Source: an uncultured Flavobacteriaceae bacterium (lineage in GTDB: Bacteria > Bacteroidota > Bacteroidia > Flavobacteriales > Flavobacteriaceae). Taken from it: DNA of 64,000 nucleotides. Below the pieces are notes generated by a model. That model ran no database searches. It worked only from the letters and a program-made list of their open reading frames with translations, and had not been told where the DNA came from. Location: positions 211,345 through 275,344 of the forward strand of contig CANMFQ010000005.1 of the NCBI GenBank assembly GCA_947497145.1, given 5' to 3'. The position numbers were made by a program, and so were the translations under genes. Below are positions 1 to 64,000 of the stretch, piece after piece. Numbering within the stretch: the stretch's first letter is position 1; the number at the start of each line of letters is the position of its first letter.

Positions 1-1001
1 TCAGAATCATTACCCATACCATTTGGAAAACGATCAGATTTTGATTGCATCAATATAGAAGTAGAAGCTACTGCTGAAGCGCATAAGAATATCACTTTTG
101 CTTTAAACTCAAAAGTTTCTTTGGTTACACGATCTATAACTTTAACACCAGTTGCTCTTCTTGTATCAGGGTCATACATTACCTCGTGTACAATAGAATC
201 TGGTCGTAAGGTCATATTTCCTGTAGCTTCGGCCGCAGGTAATGTAGATGAAAGACTACTAAAGTATGCACCAAAAGGACAGCCTCTTATACATCTATTT
301 CTAAATTTACAACGCGATCTTCCATTACCATCAAACTGTTTATCACTATTTATGTGTGCCACGCGACCCGCAGTTACAACACGACCATCAAAATTTTCAG
401 CTATTTTTTCGCGCACATGTTGCTCGGCACAGTTTAATTCCATCATAGGCTCAAACTGCCCGTCAGGTAATTGAGGGAGACCTAATGTTTCTCCTGTAAC
501 ACCGATATATGTTTCTACCTTATCATACCATGGTGCAATATCTTTATAACGAACAGGCCAATCAACCGCTATACCTTCCTTTAAATTTGCTTTAAAATCA
601 ATATCACTCCAACGATAACTATGACGCCCCCATTGTAATGACCGACCTCCTACGTGGTAACCACGCATCCAATCAAAACGTTTGATTTCATTATACGGGT
701 GTTCTAAGTCATTTACAAACCACATGTGGCTAGCTGCCTTGGTGGTATACCCCGTTCTATTTTGCTTTTCTTGTTTAGCAATTATTTCTTTGGTTGCCTG
801 ACCTCCATTTGGAAAATCCCACGGATCCATATTCGCGGTTTTATAGTCATCACGGTGTGTCACCATACGACCACGTTCCAACACTAAAGTTTTTAAGCCA
901 TTTTCACATAACTCTTTGGCAGCCCAGCCACCACTTATTCCTGTGCCTACAACAATCGCGTCATACGATTCTTGTTCTTCGTTGTAATAGAATTTACTCA
1001 T
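1..1001 (-). CDS. GMC family FAD-dependent oxidoreductase (C-terminus off window)
   Basis: This gene is not in the ORF track. Reading the minus strand from the ATG at 1001 gives 333 codons without a stop, running off the left edge. The start MSKFYYNEEQESYDAIVVGTG leads into the FAD-binding GxGxxG loop (GTGISGG), followed by VLERG, the GMC-type stretch HVGGRSLQWGR near residue 110, and a Cys-rich segment CIRGCPFGA near residue 250. These are features of the gluconate 2-dehydrogenase/glucoside 3-dehydrogenase-like GMC group. Full members run to about 560 residues, so roughly 60% is present. There is no signal peptide; relatives are often exported with a Tat-tagged small subunit, which would lie off the window. 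It is divergent from the isomerase gene at 1231. Oxidation of a sugar hydroxyl, perhaps C3, is inferred from the family and the neighbours. Confidence 0.9.
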   Translation of the reverse strand, partial: MSKFYYNEEQESYDAIVVGTGISGGWAAKELCENGLKTLVLERGRMVTHRDDYKTANMDPWDFPNGGQATKEIIAKQEKQNRTGYTTKAASHMWFVNDLEHPYNEIKRFDWMRGYHVGGRSLQWGRHSYRWSDIDFKANLKEGIAVDWPVRYKDIAPWYDKVETYIGVTGETLGLPQLPDGQFEPMMELNCAEQHVREKIAENFDGRVVTAGRVAHINSDKQFDGNGRSRCKFRNRCIRGCPFGAYFSSLSSTLPAAEATGNMTLRPDSIVHEVMYDPDTRRATGVKVIDRVTKETFEFKAKVIFLCASAVASTSILMQSKSDRFPNGMGNDS

Positions 1002-1230
1002 GTAACAAATTGTTTAGTCCCTAAATTTATTAAATTAAAAATTAATTTTCTACTTTTAAAAACTATTCTTAGTACGTTAAGCAAGTCTTTTGTGATATTT
1101 CTACGAATAGTGCAATAATTAAGTACAAAGTATCAATTTTACAAAAAAAATATAACATACTGACAACAAGTATTTAAAACGAACAAAGAATATCTTCAAT
1201 ACAATTAAAACCAACAAAAACGTAACATAA

Positions 1231-2223
1231 ATGAAAAGAAGAAATTTTATCCGAAATAGTTCACAGGCAGGAGTTGCCTTATCGCTTTTGGGCGTATATG
1301 CGTGTAAAGACCAAAAAAAAGCGGCACCAGAGAAGACCGAAACTTCTGATATGATGGAAAAAACTGCCGAGCCTTTCTTTAAACTTTCGTTGGCGCAATG
1401 GTCAATACATAAAATGATAAATAATGATGGTGTTGACCCGTATACTTTTGCTGAAAAAGCAAAAAAATGGGGATTTACAGGATTAGAGTACGTTAGCCAA
1501 TTATATAACCCAGAACTTTCTGATGCGAATTATTCAGAAGAAGCAATGGCAGCCTTTGTTGAAAAATCAAATGCTGAGGCAAAAAAACACGGCTTAGAAA
1601 ATGTTTTAATTATGATTGACGGACAAGGAAATTTGGCCGTTAGCGATGAAGCAGAAAGAAACGAAACTGTTGAAAAGCATAAAAAATGGGTTGATGCCGC
1701 CGCCGCTATGGGATGTCATGCAATACGCGTAAATCTCTCTGGAAGCATGGTACCCGAAGAATGGAAAGCGAATTCTATTGATGGCCTTACCAAGCTGTGC
1801 ACTTACGCAAAAACCAAAAATATAAATGTTCTTGTAGAAAATCACGGTGGACTTTCTTCCAACGGTGCTATGCACGCCGAAGTGATGAAAGCAGTAAAAA
1901 TGGATAATTGTGGCACCCTACCCGATTTTGGAAACTTTTGCATCACAAGAAATGAAGATGGTAGCTGTAAAGAAGAGTACGATATGTACAAAGGAGTCAA
2001 AGAACTTCTTCCTTATGCAAAAGCAGTAAGCGCAAAATCTAATGATTTTGACGAAGCCGGCAATGAGGTTCGAATTGACTACAAAAAAATGATGCAAATG
2101 GTGAAAAATGCAGGATACACAGGTTACATTGGCGTTGAATACGAAGGAAACGTTCTCAGTGAAGAAGATGGCATCAAAGCCACTAAAGACCTGATGCTTA
2201 AAGTAGCTAAGGAAATCAGCTAA
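1231..2223 (+). CDS. Secreted sugar phosphate isomerase/epimerase-like TIM barrel (Tat/lipoprotein signal)
   Basis: This is a 330-residue protein of the xylose-isomerase-like TIM-barrel superfamily (AP endonuclease family 2 fold). The N-terminus MKRRNFIRNSSQAG carries a twin-arginine motif, and VYAC near residue 25 is a possible lipobox. The mature protein is therefore probably folded before export and anchored in the periplasm. The barrel begins near residue 50 (FKLSLAQWSIHKM). Candidate metal ligands are the Glu in VLVENHG (about 202), the Asp in TLPDFGNF (about 230) and the Glu in IGVEYEG (about 306). Annotated relatives are called sugar phosphate isomerases or hydroxypyruvate isomerases, but a periplasmic copy would not meet phosphorylated sugars. 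Epimerisation or elimination on a free or keto sugar is more likely here (inference). It is divergent from the GMC gene. Confidence 0.85.
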   Translation: MKRRNFIRNSSQAGVALSLLGVYACKDQKKAAPEKTETSDMMEKTAEPFFKLSLAQWSIHKMINNDGVDPYTFAEKAKKWGFTGLEYVSQLYNPELSDANYSEEAMAAFVEKSNAEAKKHGLENVLIMIDGQGNLAVSDEAERNETVEKHKKWVDAAAAMGCHAIRVNLSGSMVPEEWKANSIDGLTKLCTYAKTKNINVLVENHGGLSSNGAMHAEVMKAVKMDNCGTLPDFGNFCITRNEDGSCKEEYDMYKGVKELLPYAKAVSAKSNDFDEAGNEVRIDYKKMMQMVKNAGYTGYIGVEYEGNVLSEEDGIKATKDLMLKVAKEIS

Positions 2224-2231
2224 TACATAAA

Positions 2232-2288
2232 TAGTGCCTGGTTGGCAATGCCCAAAGCGCAAATTTGTTGCTTTCTGACCAGGCACTA
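2232..2288 (+). other. Long-loop inverted repeat between isomerase and DinB genes
   Basis: TAGTGCCTGGT at 2232-2242 is perfectly complementary to ACCAGGCACTA at 2278-2288. The two arms enclose a 35-nt loop that holds a smaller AAAGC/GCTTT stem. No T-run follows on the plus strand, so it is not a standard intrinsic terminator. It may attenuate transcription or protect mRNA ends between the isomerase stop (2223) and the DinB start (2306). Confidence 0.5.
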
Positions 2289-2305
2289 AATAAAATTAAA
2301 AAAAA

Positions 2306-2749
2306 GTGAATGCCTTTTTCAATCAACTATTTGATTACAATTTTTTTTGTAATAAAAAACTAATTGAAACTTGTATTGCCCTTGACCACGTACCTAAAAA
2401 GAGTATAACACTTTTTAGCCATGTGCTCAATGCGCATCATATTTGGAATGCTCGTATGGAGAACAAAGCATCAACATACGATGTATTTCAAACACATGCC
2501 ATTGAAAATTGGAAGGATATTCATGATGAAAATCAAAGAAATTCTTTTGATATAATAACCCAAGCTGAAGATTTTGAAAAGCGTATTAATTATATAAGCT
2601 CTGAAGGAAGACCATATACCAATACCCTTAAAGACATACTTTTTCACATCATAAACCACTCTACCCACCATCGTGGGCAGATAGCATTAGATTTTAGACA
2701 AAACAAACATCAACCACAATCATTAGACTATATTAGTTACAAACGTTAA
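2306..2749 (+). CDS. DinB family protein
   Basis: This 147-residue protein has the DinB/YfiT-like four-helix-bundle pattern. A first helix (FFNQLFDYNFFCNKKLIE) is followed by SHVLNAHHIWNARM near residue 40 and a C-terminal HIINHSTHHRGQIA near residue 115. Those two segments supply the three histidines that usually bind a divalent metal. The start is GTG; the nearby ATG at 2310 is out of frame. The biochemical role of Bacteroidota DinB proteins is mostly unknown, with thiol-transferase or hydrolase-like metalloenzymes among characterised relatives. It ends 10 bp before the MFS gene, so the two are probably co-transcribed. Confidence 0.85.
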   Translation: MNAFFNQLFDYNFFCNKKLIETCIALDHVPKKSITLFSHVLNAHHIWNARMENKASTYDVFQTHAIENWKDIHDENQRNSFDIITQAEDFEKRINYISSEGRPYTNTLKDILFHIINHSTHHRGQIALDFRQNKHQPQSLDYISYKR

Positions 2750-2759
2750 ATGCCATACA

Positions 2760-3989
2760 ATGAAAACTAAAGTACGCATACAGTTGTCTACAATGATGTT
2801 TTTAGAATTTTTTATTTGGGGCAGTTGGTTTGTAACCATGGGTATCTATCTACCCAATACACTGAACAGCAATGGGGTAGAAATAGCCGCTGCATATTCA
2901 ACACAGTCATGGGGCGCCATTCTTGCCCCCTTTATTATAGGTTTATTTGCTGATCGCTATTTTAACGCCGAGCGTATTCTAGGCCTAGTACACCTTCTGG
3001 GAGCTTTTTTAATGTACCTATTATATAGCACTACAGATTTTGCTGTATTTTACCCCTACCTACTTACTTATATGATTTTGTACATGTCTACCTTGGCTCT
3101 GGTAAATTCCATTTCCTTTAATCAAATGAATGACCCTGCTAAGGAGTTTTCTTTTGTTCGGGTTTTTGGCACTTTGGGCTGGATTACCGCAGGCACCTTA
3201 ATAAGTTTTCTCAATTGGGATTCACAAACAGGTGTTTCAGAAGGTAGCCTACGAAATACGTTTTTAATGGCCGCCATAGCATCAGCCTTATTAGGTTTAT
3301 TTAGTTTTTCATTACCCAAAACACCGCCAAAAGCTAAAGGCAAAACAAAGGTTTCGTTTTCCGAAATCATTGGCTTAGACGCCTTGGCATTATTAAAAGA
3401 CCGCAACTTTTTAATTTTTTTCTTAGCCTCGGTATTTATTTGTATTCCCCTAGCATTTTATTACCAGCACGCTGGGCAATTTTTGGGTGAAGTAGCGGTA
3501 ACCAATCCGGCAGGAAAAATGACTATCGGTCAATGGTCTGAAATTGGCTTCATGTTATTACTACCTATTTTCTTTAAAAGATTTGGGTTTAAGAATACCA
3601 TATTAATCGCCATGCTAGCATGGGGCTTACGCTATTTACTATTTGCTTATGGCAATGCTAGTGAGCTTTCTTTTATGTTTATTTTTGGCATAGCCTTACA
3701 CGGTGTATGCTATGACTTTTTCTTTGTTTCTGGGCAAATATATACCAACAGCAAAGCAGGAGACACCTATAAAAGTGCAGCTCAAGGACTAATAACATTA
3801 GCCACCTACGGCATAGGAATGCTCATTGGCTTTTGGGTAGCAGGACAAATTACAGATTTTTATACCTTAGCTACTACTGATGGACATGACTGGAAAACTA
3901 TTTGGATATATCCGGCAGGTTTTGCGATAGGAGTATTACTTTTATTTGCTTTTTTGTTTAAAAATGAAAAAATTGAATACGAATCTTAG
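2760..3989 (+). CDS. MFS transporter, nucleoside:H+ symporter (NupG-like) family
   Basis: This 409-residue integral membrane protein has about 12 hydrophobic segments. Its opening, IQLSTMMFLEFFIWGSWFVT, is typical of the nucleoside-permease-like MFS family common in Bacteroidota sugar clusters. FADRYFNAERILG after the second helix corresponds to the MFS loop 2-3 motif. The cytoplasmic central loop lies near residues 180-205 (LPKTPPKAKGKTKV). The nucleoside label comes from E. coli NupG. In this context, between isomerases, a Gfo/Idh dehydrogenase and DUF1080 proteins, import of a free or oxidised monosaccharide is a better guess. It probably shares a transcript with the DinB gene 10 bp upstream. 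Confidence 0.85.
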   Translation: MKTKVRIQLSTMMFLEFFIWGSWFVTMGIYLPNTLNSNGVEIAAAYSTQSWGAILAPFIIGLFADRYFNAERILGLVHLLGAFLMYLLYSTTDFAVFYPYLLTYMILYMSTLALVNSISFNQMNDPAKEFSFVRVFGTLGWITAGTLISFLNWDSQTGVSEGSLRNTFLMAAIASALLGLFSFSLPKTPPKAKGKTKVSFSEIIGLDALALLKDRNFLIFFLASVFICIPLAFYYQHAGQFLGEVAVTNPAGKMTIGQWSEIGFMLLLPIFFKRFGFKNTILIAMLAWGLRYLLFAYGNASELSFMFIFGIALHGVCYDFFFVSGQIYTNSKAGDTYKSAAQGLITLATYGIGMLIGFWVAGQITDFYTLATTDGHDWKTIWIYPAGFAIGVLLLFAFLFKNEKIEYES

Positions 3990-4020
3990 ATATTTTATAT
4001 ATTGAGAAGGTTTACATTAT

Positions 4021-4094
4021 TGAGCTCGTTATGACTACTTGTTTGAAACCGAGAATTATGGCTTTTGCCAGGTAAAAAAATCAAGATAAGCTCA
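4021..4094. repeat. Intergenic element, copy 1 (related to 5988-6069)
   Basis: A segment starting TGAGCTCGT and containing GAGAATTATGGCTTTTG and GTAAAAAA resembles one at 5988-6069 (TGAGCTCGT, GAGAACTATGGCTATTG, GTAAAAAA) in the same order and at almost the same spacing. This copy ends in AGCTCA, complementary to its first six bases. In one frame both copies read ENYG(F/Y)C.VKK, so they could be decayed coding sequence or a short dispersed repeat. Confidence 0.4.
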
Positions 4095-4135
4095 TTTTAA
4101 TAATTGATTACAAACAACATAAATACATTGAATTC

Positions 4136-5272
4136 ATGCCAAAAAAAATAAGATTAGGAATTTTAGGAGGAGGGGGAGATTCACTCATTGGAGTATTACA
4201 CAGAGTTGCTTCTCATATTAACGACAACTACCAAATTGTGGGTGGTTGCTTCAATCCAGATTTTGAAGCCAACAAAGATTTCGCAAGGGAAATTGATGTT
4301 CCCTTAGAAAGAATCTATCCCGATTTTGACACGCTAGTTGAAGAAGAAATGAAGCTTCCTGAAGATGAACGTATTCAAGTATGTTCTATTCTTACGCCTA
4401 ATTTTTTGCATTTTCCCATGGCCAAAAAATTGCTCGACAATGGTTTTCATGTTATTTGCGAAAAGCCAATGACTACAAGCCTAGCAGAAGCAAAAATTTT
4501 GCAAGAAGCGCATCAAAAATCAGGAAAAATATTTGCTTTAACACACACCTACACAGGCTACCCTATGGTGCGTCAGATGCGTGAAATGATAAAAGCAGGT
4601 GTTCTCGGAAAAATTCATAAAGTTGATGCCCGCTATTACCAAGGATGGATTAACACCATCATACACGATAAAGAAAAACGCTCTTCGGTTTGGCGCTTAG
4701 ACCCCAAAAAAGCTGGTATCAGCTCCTGCATGGGAGACATAGGCGTACATGCCTTTAATTTAGTTGAATACACAACAGGACTAAAAGTAAAATCCCTACT
4801 ATGTGATTTCAACTATCTGTATGAAGATAATAAGATGGACGTTGATGGCACTGTATTAATTCGTATGGATGACCATGTAAAAGGTGTTATTCGCAGTAGC
4901 CAAGTGGCTACAGGAGAAGAAAATGGCTTAGCAATCGCTATTTACGGGGAGAAAGGCGCTTTTAGATGGGAACAAGAAAATCCGAATTTTCTTTACAAAA
5001 TGAGTGATACAGAGCCCTTACAGGTATACAAACCTGGTCATGCCTATAATTCTGAGCTTTCGTTAGACGGTACAAAACTACCAGCCGGACATCCTGAAGG
5101 TATTTTTGATTCTATGGCAAATATTTATTTAGGTGCCGCTAGAGCCATTCGTGGAGAAAAATACAATGACGGCGAATTTCCAACTATGCAAGATGGCGTT
5201 CGAGGAATGAACTTTATTGAAGCTACCGTAGCTTCCCACAAAAAAGAAAATGTATGGGTTGAAATGGAGTAA
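4136..5272 (+). CDS. Gfo/Idh/MocA family oxidoreductase
   Basis: This 378-residue NAD(P)-dependent sugar or inositol dehydrogenase-type enzyme has an N-terminal Rossmann fold. Visible motifs are LGILGGGGDSLIG (about 6-18), the family hallmark CEKPMTT (about 106-112), and GDIGVHAFNLVEY (about 201-213) carrying the DxGxH catalytic signature. No signal peptide is seen, so it should be cytoplasmic. Together with the GMC oxidoreductase, DUF1080 lipoproteins and TIM-barrel isomerases it fits a pathway in which keto-sugars are made and re-reduced; it could catalyse either direction at C3 (inference). A strong terminator lies 50-100 bp downstream. Confidence 0.92.
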   Translation: MPKKIRLGILGGGGDSLIGVLHRVASHINDNYQIVGGCFNPDFEANKDFAREIDVPLERIYPDFDTLVEEEMKLPEDERIQVCSILTPNFLHFPMAKKLLDNGFHVICEKPMTTSLAEAKILQEAHQKSGKIFALTHTYTGYPMVRQMREMIKAGVLGKIHKVDARYYQGWINTIIHDKEKRSSVWRLDPKKAGISSCMGDIGVHAFNLVEYTTGLKVKSLLCDFNYLYEDNKMDVDGTVLIRMDDHVKGVIRSSQVATGEENGLAIAIYGEKGAFRWEQENPNFLYKMSDTEPLQVYKPGHAYNSELSLDGTKLPAGHPEGIFDSMANIYLGAARAIRGEKYNDGEFPTMQDGVRGMNFIEATVASHKKENVWVEME

Positions 5273-5325
5273 ATCGCAACTAAGTTGCTTTACTCTTTTT
5301 TTTAATCACGATACAAAACAGTATT

Positions 5326-5368
5326 AAAAAAACCTCAAGACATTAGTAATGTCATGAGGTTTTTTTTT
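5326..5368 (+). terminator. Bidirectional intrinsic terminator
   Basis: AAAAAACCTCA and GACAT pair with ATGTC and TGAGGTTTTTT around a TAGTA loop, followed by a run of T. It is flanked by A-rich sequence on the other side, so it can end both the Gfo/Idh transcript (plus) and the ASCH transcript (minus). Confidence 0.85.
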
Positions 5369-5433
5369 GATTTACACTCAAAAATACTAGGCACTGCTTC
5401 TAAAAACTAAAAAGCTTTAGCTATAGTTTGGCA

Positions 5434-5898
5434 TTACCGTTCAAATATTTTCTCAAATTCTTCACAAACCACAATCATACTCTCATTGGGTTTACGATCA
5501 AATGCAGCAAGTTCTCTTGTAAAATACTCCCAGCGTACTTTTTTCCAGTGCGCTAAGGTTTTATCGCCCTCACCTTCTTTTTTAGCATAGTCTTCATCAA
5601 TACTAAAAAATGGCTTAAGCGTCACTTTTGTAGTTCTTATGATACACTTCGCTTCTCCTTGCCAATCGGTGACTACAGTGTAATCACCTATTTTTGGCAA
5701 ACGCTCTTTTCTGTGCTGAATACCCAACAAAGTACTTGTAGTTGCGGTTTTAATTCCCGCTTTAACAAGTTCAGCACATGCATTAGCAGCTGCTTCGTTA
5801 TCACAAAAATGCATTGTTTTAGGCGCCTCATGAAAGGCATCCTCCAAATGGTGATCTAAATAATCACCCCACAAATTTCTCGCTGACGCATTCTCCAT
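5434..5898 (-). CDS. ASCH domain protein
   Basis: This 154-residue protein matches the YqfB/ASCH-like family. The features are an N-terminal helix (NLWGDYLDHHLEDAFHEA), the strand-turn GIKTATTSTLLG (about 49-60), LPKIGDYTVVTDWQGEAKCIIRTTKV forming the barrel core (about 69-94), and a C-terminal HWKKVRWEYFTREL. ASCH proteins have a PUA-like fold; some bind RNA and some are amidohydrolases or nucleases acting on modified nucleosides. It sits alone on the minus strand inside the sugar locus and is probably unrelated to it. It converges on the Gfo/Idh gene across a shared terminator. Confidence 0.88.
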   Translation of the reverse strand: MENASARNLWGDYLDHHLEDAFHEAPKTMHFCDNEAAANACAELVKAGIKTATTSTLLGIQHRKERLPKIGDYTVVTDWQGEAKCIIRTTKVTLKPFFSIDEDYAKKEGEGDKTLAHWKKVRWEYFTRELAAFDRKPNESMIVVCEEFEKIFER

Positions 5899-6363
5899 AA
5901 AATTTTAAACGTAAGGGTACTTGTTAATATTGTTAATAGCATCTTGCTTTTGATAGCAAAAGGTAAATATATTAAGAATTTTTCCATGAGCTCGTCTTCA
6001 ATCTTATTTAGAATTGAGAACTATGGCTATTGTGCCGTAAAAAAGTTATTTTTTGTTGCATAGCCATAGCTGCTGAACTCTAAAATGCCAAAATTAGGAT
6101 ACAAAATGGATGATTTGCAGAAAAAAGAAAAAGTTAAGACAGTTCATAGCAATGACATTGAAGAAAAAAGACTTTACTAGAACCCTTTTAAATATAACTT
6201 TTTTAGAAGGTTTTGAAATAATAGATGATTTTCTAAAGGTATTCCCTATATTTATGACTTCACTTGTAAATAGCATTAACACGACAATAGCGACCACAAA
6301 ATCAAGGTTACATTCTCAAATGATTAAAATCAAAACTATTTAAAAACATATAGCAAAATAAGC
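5899..6363. other. 465-bp intergenic region with repeat-like hairpin
   Basis: No convincing gene is seen here. The segment at 5988-6069 is the second copy of the element at 4021-4094. It contains a perfect 10-bp inverted repeat, CTATGGCTAT (6021-6030) with ATAGCCATAG (6060-6069). An ORF at 6110-6343 (77 aa, Lys-rich start) has no recognisable fold and no close neighbour, and I do not call it a gene. The remainder is AT-rich leader for the gene at 6364. Confidence 0.45.
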
Positions 6364-7416
6364 ATGAAAACAATAAAAGGACCAGCGGTATTTTTAGCAC
6401 AATTTGTAGATAGCAAAGCTCCATTTAACACCTTAGACGGCATGTGTAAATGGGCATCTGATTTAGGCTATAAAGGCATTCAGATACCAACATGGGAGCA
6501 TTTTTTAATAGATTTAGACAAGGCTGCAGAAAGCCAAACCTACTGTGATGAACTTAAAGGTAAGGTAAATTCATACGGTCTTGAGATAACCGAACTTTCA
6601 ACACATTTACAAGGGCAATTAGTTGCTGTACACCCTGCTTATGATTTAATGTTCGATAATTTTGCCCCTGACAAGGTAAAAAACAATCCTAAAGCCCGAA
6701 CTGAATGGGCCGTTGATGTAGTAAAAAAAGCAGCTACAGCTAGTCGTAGATTAGGCATTTCTGCCCACGCCACTTTTTCTGGTGCCTTGCTATGGCACAC
6801 GTGGCACCCTTGGCCACAACGCCCTGCAGGATTAGTAGAAATGGGGTTTGAAGAACTCGCTAAACGATGGATGCCTATATTAAATCACTTTGATGAAGAA
6901 GGGGTTGACGTATGCTATGAAATTCACCCTGGCGAAGATTTACATGACGGTGATACTTTTGAGCGGTTTTTGGCTGCAACTGGCAATCATAAAAGAGTAA
7001 ACATCTTATACGATCCAAGTCATTTTGTTTTACAACAATTAGATTATATCGAATACATAGATCATTATCATGAGTTTATTAAATCATTTCATGTAAAAGA
7101 TTCTGAGTTTAACCCAACAGGCAAAAAAGGTGCTTTTGGCGGGTATAATGACTGGGGAGATCGTGCAGGAAGATACCGCTCACTTGGTGATGGACAAATA
7201 GATTTTAAAACTATTTTTTCAAAATTAACCCAATATGGTTGCGATGTTTGGGCAGTAATGGAATGGGAATGCTGTATTAAAAGCCCTGAGCAAGGTGCTA
7301 GAGAAGGTGCTATTTTCATTAAAGACCATATAATTGAAGCTACCGAAAAAACATTTGATGATTTTGCAGGAGCAGCAATAGATAAAGAAGTACTACGTAA
7401 AATACTAGGCACTTAA
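6364..7416 (+). CDS. Sugar phosphate isomerase/epimerase family protein (cytoplasmic TIM barrel)
   Basis: This 350-residue protein has no signal peptide and the xylose-isomerase-like TIM-barrel fold. Strand-end motifs carry the usual metal ligands: YEIHPGEDLHDGDTF (about 185), ILYDPSHFVLQ (about 216), SFHVKDSEFNPTG (about 240), and WAVMEWECC (about 297). The RAGRYRSLGDGQIDF segment (about 268-282) is characteristic of a subfamily that recurs beside Gfo/Idh dehydrogenases in Bacteroidota. The exact substrate cannot be read from sequence. Relatives include epimerases, and members in 3-keto-sugar clusters have been linked to elimination chemistry. It is the cytoplasmic counterpart of the secreted barrel at 1231. 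Confidence 0.9.
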   Translation: MKTIKGPAVFLAQFVDSKAPFNTLDGMCKWASDLGYKGIQIPTWEHFLIDLDKAAESQTYCDELKGKVNSYGLEITELSTHLQGQLVAVHPAYDLMFDNFAPDKVKNNPKARTEWAVDVVKKAATASRRLGISAHATFSGALLWHTWHPWPQRPAGLVEMGFEELAKRWMPILNHFDEEGVDVCYEIHPGEDLHDGDTFERFLAATGNHKRVNILYDPSHFVLQQLDYIEYIDHYHEFIKSFHVKDSEFNPTGKKGAFGGYNDWGDRAGRYRSLGDGQIDFKTIFSKLTQYGCDVWAVMEWECCIKSPEQGAREGAIFIKDHIIEATEKTFDDFAGAAIDKEVLRKILGT

Positions 7417-7435
7417 ATATAAAGCAGCTTGAGCC

Positions 7436-7480
7436 AAAATGCTTTTCTGATTTGATTTCATATCAGTACTAAGCATTTTT
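7436..7480 (+). terminator. Probable intrinsic terminator or attenuator
   Basis: AAAATGCTT (7436-7444) pairs with AAGCATTTT (7471-7479), with an inner CTGAT/ATCAG stem, and ends in a short T-run. It sits 20 bp after the isomerase stop and before the first DUF1080 gene, so it may partly uncouple the two. Confidence 0.55.
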
Positions 7481-7543
7481 GTTGTATCCAATACATTGAA
7501 AAACAGTTACGTTTAAATATCCAATTAACTAAAATTAAATAAC

Positions 7544-8299
7544 ATGAAAAATTTCCTTTTTGCGACTTTTATTGCCCTAACCATTATCTCATGCAAAGAA
7601 AAAGCGAAAGAAAGCATGAAAGAAAAGGCCGTTGAAGTAATGCCAGAAGTTATAAAAGAAGCCTCCAACGAAGCATGGGTTTCCCTTTTTGATGGAACAT
7701 CATTTAACGGATGGCATGAATATTTACAAGATGGTGTTTCTGATCATTGGAAAATTGAAGATGGTGCCATGGTATTTTATCCGCCAGAAAAACGAGAAAA
7801 AGGCGTAAGCTATAATTTAGTTTCTGATAATGAGTATACCGATTTTGAACTATCCATAGATTGGCGCATTTCAGAAGCTGGCAACAGTGGTATTTTTTGG
7901 GGAATTAAAGAATTACCTAATGTAGACCAGCCCTACAAAACAGGCCCAGAAATTCAAGTCTTAGACAATGATAAACACCCTGATGGAAAAAACGGTACAA
8001 GTCATCAAGCTGGTGCTTTGTATGACATGGTTTCACCTACCAAAGACGTTACCAAACCTGTAGGCGAATGGAACACCTGTGTAATTACCGTAAACAACAC
8101 CACACACATGGGTAGCGTGCAATTAAATGGTGAAAAAATAGTAGAATTTCCGCTAAACAATGAAGAATGGAATGCCATGGTTGCCAAATCAAAATTTGCC
8201 AACTGGGAACATTTTGGAAAATATACCACGGGAAAAATAGGCCTGCAAGACCATGGAAATGTTGTTGCCTTTCGCAATATAAAAATAAGAAAACTGTAA
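7544..8299 (+). CDS. DUF1080 (3-keto-disaccharide hydrolase domain) lipoprotein
   Basis: This is a 251-residue lipoprotein with lipobox IISC at Cys17 and a charged Lys/Glu linker (about 18-40). The single DUF1080 domain (about 45-251) has a lectin-like jelly-roll pattern: WVSLFDGTSFNGW, NSGIFWGIKE, GPEIQVLDND, HQAGALYDM, GEWNTCVITV, and a final GLQDHGNVVAFRNIKIRKL. The family is named for hydrolysis of 3-keto-disaccharides. Such a lipoprotein would act in the periplasm or at the cell surface on glycosides already oxidised by a dehydrogenase. This fits the GMC and Gfo/Idh enzymes nearby. The specificity is unknown. Confidence 0.93.
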   Translation: MKNFLFATFIALTIISCKEKAKESMKEKAVEVMPEVIKEASNEAWVSLFDGTSFNGWHEYLQDGVSDHWKIEDGAMVFYPPEKREKGVSYNLVSDNEYTDFELSIDWRISEAGNSGIFWGIKELPNVDQPYKTGPEIQVLDNDKHPDGKNGTSHQAGALYDMVSPTKDVTKPVGEWNTCVITVNNTTHMGSVQLNGEKIVEFPLNNEEWNAMVAKSKFANWEHFGKYTTGKIGLQDHGNVVAFRNIKIRKL

Positions 8300-8428
8300 G
8301 CTTTTTTCTTAGACTACCTTATTGTCCGTTTGCATGAGCATTGAGATACCGTAAGTGATAGTTATTGATTGTAAATACAGTAATAACACAACCTATAATT
8401 TACTAATAAAAATTCAAATAGCACTCTC

Positions 8429-9253
8429 ATGAAAAATAGTTTTATCCTTAGTGCCTTTTTATGTATTGCCTTACTTTTTTCTTGCAACGAGCAAATGAAA
8501 GAAGAAGTGAAAACGCCAATGGCTAAAGTTGAAGATGCGGTAATTATTCATGAAGAATATACAGCCCCAGAACCTACCACACCAGAAGAAACAGAATACT
8601 ACGAACCAAAAGTACCTGTTGTGGGGCCCGCCACAAACGGAAACATCCCCAGCGATGCCATTGTACTTTTTGATGGCAGCTCTCTTGACGGCTGGGTGCA
8701 TACCGAAGATAATTCTCCTGCAAAATGGCACTTGAATAAAGATGGCAGCATGACAGTTGCAGACAAAACAGGAAACATTCAAACCAAACAAAAGTTTGGC
8801 GACATTCAATTGCATATTGAATGGAAATCACCATTACCCGTACAAAGAGACGGACAAAACCGAGGCAATAGCGGCATTTTTCTTGATGGAATATACGAAA
8901 TTCAAGTTTTAGATAATAACAATAATGATACCTATGTTAACGGACAAGTAGGTGCTATTTACAAACAAGGGCCACCTTTGGCTATGGCTTCTGTACCTAC
9001 AGGAGAGTGGAATGTTTATGATATTATTTATCACGCGCCAAAATTTAATGCTGAAGGAGGCAAAATAAAATCAGGCACCGTAACAGTATTACACAACGGT
9101 GTTCTTATACAAGACCATACCGAAATTAAAGGCACCACCCCTTATGTTGGTTGGCCTAAAAACCCACCACATGGCAAAGGTCCTTTAATGCTACAAGACC
9201 ATGGTGATGACAGTCGCGTAAGCTACCGTAATATTTGGGTGAGGCCACTATAA
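8429..9253 (+). CDS. DUF1080 lipoprotein, second copy with acidic Pro-rich linker
   Basis: This is a 274-residue lipoprotein with lipobox LFSC at Cys19. A long Glu/Pro/Thr-rich linker (about 22-60) precedes the DUF1080 domain (about 70-274), which shows AIVLFDGSSLDGWVHTED, NSGIFLDGIYEIQVLDNNNND, VGAIYKQGPPLA, GEWNVYDIIYHAP and MLQDHGDDSRVSYRNIWVRPL. It belongs to the same superfamily as the protein at 7544 but to a different branch: it lacks the DKHPDG segment and has an extra loop with KNPPHGKGP. The two may take different anomers or linkages (inference). The gap to yicC is only 49 bp, yet a separate promoter lies in it. Confidence 0.92.
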   Translation: MKNSFILSAFLCIALLFSCNEQMKEEVKTPMAKVEDAVIIHEEYTAPEPTTPEETEYYEPKVPVVGPATNGNIPSDAIVLFDGSSLDGWVHTEDNSPAKWHLNKDGSMTVADKTGNIQTKQKFGDIQLHIEWKSPLPVQRDGQNRGNSGIFLDGIYEIQVLDNNNNDTYVNGQVGAIYKQGPPLAMASVPTGEWNVYDIIYHAPKFNAEGGKIKSGTVTVLHNGVLIQDHTEIKGTTPYVGWPKNPPHGKGPLMLQDHGDDSRVSYRNIWVRPL

Positions 9254-9274
9254 TAGTTTCTTTTACAAAACCTG

Positions 9275-9282
9275 TACCTTTG
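9275..9282 (+). promoter_or_regulatory. Bacteroidota -7 element TACCTTTG upstream of yicC
   Basis: TACCTTTG matches the Bacteroidota sigma-A -7 consensus TAnnTTTG and sits 21 bp before the yicC ATG. It would give a leader of only about 10-15 nt. No clear -33 TTTG is seen at the ideal spacing. Confidence 0.5.
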
Positions 9283-9302
9283 CCAAAATTCAAAATGACA
9301 CA

Positions 9303-10160
9303 ATGATCCAATCCATGACTGGTTTCGGAAAGCATGTTATACAGCTTCCATCTAAAAAAATCACGGTAGAGTTAAAGTCTCTAAACAGTAAAAGTTTAGA
9401 TATTAATACACGTATGCCTTCTGCTTATCGCGAAAAAGAACTTGAATTACGTAAGATAATAGCAAACTCACTTATTAGAGGCAAAATCGATTTCACCCTT
9501 TACATAGAGTTTACGGGCAGTGAAACTTCTGCGCAAATTAATGAGACTGTTGTAAAACAATATATGGCACAATTAAGCGCCATTGCCAGTGGTGATAATT
9601 TGCGTTTGTTAGAGTTAGCTTTGCGTATGCCAGATACGATGAAAACTGAGCGCGAAAACATTGATGTTGAAGAGTTTGCTTCTATTCAACTAGCATTAAA
9701 AGAGGCGTTAACCGAAATCAATAATTTCAGAACTGCGGAAGGTAATGTTCTTGAAAATGATTTTTTAGCACGTATAAAAACACTCGAAGAATTACTACAA
9801 GCTGTTGTTGAAATGGATCCGGACAGGCAGACTGATGTGCGCGAACGCTTAAACAAGGCGGTTTCAGATATCAAAGCAGAGGTTGATGCCAATCGTTTTG
9901 AGCAAGAACTCATTTATTACCTAGAAAAATACGATATTACTGAGGAAAAAGTACGCCTAACAAACCACTTAGATTACTTTTCTGAAACTTTAAAATCAAG
10001 TGATTCAAACGGTAAAAAGCTAGCCTTTATTTCTCAAGAAATAGGTCGTGAAATAAACACCATAGGGTCAAAAGCTAACTATGCACCCATGCAACAACTA
10101 GTTGTACAAATGAAAGATGAGTTAGAAAAAATTAAGGAACAAATGCTTAATGTTTTGTGA
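9303..10160 (+). CDS. yicC: YicC/YloC family endoribonuclease
   Basis: This 285-residue protein matches YicC over its whole length. The N-terminal domain starts MIQSMTGFGKH and continues with VELKSLNSKSLDINTRMP. The C-terminal DUF1732 part ends in FISQEIGREINTIGSKANY and MQQLVVQMKDELEKIKEQ. E. coli YicC is an endoribonuclease that affects small RNA turnover. The gene overlaps gmk by a TGATG stop/start, the usual Bacteroidota order yicC-gmk-nadD. A TAnnTTTG promoter element lies just upstream. Confidence 0.95.
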   Translation: MIQSMTGFGKHVIQLPSKKITVELKSLNSKSLDINTRMPSAYREKELELRKIIANSLIRGKIDFTLYIEFTGSETSAQINETVVKQYMAQLSAIASGDNLRLLELALRMPDTMKTERENIDVEEFASIQLALKEALTEINNFRTAEGNVLENDFLARIKTLEELLQAVVEMDPDRQTDVRERLNKAVSDIKAEVDANRFEQELIYYLEKYDITEEKVRLTNHLDYFSETLKSSDSNGKKLAFISQEIGREINTIGSKANYAPMQQLVVQMKDELEKIKEQMLNVL

Positions 10161-10744
10161 TGAAAGGAGGAAAACTAATTATATTTTCGGCACCTTCAGG
10201 CAGTGGAAAAACCACTATAGTGCGCTACCTTCTAGAGCAACCTGAATTGAACTTAGCTTTTTCAGTTTCGGCAACTTCAAGACCTCGAAGAGGCAAAGAA
10301 AAAAATGGACAGCATTACTATTTTAAAAGTGTTTCAGAATTTAAGCAGCACATTAAAAATGATGATTTTTTAGAGTGGGAAGAGGTCTATCGTGATAATT
10401 TTTACGGCACACTTAAAAGTGAAGTAGAACGCCTTTGGGCAGCAGGAAAAAACGTAATTTTTGATATTGATGTGGTAGGCGGATTACGCATTAAGAAAAA
10501 ATTTCCCAAAGAAACCCTTGCTGTTTTTGTAAAACCGCCCAGTGTTGATGAATTAAAAATAAGACTCAAAAAACGCAGTACCGAAAGTGATGACAAAATC
10601 AATATGCGCGTAGCAAAAGCCTCTGTAGAATTAGCTACCGCACCGCAATTTGACACGGTGATCAAGAACTACGATTTAGATATTGCTTTACAGGAAGCAC
10701 ATAAACTTGTAGCCGATTTTGTAGGCGTAAATAAGGACGATTAA
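10160..10744 (+). CDS. gmk: Guanylate kinase
   Basis: This protein phosphorylates GMP to GDP with ATP in the cytoplasm. The P-loop APSGSGKTTIVRYL is at residues 11-24, followed by the GMP-binding SATSRPRRGKEKNGQHYYF and later VIFDIDVVGGLRIKKKF. The ORF track begins at GTG 10157, but the ATG at 10160 overlaps the yicC stop (TGATG) and gives MKGGKLIIFSAPSG, so I use it (194 residues). It is translationally coupled to yicC. Confidence 0.96.
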   Translation: MKGGKLIIFSAPSGSGKTTIVRYLLEQPELNLAFSVSATSRPRRGKEKNGQHYYFKSVSEFKQHIKNDDFLEWEEVYRDNFYGTLKSEVERLWAAGKNVIFDIDVVGGLRIKKKFPKETLAVFVKPPSVDELKIRLKKRSTESDDKINMRVAKASVELATAPQFDTVIKNYDLDIALQEAHKLVADFVGVNKDD

Positions 10745-10769
10745 ACACTAGCCAAATCACCCCTTCTTG

Positions 10770-11354
10770 ATGAAAAAAATAGGTTTGTATTTTGGCACGT
10801 TTAACCCCATTCATATTGGGCATATGGTAATTGCCAATCATATGGTAGAGTTTTCAGACTTAGATGAAGTTTGGTTTGTTGTAACACCGCAGAGTCCGTT
10901 TAAAACAAAGAAAACCTTACTTGATAATCACCACCGCTATCAAATGGTATTTGAAGCAACCAAAGATTTTGCCAAGTTATCGCCTAGCAAGATAGAATTT
11001 GACCTGCCACAACCTAATTACACCATAAATACGCTTGTTCATTTAGATGAAAAGTATGGTAACGACCATCAGTTTTGCTTAATTATGGGTGAAGACAATT
11101 TGAAAGGGTTTCATAAATGGAAAAACTATGAAACTATTTTAGAAAATTACCATTTGTATGTCTACCCCAGAATATCTGAGGGCAAAATAGCACATCAATT
11201 TGAAGGTCATCCTAAAATACACAAAGTAAATGCGCCTATAATGGAGATTTCTTCTACGTTTATTCGTAAAAATCATCAGGCAAAAAAAAATATCCGTACA
11301 CTATTACCCGATGCTGTATGGCGCTATATGGATGAAATGAACTTTTATAGGTAA
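10770..11354 (+). CDS. nadD: Nicotinate-nucleotide adenylyltransferase
   Basis: This NAD biosynthesis enzyme transfers AMP from ATP to nicotinate mononucleotide. The nucleotidyltransferase signature GTFNPIHIGHM (with HxGH) is near the N-terminus, and the second motif ISSTFIRK is near residue 167. The ORF track starts at TTG 10767; the next codon is ATG at 10770, which is the better start (194 residues). It follows gmk by 25 bp and is probably in the same operon. It ends about 85 bp before the convergent fic gene. Confidence 0.96.
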   Translation: MKKIGLYFGTFNPIHIGHMVIANHMVEFSDLDEVWFVVTPQSPFKTKKTLLDNHHRYQMVFEATKDFAKLSPSKIEFDLPQPNYTINTLVHLDEKYGNDHQFCLIMGEDNLKGFHKWKNYETILENYHLYVYPRISEGKIAHQFEGHPKIHKVNAPIMEISSTFIRKNHQAKKNIRTLLPDAVWRYMDEMNFYR

Positions 11355-11439
11355 GCACCGTTTACTCCTTTGTATTTCAAACCGCTATGCGATTTATAAA
11401 GAAGGTATTACGTATTTGTCTTGTAGTGCTAATAGTCCC

Positions 11440-12564
11440 TTATTTAAATAAGTTTAAGTAACTATCAAACACATATAATTTATCACGCTTACCACCTGTT
11501 ATTTCTTTTAATATTTCTAATTCCTCTAAATCTGCAATTAAATTATAAGCTGTACGTTTAGAAACTTCTGCAACTTCAGTTATCTTATCTACATCAATCA
11601 TAGGTCGTTTAAAAAGATATTGCATTATTTTTTGAGCGTTATTTGCTTTTGTTCCTAAAGTTTGAATATTCAGCTCCGTATTTTGTTTTAATTTTAAAAT
11701 TGCATCAAATGTTTCTACTCCTTTTTGTGCTGTTTCTATAATACCTACTAAAAAGAATTTAAACCATTGTACTATATCATTTTTTGTCCTCACCTTCATT
11801 AAATTATCGTAGTACAGGTTTTTATTTCGCTCAAAAAAATCTGATAGATACAGAATTGGTTTTTTAAGTATGTCTTTGTCTACTAAATATAACGTAATTA
11901 ATAAACGCCCTACACGCCCGTTACCATCTAAAAAAGGGTGAATGGTTTCAAATTGGTAATGAATGATGGCTATTTTTAAGAGATCTGGAAAATACACTTC
12001 GTTATTATGTGCAAAATTTTCCAAATCGCTCATTAATTCATTAATTGTGGTATGTACAGGCGGAATAAAAGCAGCATCACTTATAGAAGCACCACCAATC
12101 CAGTTTTGACTGCTACGGAAAACTCCTGGTAGTTTATGCTCCCCTCTTACTCCTTGCAATAAGGTTTTGTGTGTTTCTCTAATTAAACGTGATGAAAAAG
12201 GTAATTTTTGCAACATTTCTATAGCTTGATGCATGGCTTTAATGTAGTTTTGCACTTCTACCCAATCCTCTTTTTTTTCGTTGCTTACATCCTCTGCATC
12301 TAATAAGGCTTCTTCCATATTAGTTTGTGTACCTTCTATTTTACTACTCTGTGTAGCTTCTTTAAGTACGTGCATACTAATAAATAAATCAATATCTGGT
12401 ATATGCTCACTATACATATCTAAACGCCCCAATTGCCTATCTGCTTTAGATAGTAATTGAATTAGCTCCATATCTTCTAATAGCCATTTTTTATTAATAA
12501 GTTCTGGCTGAAAACTTTTATAATGCCCTTGATTTATATACGTACCCGATTTAAAATTTTGCAT
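11440..12564 (-). CDS. Fic family protein, class II (adenylyltransferase type)
   Basis: This 374-residue protein has an N-terminal Fic_N region, a core Fic motif HPFLDGNGRVGRLL near residue 205 that matches HPFx(D/E)GNGRxxR completely, and a C-terminal winged-helix domain (about 300-370, with VDKITEVAEVSKRTAYNLIADL). The sequence SSKIEG at 73-78 fits the (S/T)xxxE(G/N) inhibitory helix, so it is a self-inhibited class II enzyme. Such proteins usually transfer AMP from ATP to a protein hydroxyl; the target is unknown. The winged helix suggests DNA binding, possibly to its own upstream palindromes (inference). The gene is very AT-rich and lies between nadD and tRNA-Asn. Confidence 0.93.
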   Translation of the reverse strand: MQNFKSGTYINQGHYKSFQPELINKKWLLEDMELIQLLSKADRQLGRLDMYSEHIPDIDLFISMHVLKEATQSSKIEGTQTNMEEALLDAEDVSNEKKEDWVEVQNYIKAMHQAIEMLQKLPFSSRLIRETHKTLLQGVRGEHKLPGVFRSSQNWIGGASISDAAFIPPVHTTINELMSDLENFAHNNEVYFPDLLKIAIIHYQFETIHPFLDGNGRVGRLLITLYLVDKDILKKPILYLSDFFERNKNLYYDNLMKVRTKNDIVQWFKFFLVGIIETAQKGVETFDAILKLKQNTELNIQTLGTKANNAQKIMQYLFKRPMIDVDKITEVAEVSKRTAYNLIADLEELEILKEITGGKRDKLYVFDSYLNLFK

Positions 12565-12578
12565 TTTTTAGTTATTTA

Positions 12579-12750
12579 TTGCATTAGACCGCTCACTAAT
12601 GCAAAATAACGTTTTATTTTGCAATAAGATATTCGCTAATGCAAAATATTGCATTTTTTTTGCAATAAGAAACCTGCTATTGTAAAAAATACGCTTTTTT
12701 TACAATAAGAACCTCACTAAGGTAAATTTACGCCTATTTTTACTTTAACC
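12579..12750. repeat. Tandem array of about 40-bp imperfect palindromes upstream of fic
   Basis: Four units of 33-34 bp start at 12596, 12636, 12677 and 12717 and are separated by 7-bp spacers. Each begins CTA(A/T)...GYAAA and units 1-3 end TTTTGCAATAAG or TTTTACAATAAG. A right half-unit (TTGCATTAG) sits at 12579. Every unit can fold back on itself. Arm changes are matched: GCAAAA/TTTTGC in units 1 and 2 becomes GTAAAA/TTTTAC in unit 3. The array starts 15 bp upstream of the fic start codon. It could be a multi-site operator or structured leader RNA. Confidence 0.8.
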
Positions 12751-12832
12751 GTTACCACCTCATTAATTAAGGTTTTACGCAACTCTTTTATCAGACCCTA
12801 AGTTAAGACCAGCATCTATTACCCAAAAACAG

Positions 12833-12864
12833 AAAATCCAACCTAAATACATAGATTGGATTTT
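12833..12864 (-). terminator. Probable terminator of tRNA-Asn transcript
   Basis: AAAATCCAA (12833-12841) pairs with TTGGATTTT (12856-12864). On the minus strand the stem is followed by TTTTCTGTTTTT. It lies 10 bp beyond the tRNA 3' end. Confidence 0.65.
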
Positions 12865-12873
12865 ACTTTTCTG

Positions 12874-12947
12874 CTCCCCCTCTTGGGCTCGAACCAAGGA
12901 CCCTCTGATTAACAGTCAGATGCTCTAACCAACTGAGCTAAGGAGGA
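12874..12947 (-). tRNA. tRNA-Asn (anticodon GTT)
   Basis: The minus strand folds as a complete 74-nt cloverleaf. The acceptor arm TCCTCCT pairs with AGGGGGA (one G-U pair) with discriminator G. The D arm is GCTC/GAGC, the anticodon arm is TCTGA-CTGTTAA-TCAGA with anticodon GTT, and the T arm is CTTGG-TTCGAGC-CCAAG. CCA is not encoded. It lies between rseP and the fic palindrome array, with its 3' end facing fic. Confidence 0.96.
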
Positions 12948-13055
12948 AAATCACCACTTTAATTACTTAAAGCGGGTGCAAATATAATCGTTTTTTAAAA
13001 TACCACAAACAAAAAAAACATGATTTATCAGAAAGATTGCAATTAATTTTAAATC

Positions 13056-14372
13056 TTACAGAAATTTTTTGATGATATTCCAAATATCGTTTCCGAAAAC
13101 CACTGCCATTAAGCCCATTACGATAACGAAGCCAATAATTTGCCCTCTTTCCAAAACTTTTTCACTTGGCGGTCTTCCAGAAATAATTTCGTACAACAAA
13201 AACATCACATGCCCGCCATCAAGCGCAGGTATGGGTAATAAATTGACAAAAGCCAACCAAACAGAGAACATTGCTAGAAAATTCCAGAAGAAACCCCATC
13301 GCCATTTTTCTGGCATCATATCTACAATGCCTATTGGGCCTCTTACCGACTTGTACGCCTTAGTTTTGGTATTAAATATAATTTTAAATTGACGCACTTG
13401 CTTGGTCAACACCTCAATAGTTCTATTAAAACCGGCTGGTATTGCCGCAATAAAACTATAATTGTCAGTAACCATTAAATCTTCAATACTTGGCCCTACA
13501 CCAATAGTAGAATCTTTTGCAACGGTAAGCGCAATGTCTTTACGACTACCATTTCTATTTACCGTAACGGTAATTTCTTTATTAGCATGTGACCGAATTT
13601 CTTCGGTAAACTCATTCCAAAACGCTGTCTTTTTGTTATTAACGGCTATTATTTCATCTCCTGATTGTAAACCAGCTTTCGCCGCAGGCTTATTGGGCAC
13701 AATACTGTCTAAAATAGCCTTATGTCGATACGATAAAAAGTTTCTCCCCTGGGTTGCTAAAACATCAGCTAAGGCTTCGGGTGGAATAGGAAAATTAACC
13801 TCTTGCCCATCTCTTTTTACTGTAATATCATCTCCTAACAAAATATCAAAGGTGGCATCGGTAAATTTTCGAGCCTTTTTACCATCAATAGCTAAAATCT
13901 GGTCTCCTGTTCGCAGCCCTATTTTCTCTCCTATTGAATCTACCAAAATACCATACTTCAAGCTATCAGCAGGTATATAGCTATCACCGTTACTAACAAG
14001 CAAACCGGTATAAATAATCCATGCAAGCAGAAAGTTTACAGTAACCCCACCTAACATTATAATTAAACGCTGCCATGCTGGTTTACTACGAAATTCCCAT
14101 GGCTCAGGGTCTTTTTTCATTTGCTCGGTATCCATGCTCTCATCAATCATCCCTGAAATCTTCACATAGCCACCCAAAGGCAACCAACCGATACCCCACT
14201 CTGTTTCGCCAATTTTCTTTTTAAAGAGTGAAAATTTCCAATCGAAAAATAGGTAGAATTTCTCTACTCTTGTTTTAAACCACTTGGCAGGCAAGTAGTG
14301 TCCAAACTCATGTAAGATAACAAGTATTGAAATGATTAAGACAAAAGTCAGTATTTGAATAAGTAATCCCAT
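13056..14372 (-). CDS. rseP: RIP metalloprotease RseP (site-2 protease)
   Basis: This is a 438-residue inner-membrane zinc protease. The catalytic HEFGH is at residues 21-25 in the first transmembrane helix. Two PDZ-like domains follow (DSIGEKIGLRTGDQILAIDGKKA and DSIVPNKPAAKAGLQSGDEIIAVNNKK). The third zinc ligand is in NLLPIPALDGGHV near residue 378. The last helix ends at WNIIKKFL. The enzyme cleaves transmembrane anti-sigma factors or remnant signal peptides. The sigma/anti-sigma pair at 20.2 kb is a conceivable but unproven client. A TACTTTTG promoter element lies about 25 bp upstream. Confidence 0.96.
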   Translation of the reverse strand: MGLLIQILTFVLIISILVILHEFGHYLPAKWFKTRVEKFYLFFDWKFSLFKKKIGETEWGIGWLPLGGYVKISGMIDESMDTEQMKKDPEPWEFRSKPAWQRLIIMLGGVTVNFLLAWIIYTGLLVSNGDSYIPADSLKYGILVDSIGEKIGLRTGDQILAIDGKKARKFTDATFDILLGDDITVKRDGQEVNFPIPPEALADVLATQGRNFLSYRHKAILDSIVPNKPAAKAGLQSGDEIIAVNNKKTAFWNEFTEEIRSHANKEITVTVNRNGSRKDIALTVAKDSTIGVGPSIEDLMVTDNYSFIAAIPAGFNRTIEVLTKQVRQFKIIFNTKTKAYKSVRGPIGIVDMMPEKWRWGFFWNFLAMFSVWLAFVNLLPIPALDGGHVMFLLYEIISGRPPSEKVLERGQIIGFVIVMGLMAVVFGNDIWNIIKKFL

Positions 14373-14397
14373 TGCTACATTCTAAAATTAAAGCTCA

Positions 14398-14429
14398 CAA
14401 AAGTACATCTTTACGAGGTCTTATAAAAA
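14398..14429 (-). promoter_or_regulatory. Bacteroidota promoter for rseP
   Basis: On the minus strand TACTTTTG (14398-14405) matches TAnnTTTG. A T-rich -33 region lies 20 bp further upstream. The start codon follows about 25 bp downstream. Confidence 0.5.
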
Positions 14430-14499
14430 GAAACTATGCTTGTCTGCGGTTTTTAACTCGTTTTAAGAAAGATTTAGCAACAGTATCATTCAAAAATTC

Positions 14500-14530
14500 T
14501 TGAACACTCTTGTGTACTGGTGTATCTTTG
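14500..14530 (+). promoter_or_regulatory. Bacteroidota promoter for the SCO gene
   Basis: TTG at 14500-14502 and TATCTTTG at 14523-14530 are separated by 20 bp, as expected for the -33/-7 consensus. The -7 element lies inside the ORF-track version of the SCO gene, which argues for the downstream ATG at 14543. Confidence 0.6.
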
Positions 14531-14542
14531 CCAAAAATTGGT

Positions 14543-15214
14543 ATGCGGTCTTTTTTTAGTAAATACAAGCTTTTTGGTATTGTTTTTCTCCTGCTTTCAA
14601 CAGTCATCATGTACCTGTTTTACAATGCGTTACAACCAAAAAAAATGCTTCCTATATACCAACCTTCTATGGTAAACCCTGAATTGGTAGCCCCAGAGAT
14701 ACAATACATTAAAAAATACCACACCATAGCCGATTTTTCACTCGTGAACCAAAACGGAAAAATCATCACCCAAGCCGACTATCAAGATAAAATTTATATC
14801 GCAGATTTCTTTTTCACCACCTGCCCTACCATTTGCCCTATCATGACAAAAAATATGGCAGTGATTCAAGAGCGGCTTAAAAACGAAGATGTTTTACTTT
14901 TATCGCATTCGGTCACCCCCGAAATAGATTCGGTACCTCAACTTAAAAAGTACGCCCTCAAAAACAAGGTAGACGATAGTAAATGGAATTTAGTTACTGG
15001 CGATAAAAAACAAATTTATGAACTGGCGCGAAAATCATACCTAGCAGTAAAAACCGATGGTGATGGTGGTGCTTACGACATGATCCATACAGAAAATTTC
15101 ATTTTGGTAGACAAAAAAAGGCGGGTACGCGGTTTTTACGACGGTACAAAAATGGAAAAAATTGAGCAACTACTGCAAGATGTAGTACTTTTGAAAGCTT
15201 CGTATAACAAATAA
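14543..15214 (+). CDS. SCO1/SenC family copper chaperone-like protein
   Basis: This 223-residue, thioredoxin-fold, membrane-anchored protein assists copper insertion into cytochrome c oxidase. An N-terminal transmembrane segment (LFGIVFLLLSTVIMYLFYNAL) is followed by the SCO domain. That domain has the copper-binding CxxxC in TTCPTICPIM and the conserved His in YDMIHTENFILVDKK near the C-terminus. The ORF track begins at GTG 14510, but a promoter TATCTTTG occupies 14523-14530, so the ATG at 14543 is preferred. No oxidase genes are adjacent. It is divergent from rseP. Confidence 0.92.
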   Translation: MRSFFSKYKLFGIVFLLLSTVIMYLFYNALQPKKMLPIYQPSMVNPELVAPEIQYIKKYHTIADFSLVNQNGKIITQADYQDKIYIADFFFTTCPTICPIMTKNMAVIQERLKNEDVLLLSHSVTPEIDSVPQLKKYALKNKVDDSKWNLVTGDKKQIYELARKSYLAVKTDGDGGAYDMIHTENFILVDKKRRVRGFYDGTKMEKIEQLLQDVVLLKASYNK

Positions 15215-15405
15215 TGGGTTTATACGTATTGGTCTCTTAATAGCAGGAGATGACCTACTAAAAACATGCGGTTTACAGTGTGAGGAGCGTAACAGCCCTC
15301 AAGAACAACACAACACCTTTTGTACAAATTATGTTACGGATAGCTGTTAGATAACAAACAGCTCGTTATTTTTAAATTTAAGCCTTATTTTTCAGCTTTT
15401 TCTTG

Positions 15406-15413
15406 TATTTTTG
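15406..15413 (+). promoter_or_regulatory. Bacteroidota -7 element TATTTTTG upstream of feoA
   Basis: TATTTTTG matches TAnnTTTG and lies 32 bp before the feoA TTG start. No clear -33 TTTG is present. A small hairpin (AGCTGTT/AACAGCT, 15342-15363) lies further upstream. Confidence 0.4.
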
Positions 15414-15444
15414 CTGCCTTAATTATATTGAATCTAAATAAAAA

Positions 15445-15690
15445 TTGAGTACCACTGTTGCACATTTAAAGTACGGCCAGAAGGGAATTATCAAAGAGTT
15501 TACCGATAATCTACCCCCTATTAAGCTATTAGAATTAGGCTGTCTTCCGGGCAACGAAGTAGAATTGGTACAAATAGCACCATTTAACGACCCTATTTAT
15601 ATAAAAGTAAATGGTTCGCATATTGCCATACGAAGAGCAATGGCAATGCAAATAGAATTAGAACTTATTAGCGATATTGAAATCTTATGA
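15445..15690 (+). CDS. feoA: FeoA family protein, ferrous iron transport
   Basis: This is an 81-residue SH3-like FeoA that assists FeoB in Fe(II) uptake. The pattern is VAHLKYGQKGIIKEF, then LLELGCLPGNEVELV, PIYIKVNGSHIAIRRAMA and a C-terminal strand. The start is TTG at 15445; no in-frame ATG precedes the conserved region, and MSTTVAHLKYG aligns with the usual FeoA N-terminus. The stop overlaps the feoB start (ATGA), so the two are translationally coupled. Confidence 0.93.
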   Translation: MSTTVAHLKYGQKGIIKEFTDNLPPIKLLELGCLPGNEVELVQIAPFNDPIYIKVNGSHIAIRRAMAMQIELELISDIEIL

Positions 15691-17927
15691 GCAAACAAAT
15701 TAATGTAGCACTCATAGGCAACCCTAACACGGGAAAGACTTCTGTTTTTAATCAACTTACAGGACTCAAGCAAAAAGTAGGCAATTACCCAGGAATAACG
15801 GTTGAAAAGAAAGAGGGAATTTGCTCCCTACCTAGAGGGGTGAAAGCCCATATTATTGATTTACCAGGTACCTACAGTCTAAACACTACTTCTTTGGATG
15901 AGAGTGTTGCGGTAGAGTTGCTTTTAAACAAAAAAGATAAAGACCACCCCGATGTGGCCGTAGTTATTTCAGATGTTGAAAACCTGAAACGCAACCTGCT
16001 GTTATTTACACAAATTAAAGACCTTAAAATTCCCACCATTCTAGTCATCAATATGGCTGATAGGATGCCGCGAAGAGGTATTTCGGTCGATATTGAACTA
16101 TTAGAGCAACAGCTAGACACCAAAATAGCACTGGTCAGCACCCGCAAAGGCACGGGAATAGACCGCCTAAAAGAACTCATTACTGGATATAAAAATCTTT
16201 CTTCAAAATCAAACATTGACATTTCGGTCATTGACCCTGCTTATTTTGAAGTGTTAAAAAATACGTTTCCGCAAGAAGATTTATACAAATTATGGTTGGT
16301 CATCACACAAGACACCAACTTTATGCCATTGGAGAAACCGCTGATTGAAAACACGGATTCTTATGCTAAATCAAAATCGGAGCTTAAACGTTTACAACAA
16401 AAAGAGACCATTTTACGGTACCAGTTCATCAATAACGTTTTAAAAGATACCTATTCAATTGATGCTAATGCCGCCAAAGGTTTTCGAGCCTCTTTAGATA
16501 AGATACTTACACATAAGGTGTATGGCTACCTTATTTTCTTTTTCATACTATTGACAATTTTTCAAGCCATTTATGGCTGGAGTAGCTACCCTATGGATGC
16601 CATAGATGCCTTTTTTGCTTCCGCTAGTGAATGGGTAAAAAACACGCTTCCCGCAGGTGCGTTTACCAACCTTATAGCAGAAGGGCTTTTGGCGGGAATT
16701 GGTGGCGTGGTTATTTTCATTCCACAAATTGCATTCTTATTCTTTTTTATCGCCCTACTTGAAGAAACAGGCTATATGAGTCGCGTTGTTTTTTTGATGG
16801 ATAAGTTGATGCGCCCTTTTGGTCTTAGCGGCAAAAGTGTGGTACCGCTTATTTCGGGTACTGCCTGTGCCATACCTGCGGTAATGGCAACACGTACCAT
16901 TGAAAACTGGAAAGAACGCCTCATTACCATTTTAGTAGTTCCTTTCACCACCTGCTCTGCCAGGCTACCTGTATACCTTATAATTATTGCTTTAGTAATT
17001 CCCGAGGGGCACTTTATTGGTTTAAGCTATCAAGCGCTTACCCTCATGTTATTATACCTCTTAGGTTTTGCATCGTCTATATTTTCAGCGATGATTTTAA
17101 ATAAAATATTGAAAATAAAAAGACGCTCCTTTTTTGTAATAGAAATGCCTAATTACAAATTACCACTCTTTAAAAATGTAGCCTACACGGTTTGGGAAAA
17201 GACCAAAAGCTTTGTTTTAGGTGCCGGAAAAATAATTCTTGCCATCTCTATTATTCTTTGGTATTTAGGTTCGCATGGCTATGCAGACAACTTTAAAAAT
17301 GCAGAATCGATTGTAAAAAATAGAATTGCAACTGACGGGTTTTCTCCTTTTAACCAATCAAATATTAAAACCGAGTTAGCCACCTATCGTGAAGCTTTGC
17401 AAGATAGCGTCAACAAAAAAGTCTATCATATCAATACCACTGCCCTTGCAGATTCTATTCAACTAAAAAAGAGCATGCTTTTTGAGCGTGCTCAAAATCA
17501 AGAAATTGCTAGCTACAAATTAGAAAATTCATATATCGGCTATGCCGGAAAAGTTATTGAACCCGTTGTAAAACCTTTGGGTTACGATTGGAAAATTGGT
17601 ATCGCCGTACTCACCTCTTTTGCTGCTCGCGAAGTATTTGTAGGTACCTTAGCCACCATCTATAGTGTAGGCAGTGATGATGAAGATACGAATACGATAA
17701 AAAATAGAATGGCGTTAGAGGTAAATTCAACAACCAAAAAACCTCAGTTTAACCTGGCTTCAGGCATTTCATTATTGCTTTTCTATGCATTTGCGATGCA
17801 ATGTATGAGTACCTTAGCCATTGTAAAACGAGAAACCAACTCATGGAAATGGCCTGCTGCACAATTGGTTTTTATGAGTGTTTTTGCTTATATTGTTGCT
17901 TTAATCGCCTATCAAACACTTAAATAA
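15687..17927 (+). CDS. feoB: Ferrous iron transport protein B
   Basis: This is a 746-residue inner-membrane Fe(II) transporter. The N-terminal G-protein domain has G1 GNPNTGKTS (11-19), G3 DLPGTYSL (about 58-65) and G4 NMAD (about 122-125). The membrane domain follows, with two Gate regions (EETGYMSRVVFLMDKLMRPFGLSGKSVVPLISG and GLGYDWKIGIAVLTSFAAREVFVGTL-like segments) and Cys residues in ISGTACAIPA and FTTCSARLP. It is downstream of feoA and 2 bp upstream of a Cys-rich partner, forming a compact feo operon. Confidence 0.97.
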   Translation: MSKQINVALIGNPNTGKTSVFNQLTGLKQKVGNYPGITVEKKEGICSLPRGVKAHIIDLPGTYSLNTTSLDESVAVELLLNKKDKDHPDVAVVISDVENLKRNLLLFTQIKDLKIPTILVINMADRMPRRGISVDIELLEQQLDTKIALVSTRKGTGIDRLKELITGYKNLSSKSNIDISVIDPAYFEVLKNTFPQEDLYKLWLVITQDTNFMPLEKPLIENTDSYAKSKSELKRLQQKETILRYQFINNVLKDTYSIDANAAKGFRASLDKILTHKVYGYLIFFFILLTIFQAIYGWSSYPMDAIDAFFASASEWVKNTLPAGAFTNLIAEGLLAGIGGVVIFIPQIAFLFFFIALLEETGYMSRVVFLMDKLMRPFGLSGKSVVPLISGTACAIPAVMATRTIENWKERLITILVVPFTTCSARLPVYLIIIALVIPEGHFIGLSYQALTLMLLYLLGFASSIFSAMILNKILKIKRRSFFVIEMPNYKLPLFKNVAYTVWEKTKSFVLGAGKIILAISIILWYLGSHGYADNFKNAESIVKNRIATDGFSPFNQSNIKTELATYREALQDSVNKKVYHINTTALADSIQLKKSMLFERAQNQEIASYKLENSYIGYAGKVIEPVVKPLGYDWKIGIAVLTSFAAREVFVGTLATIYSVGSDDEDTNTIKNRMALEVNSTTKKPQFNLASGISLLLFYAFAMQCMSTLAIVKRETNSWKWPAAQLVFMSVFAYIVALIAYQTLK

Positions 17928-17929
17928 CT

Positions 17930-18079
17930 ATGGAAATTGTTCAAACAGTTTTAATGTATATTACCCTTGCCATAGCTGTAAGTTATATTGTAAAAAAATT
18001 CTTTTTACCAAAAAGGCTTTTTGCTTCTAAAAAACCCAAAACTAAGGCATGTGGGCAAGATGACTGTGGGTGTCATTAA
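17930..18079 (+). CDS. FeoB-associated Cys-rich membrane protein
   Basis: This 49-residue gene is too short for the ORF track. It starts 2 bp after feoB: MEIVQTVLMYITLAIAVSYI forms one transmembrane helix, followed by a basic KKFFLPKRLF segment and the Cys/His tail CGQDDCGCH. This is the known architecture of FeoB-associated Cys-rich proteins, which take the place of FeoC in some Bacteroidota. The Cys cluster may bind Fe(II) or an Fe-S centre at the inner face; that role is inferred. Confidence 0.9.
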   Translation: MEIVQTVLMYITLAIAVSYIVKKFFLPKRLFASKKPKTKACGQDDCGCH

Positions 18080-18329
18080 TACGCCAAACTCCTTTTCTAC
18101 ATTCAATATTTTTTTCTTGTAACAATTTACAGCCTTAAACGTCTTCCCAATACAACAAGGAATACAACACCTATCAATTTCAATTACTAGTTGTTTTTAG
18201 TCATTGTTATTGATACGTATTTCGTTAAAAAAACAATAAATAGGTATTAATGAAATCAAAAAAGGGAGGCTATGTTCAAATGCTATTCCGTTTTTTGCTT
18301 AATCAATCTTTTTTCACCCATAGAATTAT

Positions 18330-19856
18330 ATGTCAAAAACAATTACACTATTCTTAGCGCTTATATTACTGCATCTTTCGGGTTATTCACAATCATTAAC
18401 TGCAGTTATTGTTGACTCTGCCTCACAAAAACCCATACCCTACGTTACCGTACAACTAAAAAACAAAGGCATTATCACCAATGAAGAAGGTCGTTTTACT
18501 TTTCAGCTAAACAACACCATTCAACCTAGCGACACCTTAACCATTTCATGCATTGGATATGCTTCGATAAGCAGACCCCTAAATGAGTTTACAGAAAGTA
18601 CTATTACCTTATCTTCAAAGGCTATTGAGCTCAACCCAGTAATTGTGAGTAATAAAAATTTCACTCCAAGAGAAATTATTGAAGAAGTTGAAAAAAACAT
18701 TGCTAAAAACTACAATTTAGAAAGTACTAAAAAACGTATTTTTCTACGTGAAACCAATAAGAATAGGATTTTAAAAACCGATTACACGCTTAAAAAATCA
18801 ACTATAGAGGCGTTTAATAAAAAATTTATAGATAGCCTTGTGCGTCTCATTCCCAAGAGCAATGCCTATTATACCGAAATTCTTGGTGATTTATACGCCA
18901 ACAGCAATGCCGAAGAGCAAAAATTAGACCTCATCAAGGCCTCCGAACTATATGACAAAAGCTTAGAGATGGATTTTGATGTGATGGAAGAAAAATTCAA
19001 TACAATCATCAAAAAAAATATAAAAACCGATTCGTATTTCAAGATTAAATCGGGACTTTTAGGAACTAAAATTCAAGGAGACGAACTCTTTGAATCTGAC
19101 ATTGATTCTACTGATGTAGCTGCCCTCAACAAACAACTAGAAGAAGAAAAAAAGAACAAAGAAGAGCGCAAAAAAAACTTTGCGCAATACAAACGATCAA
19201 CAATAGGTAACTTATATAAAAAACTACCAGTTTTTGAAGATACTGATTACAACGTTATTTTCAAACCAGGTAGGTATGACCTTGCGCTTGAAGATTTCAC
19301 CTATTTGGGTGATGCGGCGGTATACGTGATAAGCTTTAACCCAAAAAGGTCAGAAGATTACAAAGGGAAACTTTACATTAATTCTGATGATTTTGCTGTT
19401 ATTAGAATGGATTTTGAAAATGTAAAACCGTTGAAAAAATTTAGTTTATTAGGCATTTCTATGAACGCTTATTTGGCAGAAGGTAAAATTATTTTTGGCA
19501 AAGGTGAAGACCAAAAATATCACCTCAGCTATTATGATATCACCAAAGGTATTCGCGTTGGGTTCAAACGCCCTGTAAAGATTATTGAAAAAAACAAACA
19601 TGTAAAAGGCAGAAGAAAGCAAAACGAACTTGCGGTAAAAATTGATGCTGCCTTTAGCAACCGAAACCGTTATGAATTGATAGTTTTTAATGAAAAACCT
19701 ATTGAAAACCCCCAATTTGAAGCCTTTAAAGAAAATAATAACGTGCTACCTACTTATATGCCTAATTACGACCCCGAGTTTTGGAAAGGATATGATATCA
19801 TAGAACCCAACCAAGCCATTAAAGAATTCACGTCAATTGGAGAGGCTAGTGAATAG
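18330..19856 (+). CDS. Carboxypeptidase-like regulatory domain secreted protein
   Basis: This is a 508-residue protein with a signal peptide (MSKTITLFLALILLHLSGYS). A CarboxypepD_reg-like beta-sandwich (about 20-100) reads LTAVIVDSASQKPIPYVTVQLKNKGIITNEEGRF. The rest has a coiled Glu/Lys-rich stretch near 265-290 and a beta-rich C-terminal half. It lacks a TonB plug and barrel. Proteins like this are common at the Bacteroidota cell envelope and their role is unknown. It stands alone, 250 bp after the feo operon. Confidence 0.8.
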   Translation: MSKTITLFLALILLHLSGYSQSLTAVIVDSASQKPIPYVTVQLKNKGIITNEEGRFTFQLNNTIQPSDTLTISCIGYASISRPLNEFTESTITLSSKAIELNPVIVSNKNFTPREIIEEVEKNIAKNYNLESTKKRIFLRETNKNRILKTDYTLKKSTIEAFNKKFIDSLVRLIPKSNAYYTEILGDLYANSNAEEQKLDLIKASELYDKSLEMDFDVMEEKFNTIIKKNIKTDSYFKIKSGLLGTKIQGDELFESDIDSTDVAALNKQLEEEKKNKEERKKNFAQYKRSTIGNLYKKLPVFEDTDYNVIFKPGRYDLALEDFTYLGDAAVYVISFNPKRSEDYKGKLYINSDDFAVIRMDFENVKPLKKFSLLGISMNAYLAEGKIIFGKGEDQKYHLSYYDITKGIRVGFKRPVKIIEKNKHVKGRRKQNELAVKIDAAFSNRNRYELIVFNEKPIENPQFEAFKENNNVLPTYMPNYDPEFWKGYDIIEPNQAIKEFTSIGEASE

Positions 19857-20220
19857 CAACACATAACTACTCAGAAGCTAGTTTACGGAATACTGCCAAT
19901 CGCCACCTCAAAAGCAATTCTGGAAGAAGCAAACGGTTTAAAACAAGTAACTAGCTTTTTCTTATCAAAGAAAAATAAATATCCTACAGGTATCTCATAG
20001 CTGAAATAGCACCCCTATTTTACGTCTGATAACAAAAATATAAAGCAGGTAAAAATATACCCGCCTAAAAAACGCTACACTACACTTTCAATCTTTTTTT
20101 TCATCCTCCATCAAGCCTAATTTTTAACATTTTGTGGTAAAATCGCATCGTACCAATGTATAATCTTGCTTTTTTTTTATCACTTCATGTAACCTTTTGT
20201 AATTTTCGGACTATATAGTA
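19857..20220. other. 364-bp intergenic region
   Basis: No gene was found. AAGCTAGTTTAC (19875-19886) can pair with GTAACTAGCTT (19947-19957), followed by a T-run, but the loop is about 60 nt, so a terminator is doubtful. The rest is AT-rich leader sequence for the sigma-factor gene. Confidence 0.4.
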
Positions 20221-20769
20221 ATGAAGACCAACAAAACAATCACTTTTTTGGAAAATTTAACCGACGAAATGCTGATGGCAAAAGTGGCGAACGGAAACTT
20301 AGATGTACTTAAAATACTCTTTGAACGACACCACAAACACGTATTTAATTTTCTATATAAAATGTGTGGCGATAAAATGTTAAGCGAAGATATTACCCAA
20401 GAAGTATTCTATAAATTGATGAAATATAGAAGCTCATATAATAACGGCAAATTTGTTTCATGGTTGTTTACTATTGCTCGAAATTGTTTAAAAACACATT
20501 TTAGAAAAACAGTTAACACACCCGAAAGCATTGATACCACAGCTATTAAACACATAGAAAAAGAAGAAGAAAAACCAGACTATTCAGACTTACAAATCGC
20601 TTTAAATCAATTAGATGCTTCTGACAGAGAATTACTTGTATTACATCGGTTTCAAGAAATAAAATATGAAGAATTGGCCAACATAGTCGGTAGCACACCA
20701 GGTGCTGTTAAAACGAAAGTAAGTAGAGCCATGCAAAAATTAAGAAACATCTATTTTAAAAATATCTAA
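20221..20769 (+). CDS. ECF-type RNA polymerase sigma factor
   Basis: This 182-residue protein carries sigma region 2 (LFERHHKHVFNFLYKMCGDKMLSEDITQEVFYKLM, about 33-67) and region 4 with its helix-turn-helix (ELLVLHRFQEIKYEELANIVGSTPGAVKTKVSRAMQKLR, about 138-176), joined by an acidic linker. The next gene, 2 bp downstream, is a zinc-finger anti-sigma factor, and two DUF4097 genes follow. The likely role is an envelope-signal regulon that includes this operon. Confidence 0.93.
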   Translation: MKTNKTITFLENLTDEMLMAKVANGNLDVLKILFERHHKHVFNFLYKMCGDKMLSEDITQEVFYKLMKYRSSYNNGKFVSWLFTIARNCLKTHFRKTVNTPESIDTTAIKHIEKEEEKPDYSDLQIALNQLDASDRELLVLHRFQEIKYEELANIVGSTPGAVKTKVSRAMQKLRNIYFKNI

Positions 20770-20771
20770 AA

Positions 20772-21569
20772 ATGGAAAACAAGCATTATATAGCACAACT
20801 GCCAGATTATTTAGATGACACACTACCCCCTGAGCAAAAGGAGGTGATAGCAACACATATTGCCAGCTGCACCACTTGCAAAGAAGCATTAAAAGAACTA
20901 CAAATACTTTCAACTGCTTTTGATAATGAACCAGAAGTGGCTCCTTCTGCTAGGCTAAGAGACAATTTCTTTGCCCAATTGGAAGCAGAAAAACAAAGCA
21001 GTTCAAAACTAATTGCTATGGATGGCTCATCCTTTTCTAAAAAAACTAACTGGCCCACTACGTTTTTAAAAATTGCCGCCAGTATCGCTCTATTGATTGG
21101 GTCTTATTTCTTAGGAAAACAACAACAAGCCCAAATAGCACATACAGAAATCGCTTTATTGACCAATGAAAATGAATCTTTTAAACAAACTGCAATGCTG
21201 TCTTTAATGGGCAATAAATCTGCCAGTAAACGTATACAAGGCGTGCAGTTTGTTACTGAATTTTCAGCACCCGATGAGACCATTGTAAGTGCTTTAATAG
21301 AACGTATGTTGAATGACGAAAACACCAATGTACGAAGAACAGCAGTAGAAGTGCTTAGTGAATTTACAAGGTCAGAACTAGTAACAAATGGCTTTATCAA
21401 AGCCTTGAAAACGGAAAAAGACCCAGGCATTCAAATTACCATCATTCAAATTTTGGGTAAAATACAAGAAAGAAATGCCGTTGTTCCTATGCAAAATCTC
21501 TTAGAACGAAAAGATACCCAGCCGTATGTAAAAGAAGAACTTGAATTAGTATTACCAAAAATCATATAA
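20772..21569 (+). CDS. Anti-sigma factor with zinc finger, TM helix and HEAT repeats
   Basis: This is a 265-residue single-pass membrane protein. The N-terminal ZAS domain has HIASCTTC (HxxxCxxC, about 29-36), which would bind the sigma factor encoded just upstream. One transmembrane helix (FLKIAASIALLIGSYFLG, about 97-114) follows. The extracytoplasmic part (about 130-262) reads as HEAT repeats (ETIVSALIERMLNDENTNVRRTAVEVL and two similar units). The HEAT part may sense or bind a periplasmic partner (inference). Release by proteolysis, for example through RseP, is possible but unshown. Confidence 0.9.
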   Translation: MENKHYIAQLPDYLDDTLPPEQKEVIATHIASCTTCKEALKELQILSTAFDNEPEVAPSARLRDNFFAQLEAEKQSSSKLIAMDGSSFSKKTNWPTTFLKIAASIALLIGSYFLGKQQQAQIAHTEIALLTNENESFKQTAMLSLMGNKSASKRIQGVQFVTEFSAPDETIVSALIERMLNDENTNVRRTAVEVLSEFTRSELVTNGFIKALKTEKDPGIQITIIQILGKIQERNAVVPMQNLLERKDTQPYVKEELELVLPKII

Positions 21570-21686
21570 TAACAATCGCTACATAATGTGTGGTGGGAAA
21601 TAGCCAGATTTTTACAATTCGAATTCTTTTTGGGTATTTCCACCCCAACACTTGATAGCAGTGAAACATCAAAAAAATCGAACGAC

Positions 21687-22451
21687 ATGAAACATTTTAC
21701 ATTTATTACACTAGTATTAATCTCCTTTTTCGCCGTAAATGCCCAACAATACAAACAATCACTAGCGGGTATTGAATGGGTGAAAATTGAATCAAAATCG
21801 AGTATTACCGTAAAAACCCACACCACCAATGAGTTACTCATAAAATCAGAAAATACTACAAAAATTCCTGAACGCGCCAAAGGCTTAAAATTAATAGGAG
21901 AAGGTGGCGCTGATAATACAGAAATGGGTTTTTATGTAGTAAAAGAAGGAAATAACCTTATTGTCAGAAATCTAAGAAAATCAAATCACAGTACCGCAGA
22001 AATTTACTTGCCTGCCTCACAAAACATTTCAGTCACTACCAGAGGAACGGGAGCTGCTGATATTGAAATTATTGGGTTTAAAAGTGAAATAGAAGCTAGT
22101 GCTTTACTAAACGGCAGTATACACATTGAAAACGTTAGCGGCCCTGTGACGGCAGATTCATTGAATGGCGGTATTACTATTTCGTTTAGCACCTTAAATC
22201 AAGACTCGCCCATTACCATTTATGCTACCAATGGCGAACTAGATATTACTTTACCCAAAAATACACCCGCCAATCTTTCTTTAGGAACAGTAAACGGTGA
22301 CATTTATACTGATTTTGACCTGAAATTTCCAGAAAAAAATGGCTTAAAATCCATTTCATTTTCTCAAAAATTAAACCAAGCCATCAATGGTGGCGGTGTT
22401 CCATTTCAATTAAAAACTACAAACGGAAACATCTATCTAAGAAAAAAATAA
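21687..22451 (+). CDS. DUF4097 family secreted beta-helix-like protein
   Basis: The ORF track starts at 21588, but the ATG at 21687 gives a proper signal peptide (MKHFTFITLVLISFFAVNAQ), so the product is 254 residues. The mature part has repeated short strands typical of DUF4097/adhesin-like proteins (GSIHIENVSGPVTADSLNGGITISF, NGELDITLPKN, VNGDIYTDFDL, NGNIYLRK). The function is unknown. It lies in the same operon as the sigma/anti-sigma pair and a paralogous gene, suggesting that its amount or shape is tied to that sensor. Confidence 0.85.
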   Translation: MKHFTFITLVLISFFAVNAQQYKQSLAGIEWVKIESKSSITVKTHTTNELLIKSENTTKIPERAKGLKLIGEGGADNTEMGFYVVKEGNNLIVRNLRKSNHSTAEIYLPASQNISVTTRGTGAADIEIIGFKSEIEASALLNGSIHIENVSGPVTADSLNGGITISFSTLNQDSPITIYATNGELDITLPKNTPANLSLGTVNGDIYTDFDLKFPEKNGLKSISFSQKLNQAINGGGVPFQLKTTNGNIYLRKK

Positions 22452-22473
22452 TCAAATCAAAAAACGAACAATC

Positions 22474-23187
22474 ATGAGAACAGTTACGTTATTCCTGTTG
22501 ATAGGTCTGATCAGCCTTTCAACAAATGCACAAAAAATCATCGAAAAAAATATCGATTACAACAATCAATATATTGACATTGATGTGAAATTTGCATCCC
22601 TTATTGAAGTGAAAACTTGGAACAAACCAAACCTTTATTTTAAGGCAACTATTCGCACAAAAGAAGGTAAATATCTAGACGCATACGAATTAAATGTTGA
22701 AGAAAGTGACAACAACATTAGCATTACCGCTATATCAGAGCCTGTTCTCGAAAAATTTCGTGGTGAATGGAAACAACATCAAAAAAATAAACAAGTACAC
22801 TATTTCACCACAGATGATTGGTATGAATTTAATTATGTGATTTACGTGCCAAAAAATGCAAAATTTAAAATAAATAGTATCAATGGCGATTTAACTTCAG
22901 AAATTATTGAAGGGGATTTTGAAGCCGACCTTGTCAACGGTGACATTGATATTGCTACATATATGGGGCAGCTATATTTAAGTACTATTAATGGTGAAAT
23001 AGCCGTTAAAATGATTGATGCACATTTGGTTGCCGAAACCATTCACGGTGATATTTATGCTGATGAAAACCTAAAATTTACGGTAGATGATCGCCCTGTA
23101 GGACAAAAAATATCAGGCACTACCGGAAAGGGTTCAAATATATTGCATTTGAACACAATCAATGGCAATATGTATTTTAGGGAGTAA
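22474..23187 (+). CDS. DUF4097 family secreted protein, paralogue
   Basis: This 237-residue protein has a signal peptide (MRTVTLFLLIGLISLSTNAQ). It repeats the NG-D/N-I strand pattern of its neighbour (INGDLTSEIIEGDFEADLVNGDIDIATY, INGEIAVKM, IHGDIYADEN) and ends NTINGNMYFRE, closely matching NGNIYLRK in the upstream gene. The 22-bp spacing implies co-transcription. The pair is a likely tandem duplication that has diverged, and its function is unknown. Confidence 0.87.
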   Translation: MRTVTLFLLIGLISLSTNAQKIIEKNIDYNNQYIDIDVKFASLIEVKTWNKPNLYFKATIRTKEGKYLDAYELNVEESDNNISITAISEPVLEKFRGEWKQHQKNKQVHYFTTDDWYEFNYVIYVPKNAKFKINSINGDLTSEIIEGDFEADLVNGDIDIATYMGQLYLSTINGEIAVKMIDAHLVAETIHGDIYADENLKFTVDDRPVGQKISGTTGKGSNILHLNTINGNMYFRE

Positions 23188-23369
23188 TAAAAATATGAAT
23201 ACGCATCTTTGCTATAAACTCTATTTCAATCGTTTAAAATTTATACATTAAAAAACCAATCATTACCTTTAATTACTTCATAATAAAGTGTGATACTGTA
23301 TTTTAAATTTAACCCATTAAGACCTCATTTTCCCCATAAATAATATAGCTTGCGCCTTCAAAGTAAATT

Positions 23370-23612
23370 ATGGAATGGTATAAAATTATTGGGTGGCTTG
23401 GTGCTTTATTGTTCATCGCAGCGTATGTATTACTTACGCTGAAAAAAATATCAGCAGCAAAACCCTTCTATCACATTTTAAATATTTTAGGGGCAGTATG
23501 CCTAATCATAAATGCCTCTAAAATACATGACTTTCCTAATATTTTGGTGAATAGCATCTGGACCATTATTGGCCTATATGCACTACTGCAATTTTTCTTC
23601 ACTAGAAAGTAA
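23370..23612 (+). CDS. Small membrane protein, CBU_0592-like family
   Basis: This 80-residue protein is almost entirely membrane-embedded, with three helices (IIGWLGALLFIAAYVLLTL, ILNILGAVCLIINASKI and LVNSIWTIIGLYALLQFFF). The layout and the conserved GW.GA.....Y/NILGA pattern match the CBU_0592 family, of unknown function. Its last 30 bp overlap the 3' end of the convergent TetR gene. Confidence 0.75.
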   Translation: MEWYKIIGWLGALLFIAAYVLLTLKKISAAKPFYHILNILGAVCLIINASKIHDFPNILVNSIWTIIGLYALLQFFFTRK

Positions 23613-24221
23613 AACTGTAGTATCATTAAAAGAGAGTAATTGGGTGGTATACTTTATATAAATAGCCACCTGCTTATCATAATCGGGTCCAGATTGCTGA
23701 AAAGTACCCAAATAATAATACGCACCATCTACCAATGCAAAAATCACTTCGGTAACCTCATCAATATTCTTATTCAATATCAATCCGTGAGCATGGGCTT
23801 CATGTAGTTTTTGTCGTAAAACTCCGTGTAAAGACTCTAAATAATCTTTAAAACTCTTATTAAAATCTTCATTACGATAAATTAAAGCATAGCAACTGTA
23901 AAAAACACCATCATCAAAATACTTATTCCATTTTCGAGAAAAAAGAGTCTCAATAAAATGTCGTAATTTTTTTTCTGAATCCATCGACCCATACTCCTTA
24001 CTAGCCACAATATTAAGATGTTGTTCGAGTATAAATTCATTAAGCCCCTTTAAAAGTTCGTCTTTAGTTTTAAAATAATGCATCACAAGACCATTGCTAA
24101 TATTCATTTTACGAGCAACTTTCGCTATCGAAGTATTTTCTAACCCTATCTCTTTTGCTATTGCATAAAATGCCTTAACAATTTCTTTACGTCGAATATT
24201 ACCTAAGCTCTTTCTTCCCAT
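23583..24221 (-). CDS. TetR/AcrR family transcriptional regulator
   Basis: This 212-residue protein has an N-terminal TetR helix-turn-helix (ENTSIAKVARKMNISNGLVMHYFKTKDELLKGLNEF, about 27-61) and a C-terminal ligand-binding helical domain ending in YIKYTTQLLSF. The HTH resembles the BetI-like branch. It is divergent from the phosphodiesterase-SusC-SusD operon at 24349. A palindrome, TTGAACGTTCATTCAA, lies between them and is a probable operator. It is therefore the likely repressor of that operon. The ligand is unknown. Confidence 0.92.
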   Translation of the reverse strand: MGRKSLGNIRRKEIVKAFYAIAKEIGLENTSIAKVARKMNISNGLVMHYFKTKDELLKGLNEFILEQHLNIVASKEYGSMDSEKKLRHFIETLFSRKWNKYFDDGVFYSCYALIYRNEDFNKSFKDYLESLHGVLRQKLHEAHAHGLILNKNIDEVTEVIFALVDGAYYYLGTFQQSGPDYDKQVAIYIKYTTQLLSFNDTTVLLSSEEKLQ

Positions 24222-24285
24222 TTTTCAAAGATTAAAAAAAAAAGATTTTCTACGACAAGTTAACATTAAATTAAAGATTTATTAA

Positions 24286-24301
24286 TTGAACGTTCATTCA
24301 A
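24286..24301. promoter_or_regulatory. Putative TetR operator palindrome
   Basis: TTGAACGTTCATTCAA contains the perfect palindrome GAACGTTC and near-symmetric TTGAA/TTCAA ends. It sits in the 127-bp gap between the TetR gene and the operon at 24349, over the expected -33 region of the promoter whose -7 element is at 24319. Confidence 0.6.
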
Positions 24302-24318
24302 TCTATTAGAGAAGCATA

Positions 24319-24326
24319 TACTTTTG
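24319..24326 (+). promoter_or_regulatory. Bacteroidota -7 element TACTTTTG of the phosphodiesterase operon
   Basis: TACTTTTG matches TAnnTTTG, 22 bp before the ATG at 24349. The palindrome at 24286-24301 would block access to the -33 region. Confidence 0.55.
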
Positions 24327-24348
24327 ACGACATAAAACAGAACCAATT

Positions 24349-25626
24349 ATGAAAACTAAAAATATGTTTTTGAACAATACACTGCTAGTGCTGCTAGGCA
24401 TTGTCATTTCTCAAACTTCATTTGGAAACACGGTACAACACAACGATAGTACCGCAAAAAAGAAAGTAGTCTTTATTCTTGTAGATGGGATAGCTGCTGA
24501 TATGCTTGAAAAAGCAAAAACCCCCAATTTGGATGCTATTGCCACCGTAGGACACTATTCAAAAGCCTATGTAGGAGGTAAAAAAGCAGGGTATTCTGAA
24601 ACACCTACAATTTCAGCCGTAGGTTACAATAGCATGCTTACTGGTACTTGGGCAAATAAACATAATGTATGGGGCAATAGCATAAAGAATCCTAATTACA
24701 ACTACCCTACTATTTTCCGAATTCTAAAAGACAATCACCCCCAAAAGCAAACAGCCATTTTTTCTACATGGCTAGATAACCGCACCAAACTTATCGGTGA
24801 AGATCTTGCGGCAACAGATCATATTAAAATGGATTATGCCTTTGACGGATTTGAACTTGATACCATTAACTTTCCGCATGACAAACAACGACAGTACATT
24901 AAAAATATAGATGAAAAAGTAGCACAGGAAGCTGCCCGCTATATTAAAGAAGAAGGGCCAGACCTTTCGTGGGTATACCTAGAATTTTCAGATGATATGG
25001 GGCATGGTTTTGGTGACAGTCCACAACTCTATAACGCCATTGAATTTGAAGATGCGCTAGTAGGCAACATATGGAAAGCTGTTGTAGAAAGAGAAAAAAC
25101 CTTCAACGAAGAGTGGTTGGTCATTATCACCACCGATCACGGTAGATCATCAGAAGACGGCAAAGGTCATGGAGGACAATCTGACCGAGAAAGAAGCACT
25201 TGGATTGTTACCAACGCCAAAAACACAAATAGTTATTTTAAAACGCAAACTCCAGCAATCATTGACATCATGCCTACCATACAACGCTTTATGCATTTAA
25301 ACATCCCTACACATGTTGGTTATGAAATAGATGGTATTCCATTCATTGGCAAAGTAGACGTTGCCAATTTAGAGGCTACTAAAACTCCAAACAAGCAGCT
25401 AAAACTCCGTTGGAAATGCATCTCAAATCCAACAAAAAAAGCCACTGTTCTTATCTCACCCACAAACAACCACGCAAAAGGAGGTGTTGATAAGTACACT
25501 GCTGTAGGAGAAGTTACCATAGGTGATGAAGAATTCATTGTTCCAACAGTTACAAAATCAAATCTTTATAAAATTGTCCTAAAAGCACAAAACAACACCA
25601 TAAATACATGGATGTTAAAAAACTAA
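24349..25626 (+). CDS. Alkaline phosphatase family protein (type I phosphodiesterase/nucleotide pyrophosphatase)
   Basis: This 425-residue exported metalloenzyme has a signal peptide ending near SQTSFGN. Metal and catalytic motifs of the superfamily are visible: FILVDGIAADML (about 40-51), SETPTISAVGYNSMLTG with the likely nucleophile, EFSDDMGHGFGDS (about 215-227), ITTDHGRS (about 262) and GKGHGG. It probably hydrolyses a phosphomono- or diester in the periplasm or at the surface. A short C-terminal beta domain follows residue 340. It is the first gene of an operon with SusC and SusD partners and is probably under TetR control. Confidence 0.9.
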   Translation: MKTKNMFLNNTLLVLLGIVISQTSFGNTVQHNDSTAKKKVVFILVDGIAADMLEKAKTPNLDAIATVGHYSKAYVGGKKAGYSETPTISAVGYNSMLTGTWANKHNVWGNSIKNPNYNYPTIFRILKDNHPQKQTAIFSTWLDNRTKLIGEDLAATDHIKMDYAFDGFELDTINFPHDKQRQYIKNIDEKVAQEAARYIKEEGPDLSWVYLEFSDDMGHGFGDSPQLYNAIEFEDALVGNIWKAVVEREKTFNEEWLVIITTDHGRSSEDGKGHGGQSDRERSTWIVTNAKNTNSYFKTQTPAIIDIMPTIQRFMHLNIPTHVGYEIDGIPFIGKVDVANLEATKTPNKQLKLRWKCISNPTKKATVLISPTNNHAKGGVDKYTAVGEVTIGDEEFIVPTVTKSNLYKIVLKAQNNTINTWMLKN

Positions 25627-25653
25627 AAATCAACAAACAAAACAGCATAAAAA

Positions 25654-28600
25654 ATGAAAGCAATAATTAATTTCTTTGTAATCTGCCTGGTAGTATTTAC
25701 CACCTATTCGCAAGAAACCATTTCAGGTGTGGTGCAAGACAATACAGGTGTACCTTTGGCTGGTGTAACGGTTTTAATAGAAAACACCGCACAAGGAACC
25801 GCCACCGATTTTGATGGTAATTTCACCATTGAAGCTCAAATAGGAGACGAAATAGTATTCTCATATATTGGTTTTAAGACAGCGCATATTACCATAACCA
25901 ACCAAAAGACCATCAACCTAACCATGGTTGAAGATTCTGAACAATTGAGTGAGGTTGTAGTTACCGCTCTGGGGATAAAAAAAGAAAAGAAAGCCTTAGG
26001 CTACGCATCACAAGAGGTGGCTGGTAATCTGCTAGAAAAAACGAAAGAACCCACGGTTTTTGGAAACCTCACGGGTAGAGTCGCAGGCTTAGAGGTAAAC
26101 AATTCTACCGACCTATTTCAAGATCCTAAAATTGTATTGAGAGGAAGAACAAACAAAACCCTAATCGTCATTGACGGTATTCCTGTTGATGGTAGTGAAT
26201 CTGGCAATACGGATTATTTTAAGGTATTGGGTGATGATGTAGCACAGGTAAACGTATTAAAAGGCACCACTGCTTCGGCACTTTATGGCGCAAGAGGAAG
26301 AAACGGTGCTATCATGATTACCACCAAAAAAGGAAAGAGTGGAAAAATAAATGTAGCGTTGAACGTTTCTACCATGTATCAGCCCTCATTTATTAGATCT
26401 CCAAAAGTTCAAACTGTTTACGGCAACGGCAATCAAGGTAACTACGCCTATATTGATGGCTCTGGATCTGGAACAGAAGGTGGCGGATGGATTTGGGGAC
26501 CAAGAGTAGACCAAAAAGATCCTAGTACCCCCAGCGGTCTTTTTGAAACAACCCAGTACAATAGCCCTACTGACCCTGTTACTGGTGAACTTATCCCTAT
26601 ACCCTTTACCTCTCGCGGAAAAGATAATATTAAAAACTTTTTCCGTACCGGATACATACGATCAGTTAATGCAAGTGCAGACTGGGGTTCTGACAAAAGC
26701 ACTTTTAGAGTATCGCTATCAAACGTGTACCAACAAGGTATTGTGCCCAATACAGACCTAAATAATGTTTCTTTTTCGCTGGCTGGATCTATGAAACCTG
26801 CCGACAACGTAAACATCAGCGGATCAATGACCTACAACAAGCAGTTTACTGAAAATTTTCCTGAAATTGGCTATGGACCAACCAACTACCTGTATAACCT
26901 TGTACTTTGGACAGGGGTAGATGTTGATGTACGTGATTTAAAAAACTACTGGCGTGAAGGGCAAGAAGGGTTTCAACAAAGACACTTCAATATATCGTAT
27001 TACAACAACCCCTATTTTCAAGCATACGAGTATCAAAGAGGATACGATAAGGATAATATTTACGGAAACCTCAGCCTTGCTTATGAGGTTGTACCCAACT
27101 TAACCCTCAAAGCCCGTAGTGGTATTAATGTGTGGAGTCTTTACCGAACCTTTAAAGAACCTAAAAGTTATATCGGCTATGGTTCAAAATCACAAGGTAA
27201 TTTTGAACAACGAGATGCCAACCTATTTGATATTACTTCAGATTTAGGACTCCGCTATGAAACCAAATTTTCTGAGAATTTTAGCTTAGAAACTGAAGCA
27301 GCTTATGCCCACTACTTTAAAAAGCAAATCTATAATTCCATCAGTACCGATGGCTTAACCATACCCGGTTTTTACAATGTTTCCAACAATTTAGGTAGCA
27401 CCTTGTTTGGCGAAAACAGAGAAGAAAAATCTGCTATTCAAAGTTTCTATGCCTATGCAGACCTTAACTTTTACAATGCTTTTTATTTATCTTTAACAGG
27501 AAGAAATGATAAAATATCAGCACTTCCAAACGGAAACAACTCCTATTTTTATCCCTCAATATCAGGTTCTTTAATTGTATCTGAATTGTTTTCAAAACCA
27601 AGCTGGCTCACCTTTGCTAAACTTCGTGGAGGTTTTAGCCAAGTGAGAGATGGTAATTATAATGACAATTCAAACGGCCCTTACTCATTACTACAGGCCT
27701 ATGGAAGTGGAACCATTTGGAATGGCGTACCGTCTAGTAGTGCATTAAATGTACTTATCAACCCCAATGTAAGAACAGAAATAGATAATACGTGGGAGAT
27801 TGGTGCCGATTTGCGTTTCTTTAATAATCGCTTAGGGATTGATTTAGCCTACTACAACAGGCTCACAGAAGATACTATATTAAAAGTACCTGCTTCAGAT
27901 GCTTCGGGCTATACTTTTCGTTTAGAAAACGGGGGATCTACCAGAACCAAAGGTATAGAAGCCATTATTAATGCTACTCCCTTAAAAACAGAAACTTTTG
28001 AATGGAATACTAGCCTTAATTTATCCCACTACAGAGACTACCAAGTAAGTATTTTTGGTGATGCTGAGCGTACCAAAAATTACGTGCGTGTTGGTGAACG
28101 TACAGATCAAATCTGGGACAATGTATATCAAACCAACAGTGAAGGTGAAGTGGTCTATGAAAATGGTTTTCCTGTATTTGATCCTTTCAAACGTTTTATT
28201 GGTCATGCAGCACCAGACCTTATTTACGGCCTTAACAATACGTTTAAGTACAAGAACTTCTCACTTTCCCTCCTTTTTGATGGTAGATTGGGTGGTTATA
28301 TGTATTCCATTACCAATCAAAAAATGTGGTGGGGCGGCAAGCATCCAGGCACTGTCAATCAGTTTAGAACCGATGCTAACAATGGCGAGAGTACCTATGT
28401 TGGCAATGGTGTTATTGTTACTGATGGTACGGTAACCTATGATGTAAACGGAAACATTACCAGCGATACTCGTACCTACGCGCCCAATACCGAGGCTATT
28501 AATTACATTACTTATAACCAAACTACCTCTGATCGCCAAAACCATAATTATCATTACTATGTTCGTGATTATATCAAATTACGTGAAGTGACACTTACCT

Positions 28601-28776
28601 ATAACTTTGGTAAAGCAACCCTAGACAGATTGCCATTTTCTGATGCAAGCCTCTCTTTTGTAGGCAGAAACCTTTGGCTTTCTTCTACTCTAGAAAATGT
28701 AGATCCTGAATTTAACGATAACCTACAAGCACCTGCAACAAGAAGCCTTGGGTTAAACCTTAATTTAAAATTTTAA
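25654..28776 (+). CDS. SusC/RagA family TonB-linked outer-membrane transporter
   Basis: This is a 1040-residue outer-membrane barrel. The signal peptide (MKAIINFFVICLVVFTTYSQ) is followed by a carboxypeptidase-regulatory domain (ISGVVQDNTGVPLAGVTVLIE, about 23-90), a linker SEVVVTALGIKKEKKALGYA, a plug (about 120-225, VIDGIPVDGSES and GARGRNGAIMITTKKG), then the barrel ending RSLGLNLNLKF. With the SusD lipoprotein 11 bp downstream it forms a nutrient-uptake pair. The co-transcribed phosphodiesterase suggests that the ligand is a phosphorylated compound or the product of its cleavage (inference). Confidence 0.95.
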   Translation: MKAIINFFVICLVVFTTYSQETISGVVQDNTGVPLAGVTVLIENTAQGTATDFDGNFTIEAQIGDEIVFSYIGFKTAHITITNQKTINLTMVEDSEQLSEVVVTALGIKKEKKALGYASQEVAGNLLEKTKEPTVFGNLTGRVAGLEVNNSTDLFQDPKIVLRGRTNKTLIVIDGIPVDGSESGNTDYFKVLGDDVAQVNVLKGTTASALYGARGRNGAIMITTKKGKSGKINVALNVSTMYQPSFIRSPKVQTVYGNGNQGNYAYIDGSGSGTEGGGWIWGPRVDQKDPSTPSGLFETTQYNSPTDPVTGELIPIPFTSRGKDNIKNFFRTGYIRSVNASADWGSDKSTFRVSLSNVYQQGIVPNTDLNNVSFSLAGSMKPADNVNISGSMTYNKQFTENFPEIGYGPTNYLYNLVLWTGVDVDVRDLKNYWREGQEGFQQRHFNISYYNNPYFQAYEYQRGYDKDNIYGNLSLAYEVVPNLTLKARSGINVWSLYRTFKEPKSYIGYGSKSQGNFEQRDANLFDITSDLGLRYETKFSENFSLETEAAYAHYFKKQIYNSISTDGLTIPGFYNVSNNLGSTLFGENREEKSAIQSFYAYADLNFYNAFYLSLTGRNDKISALPNGNNSYFYPSISGSLIVSELFSKPSWLTFAKLRGGFSQVRDGNYNDNSNGPYSLLQAYGSGTIWNGVPSSSALNVLINPNVRTEIDNTWEIGADLRFFNNRLGIDLAYYNRLTEDTILKVPASDASGYTFRLENGGSTRTKGIEAIINATPLKTETFEWNTSLNLSHYRDYQVSIFGDAERTKNYVRVGERTDQIWDNVYQTNSEGEVVYENGFPVFDPFKRFIGHAAPDLIYGLNNTFKYKNFSLSLLFDGRLGGYMYSITNQKMWWGGKHPGTVNQFRTDANNGESTYVGNGVIVTDGTVTYDVNGNITSDTRTYAPNTEAINYITYNQTTSDRQNHNYHYYVRDYIKLREVTLTYNFGKATLDRLPFSDASLSFVGRNLWLSSTLENVDPEFNDNLQAPATRSLGLNLNLKF

Positions 28777-28786
28777 AAGCAACACT

Positions 28787-30256
28787 ATGAAAATCTATAG
28801 CATAAAACCCCTAGTGATTTTACTAACGATACTGTTGGTAGGCTGTTCTGATATTGATGCATTACAAGATGACCCAAACCGCACTGTAAATGCCAATCCT
28901 GAATTACTTTTTACACACCTTCAGATAAAGGCGTTTAGCAGCAACGTAAGCCTAAGTGCTGCCCTCGCCAACAGACAGCTTACTAATGTTGATGGCGCTA
29001 GCCAATACCAATACTACACCTGGCAACGAGGTAATTTTAATGCTTATGACAACCTCAAACAAGCCAATGAAATGACTAAAGAGGCCAACAGAACTAATCA
29101 AGATGTATATCGCATTTTGGCCAATTTCTTCAAATCTTATTTCATTGTTGAAATAAGTCAGCAATTTGGTGATGTGCCTTATACTGAAGCTGCTAAGCTT
29201 ACAGAAGGCATTAACCAACCCGTATATGACACCCAAGAAAGTATCTATTTGCAAGTTTTAGAAGATTTAAAAATGGCATCTTCAGAATTGGCTGTAACTA
29301 ATGAAACGATTTCTGGTGATATTATTTATGGAGGTGATAAATTAAAATGGCGTAAACTCATAAATTCATATGCACTACGGGTCCTTATGAGCCTGTCTAC
29401 AAAAGAAGGGCAATCAACAATTGATGTAGCAGAGCGGTTTGGCGCTATTGTTAATAATCCTTCCCAATTCCCCATATTTGAATCTAATGAAGACGCTGGG
29501 TTTATTAATTATGTTGATACCGATAAAAACCGGTATCCTTTAAACAGAAACAACAGTCTTCAAACCGCCTATTATATGGAGAAAACATTTGTGGATGAAT
29601 TAATAAACTTAAGAGACCCTCGCTTATTTGCTTTTGCAGAACGTACTCCTAACGGTGTAGCAAATGGCTTAGCAGAAGATGATTTTAATGCCTATGGCGG
29701 ACTATTAGGAAGTGCCCCTTTCAGTGACTTGGCAGTGCCTGCAACAGAAGGTAATGCATCTCGTATCAAACCCCGATATTACGAAGACCCCATTAATGAA
29801 CAAGGGGTACTCATGGGGTATGCAGAGTTGCAATTCATTTTGGCAGAAGCAGCAGAACGCGGGTGGATTTCTGGAGAAGTAGCCCCATTTTACGAAGCAG
29901 GCATCACTGCATCAATGAACTATTATGGTATTGAAGACGAAGCAAGCATCAATACATACCTTAATCAATCAGGTGTAAAACTTACAGGTACAAATACCAT
30001 TGCACAAATCATGACGCAAAAGCACATTGCCCTATTCTTAAACACAGGGTGGCAAATTTTCTATGAGCAAAGACGTACAGGATTCCCTGTTTACGATACT
30101 TCAGGTGGTGGCACCGGCAATGGCGGAAGAATTCCGAAACGTTTTATGTATCCTGAATCTGAAATAAACAATAATAATACAAATCTGGAAGCTGCAATTT
30201 CCAGACAATATCCAGCAGGCGATGATGTAAACGCTGCGATGTGGTTAATTAATTAA
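28787..30256 (+). CDS. SusD/RagB-like lipoprotein (SusD-like_2 type)
   Basis: This is a 489-residue surface lipoprotein with lipobox LVGC near Cys19 and the opening SDIDALQDDPNRTVNANPELLF, typical of the SusD-like_2 branch. Helical TPR-like repeats run through the middle (LKWRKLINSYALRVLMSLS near 186-204). The C-terminal part has GYAELQFILAEAAERG and RIPKRFMYPESE. It caps the SusC barrel encoded immediately upstream and binds the substrate. A strong terminator follows about 60 bp downstream. Confidence 0.94.
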   Translation: MKIYSIKPLVILLTILLVGCSDIDALQDDPNRTVNANPELLFTHLQIKAFSSNVSLSAALANRQLTNVDGASQYQYYTWQRGNFNAYDNLKQANEMTKEANRTNQDVYRILANFFKSYFIVEISQQFGDVPYTEAAKLTEGINQPVYDTQESIYLQVLEDLKMASSELAVTNETISGDIIYGGDKLKWRKLINSYALRVLMSLSTKEGQSTIDVAERFGAIVNNPSQFPIFESNEDAGFINYVDTDKNRYPLNRNNSLQTAYYMEKTFVDELINLRDPRLFAFAERTPNGVANGLAEDDFNAYGGLLGSAPFSDLAVPATEGNASRIKPRYYEDPINEQGVLMGYAELQFILAEAAERGWISGEVAPFYEAGITASMNYYGIEDEASINTYLNQSGVKLTGTNTIAQIMTQKHIALFLNTGWQIFYEQRRTGFPVYDTSGGGTGNGGRIPKRFMYPESEINNNNTNLEAAISRQYPAGDDVNAAMWLIN

Positions 30257-30318
30257 ACTCACTTTATGTAATCAACTATTGCCCTGCAATTAAAATGGGT
30301 TTTAAAATAATGTGATTT

Positions 30319-30351
30319 GGGTTAGTGCTTTTGGGTACTAACCCTTTTTTT
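30319..30351 (+). terminator. Intrinsic terminator of the phosphodiesterase-SusCD operon
   Basis: GGGTTAGT (30319-30326) pairs with ACTAACCC (30337-30344), followed by seven T. It lies 63 bp after the SusD stop. Confidence 0.88.
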
Positions 30352-30472
30352 ATGCCAAATTTCCATCTGTAGCAGCTATAACAATATGTTAAAAAAAATA
30401 CAAAATTTTAAATAACTGTAACGATGCTATTTTTCGCAAGTCATTAAGGCACATCAATCATCAATCGAAAAC

Positions 30473-33124
30473 ATGAAAATCTATATACTTACGGTATGTG
30501 CAATACTCCTTGCGCATACCGTTCTTTTATCACAAGACAGTACTGACGTTGTGATAAAAAGAAGCTACACCACCACGTTTTTAAACAAAACAGCCGCACC
30601 AGATATAGATGGTTTACTTGATGATCCTGCTTGGAACATTGTTGCATGGGAAAGTGACTTTATAGAAAGCCGCCCCGATGAGAATACAGCACCTGATCAT
30701 CAAACAAAATTTAAAATTGTGTATGACCAAAAGTTCTTGTACGTAGGTATACGTGCTTATGACAGCGAGCCTGATAAAATTGAAATGCGTCTTTCTAGGC
30801 GCGATGGTTTTACAGGTGACTGGGTAGGTTTATTTATTGACAGTTACCATGACAAGCGTTCTGCCTTTGGTTTTGTAACCACCGCCGCAGGTGTTAAAGG
30901 CGATGTTTTTGAATCTAATAATGGCAACAATGAAGATGAAAGTTGGAATCCTATTTGGTATACCAAATCAAATACCGACAAAGAAGGGTATACTGTTGAA
31001 ATGAAAATTCCACTGAGTCAACTGAAATTTGGAAATTCAAAAGAACAAATATGGGGACTCCAAGTCATGCGTCAATATTTTCGCTCCGAGGAACGTTCTG
31101 TTTGGCAGCGCATTAAACAAGATACTCCAGGTTTTGTAAGTGAGTTTGGTGTACTCAACGGATTAATGAATCTTACACCTCAAAAACAATTAGAAATTCA
31201 ACCCTATACGGTAGCTAAACTAGAAACCTATGAAGCCGAAGCAGGAAACCCTTTTCGTGATGGCAGTGATAGTGAAATAACGGGTGGACTTGATGCCAAA
31301 ATAGGAATCACCAATGATTTAACCTTAGATTTAACGGTAAACCCAGATTTTGGTCAAGTAGAAGCTGACCCTTCAGCCATTGCTCTTGATGGGTTTCAAA
31401 TATTTTTTGAAGAACAACGTCCGTTCTTTGTTGAAAACAAAAATATTTTTGATTACCAAATAAGTAACTCGGAGGCAGGTAATACCTTTCGCTCAGACAA
31501 TCTTTTTTATTCAAGACGCATAGGTAGAAGCCCCCAAGGCTACCCAGAAACCACGGATGGTGAATTCGTAGATCAGCCAGAAAATACAGCTATTTTAGGA
31601 GCAGCCAAGTTCAGCGGAAAAACCAAAAATGGATGGTCGATAGGTGTTTTAGAAAGCGTGACCGCAAAAAAATATGCGACTATAGCTAGCGATGACACAC
31701 AACGAAAAGAGGTTGTTGAACCCTTGACCAACTATTTTGTAGGCAGAGTACAAAAAGATTTTAACGACAGTAATACCTTCATTGGCGGAATTTTTACCGC
31801 AACAAGCCGCAACAAACTCACCCCTGAACTTGATTTTTTACATCATTCTGCCTTTACTGGAGGGGTAGATCTAAAACACCAATGGAACGACCGCGACTGG
31901 TATGTAGGAGGCAATTTTATAATTAGTCGTGTAAATGGCAGTAACCAAGCCATCACCAACACGCAGCAGTCTATAACACATCTTTTTCAACGTACAGGAG
32001 CTAGCCATATAACTGTTGATGAAAAACGAACCTCACTTACAGGTACCGGAGGAAATTTACAACTAGGAAAAGTTGGCAATGGGCATTGGAAATTTGAAAC
32101 TGGAGCTACCTGGCGTTCTCCAGAATTAGAACTTAATGATGTAGGCTTTCAACGGCAGGCAGATGATATACGTCACTATACATGGGTGGGATATCAAACA
32201 CTAAAACCTACCAGCACGTTTAGACAAGTAGGTATCAATTACAACCATTGGAGTGTTTGGGATTTTGGCGGAAACAATAACAGCATCCGATTCAATACCA
32301 ATAGCTGGCAAAATTGGGCAAATAACTGGTTTACCAATATTGGCTTTAATTATGAACCTAAGCAATATTCAAATTTTGCCCTGAGAGGAGGGCCAAGATT
32401 ACGAATGGCACCTGAAATAGGTTTTTTTAACGGGTATAATACCGACCGAAGAAAAAAAGTACAGTTCAATGCCTTTCATGGGGGCAATAAAGGCACTGAC
32501 AACTCTTATAGTTCTTACTTCGTAGACTTTGGCATCACCTACCGACCCCTTAATGCCCTAAGTATCTCAGCAAACCCGGAGTATAATATTTACAAAAACA
32601 AATTGCAATACATAGCTAATATCAACAACAATGATAAAACCACTTATCTCAATGGTACTGTAGACCAAAGAACCTTGAGCATGTCTCTTCGTTTAAATTA
32701 CACCATTAATCCTAACCTAACCATTCAATATTGGGGGCAACCATTTGTTTCCAGAGGAAGGTATTCAGCCTTTAAAGAAGTTACAAATCCTATTGGACAG
32801 CACTTCGTTGACAGAATTTTTCGCTACACAGCTCAACAAGTTTCATTTGCAAACAACGTGTACTCGGTAGACACAAATTTAGATAAGATAAGCGATTTCA
32901 CTTTTGACAATCCTGATTTTTCATTTGTTCAGTTCCGCTCCAATCTTGTTGTTCGTTGGGAATATATTCCTGGTTCAGAAATTTTTCTGGTCTGGTCACA
33001 AGATTTAGCACAATCTGGCAACCCACAGAATGCACTTTTTAACGACTTAGGTGACCATATTTTCAATACTGAAAAACCACAAAATATCTTTTTAATAAAG
33101 GCAACCTATCGGTTTGTACTATAA
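30473..33124 (+). CDS. CBM9-like/DUF5916 outer-membrane protein
   Basis: This is an 883-residue protein with a signal peptide (cleavage near TVLLSQDS). The N-terminal carbohydrate-binding family 9-like domain (about 35-220) reads APDIDGLLDDPAWNIVAWES, FLYVGIRAYDSEPDKI and GYTVEMKIPLSQLKFG. The remainder (about 235-883) is DUF5916, with NPDFGQVEADPSAIALDGFQIFFEEQRPFFVEN as its hallmark and alternating beta strands to an aromatic C-terminus that suggest an outer-membrane barrel. It has its own gap on each side. Sugar or polymer binding at the surface is inferred, but the ligand is unknown. Confidence 0.88.
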   Translation: MKIYILTVCAILLAHTVLLSQDSTDVVIKRSYTTTFLNKTAAPDIDGLLDDPAWNIVAWESDFIESRPDENTAPDHQTKFKIVYDQKFLYVGIRAYDSEPDKIEMRLSRRDGFTGDWVGLFIDSYHDKRSAFGFVTTAAGVKGDVFESNNGNNEDESWNPIWYTKSNTDKEGYTVEMKIPLSQLKFGNSKEQIWGLQVMRQYFRSEERSVWQRIKQDTPGFVSEFGVLNGLMNLTPQKQLEIQPYTVAKLETYEAEAGNPFRDGSDSEITGGLDAKIGITNDLTLDLTVNPDFGQVEADPSAIALDGFQIFFEEQRPFFVENKNIFDYQISNSEAGNTFRSDNLFYSRRIGRSPQGYPETTDGEFVDQPENTAILGAAKFSGKTKNGWSIGVLESVTAKKYATIASDDTQRKEVVEPLTNYFVGRVQKDFNDSNTFIGGIFTATSRNKLTPELDFLHHSAFTGGVDLKHQWNDRDWYVGGNFIISRVNGSNQAITNTQQSITHLFQRTGASHITVDEKRTSLTGTGGNLQLGKVGNGHWKFETGATWRSPELELNDVGFQRQADDIRHYTWVGYQTLKPTSTFRQVGINYNHWSVWDFGGNNNSIRFNTNSWQNWANNWFTNIGFNYEPKQYSNFALRGGPRLRMAPEIGFFNGYNTDRRKKVQFNAFHGGNKGTDNSYSSYFVDFGITYRPLNALSISANPEYNIYKNKLQYIANINNNDKTTYLNGTVDQRTLSMSLRLNYTINPNLTIQYWGQPFVSRGRYSAFKEVTNPIGQHFVDRIFRYTAQQVSFANNVYSVDTNLDKISDFTFDNPDFSFVQFRSNLVVRWEYIPGSEIFLVWSQDLAQSGNPQNALFNDLGDHIFNTEKPQNIFLIKATYRFVL

Positions 33125-33489
33125 TTTGGTTTGTAAAATTCAAAATCCATCTAGCTTCAATAATCCCATCATTGGTTTATCGTATCCCGTATTAGTATTC
33201 TGTTACCGCATAAAATTTACGTACAGTGCTACAATAAACTGAAAGAGTGTTTTTTATGGATGTTGGTCTTTAAAATTTCTTGTTTTACAAAATTTCTAGA
33301 TTTTGAAAAGACAAAAACATCCTAAATTAAAAAACCCTTCAAACACTAATTATTGAGTTCATATTGTTTCCAGAAATTATTTTTTTATATATTTAGATTT
33401 AAACTTGTGTATCCACTCATAATCATACAGGTTATCAACTTATTACGCACCATACAAATACACATTACCTATTTAACTTAATAGACTAA
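33125..33489. other. 365-bp AT-rich intergenic region
   Basis: No gene, terminator or repeat can be supported. The sequence is very AT-rich up to the TonB receptor start at 33490, and no clean TAnnTTTG element was found. Confidence 0.4.
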
Positions 33490-36264
33490 ATGAAAAATTC
33501 ATTTACAATTTTTTTATTGGTTTTTGCATCTAATTTACTGATAGCACAAAACGATTCAGTAAAAGTCTCTTTAACATTTACCAATACATCAATTAATGAA
33601 GTATTACAAAATATAGAAGAACAAACTTCATATCAATTTTATTATATCGGCGCATGGTTAGAAGGTAAAAAAGTTACTGGCAACTACCAAAACACCCCAA
33701 TACAAGAGGTATTAAGAGATTTGTTTCAGAATACAATTCTCAATTTTTATCTACTTGACAAAAAAATAATTCTGACTCAAAACAATCTGATATATGATAA
33801 ACTACCTGACGGATTTTTTAAAAACTCTGAACAAAAAACGGCACGAGCAACAGAAAATGAATCTATTACTAATTCTCTAAATCCTGTTTTTTTTATCGAT
33901 GAACAATTGCTTATACAAAGCAAAATAGAAACAATTCGAATTGGCAAAGAAACACTTATCGCTCCAAAAAAAAGATACAAACTTTCTGGATATGTACGAA
34001 ATCTGAAAACAGGAAAACCAATTCCTGATTTATCACTAATCGTAAAAAATAGAGGTATTGGTGTAGTCACTGATGAAAATGGATTTTATGAGCTTGATTT
34101 ACCAGTCGGAGAAAATTTAATTCAAACTAAAGCATTAGGTGTTAAATCGCAACAAAAAAGAATTCTAGTCTACAATGAAGGTAACTTAGACTTTAATTTA
34201 AATGAAAATATTGAAAAGTTAGACGAAGTGATTGTTGAAGCAGATAGAGCTAAAAATGTTGAAGAAGAAATCACAGGGACTACCAGCATTGAATCGGAGA
34301 AAACTAAAGACATTCCTATGGTCTTAGGAGAGCGGAATATTTTGTCTGTAGCAACAACATTACCCGGCATTACTAATGCAGGCGAAGGGGCTTCGGGCCT
34401 TAATGTAAGAGGAGGAAAAACAGATCAAAATTTGATCTTATTAGATCAGGGTACAGTGTATAATCCAACACATTTTTTTGGTATTTTTCAAGCACTTAAC
34501 CCTTTCGCTACAAAGGGAGTTACCATTTACAAAGGCAACATACCAGCAGAATTTGGAGGTCGTCTGTCTTCCGTTTTTGACATTACTACTATTTACGGGA
34601 ATACCGAAAAGATTTCGGGAGAAGCTTCCATCGGCCCCATAACAGCAAATTTAATGTTAGAAATTCCAATAGCAAAAGATAAATCTTCATTGGTTATTGG
34701 AGGTAGAGGAGCATACTCCGATTGGATTTTAAAGGCTTTAGAGGAAGAATCTTTAAAAAACAGCTCTGCTTCATTTTATGATGTAGTGGCTAATTATAAC
34801 CACAAAATAAATGAAAAAAATCAATTAAAAATCACTGCATATTATAGCAAAGATGCTTTTAGTATTACATCAGATTCTTTATATGGGTACAGTAACCGTC
34901 TATTTACTTTAAATTGGAAGCATAAATTTAACGAACGGACTAATACAAATCTAATTCTAACCAATAGCGAGTATGCTTTTGGTATCGATTTTGATGGGCA
35001 AGCCAACAATGATTTTAACTTAGGTTATAATGTAAATGAGTCTGAACTAAAACTAAAATTTAAGTATTTATGGAATGACGCACATACCTTTGGTTACGGT
35101 GCCTCAAGTAAACTCTATAGTGTAAACCCAGGCTTTATAGAACCACAAGGCTCAGAATCTATAATATCTCCATTTGCAATTGACAAAGATCATGCATTAG
35201 AAAGTGCTATTTTTTTAAGTGATAATATTAAAATAGGAGATCAACTTAGTATCGAAGCAGGTATTCGTTATTCCCTATATATGGCCCTAGGAGCATCTAC
35301 GCAAAATGTTTATACCGATGGGCAACCCAGAAACGAAGCTACCCTCACAGAAACCATTAACTATGACAAAAACGAAGTTATAGAAACCTACAGCGGACCT
35401 GAATTTCGAATATCAAGCAGATACTCTTTCAGTGATGATTTTTCTATTAAGGCCGGTTTTAATAGCATGTACCAATACATCCACACCCTTTCAAACACCA
35501 CTACCGTTTCGCCAATTGACACCTGGAAATTATCAGATTCAAACATTAAACCTCAACGCTCTAATCAAATAAGCTTAGGGTTCTTTAAAAACTTTGAAAA
35601 TGACATGTACGAGCTAAGCCTTGAAGGTTACTATAAAGCAGCTAAGGACATTTTAGATTTTAAAACAGGTGCTCAATTAATTTTAAATGATAATATTGAA
35701 CAGGAAGTACTACAAGGAATAGGACGAGCCTATGGTGTTGAAGTCTTGGCTCGTAAAAATTCTGGTAGACTCAATGGCTGGTTGGGCTATACCTATTCTA
35801 GATCATTGATAAAATTTGCGAGTGCGTTTTCTGAAGAACGTATTAATGGAGGAAAGTACTTTCCATCTAATTATGACAAACCTCATGATGTAAGTTTAGT
35901 AGCGAACTACAAGTTTACCAAAAGATATAGTGCCTCTTTAAATTTTTCATATCAAACGGGTAGACCAGTTACTTACCCTATTGGGCAGTATAATTTTAAT
36001 AATTCTGAATACGTTTTCTACAGTAATAGAAATGAATTTAGAATACCTGATTACTACCGCTTAGATATAGGTATAAACATTGAAGGAAACCATAAAATCA
36101 AAAAATTTGCACACAGTTTTTGGAATATTTCAGTATACAATGTTTTAGGAAGAGCCAATCCTTATTCCGTATTTTTTGTGTCTGAAAACGGCAAGGTTAA
36201 CGCATTTAAAAGCTCCATTTTTGCCATACCCATTCCATCAATTACCTATAATTTTAAGTTTTAA
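33490..36264 (+). CDS. TonB-dependent receptor with N-terminal STN domain
   Basis: This is a 924-residue outer-membrane receptor. The signal peptide (MKNSFTIFLLVFASNLLIAQ) precedes an STN/secretin-type domain (about 25-95, VSLTFTNTSINEVLQNIEEQTSYQFYY). A carboxypeptidase-regulatory domain follows (about 160-235, LSGYVRNLKTGKPIPDLSLIV), then a plug (about 280-380, LNVRGGKTDQNLILLDQGTVYNPTHFFG) and the barrel ending IPIPSITYNFKF. STN domains often signal to FecR-type anti-sigma factors, but none is adjacent. It forms a triad with the DUF4249 and MG2-like genes downstream. Confidence 0.93.
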   Translation: MKNSFTIFLLVFASNLLIAQNDSVKVSLTFTNTSINEVLQNIEEQTSYQFYYIGAWLEGKKVTGNYQNTPIQEVLRDLFQNTILNFYLLDKKIILTQNNLIYDKLPDGFFKNSEQKTARATENESITNSLNPVFFIDEQLLIQSKIETIRIGKETLIAPKKRYKLSGYVRNLKTGKPIPDLSLIVKNRGIGVVTDENGFYELDLPVGENLIQTKALGVKSQQKRILVYNEGNLDFNLNENIEKLDEVIVEADRAKNVEEEITGTTSIESEKTKDIPMVLGERNILSVATTLPGITNAGEGASGLNVRGGKTDQNLILLDQGTVYNPTHFFGIFQALNPFATKGVTIYKGNIPAEFGGRLSSVFDITTIYGNTEKISGEASIGPITANLMLEIPIAKDKSSLVIGGRGAYSDWILKALEEESLKNSSASFYDVVANYNHKINEKNQLKITAYYSKDAFSITSDSLYGYSNRLFTLNWKHKFNERTNTNLILTNSEYAFGIDFDGQANNDFNLGYNVNESELKLKFKYLWNDAHTFGYGASSKLYSVNPGFIEPQGSESIISPFAIDKDHALESAIFLSDNIKIGDQLSIEAGIRYSLYMALGASTQNVYTDGQPRNEATLTETINYDKNEVIETYSGPEFRISSRYSFSDDFSIKAGFNSMYQYIHTLSNTTTVSPIDTWKLSDSNIKPQRSNQISLGFFKNFENDMYELSLEGYYKAAKDILDFKTGAQLILNDNIEQEVLQGIGRAYGVEVLARKNSGRLNGWLGYTYSRSLIKFASAFSEERINGGKYFPSNYDKPHDVSLVANYKFTKRYSASLNFSYQTGRPVTYPIGQYNFNNSEYVFYSNRNEFRIPDYYRLDIGINIEGNHKIKKFAHSFWNISVYNVLGRANPYSVFFVSENGKVNAFKSSIFAIPIPSITYNFKF

Positions 36265-36283
36265 AACTAATCATAAATTACTA

Positions 36284-37543
36284 ATGCAATTTTACAAATC
36301 ACTTATACTATTCATCTTTATTAATTTAGGATTTACTGCCTGTGTAGAAACTTTTGACTTTAAAACAGAAACTTTTGAGGAGGCCTTAGTTATTGAAGCA
36401 TCTTTGACAAATGAAAATAAACGACATCAAGTCCTACTATCAAGAGCCATTAGGTTTGAGGACTCAATTGTTTCGCCTGAACGAAATGCACGAATCGTCA
36501 TTCGAGATGATAAACAAAATGAGTTTTCATTTGAAGAGGTTGAACCGGGAATTTACAAATCAAACTTAGCTTTTTCCGCTGAAAAGGGAGTAAACTATTC
36601 CTTACAAGTGCTAACAGAAGATGGTACTAGCTATATTTCTGATCCTGAAAATTTTGAGTCAGAATCAGAAATTACAAACGTATATGCTGAACGAGGAACA
36701 AATGCAGAAGGTATTGAAGGCATCAATATTTATACAGATGCTGTTGATTTTTCAAATAAATCAAAATATTACCGCTATGAATACGACGAAACCTATAAAA
36801 TAATCGCCCCTAATTGGACCTCTGTTGATTTCAAATTAACGAACTATCAACCATGTAATCCAAATTCAAACGATCCTTCAATTATATATGATTTACAAGT
36901 TGTAACAAGAGATGAAGAGCAACAAGTATGTTTTAAAACATTAAATTCTCAAAATATAATTCAAAATAGTTCTGCAAATCTATCTAATAGCCAAATTCAA
37001 CGCTTTCCAATACGTTTTATAAAGGCCGGCGATTTCATTATATCCCATAGATACAGTATCTTAATAAAGCAATATGTACAGTCTGCAAATGCATTTTCTT
37101 ATTATCAAAATTTAGATAATTTTTCGTCTTCAAACTCAGTATTTTCTGACATACAACCTGGTTTTCTTAATGGAAACATTTCCGCTGAAAATGAAAGCGA
37201 CAAAAAAGTATTGGGTTATTTTGAAGTAACCTCAATATCAAAAAAGCGCCTATTTTTCAACTATCGTGATTTTTACCCTGATGAGCCTTTACCACTTTAT
37301 GTGAATAAATGCGTTCCGTTTACGGCACCATTAACCCATATATCTTATTGTTTTTCAGGACCAACAGGAGGAAATCCTTGTCCTCAATCATTAATTGAAC
37401 GTATTCATGTAAATACTATATCCTATGCTGATCAAAATGAAGCGGAAGAAATGTGTTCAGGTCCATATTTAGTAGTACCAAGGGTATGTGGCGATTGTAC
37501 CCTTTTAGGAAGTAATGAAGTACCCGATTTCTGGGTTGACTAA
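36284..37543 (+). CDS. DUF4249 domain lipoprotein
   Basis: The ORF track starts at 36176 inside the receptor gene. The ATG at 36284, 19 bp after its stop, gives a lipoprotein signal (LILFIFINLGFTAC), so the product is 419 residues. The DUF4249 pattern is clear: EALVIEASLTNENKRHQVLLSRAIRFEDS, GVNYSLQVLTEDGTSYISDPE, and the Cys-rich ending VPRVCGDCTLLGSNEVPDFW. The family regularly follows a TonB receptor of this type in Bacteroidota, and its role is unknown. An outer-membrane accessory to the receptor is the likeliest reading. Confidence 0.9.
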   Translation: MQFYKSLILFIFINLGFTACVETFDFKTETFEEALVIEASLTNENKRHQVLLSRAIRFEDSIVSPERNARIVIRDDKQNEFSFEEVEPGIYKSNLAFSAEKGVNYSLQVLTEDGTSYISDPENFESESEITNVYAERGTNAEGIEGINIYTDAVDFSNKSKYYRYEYDETYKIIAPNWTSVDFKLTNYQPCNPNSNDPSIIYDLQVVTRDEEQQVCFKTLNSQNIIQNSSANLSNSQIQRFPIRFIKAGDFIISHRYSILIKQYVQSANAFSYYQNLDNFSSSNSVFSDIQPGFLNGNISAENESDKKVLGYFEVTSISKKRLFFNYRDFYPDEPLPLYVNKCVPFTAPLTHISYCFSGPTGGNPCPQSLIERIHVNTISYADQNEAEEMCSGPYLVVPRVCGDCTLLGSNEVPDFWVD

Positions 37544-37561
37544 AATTTTTATAATATACGA

Positions 37562-39313
37562 ATGAAAATAAGAATCCCGCTTTTAGTAAGTTTTGTTTTA
37601 ATATTTGCTAAATTTAGCTTTACACAAACAACAAAAGTAAAATCATACCGTCACTTTAACGTTTTACCATCGGAAAAGGTATATGTTAGTATTAATACTC
37701 CTTTACTATTCACAGGTGAATATTTGTTTTATAAGGTGTATTGCCTTAACAATAAAACTAAGCAACCAAGTAAAATTAGTAAAATAGCCTATGTAGAGCT
37801 CATTAATGAAGATTTAGAAGTGATTTTTAGTCATAAAATTCGTCTAGAAAAGAGTCAAGGGCAGGGTGATTTTTTTGTTCCTACAAAAATACCATCAGGT
37901 AATTATAAACTTGTAGCCTATACCCGATGGATGAAAAACGGAAGTATAAATCTCTTTTTTCAAGATGACATCTTTATTATCAATCCTTATCAAAGTAACC
38001 AAGATGCCTTATTGGCAAAAAATACCAAAGATACTTTAACACCTCTACCAAAAATCGTAAAAGCTACTGAAGATAAGCGATTTGTTATATCTACGGATAA
38101 AAAATCATACCCAAAGCAATCTAAAGTGAAATTAACCATTACAAATTTTAGAGGAGCATCAGGTTATGGTAACTACAATATTTCCGTAAGAAAAAAAGAA
38201 ACTATTGCTAATAGGGAAAAGCATACCCCAGAATCATATATAAATTGGCATCAAAAACAAGCATCTAATTTACCCATATTTTATAAAAAAATACGTTTTG
38301 AACCAGAATTAGAAGGTGAACTTATAAAAGGTAGGATACTTGCTAGAGATGAAAAAACCACAGTTATTGGAAAAAAAATTGGAATTTCTATTCCTGGCAA
38401 AGATTTTCAATTAAAGGTTATACATACAGATAGCACAGGTATTTTTCGCGTTAGCATTAACAAAGACTACACTGAGAATATTGCTGTTTTTCAACTATTA
38501 GACGAGTCAAAAGACGGTTACTTAATCAAGTTGGAAAAAGATCCGAACCTAAACTATAGTGCTTTACAATTTGAAAAAATATATATTGATGAATCAATGA
38601 AGGATGACATAATTACTCGAAGTGTTCATAACCAGATAGAAAACAGTTTTTTTTCAGTAAAACCTGATACAGTGCGATTAGACAAATTGAATGACCCTTA
38701 TGACGGTGCCTATGTAGAAACCGTAAACCTTGACGAATTCACTCGTTTCAAAACCCTTAGAGAAACCCTTGTAGAAATCGTCCCTAATGTATGGACAAAG
38801 AAAAATAAAAAAGGAGAATTTGTATTTAAAGTGCGTTCGTTTGATGAAACCTATGAAGAATCAGAATTTAATGCTCTAGTATATATTGATGGTATTTTAA
38901 TAGGCAATCCAAATGATATACTAGATTTTGATACTAGAACTGTTGAAAAAATTAATACCGTTCGTGAAAAGTATCGCTTGGATGGAAAAACCTATTTTGG
39001 GATGGTCAATATTCAAACTAAAGAAGGTAACTATTTTAATCAGCTAAACGGAGATGGAATTACAAAAATTGATTTGATACGACCAAGACCTCTCAAAAAA
39101 TATTTTATCCAAACTTATGATGAAAAAAGCAATAAAAGAATTCCAGATTTTAGACACCAACTTTTATGGAAACCTCAACTTTCTTTAAATGAGAAAGAAG
39201 TAACACTATCATTCTACACTTCAGAGGTTGCTGGTGATTACGAGATTATTTTAGAAGGATTCTCCATTTATGGCAGGCCAGTTATTCTCAAAAATAGTTT
39301 TGTAGTAGAATAA
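37562..39313 (+). CDS. Secreted MG2-like protein with plug-like C-terminal segment
   Basis: This 583-residue exported protein has a signal peptide ending near KFSFTQ. The N-terminal part resembles the macroglobulin MG2 fold (VYVSINTPLLFTGEYLFYKVYCLN and GNYKLVAYTRWMKNG). A segment near 440-490 (VYIDGILIGNPNDILDFDTRTVEKINTVR, then GMVNIQTKEG) looks like a TonB plug without any barrel. It ends in a short beta-sandwich. It lies 18 bp after the DUF4249 gene. The function is unknown; a partner of the upstream receptor is suggested by the recurring gene order. Confidence 0.75.
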   Translation: MKIRIPLLVSFVLIFAKFSFTQTTKVKSYRHFNVLPSEKVYVSINTPLLFTGEYLFYKVYCLNNKTKQPSKISKIAYVELINEDLEVIFSHKIRLEKSQGQGDFFVPTKIPSGNYKLVAYTRWMKNGSINLFFQDDIFIINPYQSNQDALLAKNTKDTLTPLPKIVKATEDKRFVISTDKKSYPKQSKVKLTITNFRGASGYGNYNISVRKKETIANREKHTPESYINWHQKQASNLPIFYKKIRFEPELEGELIKGRILARDEKTTVIGKKIGISIPGKDFQLKVIHTDSTGIFRVSINKDYTENIAVFQLLDESKDGYLIKLEKDPNLNYSALQFEKIYIDESMKDDIITRSVHNQIENSFFSVKPDTVRLDKLNDPYDGAYVETVNLDEFTRFKTLRETLVEIVPNVWTKKNKKGEFVFKVRSFDETYEESEFNALVYIDGILIGNPNDILDFDTRTVEKINTVREKYRLDGKTYFGMVNIQTKEGNYFNQLNGDGITKIDLIRPRPLKKYFIQTYDEKSNKRIPDFRHQLLWKPQLSLNEKEVTLSFYTSEVAGDYEIILEGFSIYGRPVILKNSFVVE

Positions 39314-39390
39314 AACGAAATGTACAACAGATTTTAAAACCACTTTATTCAACTGCGAATGTATTCTAAGACGAAACTTTTTGCGCCCAA

Positions 39391-39777
39391 TTAAAAATAC
39401 TGCTGTACAAAAGAATAAAGTAAAAGACCCCATCCTATAACTAAAAGCAACCCTCCAAGAGGTGTTACAGGGCCTAAGAATTTCATTTTTCTTCCTTTAG
39501 ATGCACTTAGCGTTAAGCCGTAGATACTGAAAGAGAAAAGAAACGTCCCTAATACAAAGCAGTAAACCATATACTGCTCTAAAACGGTACTCAAATTCAA
39601 ATTAAAACCAAGAACCAATAGTACAAGGGCATGATACATTTGGTATTTCACGCCCGTTTCAAAGCTATTTAATTGCTCTTGAGAAAAAGACTTTTTTAAG
39701 ACATGCGCACCAAAGGCTCCAAAAACAACAGCCAATAAACCGTAAAGCGCCCCCATAACATGAGCCAAAAGAACCAT
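39391..39777 (-). CDS. DUF423 family membrane protein (YgdD-like)
   Basis: This is a 128-residue inner-membrane protein with four helices. The opening ALYGLLAVVFGAFGAHVLKKSFSQEQLNSFETGVKYQMYHALVLL and the ending FLGPVTPLGGLLLVIGWGLLLYSF are characteristic of DUF423. The function is unknown. It is alone on the minus strand and converges on the MG2-like gene. Confidence 0.92.
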   Translation of the reverse strand: MVLLAHVMGALYGLLAVVFGAFGAHVLKKSFSQEQLNSFETGVKYQMYHALVLLVLGFNLNLSTVLEQYMVYCFVLGTFLFSFSIYGLTLSASKGRKMKFLGPVTPLGGLLLVIGWGLLLYSFVQQYF

Positions 39778-40273
39778 ATTTTTAATTTTTGGCTAATATA
39801 ATTCTTTGTTGGGGTTAATTATTCCAAATACCCTCAAAGAATAACATAATAGTTTCAATTAACGAAAGAAAAACAAAAGAGCCAAAAATTACCTTTCAAC
39901 AAAAAAAGCAGATCCAATTTAAAAACTACAGATAGTATATTATCACTTTAAACAATATGGCAAGCCCTAATAGCACATCGTTTTACGAAAAACAAAAAAA
40001 TCTTTTAAACAAACCTAATTATCTATAAGTAACTCATTCCCATTATACTTTAGATTACAAAAAAACTTACCCCTTGCTTTAAGGGTTATCACAAAGAAAT
40101 TATTCACCTGAAAAAAAAACTTTCTTGATATCCATTTCAATTGCAAAAAAAATTAGTAGTTTCATGAAAAATTTTACTTTTATTAACATAAAAAAAACAA
40201 AAAAATGAAGAAAAACATCCATTAATCAAAAACAAACCAATTAAATCCAATCAAAAACAAACACTCATCACGT
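39778..40273. other. 496-bp leader region of the second SusCD operon
   Basis: No gene of normal size is present. The last 75 bp contain a six-codon ORF (MKKNIH, 40205-40225). They also contain a 14-bp direct repeat AATCAAAAACAAAC at 40224-40237 and 40249-40262, exactly 25 bp apart, just before the SusC start. The repeats could bind a regulator or be chance in A-rich sequence. No SusR, HTCS or sigma/anti-sigma gene is next to this operon. Confidence 0.45.
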
Positions 40274-43200
40274 ATGAAAAAAAACACAAAGTACGGGGTA
40301 TCTAATTTAGCGGTCCCGCAAGTCAATCTCAAAACGACATTATTACTCTTCGCTGCACTCCTGTTTCTGAATCAGGGGTACGCAATTAACACATTAAAAA
40401 AATCGTCAACAACACACAATCCAGTGTACCAAACTACCATTTCAGGTACTGTAGTTGATGAAGATGGTATTCCTCTGCCTGGTGCTACGGTAGTCGAAGT
40501 AGGCACCACCAATGGTGTATCAACTGATTTCGATGGAAACTATTATATCACCACCACTCGTGATTCTCCTTCCCTCGAATTCTCATACATAGGGTATGCT
40601 TCACAAACAATAGCAGTAAATGGTAGAACCACTATAAATGTTACCTTGGCTGAAAATGCCAGTGAACTTGATGAAGTTGTGGTCACTGCGTTGGGCATTA
40701 AAAAAGAATCAAAGGCACTAGGCTATTCTGTTGCCAAAGTAGATACGGAGCGTATCTTGGCAAGTGGTGCGCCAGTCAATGCATTACAATCTTTGTATGG
40801 CGCAGCAGCAGGTGTTCAAGTAGCTTCTACTGCAACAGGTCCTTCAGGGGGGTTCAAAATCAATATACGTAATGCTGTTTCATTTGATGAAAACTCAACT
40901 ACCAGACCTTTAATTGTTGTTGATGGAATTCCCATTTTTGATGAGAATTCTAAAGTTACATACAATGACCGAAACGGAAGAGACAATGGTACTGGAATTA
41001 ACGATATTAACCCAGATGATATTGCCTCAATGGAAATATTAAAAGGAGCCAAAGCATCTGTTCTTTATGGCAGTGAAGGAGCTAACGGTGTAATATTAAT
41101 TACCACAAAAAGTGGATCAAGAAGTAAAGGTTTAGGAATTTCTGCCTCATTAACCACCTCTCTTGAAAAAGCGGCCTTTACCGCTGACGTACAAGATCAA
41201 TATGGCACAGGGCGTAGTGCAAGCGTATCAGCTAATGATGACCAGGGCTACTTTATCAATGAAGCTGGTGAACGTGCATTAGATATTTCAGGAACGGCAT
41301 TTGGACCAAAATTTGACCCCAATGTAACACTACGCTGGTGGGACGGGTCTTTAAGACCCTGGCAAGCCACCCGAAGAGATGTTTACGATCAGCTATTTAA
41401 AACCGGATTTCAAAAAACAGCGAACATCGCAGTAAGTTCTGGTGGCGAAAGAGGGTCTGTACGTTTTGGATATACCAATATGGATTACAGTCCTATTATT
41501 AGAGGTGCCAAATATACCAAAAACACCTTTAGTGTTAATGCTTCCTATGATTTGAACGACTATATTTCTATAAAATATGTTAGTAATTATTTTTTAACCA
41601 ATAATCTTAATTCAGCCTATGCAGGGTCTTTTGATTCACAAGGATCAAGAACTGGTTTAGGAGCCTATTCAAGAGACATTGATGTTGACTTACTACGAAG
41701 TTTTTTGGTGACCGAAAATGGGTATAATTATTTTCAAAATGAAGATCGAAGAAGAGACCTTATTTCTGCTGGTAGAGGCGCCATAGTAGGCTCTCTTTGG
41801 GACTGGACACAAAACGAATCTGATTTTAATCGAATTCATGGCATTCAGTCCTTAACTTTAAATTTGACATTTAACGATATTTTTAGCGCTTCAATATTAG
41901 GCGGTATCGACAATACTACTGAAAGAAATGTGTACAAAGGAAAATTACAAGATCCAAGCTTAATAGGGCCAAATAGCGGCTCTGTTTTCAGAGATGAAAA
42001 TCGCATTATTAGAAGAACCTATACACAAGCAACTTTAAATTTCGATACTAACTTCAATGATTTAGGTTTTTCTGGTTTCGCAGGTGCTGTTTACAGAGAT
42101 AATCGTTTTGAAGTTAAGGGTGCAGAAAAAATTGGAGGTTTTGTTATACCAAACTTCTTTTCGTTTACAAACCTTCCTTCAGGTGTTAATCCTAACGCAA
42201 TTGTAGATAATGGTAGAGATGTACTTTATGGCCTGATGGGTTCTATGCAACTTGATTGGAAAGGGCAAGTCTATGTTGAAGCTCAAGCGCGCCAAGATTG
42301 GTCTTCTATTTTACCACCAAATAATAATACCTATTTCTACCCTGGTGTAAGTGCCACTTGGATTGCTTCTAGCTCATTAAACTTACCAAAAGCTGTAAAA
42401 TTCTTAAAACTAAGAACTTCATGGGCTGATGTAGGTCGACCAGGACCGCTCTATTTTAGTAACGTAAATTTAGGCGTTTCACAATCTGGTAATGGTTTTA
42501 TTCTTTCGCCTCCTGGAGATCTTCCCCCAATTGATGCTGAATTCGTTCCTAATTTAAAACCAGAACGTAAACGTGAATTCGAAGTAGGATTGGAAGGATA
42601 TTTCTTTGAAAACCAACGAATAGGTATAGATTTATCGGTTTACCATGCCAATACCTATGATCAGATTATGAAAATAACAGCTCCTCCAGGGCTTGGTGTA
42701 AATAATGTACGAATTAATGCAGGAGATGTTGCAAATACAGGTTGGGAGCTCGCACTAAAAACCAAACCTTTATTTAGTGAAGATTTTCAATGGAACCTAA
42801 ACATGACCTTTGCTTCAAGTAAAACAAAGGTTAAAAGACTTGATGGAGAACTTACTTCTCTTGCTCTTTTTAGTGGCAATGGACTTAACGTAGTAGCCGA
42901 AGTAGGTGGAGAATACGGTCAAATCATACAGCAACAAGGTTGGCAAAATTATATCAATCCATCTGATGACAACGACCCTAACAATGGCAAGCGAATTGTT
43001 GATAGAAATGGCCAACGATATAGCTATTCAAGACAAAGTAATAAATTGGTTGGAAAACTTTTACCTGATCTTACCGGAGGTATCTTCAATAAATTTAATT
43101 ATAAAAATTTCAGTTTAACAGCCAATATAGACTATTCGTTTGGAGCAACATTTATTAATGAAGCTGAGGCCTATTTGTTGGCATCAGGTACTTTAAAAGA

Positions 43201-43675
43201 GAGCTTACAGTATAGAGACGCTGCAAATGGCGGTCTCCCATACCACTTAAATGACGAAGGTGCTAAAATTGCAGGTGCCAATCCAAACAATGGAGCAACC
43301 TTTAATGACGGAGTATTATTAGACGGGGTATATGCTGATGGAACGCCTAACACGCAAATTTCTTCAGCACAAGACTATTATTCATCTTCATATTTTTCAA
43401 ATGGCTTTTTTCCTGAAGATCGTCTGTTCAAAAGTGATTATGTAGCACTGCGAAATGTATCGATAGATTATAGAATTCCTGAATTTTCAAAAAAAATAGG
43501 ATTGAACGATATTGTAGTATCTTTATTTGCAAACAACCTTGCTTACCTATATAAAGCTGCTCCAAATACCATTCCTGAATCATCAAACGGTACAGGATGG
43601 TCCGATGGTGCTTTCGGCACAACCGCTTTACCTTCTCAACGATCTTTTGGTCTATCGGTAAAAGCCAAATTATAA
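40274..43675 (+). CDS. SusC/RagA family TonB-linked outer-membrane transporter, second copy
   Basis: This is an 1133-residue barrel protein. After an extended N-terminus and signal region (TTLLLFAALLFLNQGYA) come a carboxypeptidase-regulatory domain (TISGTVVDEDGIPLPGATVVEVG, about 57-130), the linker LDEVVVTALGIKKESKALGYS, a plug (VDGIPIFDENSKV and GSEGANGVILITTKSG) and a long barrel ending RSFGLSVKAKL. It shares the SEL(D/S)EVVVTALGIKKE linker with the copy at 25654. It is paired with the SusD-like lipoprotein 17 bp downstream. The substrate is unknown; no glycosidase or other catabolic enzyme is adjacent. Confidence 0.95.
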   Translation: MKKNTKYGVSNLAVPQVNLKTTLLLFAALLFLNQGYAINTLKKSSTTHNPVYQTTISGTVVDEDGIPLPGATVVEVGTTNGVSTDFDGNYYITTTRDSPSLEFSYIGYASQTIAVNGRTTINVTLAENASELDEVVVTALGIKKESKALGYSVAKVDTERILASGAPVNALQSLYGAAAGVQVASTATGPSGGFKINIRNAVSFDENSTTRPLIVVDGIPIFDENSKVTYNDRNGRDNGTGINDINPDDIASMEILKGAKASVLYGSEGANGVILITTKSGSRSKGLGISASLTTSLEKAAFTADVQDQYGTGRSASVSANDDQGYFINEAGERALDISGTAFGPKFDPNVTLRWWDGSLRPWQATRRDVYDQLFKTGFQKTANIAVSSGGERGSVRFGYTNMDYSPIIRGAKYTKNTFSVNASYDLNDYISIKYVSNYFLTNNLNSAYAGSFDSQGSRTGLGAYSRDIDVDLLRSFLVTENGYNYFQNEDRRRDLISAGRGAIVGSLWDWTQNESDFNRIHGIQSLTLNLTFNDIFSASILGGIDNTTERNVYKGKLQDPSLIGPNSGSVFRDENRIIRRTYTQATLNFDTNFNDLGFSGFAGAVYRDNRFEVKGAEKIGGFVIPNFFSFTNLPSGVNPNAIVDNGRDVLYGLMGSMQLDWKGQVYVEAQARQDWSSILPPNNNTYFYPGVSATWIASSSLNLPKAVKFLKLRTSWADVGRPGPLYFSNVNLGVSQSGNGFILSPPGDLPPIDAEFVPNLKPERKREFEVGLEGYFFENQRIGIDLSVYHANTYDQIMKITAPPGLGVNNVRINAGDVANTGWELALKTKPLFSEDFQWNLNMTFASSKTKVKRLDGELTSLALFSGNGLNVVAEVGGEYGQIIQQQGWQNYINPSDDNDPNNGKRIVDRNGQRYSYSRQSNKLVGKLLPDLTGGIFNKFNYKNFSLTANIDYSFGATFINEAEAYLLASGTLKESLQYRDAANGGLPYHLNDEGAKIAGANPNNGATFNDGVLLDGVYADGTPNTQISSAQDYYSSSYFSNGFFPEDRLFKSDYVALRNVSIDYRIPEFSKKIGLNDIVVSLFANNLAYLYKAAPNTIPESSNGTGWSDGAFGTTALPSQRSFGLSVKAKL

Positions 43676-43692
43676 TTTAAAAAAATAGTACT

Positions 43693-45684
43693 ATGAAAAA
43701 TTTATTTATTAAATCCATTTTATCATGCTTGATACTATTGAGTACAATAGGTTGTCAAGACCAATTAGAAGATTTGTATCAAGATCCTGACGGCTTTTCT
43801 AAAAGCCAAGCAGATGAAGCTGGGGTAAGTATTATAGCAGGCTATTTCACCTCACAGCTAACGCGTGGATTCTTGCTACGTGGTGATTATGGCTCACACT
43901 ACCATCAACTTAGAAGTGGTTCACGAGTTATGGGAACTGGTGTTCAATTATATTTCACTTCAAACACACAGGGTGTTCCATATACCTTAAGAGATGTAGA
44001 GAATGACTGGGGCTCAAATGGCTTCAATCAATCAGTCTTTAATAATTTGAATAGCCCTTGGATTAAACAAGTGCTTTGGGGACAAAAAGAATTCAACAAA
44101 ATTCCGGAGGCAGAACGCACCTCCCTCGATGTATTATTCATGAGACTATTACATGTTTTAAAAGCCTATGCCTATCAACGTGGAATAGATGGTTACGATG
44201 AAGTACCCTATTTTCCAACAGGTTCTGCAGGTGCCCTTGAAGGAGAAAAAGCATCATTTTTAGGACAAAAAGAAATATACCCTATCATCATAGAAGAATT
44301 AGGAGAAATAGAAACCTATCTTTCAACTGTTGAATTAGATGCAACTGAACAAACAATATTTCAAAATCAAGATGTAATTTTCAATGGAAGTTTATTGCAG
44401 TGGCGAAAGTACATTAATTCGCTTCGTTTACGCTGGGCCATGACGGTAAGTGAACAAATGCCCGAACTTACTACGGCAACAGTTAACGATCTAGTTAACA
44501 AGCCACTCTTTAAGGAAGCTACAGATGTTGCTGGTTTGGCTGATATTGCTATTGTTGAACCAAATCGTTTACAAGTTGAACTCGGTATTACTAGAGCATT
44601 TAGAGAACGTGGTGATGAGAGTAGAGCACCAAAACGTTACTTAGAAGACGTGATGCATTGCATTCCCACAGAAAAAAGTATCGAAATAAATGGTGAAACC
44701 CTACTTTATTTTGACGGTGACAATTCAGAAGAAGGCTTAGCTAACGGCACTGTTGATCCACGAGTTGCTTATCTATTCTCAAAAGATATTATGGGCAGAT
44801 ACATTGGAGCAGAGACTGGTTTTGATAACGGAAATGACCCTAATAGCTATCTCAATAAAACCTTGAGAGCCTATTATATCAACCATCCTATTATGACCGA
44901 TTTGAGCGTAACTGAGATATCTTTTGGCACTGAGGCAGATGAACAAATCATAAGACTAGACGATGAAGCTACAGCTGATCTTTCAAAGCGTGAGGAATTT
45001 TTATTGGATGCATTTAGAGATTATATTGGTAACTATAGAGACACCAATTATACCATAGGTACAGACAACAACCTAATTTCAGAATTTAATACTAGACCAC
45101 AATATAACTTTGATCTTAGATACCCTACCTTACATGCGGTTGAAACTGAACTTTCTCTAGCAGAGGCAGCGGTAAGAGGTTTTGGAGATCCTGGATCAGC
45201 ACGTGATCACTACGCAAAAGCTATTGAACTATCTTGTAAATACTGGTACGCTATAAATGTAGACAATAGCTACTCGAAACAAACAGTACCTTCATTTCCA
45301 AGCACCATGGATCAATCAAGAATTGACAGAGATAAGCCAAGAGAAGAATATAACGCCATGGCTTATGCTGAATACGAAGCACAACGTTTTGATGGATTAT
45401 CTGATCAAGAAAAAGTGAGGTCTATTTTTAATCAATTACAGTTGCATTATAATATGTTTAATTTTGAAACTCCATGGACAGCAGCGCGACGTTTAGTGAA
45501 ATATCTTGGCGACAACCCTGGTTCTCCCTATGAAATTTTTCAATGGAAAGAGCGGTTTCTTTACAACCCAAGCATTCAAGCTACAGACCCTGAAGCTTGG
45601 GCTCGCTTAAGCCAGCATGACGACGCTAATTTACCCGTATGGTTTACAGGGCGCGACACAAAATGGAAAAACGTATTAGAATAA
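43693..45684 (+). CDS. SusD/RagB-like lipoprotein, long form
   Basis: This is a 663-residue lipoprotein with lipobox TIGC near Cys21, longer than usual for SusD (about 500-550). The SusD features are helical repeats in the first 250 residues (LLQWRKYINSLRLRWAMTVSEQM near 235), an E-L-S-L-A-E-A-A-V helix near 490, and a C-terminal RFLYNPSIQATDPEAWARLS. Extra sequence lies between about 310 and 480. It probably binds the ligand of the SusC copy just upstream. Confidence 0.9.
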   Translation: MKNLFIKSILSCLILLSTIGCQDQLEDLYQDPDGFSKSQADEAGVSIIAGYFTSQLTRGFLLRGDYGSHYHQLRSGSRVMGTGVQLYFTSNTQGVPYTLRDVENDWGSNGFNQSVFNNLNSPWIKQVLWGQKEFNKIPEAERTSLDVLFMRLLHVLKAYAYQRGIDGYDEVPYFPTGSAGALEGEKASFLGQKEIYPIIIEELGEIETYLSTVELDATEQTIFQNQDVIFNGSLLQWRKYINSLRLRWAMTVSEQMPELTTATVNDLVNKPLFKEATDVAGLADIAIVEPNRLQVELGITRAFRERGDESRAPKRYLEDVMHCIPTEKSIEINGETLLYFDGDNSEEGLANGTVDPRVAYLFSKDIMGRYIGAETGFDNGNDPNSYLNKTLRAYYINHPIMTDLSVTEISFGTEADEQIIRLDDEATADLSKREEFLLDAFRDYIGNYRDTNYTIGTDNNLISEFNTRPQYNFDLRYPTLHAVETELSLAEAAVRGFGDPGSARDHYAKAIELSCKYWYAINVDNSYSKQTVPSFPSTMDQSRIDRDKPREEYNAMAYAEYEAQRFDGLSDQEKVRSIFNQLQLHYNMFNFETPWTAARRLVKYLGDNPGSPYEIFQWKERFLYNPSIQATDPEAWARLSQHDDANLPVWFTGRDTKWKNVLE

Positions 45685-45703
45685 ACAATATTAAAACTAC
45701 ACT

Positions 45704-46045
45704 ATGAAAAGAATATCTTTTTTAATCATCTCACTTATTATAATGGCATCTTGCAGTAAAGATGACCAAGGTTCAATTTTTGGAACAGCAAGTGCAGATA
45801 ATGAGAATGTACTATCAGGAATTACCGTAAAATTATATACTGAAGACACAACCTTAATTTCAACAACTACAACAGATGGAGAAGGGAATTTCTCCTTCTC
45901 TGGACTTGAATCTGGCAATTATTTTATTGGTGCCACCATTACCGTAGAAGAAGAAATTTGGGATACAGGAAACACCCCTAAAATTGTCTATGTCGGAGGT
46001 GAAATTGCTAAAGAAGTTGCTTTAACATTAGCAAAAAAAGAATGA
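45704..46045 (+). CDS. Small lipoprotein with SdrD B/carboxypeptidase-regulatory-like domain
   Basis: This is a 113-residue lipoprotein with lipobox MASC near Cys17. The single beta-sandwich domain (about 22-113) reads GSIFGTASADNENVLSGITVKLYTEDTTLISTTTTDGEGNFSFSGLESGNYFIGATI, the usual pattern of Cna B/SdrD B-like or carboxypeptidase regulatory folds. It lies 19 bp after the SusD gene and before a strong hairpin, so it is the last gene of that operon. It may be a surface accessory to SusCD (inference). Confidence 0.85.
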   Translation: MKRISFLIISLIIMASCSKDDQGSIFGTASADNENVLSGITVKLYTEDTTLISTTTTDGEGNFSFSGLESGNYFIGATITVEEEIWDTGNTPKIVYVGGEIAKEVALTLAKKE

Positions 46046-46050
46046 GTTTA

Positions 46051-46093
46051 ATTAAGCCAAGGTTTTGGGAAGTTTTCAAAACCTTGGCTTAAT
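46051..46093 (+). terminator. Perfect 17-bp hairpin ending the second SusCD operon
   Basis: ATTAAGCCAAGGTTTTG (46051-46067) is exactly complementary to CAAAACCTTGGCTTAAT (46077-46093) around a 9-nt loop. It starts 5 bp after the lipoprotein stop. No strong T-run follows, so it may act as a stable mRNA end or a transcription barrier. Confidence 0.7.
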
Positions 46094-46192
46094 CATTTAA
46101 TTTCTTCAACTTAATTTTGCGTTGTCAGTACTAAAAAATAACGTCAATAATCAAGCAGTATGCCTATCACTATAGACAACCAATAACCTACC

Positions 46193-46558
46193 TCACTTCT
46201 CATCATAAAAAAACTGCTCTTTAACAATCTTACCATCTTTAACTTGGTACACCCCTATTTCTGAAGTTGTTGAACGCTGCCCCGATGGTTTATGTGTTGT
46301 ATCCATTTCAAAACGTACCGAAAACCAATTGTCTGCAACTATGGGCGCTGATACTTTACTACTGTGAACTTCAAAATTCTCGCTCCACCATTCGCCTTTT
46401 TTTTGAATACCCTCAAAACCTTCTACATAACCTCCTTCGCTTTTTCCGTCATTTTCAATACTAACAATTTTGGGACTATACAACTCTTGATATGGTTTTT
46501 CGAAATCTCCTTCGTTACACCAAGCTACTAATTGTGATGCAATTTCTTCTGTTTTCAT
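46193..46558 (-). CDS. SnoaL-like/nuclear transport factor 2 family protein
   Basis: This is a 121-residue cytoplasmic protein. The NTF2-like cone fold is suggested by an N-terminal helix (EEIASQLVAWCNEGDFEKPYQELYSP), the helix GFEGIQKKGEWWSENFEVHSS and paired strands WFSVRFEMDTTHKPSGQRSTTSEIGVYQVKDGKIVKEQFFY. Such proteins are small enzymes or binding proteins of diverse role. It stands alone and the function is unknown. Confidence 0.85.
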   Translation of the reverse strand: MKTEEIASQLVAWCNEGDFEKPYQELYSPKIVSIENDGKSEGGYVEGFEGIQKKGEWWSENFEVHSSKVSAPIVADNWFSVRFEMDTTHKPSGQRSTTSEIGVYQVKDGKIVKEQFFYDEK

Positions 46559-46840
46559 ATGTAAATATTATTTTAAATTCGTTTTCAAATTACAATATAA
46601 AACACTTCAAAACAAAGTTTTATCTCAATTTGTAATACATTTTAAGCATACCATATAACCGCTCACTAGAAACCAGACTACAGAAAATAACAGCTTTAAA
46701 TAAAACCAAGACATCGGCAATTTGTATTTGTGCTTGTTTCTTACAGCGCAGCAGTCTTTATAACACCCACCATATAAAGCTAGCGGTTTTGGTAAGTCAT
46801 TAGTAGTAGAAGTAGATAGAAGTTAAATGACATACGATAC

Positions 46841-47281
46841 TCACTCAAAAGGAATCTCAATATTATAATTAGCATCTAACTTAAAAGCACATGCTTCAAA
46901 ACTAGGTGGGCCAAAAGTTCGCATTTTAGCCTTTGAAAAAGCGCAGGCTTCCTTAGGTATACCAAAAAAATTGGTATCTAATTTTTTATTACCATTTGCA
47001 TCATGAAAAATAGAAACAGCATACGTACCCGAAGGTAAATTAGGAATTTCAACAATTGTGGTTCCCGCTTTTGACACCGCAAAATCACCGGCAAAAACCC
47101 CATTTTTTTTTAAAAAACTAGCCTTAGCATCATACACCCCTACTGCTATATAGCCATCAGAAGAAGCCACATTCTTGACTTGTACGGTTAAGGTATGCTG
47201 TGCTCCAACAAAAAACGGAAGACTTACAAAAACAAATAAAAATAAGCGCTTTAATTTTTGTGTTGATTTTCTATCGTGCAT
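46841..47281 (-). CDS. DUF2141 domain secreted protein
   Basis: This 146-residue protein has a signal peptide (LFLFVFVSLPFFVGAQ). The DUF2141 beta-sandwich pattern is HTLTVQVKNVASSDGYIAVGVYDAKASFL, then LPSGTYAVSIFHDANGNKKLDTNFFGIPKEACAFSKA. The function is unknown; the DANGN-LD loop resembles a calcium site. Its first 11 bp overlap the end of the gene upstream (47271-47720), so the two are co-translated. Confidence 0.9.
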   Translation of the reverse strand: MHDRKSTQKLKRLFLFVFVSLPFFVGAQHTLTVQVKNVASSDGYIAVGVYDAKASFLKKNGVFAGDFAVSKAGTTIVEIPNLPSGTYAVSIFHDANGNKKLDTNFFGIPKEACAFSKAKMRTFGPPSFEACAFKLDANYNIEIPFE

Positions 47282-47720
47282 TGGACGTTTTTTTTATGGC
47301 TGCTATTTTGGCTTCAAGAAGATTAAACAAGGTCACCGTTTCTGTTGAATCCTTTAAGTTTATAAAAAGTTGAGACGCATCTTTATGCACCACTTGTATT
47401 TTCTGTTGCTCAAAATTATCGACAAAAACATATACTTTTTTATCCGTTAAGGTATCTTTAAATTCTTGATAAACTCCCTTTCCTTTATCAAAGGCAGAAA
47501 ACCCACTTAGCCGTTTCATAGGCGGAATTCTATCTACCCACTGTACATTTTCAAGCGAATCAAATTTTACATCATGGTAATAAATTCCCGAAAGTATCGT
47601 CATTTTATCGGCATCTACCCTTGTCCAATTTTTATAATGAGCTGCAAAGGCACAAAAACAAATAATGACCGTAATGACAATTAATATATTCCAAAGCCAG
47701 GGTCTTTTTTTTGGCGACAT
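47271..47720 (-). CDS. Single-pass membrane protein of unknown function
   Basis: This 149-residue protein is anchored by an N-terminal helix (LWNILIVITVIICFCAFAAHY, about 9-29). The outer part starts with NWTRVDADKMTILSGIYYHDVKFDSLENVQWVDRIPPMKRLSGF and ends in a helical, basic tail. The strand pattern is reminiscent of the bacterial PH domain, but I am not sure. It overlaps the DUF2141 gene by 11 bp and is probably its partner. Confidence 0.7.
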   Translation of the reverse strand: MSPKKRPWLWNILIVITVIICFCAFAAHYKNWTRVDADKMTILSGIYYHDVKFDSLENVQWVDRIPPMKRLSGFSAFDKGKGVYQEFKDTLTDKKVYVFVDNFEQQKIQVVHKDASQLFINLKDSTETVTLFNLLEAKIAAIKKTSNAR

Positions 47721-48008
47721 AGGTTGTTGTATTTAATATTAAAATTCAAACCAAGGCCATGAAAGCATTGGTATAAATCAAGTTAGTATCATTTATAATC
47801 CAGTTAACGAAAAAGGGACAAAGTAAAAACCAACTCAATAACACTAGCAGTTAAGCTACAATAGTCTTACCAAAGATAAGGTATCACACTGAAATCATAA
47901 CGTGTTCTTGCCAACAACTATTGTCACTTTTGGCTGATAAATCTACCAAGGGTAGTTTGCATACATTCAGCAATACCTTATATTTAATCCCATTAAACAG
48001 TTCTATCA

Positions 48009-50789
48009 ATGCAAAAAAATATATTTCTAGTTGTTTTTCTTCTGTCCTATTCAATTTTTAGTCAAAAAAAAGTACTTGACCATGATGATTACGCCCTTTG
48101 GAATACCATTAAAAGTCCGCTTATAGCAGCTGATGGTAAGCACGTCTTATTTTCTTTAGAAAAAGGAGAAAAAGATAATTTTCTAAAAGTAAAAACTATT
48201 GAAGGAACAACAATTTTCTCACACGAAAGAAGTTCTGAAGGCATGTTTAGCCATGACGCCAAGCATGTATTTTTTACCATAAAAGCATGGAAAGATAGCG
48301 TGATAGCATTAAAAAGCAGAAAAACGAAAAAAGAAAATTTACCCAAAGACTCGCTAGGCATACTACATATTAAAACAGGTGACCTTGTAAAAATAGGAGG
48401 CGTTAAATCGTATAAAATTCCTGAAGACTGGTCTGGTTATATTGCTTATGAACTCGCCGAAATGAAAAACAAAAAAGCAGCAACTAAAGATACTGTTTCA
48501 GACAAAAAAAATAAGCAAAAGAAAGTAGGCAAAAAAAACGGCTATCATGTGGTGCTACGCAATCTTAAAACCAACAACGAAGACACTTTAAAATTTGTCA
48601 CTAATTTTACATTTGCAAAAAAGGGGAAAACCTTTGCATATAGCACCTCTGGTGTTGACAAAAACAGTGATGCAGGCGTTTTTGTTATCGATTTAGAAAA
48701 GAAAGAAACCACCGCTATACACAGTGCTAAAAAAGCTCAATATGCGCAACTTTCCTTTAGCGAATCGGGTAACAATTTAGGATTTATTGTAGATACCGAT
48801 ACGACAAAAATTCAAATACGCCCCAATGCACTATTTCACTGGAAAAAAGGGGCTGCAAAGGCAGAAAAATTAATAACTACTAAAAACGCTCCCAAGGGGT
48901 ATCTCGTATCCGCTGATGGAAAAGTGAGCTTTTCAAAAGACGAATCGAAATTATTTTTTGGTTTACGAAAACCATCCATACTAAAAGACACAACCCTTAC
49001 CGATGAAGAAATTGTAAACGTAGAGGTATGGACCTACAATGAACCAAGACTGTATACCGTACAAGAATTAGATTTAAAAAAAGATACCCTACAATCTTTT
49101 CAAACTGCTTTTCATTTAAAAAATAACAAAATGACACAGTTAGCTACTATTGACTACCCCAATAGTGAGCTAGGTGATGAAGGCAATGCTCTATACGCAT
49201 TGGTAAGTACTGCCAAACCACATCAATTAGAAAGTCAATGGAAAGGCTACCGAGCGTATGACTATGCGGTTGTAGCTGTTAGCACGGGAGACATTAAATT
49301 GGAAATAAAAAAATCAGAAAAATTGCAATTAAGCCCAAGCGCTACTTATGCATACGGATATAGCCGAGTAGACACTACCTGGGTTACCCATGACCTTACG
49401 ACTGGCGCCAGCAAGGCCCTGACCAAAAATAAGGGGTTTCATAATGAATTACACGATTACCCTGACCATCCTTACGCCTATAATATGGCAGGTTTTACTA
49501 AAAATGATGCTTCCATCATTATTTATGACCGCTATGACCTTTGGGAATTCAACCCCAAAACGGGGGTTGGTAATAGACTGACCAAAGGGCGCGAAACCAA
49601 AACCCAATACCGTTATGTACAGCTTGATACAGAAGCACGTTTTTTAGACCCCAATAAAAAATGGCTACTAAGCACATTTAATGAAACAACCAAAAATTCG
49701 GGTTACGCCACCTACCACCCAAAAAGTAAAAAGCTGATTTCTTTAATTGCTGGTCCGTACCGCTATGGAAACATTCAAAAAGCAAAACTCGCTGACCAAT
49801 TGCTATTTACCAAAGAGTCTTTTCAAGTATTTCCAGATTTGCTAACCGCCGATATGAGTTTTAAAAATAGTAGGCAGCTCAGCGATGCAAATCCGCAACA
49901 AAAGCAATACAACTGGGGTACTAATGAACTGGTTAATTGGACCTCATTAGACGGGGAAGAACTCACAGGAATGCTGATAAAACCCGAAAATTTCAATCCG
50001 AATAAAAAATATCCCTTGTTAGTAAACTTTTATGAGCGTAGTTCAAATGGGCTACATCGCCATATCGCACCAAAACCAGAAAGGTCAACGATAAACTATA
50101 GCTTTTATACTAGCCGTGGGTATGTAATTTTCAATCCTGATGTGCAATACCGCGTAGGATACCCAGGAGAAAGTGCTTACAATTGTGTGCTTCCAGGGGT
50201 TACAGCATTAATAGAAAAAGGGTTTATTGACAAAGACAAAATAGGGGTTCAAGGCCATAGTTGGGGAGGCTACCAAGTAGCGTATTTGGTTACCAAAACT
50301 GATATTTTTAAAGCAGCAGAATCAGGCGCCCCCGTACCAAATATGATTAGTGCTTATGGAGGCATTCGCTGGTGGACGGGGCTAAGTCGTCAATTTCAGT
50401 ATGAACACACTCAAAGTAGAATTGGCGGTACTCCTTGGGAATATCCTATGCGCTATATCGAAAATTCACCTATTTTTAATATCGACAAAATCAATACGCC
50501 ACTATTAATCATGCACAATGATGCCGACGGGCACGTACCTTGGTATCAAGGGATTGAGTTTTTTGTGAGTTTACGTCGCTTGGGTAAACCATCGTGGTTT
50601 TTAAATTACAATGGTGAACCCCACTGGCCTTTAAAATTACAGAACAGAAAAGACTTCAGTATTCGTATGGCACAATTTTTTGATTACTATTTAAAGGGAA
50701 CTGCAAAACCTATGTGGATGGAACGCGGTGTTCCTGCAATAGAAAAAGGTATCAATCAAGGGTATGAATTGCTGCCCACCAATAGGTAA
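48009..50789 (+). CDS. S9 family prolyl oligopeptidase-type peptidase
   Basis: This is a 926-residue exported serine peptidase with a signal peptide ending near SYSIFSQ. An N-terminal beta-propeller fills about 30-640 and the C-terminal alpha/beta-hydrolase about 650-926. The catalytic triad is visible: Ser in GHSWGG (about 752), Asp in HNDADGHVPW (about 836) and His in NGEPHWPLK (about 871). The family includes DPP4-like and acylaminoacyl peptidases that clip peptides in the periplasm. It stands alone. Confidence 0.94.
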   Translation: MQKNIFLVVFLLSYSIFSQKKVLDHDDYALWNTIKSPLIAADGKHVLFSLEKGEKDNFLKVKTIEGTTIFSHERSSEGMFSHDAKHVFFTIKAWKDSVIALKSRKTKKENLPKDSLGILHIKTGDLVKIGGVKSYKIPEDWSGYIAYELAEMKNKKAATKDTVSDKKNKQKKVGKKNGYHVVLRNLKTNNEDTLKFVTNFTFAKKGKTFAYSTSGVDKNSDAGVFVIDLEKKETTAIHSAKKAQYAQLSFSESGNNLGFIVDTDTTKIQIRPNALFHWKKGAAKAEKLITTKNAPKGYLVSADGKVSFSKDESKLFFGLRKPSILKDTTLTDEEIVNVEVWTYNEPRLYTVQELDLKKDTLQSFQTAFHLKNNKMTQLATIDYPNSELGDEGNALYALVSTAKPHQLESQWKGYRAYDYAVVAVSTGDIKLEIKKSEKLQLSPSATYAYGYSRVDTTWVTHDLTTGASKALTKNKGFHNELHDYPDHPYAYNMAGFTKNDASIIIYDRYDLWEFNPKTGVGNRLTKGRETKTQYRYVQLDTEARFLDPNKKWLLSTFNETTKNSGYATYHPKSKKLISLIAGPYRYGNIQKAKLADQLLFTKESFQVFPDLLTADMSFKNSRQLSDANPQQKQYNWGTNELVNWTSLDGEELTGMLIKPENFNPNKKYPLLVNFYERSSNGLHRHIAPKPERSTINYSFYTSRGYVIFNPDVQYRVGYPGESAYNCVLPGVTALIEKGFIDKDKIGVQGHSWGGYQVAYLVTKTDIFKAAESGAPVPNMISAYGGIRWWTGLSRQFQYEHTQSRIGGTPWEYPMRYIENSPIFNIDKINTPLLIMHNDADGHVPWYQGIEFFVSLRRLGKPSWFLNYNGEPHWPLKLQNRKDFSIRMAQFFDYYLKGTAKPMWMERGVPAIEKGINQGYELLPTNR

Positions 50790-51160
50790 GACTGTTATCA
50801 TTTTACTACCTTAAAATGACAACTAACTACCATTTAGAAACCATGCGTTACCGTATAAAAACCATTGCACTGCAAGAATCAAGATTTTCTTTATAGTCCT
50901 GTTTCTTGGTGAATGTCCCTGATTATAGTTGACCGTTTTTAGTTATTAATTTCATTGTTAAAAACAGTAATCATTGGCTTGTTTTTCATAGGTATTTCCA
51001 TTAGTCCTGTTTCGTGGCTCTTGTTTCTGTGAATGCTCTCTGCTCTCTGCTCTCTGCTCTCTGTTCTCTGCTCTCTAATAGCTACTAAAATCGGGGCTTT
51101 TTTCTTAACCAAGGTAAATGACTCTTGTTTCTTGGCGCTAATTTACTAACGCTCTTTCCT
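50790..51160. repeat. Intergenic repeat region with TGCTCTC heptamer tandem
   Basis: No gene was found. Six tandem heptamers (TGCTCTC five times, TGTTCTC once) occupy 51034-51075. Around them are related short phrases such as AGTCCTGTTTC (two copies, near 50895 and 51003) and CTCTTGTTTCT (near 51019 and 51122). It lies between the 3' ends of the S9 peptidase and ZIP genes, so length changes would not alter a protein. Confidence 0.7.
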
Positions 51161-51982
51161 TTAACCCAGTCCCACATCTAACGACATCATTACAATAAAG
51201 CCACCAATAAAGCCTAAAACAGCAATATCAGTATACTTATCTTGTTGTGTTTCAGGTATTACTTCTTCAACAACCACAAAAATCATTGCTCCTGCCGCAA
51301 ATGAAAGTGCGTAGGGCAAAATAGGCTGAAAAGTAAGTACCGCCCATGCACCTATTACTGCTGCAATAGGCTCTACCAGTGCCGAAGCCTGACCATACAT
51401 AAAACTTCTTTTTCTACTAAGACCCTGCCTACGTAAAGGCATGGCAACGGCAAAACCCTCGGGGAAATTTTGTAAACCAATACCCAACGCTAGCGCAACT
51501 GCTCCCCCAATAGTAGCGCCGTCAAAACCTGCCGCAACACCACCAAAAAGCACACCAACCGCCAATCCCTCTGGTATATTATGTAAGGTAATGGCTAAGG
51601 TTAATAATGTAGTTTTATGCCAGGGTGTTTTAATACCTTCGCTTTCGGTTTCTTTAAAATTTATATGCAAGTGGGGCAACACTTTATCTAATGCAAAGAG
51701 AAAAAGCGCCCCCATTAAAAAGCCAACTGCAGCGGGAATAACTTTTACAAAACCCTCACCCGGACTCATCTCTATACCCGGCGCTAATAAGCTCCAAAAA
51801 CTAGCGGCAACCATTACACCTCCTGTAAAACCCAACATACCATCTAAAACCGCACGGTTCATGGTTTTAAAGAAAAATACAAGTGCGGCGCCCAATGCCG
51901 TTAAAGCCCAAGTGAAAATAGTAGCATAAAATGCCGCTAAAATGGGGTCTATTGACTCAAAATACTCGATTACTTGTTCCAT
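51161..51982 (-). CDS. ZIP family metal transporter
   Basis: This is a 273-residue inner-membrane transporter with eight predicted helices. The two metal-path motifs are HNIPEGLAVG (about 138) and QNFPEGFAVA (about 175), diagnostic of ZIP proteins that import zinc, iron or manganese. An unusually short loop (KVLPHLHINFKETESEG) links the halves. It lies downstream of a DtxR-type regulator on the same strand, 44 bp apart, so it is likely a target of that regulator. Confidence 0.95.
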   Translation of the reverse strand: MEQVIEYFESIDPILAAFYATIFTWALTALGAALVFFFKTMNRAVLDGMLGFTGGVMVAASFWSLLAPGIEMSPGEGFVKVIPAAVGFLMGALFLFALDKVLPHLHINFKETESEGIKTPWHKTTLLTLAITLHNIPEGLAVGVLFGGVAAGFDGATIGGAVALALGIGLQNFPEGFAVAMPLRRQGLSRKRSFMYGQASALVEPIAAVIGAWAVLTFQPILPYALSFAAGAMIFVVVEEVIPETQQDKYTDIAVLGFIGGFIVMMSLDVGLG

Positions 51983-52026
51983 TTTTACTATTTAATTAAC
52001 TATATTTTCTTTCTCAAAAGACAGCA

Positions 52027-52683
52027 TTATGCCGTAATTTTAAGATAAAGATTTGATGCTATCTGATTTGAGATATGAATCTCCTTTTGCTTTATTTGAA
52101 TATATAATGACCCGTCAAATTCTTCTTTATCTACTACGGCAATAGTATCTCCCAAGGCAATTTTATTCTTATCCAAGAATTTTAAAAAAGGTGCTGAAGA
52201 ATCTTTAACACCAACACAAACTCCACTTGTGCCTATGGGTACTTCTATCAATAATTTTTTAATAGCCTTTTTAAATTCGCCTTTCTTTGACGGAATAGGG
52301 TCACCATGCGGGTCTACATCAGGATAACCTAAGTGCTTATCAAGCTGATCGACCAATTTTTCGCTTTTAATATGTTCTAGCTGCTCGGCTACTTCATGAA
52401 CCTCATCCCAAGAAAAATCGAGCTTATCTACCAAAAAAACCTCCCAAAGTCGATGTTTTCGCACCAAAGAAAGCGCTATCTTTTCCCCGTATTCTGATAG
52501 GCTCACCCCTTTATAAGGCTTGTAGTTTGCAACACCTTTTTCTGACAGTTTTTTAATCATATCAGTTACCGAAGAAGGTTTGGTATGCATCTGCTCGGCC
52601 AAGGCATTGGTTGAAACCGTGGTATTCTCACCCTTACCCAAATGGTAAATTGCTTTTATATAATCTTCTTCAGAAAGTGTCAT
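52027..52683 (-). CDS. DtxR/MntR family metal-dependent transcriptional regulator
   Basis: This is a 218-residue regulator. The ORF track uses GTG 52719, but the ATG at 52683 starts the conserved MTLSEEDYIKAIYHLGK, so I use it. The winged helix (STNALAEQMHTKPSSVTDMIKKLSEKGV) is followed by a dimerisation/metal domain with LVRKHRLWEVFLV, HEVAEQLEHIKSEKLVDQL and YPDVDPHGDPIP. A C-terminal FeoA/SH3-like domain begins PIGTSGVCVGV. It should sense Mn(II) or Fe(II). A palindrome and promoters in the divergent gap to the TonB receptor gene support autoregulation and control of that receptor. Confidence 0.94.
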   Translation of the reverse strand: MTLSEEDYIKAIYHLGKGENTTVSTNALAEQMHTKPSSVTDMIKKLSEKGVANYKPYKGVSLSEYGEKIALSLVRKHRLWEVFLVDKLDFSWDEVHEVAEQLEHIKSEKLVDQLDKHLGYPDVDPHGDPIPSKKGEFKKAIKKLLIEVPIGTSGVCVGVKDSSAPFLKFLDKNKIALGDTIAVVDKEEFDGSLYIQIKQKEIHISNQIASNLYLKITA

Positions 52684-52791
52684 TCTAGTCTTTTTTGTAA
52701 CAGTACTGTTTGGCAGCACATACTTTCATAAGCTTTCACATTCATTCAACCCATAAGCGGTATTTGAACCCTACTAAAAATAGCCTTTAAA

Positions 52792-52821
52792 CAAAAATAC
52801 ATTTTTATATCCAAAAACAAA
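52792..52821 (-). promoter_or_regulatory. Promoter of the DtxR-type regulator gene
   Basis: On the minus strand TTTG (52818-52821) and TATTTTTG (52792-52799) are separated by 18 bp, an excellent fit to the Bacteroidota -33/-7 consensus. It points toward the regulator gene. Confidence 0.65.
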
Positions 52822-52823
52822 TA

Positions 52824-52839
52824 TTTAGTTTTGTCTAAA
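52824..52839. promoter_or_regulatory. Putative DtxR/MntR operator overlapping the TonB receptor -7 element
   Basis: TTTAGTTTTGTCTAAA is a palindrome (TTTAG-N6-CTAAA) like the TTAG/CTAA half-sites of DtxR-family boxes. It contains TAGTTTTG (52826-52833), a TAnnTTTG -7 element facing the TonB receptor gene, and abuts the -33 of the divergent regulator promoter. Binding would block the receptor promoter and could affect both. Confidence 0.65.
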
Positions 52840-52849
52840 AATTAATTTT

Positions 52850-55144
52850 ATGCATTCAGAAATTAAATTTTTGATAGGCAAAAACGCAAGCTACAGTCTA
52901 CTTTGCTTATTTTATTTTGCTGTTTTTTGGGCGCAGGCTCAACAAGCAGCAATTCATGGTACAATTACAGATAGTGATGCCCCCATACCCTTTGCCAATA
53001 TCTATTTAGAAGGTATCTCCATAGGAACCGCTTCCGATGGAGACGGGAAATATCATTTAAAAAACATCCCTGCAGGAAAGTACAAGCTAAAAGCCACCGT
53101 TTTGGGCTACCATAACTTTTCTAAAACCATTTACATACAACCCAATGCGCAATTAAACATTCCTATTACGGTAACACCAGCCTCCGAACAGCTAGAAGAA
53201 ACCGTTGTTACGGGTACGCTTAAAGCAGTTAGCAGGTCTCAAAGTCCTGTTCCGGTAGAAGTGTACAGTCCCACTTTTTTAAAAAAGAATCCTACAGCCA
53301 ATATTTTTGAAGCTTTACAAAACGTAAACGGTGTACGCCCACAAATAAATTGTAATGTTTGTAATACGGGCGATATTCATATCAATGGCTTAGAAGGACC
53401 CTACACACTGGTTTTAATAGACGGCATGCCCATTGTAAGTGGCCTGGGGACGGTTTACGGCCTATCGGGTATTCCAAACTCGCTTATAGAACAAGTAGAA
53501 ATTATTAAAGGGCCCGCATCGAGTCTTTATGGTAGTGAAGCAGTAGGCGGACTCATTAATATCATCACCAAAAACACTTTAGCAGCACCAGTTTTTGCCG
53601 CCGATACCTTTATCACTGATTGGGGCGAATATAATATTGATGTAGGTGGCAAAATAACTATAGGAAAGAAAACTAATTTGCTTTTAGGGCTTAACTATTT
53701 CAATTATGATGCGTTAATTGATAATAACGGGGATAATTTTACTGATTTAACACTGCAAGACCGTATTTCTATTTTTCAAAAATGGAATTTTCAACGCAAA
53801 GACAATCGCATCTTCACCTTGGCTGGGCGTTATTTTTATGAAGACAGATGGGGCGGCGAATTACAATGGACACCAGCTTTTCGCGGCGGTGATGAAATTT
53901 ACGGCGAAAGCATCTATACCAGTCGGTGGGAGGTTTTGGGTAAATACCAACTGCCTGTAAACGAAAAACTGCTTTTATCGTTTTCTTACAACGACCACGC
54001 ACAAAACTCGGTATATGGTGATGTTGCTTATAAGGCCGATCAGCGTATAGGCTTCACTCAATTAACCTGGGATAAAAAAATAAACAAACATGATTTACTG
54101 TTAGGCAGTGCCCTACGCTACAATTATTATGATGATAACACAACGGCTACAGTAGCTGCTGATGAAGTAGTTATTCCGAGTTTGTTTGTGCAAGATGAAA
54201 TTGGCTTTTCTAAAAAACACGCTCTGTTATTGGGCATGCGTTATGACTATGACAAAAGACACGGCAACATTGTTACACCAAGAATGGCATATCGTTTTAA
54301 AATGACCGATAATGACATTATACGCCTCAATGCAGGTACCGGTTTTAGGGTGGTTAATTTATTTACCGAAGAGCATGCCGCCCTTACCGGTGCGCGTGAT
54401 GTTATTGTAGCTGAAACATTACAACCTGAAAAATCATTTAATGTAAACCTCAATTATCTAAAAAAAATATACGCAGACAATGGCACCTTTGCCAATATTG
54501 ATGCCTCGCTGTTTTACACCCATTTTAGCAATGCCATTCTACCCGATTACGATACTAACCCCAACCAAATTATTTATGATAATTTAAAAGGAAAATCAGT
54601 TTCTCAGGGGTTGAGCGTTAATCTTGATGTGGTATTTCCATCTGGTTTTAAATACTTGATTGGGGCTACTTTTCAAGATGTGCGTCAAACAGAAAACAAT
54701 AGCTCAAGTCGTCAAATTTTAACCGAAAGCTATACCGCTACTTGGAATGCAGGTTATAGTTTCAAAAAATTAAACCTAAGTATTGATTATACTGGCAATT
54801 TATATGGCCCTATGCGTTTACCTACCCTTGGCCCAAAAGACCCTCGTAGTGACTATTCACCCGTATGGAGTATTCAAAATATACAGTTTACCTACAAGGG
54901 CTTTGCTAATTTTGAAATTTACGGAGGCGTAAAAAACCTTTTAAACTGGACACCCAACAAAGGCAATCCGTTTATTATTGCCCGTGCAAATGACCCTTTT
55001 GACAAAAACGTAGTCTTTGATTCCAATGGTAATGTAATAGCCACCGCTGACAACCCCCATGCCTTAACTTTTGACCCTAGTTACGTATACGCCCCAAACC
55101 AAGGAATACGTAGTTTCTTGGGGCTACGGTATCGCCTAAATTGA
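52850..55144 (+). CDS. TonB-dependent receptor, probable metal or metal-chelate uptake
   Basis: This 764-residue outer-membrane receptor has a signal peptide ending near FWAQAQ. A carboxypeptidase-regulatory domain (about 35-105, IHGTITDSDAPIPFANIYLEG) precedes a plug (about 120-240, with RPQINCNVCNTGDIHINGLEG, VLIDGMPIVSGL and GSEAVGGLINIITKN). The barrel ends IRSFLGLRYRLN. The CNVC motif is a recurrent feature of this receptor subgroup. A DtxR-type operator in its promoter and the ZIP transporter nearby make a metal or metallophore ligand likely (inference). Confidence 0.92.
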   Translation: MHSEIKFLIGKNASYSLLCLFYFAVFWAQAQQAAIHGTITDSDAPIPFANIYLEGISIGTASDGDGKYHLKNIPAGKYKLKATVLGYHNFSKTIYIQPNAQLNIPITVTPASEQLEETVVTGTLKAVSRSQSPVPVEVYSPTFLKKNPTANIFEALQNVNGVRPQINCNVCNTGDIHINGLEGPYTLVLIDGMPIVSGLGTVYGLSGIPNSLIEQVEIIKGPASSLYGSEAVGGLINIITKNTLAAPVFAADTFITDWGEYNIDVGGKITIGKKTNLLLGLNYFNYDALIDNNGDNFTDLTLQDRISIFQKWNFQRKDNRIFTLAGRYFYEDRWGGELQWTPAFRGGDEIYGESIYTSRWEVLGKYQLPVNEKLLLSFSYNDHAQNSVYGDVAYKADQRIGFTQLTWDKKINKHDLLLGSALRYNYYDDNTTATVAADEVVIPSLFVQDEIGFSKKHALLLGMRYDYDKRHGNIVTPRMAYRFKMTDNDIIRLNAGTGFRVVNLFTEEHAALTGARDVIVAETLQPEKSFNVNLNYLKKIYADNGTFANIDASLFYTHFSNAILPDYDTNPNQIIYDNLKGKSVSQGLSVNLDVVFPSGFKYLIGATFQDVRQTENNSSSRQILTESYTATWNAGYSFKKLNLSIDYTGNLYGPMRLPTLGPKDPRSDYSPVWSIQNIQFTYKGFANFEIYGGVKNLLNWTPNKGNPFIIARANDPFDKNVVFDSNGNVIATADNPHALTFDPSYVYAPNQGIRSFLGLRYRLN

Positions 55145-55313
55145 TTTTAACCTGCTTTAAATAGAAAACCTATTACGCCTTACAATCACTTCAAACCAAA
55201 ACGTACTAGCGCATTTTTTAAGGTAACCCTAGCAATCACTATAGCTATAGGGGTGCTAACATTAAGAAAACACTTTATTTTACGGTGCTTTTAAGTCTCA
55301 TCACAAAGTTCTA

Positions 55314-55344
55314 TTGCATACAGCGGGTTTAATGGCTATTTTTG
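55314..55344 (+). promoter_or_regulatory. Bacteroidota promoter of the lycopene cyclase gene
   Basis: TTG (55314-55316) and TATTTTTG (55337-55344) are 20 bp apart. The -7 element covers the TTG at 55342 that the ORF track uses as start, so translation should begin further downstream. Confidence 0.6.
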
Positions 55345-55368
55345 AAAGTACAAATACCAATTACAGCA

Positions 55369-56523
55369 TTGAATGATTCTTTACATTACGACTATATCAT
55401 AATAGGTGCTGGTGCAGCCGGTTTAATGCTAGCCAATGCTATGGGTGAAGATGCTTTTTTTAAGAAAAAAAGTATTTTGCTGCTAGACAAAGATGACAAA
55501 AAAACCAACGATCGTACTTGGTGTTTTTGGGAACGTGGAGCGGGGCAATTTGAATTTCTTGTTTCTAAAAAATGGCATCATATTTTTTTCAAAGGAAAAC
55601 AATTTTCAAAACGCTATAACATCAACCCCTATTGCTATAAAATGATACGGGGTATTGATTTTTATACCGCATTATTACAAAAAATAGCCAAATACCCTAA
55701 TGTTACTTTTAAAAAAACAGCGGTAACCAATGTGGTTGATAACGGAAAAGTAGTAACCGTAACTACCGCAACACAAACATTTGTTGCTAACAAAGTTTGC
55801 AATAGCATTTTTAGCTATAAAATGGCTACCCACCAAAAAAAATACCCTGTTTTACAGCAGCATTTTTTAGGCTGGGTGGTACAAACAGAAAAAGCTGTTT
55901 TTGATGCTGATCAAGCTACCTATATGGATTTTTCTATTCCCCAGCAGGGAAATACCCGTTTTATGTATGTACTTCCTTTTTCTGCAAAAGAAGCCCTGAT
56001 AGAATATACCTTATTTTCAACAGATTTACTACCAAAAGACGCCTATGAAACTGCCCTAAAAGACTACCTCACCAATGATTTAAAATGTAGTGCATATACC
56101 ATAAAAGAAAAAGAAATAGGCAGCATACCCATGACCTGCTATGAGTTTAAAGAACACCACACCAAAAACCTTCGTTATATTGGTACAGCAGGGGGCTGGG
56201 CAAAACCCAGTACGGGCTATACTTTTGCCAGTACAGCACAAAAAATTCCTATTTTAATAGCGCATATAAAAAGTGAAAAGCCGCTAAAAAGTTTGCGTTT
56301 TAAAAATAGGTTCTGGTACTACGATTTATTATTTTTAGATGTGCTTTATAAAGATAATGCCAGCGGATACCACATCTTTGAAACCCTTTTTAAAAATCGA
56401 AGACCGCAACTCATCTTTAAATTTTTAGATGAAAAAACGCGCCTTTGGGAAGATATAAAATACATTGCTGGCTGCCCAAAAAAGCCTTTTATACAAGCAT
56501 TATTTCGAAGATTGTTTTTTTAA
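55369..56523 (+). CDS. crtY: Lycopene cyclase (CrtY-type)
   Basis: This FAD-dependent enzyme forms beta-ionone rings on lycopene. Motifs are the dinucleotide-binding IIGAGAAGLMLANAM, the cyclase hallmark NDRTWCFWE, a middle GNTRFMYVLPFSAKEALIEYTLFS, and GWAKPSTGYTFAST. No in-frame ATG precedes the FAD motif. The ORF-track start TTG 55342 lies inside a promoter -7 element, so TTG 55369 (MNDSLHYDY, 384 residues) is preferred; this choice is tentative. No other carotenoid gene is adjacent, which is unusual since crtY often sits with crtI, crtB or crtZ. Confidence 0.9.
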   Translation: MNDSLHYDYIIIGAGAAGLMLANAMGEDAFFKKKSILLLDKDDKKTNDRTWCFWERGAGQFEFLVSKKWHHIFFKGKQFSKRYNINPYCYKMIRGIDFYTALLQKIAKYPNVTFKKTAVTNVVDNGKVVTVTTATQTFVANKVCNSIFSYKMATHQKKYPVLQQHFLGWVVQTEKAVFDADQATYMDFSIPQQGNTRFMYVLPFSAKEALIEYTLFSTDLLPKDAYETALKDYLTNDLKCSAYTIKEKEIGSIPMTCYEFKEHHTKNLRYIGTAGGWAKPSTGYTFASTAQKIPILIAHIKSEKPLKSLRFKNRFWYYDLLFLDVLYKDNASGYHIFETLFKNRRPQLIFKFLDEKTRLWEDIKYIAGCPKKPFIQALFRRLFF

Positions 56524-56550
56524 GAACGGTATAAAATAACAGAGAGCAAA

Positions 56551-56632
56551 TTCCCCCTAGCCCCCAAAGGGGGAATAACAACCGTGGGAACTCCCCTTCA
56601 AAGGAAAAAAATTCCCCCTTTTAAGGGGCGAC
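56551..56632. repeat. GC-rich palindromic intergenic repeat, left copy
   Basis: The sequence CCCCCTAGCCCCC and AAAGGGGG form a stem. Further palindromic blocks follow (TCCCCTTCAAAGGAA, then CCCCCTTTTAAGGGGCGACAG). A related element (CCCCCTAGCCCC, CAAAGGGG, GTCGCCCCTTCGAAAGGGG) lies at 58724-58788. The local GC content is far above the AT-rich surroundings. This type of element is dispersed in flavobacterial genomes. Confidence 0.75.
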
Positions 56633-56779
56633 AGAGCGAGTTGACGGTACTTGCACTATTTTGCCAAGCTAAATGGCGATGAAGGTATTATGATAGTTTT
56701 CGGTAAAGCTTCTAAAGTATTTGAGGGAGCAGTGAAAAAAATTAGGAATAAACAGTTTACATGAATCCGATAGAAGCAA

Positions 56780-57307
56780 ATGAATAAATATATAAAACAT
56801 ATAATTCTATTATTACACTCTGCGTTAGTTTTTTTTCTAATTGCTTTCGCTAGTGGCTACACCCAGTATACAGATTGTGATTACTATAAACTTAAAAGAT
56901 CTTCTATAATTCCAATTTTAGTAATCGCTCTTTTAAGCTTTGTTGTTGGTTTAGTACTAAAAATGAAAAAAGATACAAGATATATTTTTGTTGTTTCAGT
57001 ATCGATGATTTCATTTTTTTTAATGTCACATTTCTATGAAAAAAAACAACTAGAATTATTAAAAAATAACGATACAATTATTACCAAAGCAATTATTTTT
57101 GATATTGAATATCAACAATTCACAACTTTTATTTTATTTAAAACTACTCCAAAAAAATTTAAAGCATCTAAAGATTTGAAAAAGAAAAGCGATCTAGGAA
57201 ACTTAAAAATTGGAGATACTATTTTAATAAAATACGCTATGGATTGTTATGCCATTTTCAATTTTCATAACCTATCACCAACCAAAGAAGAATTAGCAAA
57301 ATATTGA
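56780..57307 (+). CDS. Small membrane protein of unknown function
   Basis: This is a 175-residue protein with three hydrophobic segments (IILLLHSALVFFLIAFASG, IIPILVIALLSFVVGLVL and YIFVVSVSMISFFLMSHFY) and a soluble C-terminal domain. The domain ends in KIGDTILIKYAMDCYAIFNFHN, a strand-rich pattern often seen in small accessory membrane proteins of flavobacteria. It is very AT-rich compared with crtY before it. It is the first gene of a cassette bracketed by palindromic repeats. An immunity-type role is conceivable but unproven. Confidence 0.65.
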   Translation: MNKYIKHIILLLHSALVFFLIAFASGYTQYTDCDYYKLKRSSIIPILVIALLSFVVGLVLKMKKDTRYIFVVSVSMISFFLMSHFYEKKQLELLKNNDTIITKAIIFDIEYQQFTTFILFKTTPKKFKASKDLKKKSDLGNLKIGDTILIKYAMDCYAIFNFHNLSPTKEELAKY

Positions 57308-57344
57308 AAGAATTTTACCTACCTTAAAAATAGTGAATAGCCCC

Positions 57345-57362
57345 GCTAGTGATAGCGTCAAG
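57345..57362. repeat. Short repeat GCTAGnnnnAGCGTCA, copy 1
   Basis: GCTAGTGATAGCGTCAAG matches GCTAGTACGAGCGTCACG at 58624-58641 and GCTAGGGCAAGCGTCACG at 58808-58825. It overlaps the GTG start of the next ORF. Confidence 0.65.
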
Positions 57363-57543
57363 AATAAAAAAACAATACCGAAAGCTATTTCAAAAAGAAA
57401 GTAAAGCTCAGGAACTAATGGATTACATGGGACAGACAAGGTTTATTGAGAAATTTCAAGTAGACAATATTGATGATTTTTTAACTGTAGTAGTTCCCAA
57501 TCTTAATAATACTAGGCTTTATGGCTTTATAAAAGTAAAATAA
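57349..57543 (+). CDS. Small protein of unknown function (64 aa), possibly a truncated C-terminus
   Basis: The start is GTG inside a dispersed repeat, 15 bp after an in-frame stop. The sequence (KKQYRKLFQKESKAQELMDY, then FIEKFQVDNIDDFLTVVVPNLNNTRLYGFIKVK) has no recognised domain. Its stop overlaps the next ATG (TAATG), so it is translationally coupled to the 361-residue gene, which supports it being expressed. Its size and abrupt start fit the remnant tail of a longer protein, such as a polymorphic toxin tip joined to an immunity gene (inference). Confidence 0.5.
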   Translation: MIASRIKKQYRKLFQKESKAQELMDYMGQTRFIEKFQVDNIDDFLTVVVPNLNNTRLYGFIKVK

Positions 57544-58628
57544 TGTACAAACCACTAGAAAAAATAAATAAAATACAGGGATATAATTTAGAAGTTGAAG
57601 ACCTTTTTTTTCAGGTTAATAAGGAGGATAAGTTTAAAGTTTTCAATAAAAAATACTCAAGTCAAATTGATAAAGAAGTTTTTGGTAATCCCTTTTATTG
57701 GAATGATTATTTAATTTTTTCAAATGTAAATAAATATAAAAGTTCGTTTTGGCTTGAAGGTAAAGAAATCTTTAGGAAAGATTTTCATGCACGTTGTCAA
57801 ATAGGACCTTATTTGATTTCCACTTACAAAAAAGAGCGAAAGAAATACATACAATTTTTAAATAAAGAACTAAAAGTAGTTTTTGAGAAAGAATTTAGAT
57901 CTGGGATTTACTATAGCAACAAAAACTTGCACGTATGTGCTGAAGTTGCATTAGCTAATAAAATCAATGTTTTCCTTGGCTCCGATACTATTAAATTTTA
58001 CACAATAGACATTACCAATCAACAGTGGTCTAATTTAGAAGGAGAAAAGTTTGACGGAGAAGTTTTTCAAATTATAGGTAAATGGAATAATGAGCTTTTG
58101 GTATCTATAGGACGGTTTATACTTGTTTCTTATGACTTAGAAACAGGGAAAGAGCTTTGGAGGATAGATGATTTTATTCAAGAAATATCATCAAATCTAA
58201 TCATTGAATCAAAAAAACGGAAAAGTATTAAATGGCTTCTTGCAGAAGAGGAGAGTAAGGCTTATTTATTGGTTCTAAATTATTTATTCGTGTTAGATTT
58301 AAATCAAAAGAAATCTCAACTCATAAAGGATTATAATAAATTAGCAGAAAAAGAATGGTACTTTGCTAATAGCAGGTTATATGATGAATATATCACTTTT
58401 TCGGGTGCAAATACATTAGGTAAGTTTCCAATGGTCGCAGGTGTAATTGATAGAAACACAAAAGAAATACTTTGGACTACTAAAAGTGAGCCAGGTATTT
58501 ATTTTGAAGAAGCTCCACAAATTAAAGAGGATAAACTGTACATTCTAGATAGTTCTAAAACACTCCATATCTTTGAAAAAGAAACTTTCCCAGCTGGCGC
58601 AAGTAAAAACATTAGTGCGAAAAGCTAG
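57543..58628 (+). CDS. PQQ/WD40-like beta-propeller protein
   Basis: This 361-residue protein has no signal peptide. Repeats of the type FILVSYDLETGKELWRIDD (about 196-214), AGVIDRNTKEILWTTKSEPG (about 299-318) and LYILDSSKTLHIFEKETF (about 333-350) show the blades of a PQQ-like beta-propeller. No catalytic residues can be recognised. It is coupled to the 64-residue ORF (TAATG) and ends two bases into a palindromic repeat. It may be a cytoplasmic binding or immunity protein. It is AT-rich relative to the core genes. Confidence 0.75.
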   Translation: MYKPLEKINKIQGYNLEVEDLFFQVNKEDKFKVFNKKYSSQIDKEVFGNPFYWNDYLIFSNVNKYKSSFWLEGKEIFRKDFHARCQIGPYLISTYKKERKKYIQFLNKELKVVFEKEFRSGIYYSNKNLHVCAEVALANKINVFLGSDTIKFYTIDITNQQWSNLEGEKFDGEVFQIIGKWNNELLVSIGRFILVSYDLETGKELWRIDDFIQEISSNLIIESKKRKSIKWLLAEEESKAYLLVLNYLFVLDLNQKKSQLIKDYNKLAEKEWYFANSRLYDEYITFSGANTLGKFPMVAGVIDRNTKEILWTTKSEPGIYFEEAPQIKEDKLYILDSSKTLHIFEKETFPAGASKNISAKS

Positions 58629-58648
58629 TACGAGCGTCACGCTAGTAC
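58624..58648. repeat. Palindromic short repeat, copy 2
   Basis: GTACGAGCGT and ACGCTAGTAC (58628-58648) form a stem with one mismatch around a single C. It begins in the stop codon of the propeller gene and shares GCTAGnnnnAGCGTCACG with copies at 57345 and 58808. Confidence 0.7.
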
Positions 58649-58723
58649 CTGGGTAATAACGAATATTGATTGTTAAAGGGAAAAAGATAAATGAGCAAGA
58701 AAATAAAAATGAGGCGTAGCACA

Positions 58724-58788
58724 TCCCCCTAGCCCCTTCAAAGGGGAAATTTTTACTCTTGTTGTCGCCCCTTCGAAAGGGGATTTCC
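58724..58788. repeat. GC-rich palindromic intergenic repeat, right copy
   Basis: CCCCCTAGCCCCTTCAAAGGGG and CGCCCCTTCGAAAGGGGAT each fold back on themselves. The GTCGCCCC part is inverted relative to GGGGCGAC in the left copy (56551-56632), while the CCCCCTAGCCCC part has the same direction. Confidence 0.75.
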
Positions 58789-58807
58789 ACTCCTGCTGTT
58801 ATCCCGC

Positions 58808-58825
58808 GCTAGGGCAAGCGTCACG
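58808..58825. repeat. Short repeat GCTAGnnnnAGCGTCA, copy 3
   Basis: GCTAGGGCAAGCGTCACG matches copies at 57345 and 58624. Its inner AAGCGT/ACGTTT can pair with one G-U. Confidence 0.65.
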
Positions 58826-59273
58826 TTTGTGCCGTTGAACAAATTAAAGTTTATCCATTTCATAACTATATAATAACGCTATTTTACTTGTTTTTTTCTT
58901 ACTTTTATTATCACGAGTAGGGTGCTCGTACTAACGAGGGTCACTATAAAGATTACCTAAAGAAGAATCTACTATCCGCTATCCAAATCCTTTGTTTATA
59001 AAGATTTATTTCGAGAGATTATAACCTAATAACGCTTGCAATATTAAAAACATTAGCGAGTTAGGGAGAGGTGCGTCTAATTTCTAAAATAATGCAATTT
59101 TGGTCGAAAAATTAAAAAATGCCATATTAATTCTCTAAAAATAAACAGAAAATTTTCATAATCCATACTCACTATCTGTGCTTGATAATTTGAAAATGAA
59201 CATTCCTAAATTTATACAAGCAATGAATAATGCGGATTAATGAGAGTCTAGTGTGTGTTTCTACGCTGCATTA

Positions 59274-59301
59274 AAAACGGGGTTAAAATTGACCCCGTTT
59301 T
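59274..59301 (-). terminator. Intrinsic terminator of the large surface-protein gene
   Basis: AAAACGGGGT (59274-59283) pairs with ACCCCGTTTT (59292-59301). On the minus strand the stem ends in a T-run, 20 bp after the stop of the gene at 59321. Confidence 0.85.
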
Positions 59302-59320
59302 ATTAGTTTGTAAATTGGTT

Positions 59321-62300
59321 TTAGTGTTTTATGGCCAACTGTTTTTGATACTGCAAACCATTCTCATCTAATGTTTTTAAAAAATAGATTCCGTTAGAGA
59401 GCATGCTGACATTAATATGAAAAGTACCGTCAGTATCGGCATTATTTGAGGGCACCGAAAGCACAACTCTTCCATAGACATCATAGATCATAAGGTTATT
59501 TACTATTTTTTTACCAGTGTCTGATTTAAAGCTTACCTGAACAATATCTGCCGCAGGATTTGGTGATAATTTTAAAGTGCTGGTCAACTTTGATGTTGAG
59601 CCCGCATTTGTTGTAATTGATAGGCGAGGAAATTTTAAGGATTCATCTGAGGCAAAAGCCACATCGTTACCATTACTTTGCTTAACAATCAAAGTCAATT
59701 CTCCGCCGGTAGACAAGTTGGTAACATCTAAATTCCAAATTTTTGTTTGTCCCAAGGCATGGATACCGCTTATTGATGCTAGTGCATTGTTAACAGCAAC
59801 CGGTTTATTACTTCCATCAAGTCCTGTCTCTGTCCAATTAGAAGTATTACCTAAAAAGACTTCAATTGTACCATAACCTGGATCACTTGTTACATACATT
59901 TCTAATCGAGCATGTGTAATGACACCCGTAAAATCTTTTGTATCAAACTTGAGGTAGGTTTCTCGTTTGCCTTTTTCCACTCGGAGAATTGGTCCTAAGG
60001 GTTGCGGATTATCCATTCCTTCAATATAAGTTGCGGCAATAAGATTGGCATCATTTTCTGGTGGTATGTTACAATCTGGAGCTAACCCTCCATCACTAAT
60101 AATCCACCCAAAATCACCAATAAGTTTTAATCTAGCATCTTTACCAATACAGTATTGGCTATTTCCTGCATTAAATGTAACTCCATTTTGTAAATTTTGA
60201 CCGCTCCACCCCTGCAACAAGCTATCGTAATTGGCAATAGACAAATTGGTTCTACTCAGCATATGTTCCATATCAACAACATTATTAACTTTCCAATTTC
60301 CTATATCTTGATTAAAATTTATGGCTCCATTTAGCATAAAGTCCATGTGAGTTACATTGTCTACATCCCAACCGCTAATATCTTGGTTAAAGGAATCAGC
60401 AGCTTGGAACATAGCTCCCATAGAGGTCACCTTACTTACATCCCATTGACTAATGTTTTGATTAAATGATCTTGCAAAGGTAAACATGCCTGCCATACTT
60501 TCTACATTTCCTACGTCCCAGCTGCTAATATCCTGGTTGAAAGAGGTATTGCCACCAAACATTTGATCCATAAACTTTACCTTACTAACATCCCAGTCAC
60601 CTATATCTTGATTAAAATCGGTGCCACGAAACATCTCTCGCATATTAGTAACGTTAGAAACGTCCCATGTATAAATTTCACTGGAGTTAAAATTAGAAAA
60701 GGCGAACAACTCACTCATGTTAGTTACATTTGAAACATCCCAATCATTAAAAATAGAACCTGTAATACTATCGCAATCTCTAAACATACCAGCCATAGAA
60801 GATACCCTTGATAGGTTTGGTGCGTCATATGCCACAACTTTTAGGTTTTTACAGCCTGCAAAAGCATATTCCATGGAACTCCATTTAATGTCGCCCCATT
60901 GTTGTATTTGAAGAAGCTTTTCAGCATCAGCATATCCATCCATAATCATCCTCGGAAAGACACCTCCGATGGAAACGGTATAGGTACCCTCTACAGAATA
61001 GGTATGGGTTATGTCTCCAATAACATTGGTATCACTATTACCATCACCCCAGTCAACGTTATAATTGTACGTTTCGCCAGCAAAGGTAGAAACCTTAATT
61101 TGATTGTCATTTGAAAACCCTGGATTATCAGTTTTCCATACGGTTATGAATGGCAATGAGGGTTCTGTTATTCCATTGGTGGTAATCATTAATTTTGGAG
61201 CCTTTGCGGTTTCATCTGAAGCAAAAGCAACATCATTACCATTTCGGTGTTTTACAATTAGGGTTAAATGTCCATCCACAGGAAGCATTTCTGATGACAA
61301 AACCCAAACTACAGTTTGCCCTAAAGCAAAAGTACCGTTTACAGAAGCAAGTGCATCGCCAGTTGCTATTGGTTTGTTGCTTCCCGTAAGCCCTGTTTCT
61401 GTCCAATTAGAATGGTTTCCTAGAAAAACATCTACGGTGCCTTGGCCAGGGTCTTCAGAGACTACCATTTCTAATCTAACCTTGGTAATGGCACCATTTA
61501 GTTCGCTCAAATCAAACTTCAAATAGGTTTCTCTATTGCCTTCTTCTACCCTTAATATCTGACCTTTAGGGCTTGGGTTGCTTGAACCTTCAAGATAGGT
61601 TGCTGTCAATAAATCTGCTTCAAAATCCATAGATGAGCCACAGAAAGTCAATGCTGTTCCATAATCAAGGCAGTTTCCTGTGTTTCCAGAAATACTTACC
61701 GAACCATTAACAATAGATTCAGCTTTACATACTGCTTCTATGGCACAATTTGATAATTTTCCATTATCAACAATTACTAAATCTCCCCATATTTTATCTA
61801 TGTTGGAGATGCCAGTGATATCTGTTAAATTAGTGTTGTCGATTATTTTGACGTTACCAAAAGTTTCAGCGACTAAAGAGAGCCCATTTAAATTAGAGAG
61901 AACTGTATTTGATTTAATGTCAAAACCTAGACCAACATAAGACACATTAGAAAGACCGTCTATATTTTCAAGCGCAGGATTAGATGTTATATTTAAGAAA
62001 TTATCAATATATTGAATGGATGATAAGCCGTCTAAATTGGTTAACGAAGCATTGTTTTTGATAATCAAGTCGTCTTGAATTGATGTTAGAGAAGAGAAAC
62101 CATTTAAATTGGTTAATGATGCATTGTTTTCAATAATTATATTACCAATACTACCATTAAAACCTGAACCAAGTAAACTAAGACCGTTTACATCTGACAA
62201 ATTAGAGTTATTTGAAAGAACAATTTTAGACGCATCAGTTAATGCTGACAACCCATCCAAATTGGTTATTTTCGTATTTTTTATTTCTATTTCTCCACCC

Positions 62301-63610
62301 AATCTAGTCAATGAATTTAAACCATCTAAGTTTGTAATTTCACTGCCTTCAATTAATATGCCGCTTGCAAATCTACAATTGACTGCGTCATGAATTGTTG
62401 CGAAATCATCAATTTGCGCTTGAGTGTTTAATACCAACTTTTCTGTTGGACATTCTTTGCATGATTCGCTTTTTCCACCATCAGTAATTGACCAATTATA
62501 AAAACTGACAAAAAGTTGTCGTGCTGCTTCACCTTGGCAGAATTGACTTTCACCTCCATTAAACGTTACTCCATGCTGCAGGTTTTGGTTTGACCAACCT
62601 AATAAAATAGAATCATAAATTTGAGATGAAAGGGTAACACCAGCAAAAATATTTGTCATGTCAGCAGTATTGCTTACATCCCATCCAGATAAATCTTGAT
62701 TAAAGGTAGTGTTATTAAACATTCCTGATAAATCAGATACCGTAGAAATATCCCAATTTTCAATACCAGGAATAGTTAACGGACTAGAATCTACATTAAA
62801 AAACATTCTACGTAAACTTTGTAAGTTTGATAGAATAGGCTCATCAGTTGCTTTTACCATTAATTCTTTGCAACCTGCAAATGCTGAATCCATAGAGGTC
62901 CAAGAAATTTCGCCCCACTGGTCTATACTTAACAACTTATTTTCATCACCAACTATCTCATTAACTTCAGTATTATTAAAATATATTCTTGGAAAGTCTC
63001 CTGAAATAGAAACCCTATAAGTTCCGGAAGTGGCATAGGTGTGAGTTATGTTTCCCGTTATTCCCGAATTGGAACTGCCGTCTCCCCAATTTACTTTGTA
63101 GTTGTAGGTTTCACCTAAATAGGTTGGTATTGTTATTTGGTTATCATTTGATGTTCCGATATTATCTGTTTTCCAAGTGGTAATAAACGAGCGCTGTACG
63201 GGCTCATTCACAACATTAAAATTAATAGTATAATCTTGGCCAATCACTCCATTCTCCGAATAAGGCGTGGCCGTTATATTATATGAGCCGACAGGAAATT
63301 CTTGTCCTCTGTAATTGCCCGCAGGGAAGTCTCCATATAATGCAAAAGGTGCCACGTTTTCAGTACTAGAATGAGACAAGGAACCCGAAAGCTGAAAACC
63401 TATGCTCTTCGTTACAATAGAACCATTTGCTCTAATATTGAATGCTATTCCCTCATAATCTTTTAAGTTTATATTAAATCCACTAGTGAGTTCTAAGATA
63501 TCTTCATTGGTAGATGCGTTTACCAAAATAAGACTTTGTACCTCGGGTGATTGAGCTATAAGATTTGTGTAAACAAAGATAAATAATAATTGAAGTAGTA
63601 TTTTTTTCAT
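59321..63610 (-). CDS. Large T9SS-secreted modular surface protein (BspA-like, LRR-like and DNRLRE modules)
   Basis: This is a 1429-residue exported protein with a signal peptide (ILLQLLFIFVYTNLIAQ). It has a PKD-like domain (about 138-225, NYKVNWGDGSSN) and BspA/DUF285 repeats (about 230-385, FNQDLSGWDVSN). A receptor-L/LRR-like stretch follows (about 390-655, ITNLDGLNSLTRLGG-type units), then a DNRLRE domain (about 663-815). A second PKD-like domain (about 820-905), BspA repeats (about 910-1165) and DNRLRE domain (about 1187-1340) come next. The C-terminal T9SS sorting domain (about 1343-1429) opens LKLSPNPAADIVQVSF. The PKD-BspA-DNRLRE block is therefore duplicated. It is probably an adhesin or glycan-binding surface protein. 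Confidence 0.92.
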   Translation of the reverse strand: MKKILLQLLFIFVYTNLIAQSPEVQSLILVNASTNEDILELTSGFNINLKDYEGIAFNIRANGSIVTKSIGFQLSGSLSHSSTENVAPFALYGDFPAGNYRGQEFPVGSYNITATPYSENGVIGQDYTINFNVVNEPVQRSFITTWKTDNIGTSNDNQITIPTYLGETYNYKVNWGDGSSNSGITGNITHTYATSGTYRVSISGDFPRIYFNNTEVNEIVGDENKLLSIDQWGEISWTSMDSAFAGCKELMVKATDEPILSNLQSLRRMFFNVDSSPLTIPGIENWDISTVSDLSGMFNNTTFNQDLSGWDVSNTADMTNIFAGVTLSSQIYDSILLGWSNQNLQHGVTFNGGESQFCQGEAARQLFVSFYNWSITDGGKSESCKECPTEKLVLNTQAQIDDFATIHDAVNCRFASGILIEGSEITNLDGLNSLTRLGGEIEIKNTKITNLDGLSALTDASKIVLSNNSNLSDVNGLSLLGSGFNGSIGNIIIENNASLTNLNGFSSLTSIQDDLIIKNNASLTNLDGLSSIQYIDNFLNITSNPALENIDGLSNVSYVGLGFDIKSNTVLSNLNGLSLVAETFGNVKIIDNTNLTDITGISNIDKIWGDLVIVDNGKLSNCAIEAVCKAESIVNGSVSISGNTGNCLDYGTALTFCGSSMDFEADLLTATYLEGSSNPSPKGQILRVEEGNRETYLKFDLSELNGAITKVRLEMVVSEDPGQGTVDVFLGNHSNWTETGLTGSNKPIATGDALASVNGTFALGQTVVWVLSSEMLPVDGHLTLIVKHRNGNDVAFASDETAKAPKLMITTNGITEPSLPFITVWKTDNPGFSNDNQIKVSTFAGETYNYNVDWGDGNSDTNVIGDITHTYSVEGTYTVSIGGVFPRMIMDGYADAEKLLQIQQWGDIKWSSMEYAFAGCKNLKVVAYDAPNLSRVSSMAGMFRDCDSITGSIFNDWDVSNVTNMSELFAFSNFNSSEIYTWDVSNVTNMREMFRGTDFNQDIGDWDVSKVKFMDQMFGGNTSFNQDISSWDVGNVESMAGMFTFARSFNQNISQWDVSKVTSMGAMFQAADSFNQDISGWDVDNVTHMDFMLNGAINFNQDIGNWKVNNVVDMEHMLSRTNLSIANYDSLLQGWSGQNLQNGVTFNAGNSQYCIGKDARLKLIGDFGWIISDGGLAPDCNIPPENDANLIAATYIEGMDNPQPLGPILRVEKGKRETYLKFDTKDFTGVITHARLEMYVTSDPGYGTIEVFLGNTSNWTETGLDGSNKPVAVNNALASISGIHALGQTKIWNLDVTNLSTGGELTLIVKQSNGNDVAFASDESLKFPRLSITTNAGSTSKLTSTLKLSPNPAADIVQVSFKSDTGKKIVNNLMIYDVYGRVVLSVPSNNADTDGTFHINVSMLSNGIYFLKTLDENGLQYQKQLAIKH

Positions 63611-64000
63611 AGTGTTTTTTGGTTTATTCTCTTCATTTAACGTACTACAGTAAAATAAAAGAATATTGGTTGTTGTTAAAATAATGTTTGTTATGGCCCT
63701 ACTAAAAAATCAGAAAGAAGCATTACATATAAAGTTAATATTAAAATTAACACTTTGCAAGACTAACATCAAATTCTAGACAAAGAACTGAATTAAAGGA
63801 CGATGTGGAGGGTGATTAACTTAAATTATGTTCCGAATACCGAACTACTATAATTATTAAATGACATTTTTTGTAGTCAATACACAACATATATATAATC
63901 ATAAGTTATAAACAATTGAAAATACATAATTTTGTTATTACCAGTACCACAGATCAAGTATCTTATGTAAGTTATAAAAATAACAAGGTTATGCTTTATA
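63611..64000. other. 390-bp region at the right edge without a gene
   Basis: It is upstream of the large surface-protein gene on the minus strand and very AT-rich. No TAnnTTTG promoter, repeat or gene start was recognised, and no ORF reaches the edge with coding character. Confidence 0.4.

What the first reader, a model, noticed from the sequence alone, without database searches (positions are those of the whole stretch)
56551..58830. AT-rich three-gene cassette bracketed by GC-rich palindromic repeats
A membrane protein, a 64-residue ORF and a beta-propeller protein lie between two related GC-rich palindromic elements (56551-56632 and 58724-58788). Three copies of GCTAGnnnnAGCGTCA (57345, 58624, 58808) mark the joints. 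The layout resembles exchangeable orphan toxin/immunity cargo. None of the proteins has a known function.
Basis: partly seen in the sequence, partly recalled or inferred. Interest (0 to 1): 0.6.

Follow-up and report, generated by a model that had tools for sequence, protein, structure and literature searches.

The report
Swappable immunity-gene cassette with beheaded toxin
Between two repeated GC-rich DNA elements, this bacterium carries borrowed genes that most likely protect it from toxins secreted by neighbours, together with the harmless stub of one such toxin, and its closest sequenced relative carries a different toxin/immunity set at the same spot.

Summary
The 361-residue propeller belongs to a family whose members in other genera directly follow secreted polymorphic toxins. 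The "64-residue ORF" is the C-terminal stub of that toxin class: a Saprospiraceae contig has the same tail-plus-propeller module (81% nt), but with a longer toxin frame carrying a (D/E)xK motif that the stub lacks. A distant relative of the membrane protein follows such a toxin carrier too. So the cassette is two probable orphan immunity genes plus a decapitated toxin, not an active toxin pair. The crtY-polyprenyl-synthetase interval is empty in four congeners; in the nearest relative it holds a different toxin-fragment/immunity pair, and shared flanks end at the palindromes on both sides. The palindromes are a 52-copy family (0 in the reversed control), 35 copies at probable toxin/immunity loci. 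They match the leader of a DUF559 nuclease gene; all 16 full-length DUF559 loci examined in the genus have C-rich palindromes beside them. The "joint" motif is a second repeat family, found beside IS200-like (RAYT-type) transposases in another genus and present in this genome only here. New variant of a known kind (orphan-immunity island); protection and mobilisation are inferred, not shown.

The parts
55342..56523 (+). crtY (lycopene cyclase), left flank of the variable interval
   Evidence: PF05834 E 9e-56; 98% identical in G010
56551..56640 (+). left GC-rich palindromic element, member of the 52-copy family; matches the leader of the DUF559-type ORFs of contig C21 as far as GGGGCGACAGAGCGA
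   Evidence: own-genome hits of 89-96% identity; copies with the following ORF start; core count
56780..57307 (+). 175-residue membrane protein, probable immunity protein
   Evidence: no family; 57% and 53% relatives in small-ORF islands of other genera, 29% relative overlapping the stop of a 1654-residue toxin carrier in L147
57345..57360 (+). joint motif copy 1; homology to the L126 module starts at 57364
57349..57543 (+). 64-residue ORF: C-terminal stub of a polymorphic toxin domain, without the (D/E)xK motif
   Evidence: 81% nt identity with the end of a 222-codon toxin frame in L126; tail profile 19.3 bits against at most 11.5 in 500 shuffles
57543..58628 (+). 361-residue BamB/PQQ-like beta-propeller, probable immunity protein; its start overlaps the stop of the stub (TAATG)
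   Evidence: 76% in L126; family directly downstream of toxins; profile against PDB quinoproteins and BamB, best E 7e-6
58624..58649 (+). joint motif copy 2, REP-like palindrome GCTAGTACGAGCGTCACGCTAGTACC overlapping the propeller's stop
58724..58788 (+). right GC-rich palindromic element
58808..58833 (+). joint motif copy 3
59321..63610 (-). 1429-residue surface protein with PKD, DUF285 repeats and a T9SS sorting tail; right neighbour, part of the longer variable island
   Evidence: not next to crtY in G010
63928..64000 (+). start of a copy of the 194-residue gene also on contigs C37 and C39; the contig ends inside it
   Evidence: sequence read against the translations

Best explanation
A horizontally acquired orphan-immunity cassette. 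Two probable immunity genes of secreted polymorphic toxins (a membrane protein and a beta-propeller), plus the decapitated C-terminal stub of the propeller's toxin, sit in a hot spot between crtY and a polyprenyl synthetase gene. Proposed action: the propeller binds and neutralises an incoming PD-(D/E)xK-like toxin secreted by related bacteria; the stub is a by-product of capture, or keeps translation of the immunity gene coupled, and is not toxic. Cargo is exchanged by recombination between copies of a dispersed palindromic repeat that brackets it; the REP-like joint motif marks the ends of the captured stub-propeller module. Shown: homologies, gene order, variable content, breakpoints, loss of the (D/E)xK region. 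Inferred: protection, binding, and the way of recombination.
For: Window 57364-58576 is 81% identical to L126 1994-3215 from another family, starting just after motif copy 1 and ending before copy 2; L126 has a 222-codon toxin frame there. In 17 of 21 propeller loci an upstream ORF stops within 5 bp of the propeller start; seven of these are long toxin frames, up to 1957 residues. All seven have (D/E)xK[SN][YW] 105-118 residues from the end; the window's stub is shorter than that. Carriers share the N-terminal 470-980 residues and differ at the C-terminus; L054 hits the TANFOR model. Empty site in four congeners, other cargo in G010, collinearity ending at palindromes on both sides. Low GC. 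Own genome has homologues of the carriers' neighbour proteins.
Against: No assay. The L054 TANFOR hit is far below the curated cut-off, and L138, L141 and L147 do not hit it. Most other short stubs do not score above shuffles with the tail profile; they rest on position. The propeller model is poor. The window's side of the island ends at a contig break. Direct relatives of the membrane protein are mostly in orphan settings.
Confidence: 0.8

Rival explanations
1. An active small toxin (the 64-residue ORF) kept with its immunity protein, that is a working orphan toxin/immunity pair.
For: The stub is kept open, its stop overlaps the propeller's start, and it has a GTG start.
Against: It lacks the region with the (D/E)xK motif, which lies 105-118 residues from the end of intact relatives; in BaCT, a toxin of that class, the motif is needed for toxicity (PMC7073777).
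Confidence: 0.06
2. Decaying debris: genes dropped at a repeat-rich spot, no longer expressed or useful.
For: The toxin is truncated, joints lie inside coding sequence, G010's toxin fragment has VAK where C21 copies have DAK.
Against: Both immunity-like genes are intact and full length while the toxin is lost; the same stub-plus-intact-propeller layout recurs on C21, in G010 and in other genera.
Confidence: 0.12
3. A transposing unit: the palindromes are ends of an element moved by a DUF559-type or RAYT-type enzyme acting in trans, so cargo moves by transposition rather than by homologous recombination.
For: All 16 full-length DUF559 loci of the genus have C-rich hairpins within 300 bp, 13 on both sides, 4.9 per kb against 0.03 per kb in control loci; the bracketing element matches the DUF559 leader; the joint motif occurs beside Y1_Tnp genes in L148.
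Against: No such gene lies in the cassette, the two elements are not mirror-image ends, and collinearity that ends inside a palindrome equally fits recombination between dispersed copies.
Confidence: 0.25

Closest known systems
TANFOR-class polymorphic toxins with downstream immunity genes (PMC7073777)
   Same: Large secreted proteins of Bacteroidota with conserved N-terminus and variable C-terminal toxin, PD-(D/E)xK-type (D/E)xK motif, immunity gene directly downstream, Fn3 and T9SS proteins nearby; relatives of this cargo sit exactly there
   Different: The window has no carrier and only the tail of the toxin; propellers are not named as immunity proteins in that paper; whether the propellers equal BaCTic could not be tested
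AID / rAID orphan-immunity islands of Bacteroidales (PMC10470768, PMC12247911)
   Same: Immunity genes without their toxins, in variable islands and arrays, acquired horizontally
   Different: No tyrosine recombinase in the cassette; exchange sites are C-rich palindromes; toxin stubs are kept; the toxins concerned are secreted polymorphic toxins rather than type VI effectors
REP palindromes with TnpA-REP/RAYT transposases (PMC6006769; REPINs, PMC3116915)
   Same: The joint motif is a short palindrome occurring near Y1_Tnp genes in L148; that paper's subclass 2.6 is mostly in Bacteroidetes and flanked by atypical secondary structures
   Different: Only three copies in this genome, all in this cassette; the abundant palindrome here is linked to DUF559, not to a HUH transposase

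Membership tests
TANFOR polymorphic toxin system | protein with N-terminal TANFOR domain at the locus | tested here: not met
   no such ORF in the cassette; related carrier L054 hits TIGR02542 with E 7e-4, below cut-off; search of 15 congeners uninformative, controls silent
TANFOR polymorphic toxin system | immunity gene directly downstream of the toxin C-terminus | tested here: met
   stub stop overlaps propeller start; same order in 17 of 21 loci
TANFOR polymorphic toxin system | C-terminal toxin domain with (D/E)xK | tested here: not met
   present in seven relatives 105-118 residues from the end, absent from the 64-residue stub
TANFOR polymorphic toxin system | toxicity and neutralisation by the immunity protein | not testable with these tools
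   needs expression in a laboratory strain
AID / rAID orphan-immunity island | immunity genes without intact cognate toxin, variable between strains | tested here: met
   (between related species; strains not available)
AID / rAID orphan-immunity island | tyrosine recombinase gene beside the array (rAID) | tested here: not met
   none among the ORFs from crtY to the contig end
AID / rAID orphan-immunity island | protection in competition | not testable with these tools
   needs co-culture
REP/RAYT (joint motif) | palindromic motif near Y1_Tnp transposase genes | tested here: met
   five copies in L148 near PF01797 genes, one at the end of the propeller gene of L055
REP/RAYT (joint motif) | cognate RAYT gene in the same genome | not tested
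Integron gene cassettes | integrase and attC-like sites at each cassette | not tested
   no integrase in the interval; attC sites were not modelled

The most novel reading that the evidence does not exclude
C-rich palindromes and the Vsr-like DUF559 nuclease form a REP/RAYT-like mobile system in this genus, and it drives capture and swapping of immunity genes; recombination at a preferred place in toxin genes removes the catalytic core and leaves a stub of some 53-71 codons with an intact immunity gene, a built-in way of disarming captured toxins.
Probability: 0.3. Interest if true: 0.78.

Novelty: new variant of a known kind. Interest (0 to 1): 0.6.

Why it matters
Orphan immunity is known from gut Bacteroidales facing the type VI system. 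This is a case for secreted polymorphic toxins in other Bacteroidota. It names two candidate immunity families without a Pfam domain over cut-off (a BamB-like propeller and a small membrane protein), shows a recurring safe-capture layout (toxin stub plus intact immunity gene), and ties the exchange sites to palindromic repeats, one family of which is strongly associated with an uncharacterised nuclease family (DUF559). Each claim can be tested in E. coli K-12 or by long-read sequencing.

Tried and rejected
Rfam: no match in 56000-59500. The propeller alignment was too divergent for a collection scan; the single protein gave L126. AlphaFold of the propeller with two sequences gave pLDDT 50, so the Foldseek hits to BamB and designed propellers (TM about 0.3) are only weak support. 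The TANFOR model finds nothing in 15 congeners, but the controls were silent too. That the joint motif and the GC-rich palindrome are one family was rejected: AGCGTCAC is absent from L009, L010 and L014, which are rich in the palindrome. The stub against single toxin tails was not convincing (p 0.03-0.21); L126 and a tail profile settled it. An assembly artefact is unlikely: the G010 locus has the same left flank and joints. Literature: no paper pairing DUF559 with REP palindromes; 14 papers name DUF559, none on this by title or abstract.

Full report
OBSERVATION. The window is contig C5:211345-275344 of a 5.1 Mb genome in 198 contigs. It belongs to the Bacteroidota by its T9SS sorting tails; Flavobacteriaceae is my inference. 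The coding block has GC 0.28 against 0.358 for the window; 1 of 622 sampled equal stretches is as low. GCTAGnnnnAGCGTCA occurs three times in the whole genome, all here. The palindrome core CCCCCTARCCCC occurs 52 times, and 0 times reversed.

THE SITE VARIES. The left neighbour is crtY (PF05834, E 9e-56). In four congeners (L038, L040, L044, L045) crtY and a convergent polyprenyl synthetase gene overlap at their stops with nothing between; two others have one small gene there. In the nearest relative G010 (crtY 98% identical) the interval holds other cargo: an ORF that begins with about 38 residues of a DUF559 protein and goes on into a PD-(D/E)xK-like fragment, then a 231-residue protein, then a palindrome. 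Collinearity from the crtY side ends inside the palindrome (window 56572 = L037 5933). From the synthetase side, which in this genome lies on contig C37, it ends at a palindrome too (L011 1985 = L037 7218, 92% identity beyond). Both limits of the variable region thus coincide with palindromes. The window's contig ends inside a copy of a 194-residue gene that also lies on C37 and C39, so the interval here is probably a longer island broken by the assembly (inference).

WHAT THE CARGO IS. A single-protein search finds no relative of the 361-residue protein in 14 congeners. A Saprospiraceae contig has one at 76% identity (L126). The nucleotide homology covers window 57364-58576 at 81%, that is stub and propeller together, starting just after joint motif copy 1 and ending before copy 2. 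In L126 the tail belongs to a frame of 222 codons, the propeller starts at its stop, and a toxin-deaminase protein lies upstream (E 1.5e-11). A family profile matches in 21 of 400 genomes of the family, some matches remote. I inspected 21 propeller loci. In 17 the stop of an upstream open frame lies within 5 bp of the propeller's start. Seven of these are long toxin frames: L054 (1947 residues), L138 (1957), L141 (1308), L055, L057, L139 and L126. All seven have (D/E)xK[SN][YW] 105-118 residues before the end. Five carriers (L054, L138, L141, L147, L148) share 37-42% identity over the N-terminal 470-980 residues (L147 and L148 90%) and differ at the C-terminus, the polymorphic-toxin signature. 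L054 matches the TANFOR model, below its cut-off; L138, L141 and L147 do not.

THE STUB. Against a profile of the last 75 residues of six toxins, built without L126, the window's ORF scores 19.3 bits; the best of 500 shuffles scores 11.5. Eight propellers, the window's included, follow frames of only 53-71 codons, too short to hold the (D/E)xK region. For L056b the profile also exceeds the shuffles; for the others the reading rests on position and on shared endings such as NILKLTQ.

THE MEMBRANE PROTEIN. No family is found. Relatives at 57% and 53% lie in small-ORF islands of two other genera. A 29% relative overlaps the stop of the 1654-residue carrier in L147. It is therefore probably a second immunity protein.

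THE REPEATS. Fifteen cores lie in an array on C21 beside tRNA-Val, where palindrome blocks alternate with DUF559-led PD-(D/E)xK-like ORFs, stubs, 230-residue proteins and three more propellers. Others lie on C37 and C39 around homologues of the carriers' neighbour proteins (34-70% identity) and beside RHS-repeat proteins on C30. Counting C21, C39, C37, C30 and this locus, 35 of 52 cores are at probable toxin/immunity loci; 13 are elsewhere and 4 (C17) lie beside an unannotated small-ORF cluster. On C21 copies run on into the start of DUF559-type ORFs, and the window's left element matches that leader. All 16 full-length DUF559 loci examined in the genus have C-rich hairpins within 300 bp, 13 on both sides; 4.9 per kb against 0.03 per kb in control loci. 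The joint motif is another family: five copies lie near Y1_Tnp genes in L148, one overlaps the end of L055's propeller gene, and a copy of its right half is at the right edge of G010's cargo, one of five matches in 15 genomes.

MECHANISM AND RIVALS. Most likely this is an orphan-immunity cassette: intact immunity genes that protect against relatives' secreted toxins, with the captured toxin disarmed by loss of its core. Cargo is probably swapped by recombination between dispersed palindromes; active mobilisation by a DUF559 enzyme is possible but untested. An active toxin pair is disfavoured by the missing motif. Mere debris is disfavoured by the repeated survival of the immunity gene next to a lost toxin. 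Function is inferred from homology and gene order; no assay was possible.

NOVELTY. Known: TANFOR toxins with downstream immunity (PMC7073777), orphan immunity in AID/rAID islands (PMC10470768, PMC12247911), REP/RAYT (PMC6006769). New here, as far as the held library shows: palindrome-bounded exchange of such cargo, the recurrent toxin stub, the propeller as candidate immunity family, and the DUF559-palindrome association.

Noticed in passing
L071-L079, L083-L086, L091, L092, L094: All 16 full-length DUF559 genes examined in the genus have C-rich palindromes beside them (13 on both sides), with different palindrome sequences in different genomes: it looks like a REP/RAYT-type pairing of palindrome and nuclease.
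   Followed up: partly
L009 9815-10930, 12790-13900; L037 6002-6421: ORFs fused in frame from the first 38 or so residues of a DUF559 protein to a PD-(D/E)xK-like fragment, each followed by a conserved 230-residue protein; G010's copy reads VAK where the others read DAK.
   Followed up: partly
L056 10169-10486: The start of a RAYT-like protein (MSRKYKFYNKEQPKQ) is fused to a small membrane protein between two propeller genes, much like the DUF559 fusions.
   Followed up: no
L145, L146: Close relatives of the membrane protein lie in islands of small ORFs separated by similar intergenic sequences, reminiscent of gene-cassette arrays.
   Followed up: no
L126 1-180 and 3547-4221: The Saprospiraceae contig with the sister module ends on both sides in pieces of a PD-(D/E)XK transposase-family gene (PF12784).
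   Followed up: no
L018 1279-6020 (contig C30): Two tandem RHS-repeat proteins, each followed by a small ORF, with a palindrome core between the units.
   Followed up: no
L071 (G000:C5:161771-162118): A second DUF559 domain of this genome lies in a very long open frame (1106 codons) with a palindrome core some 20 bp from its end.
   Followed up: no
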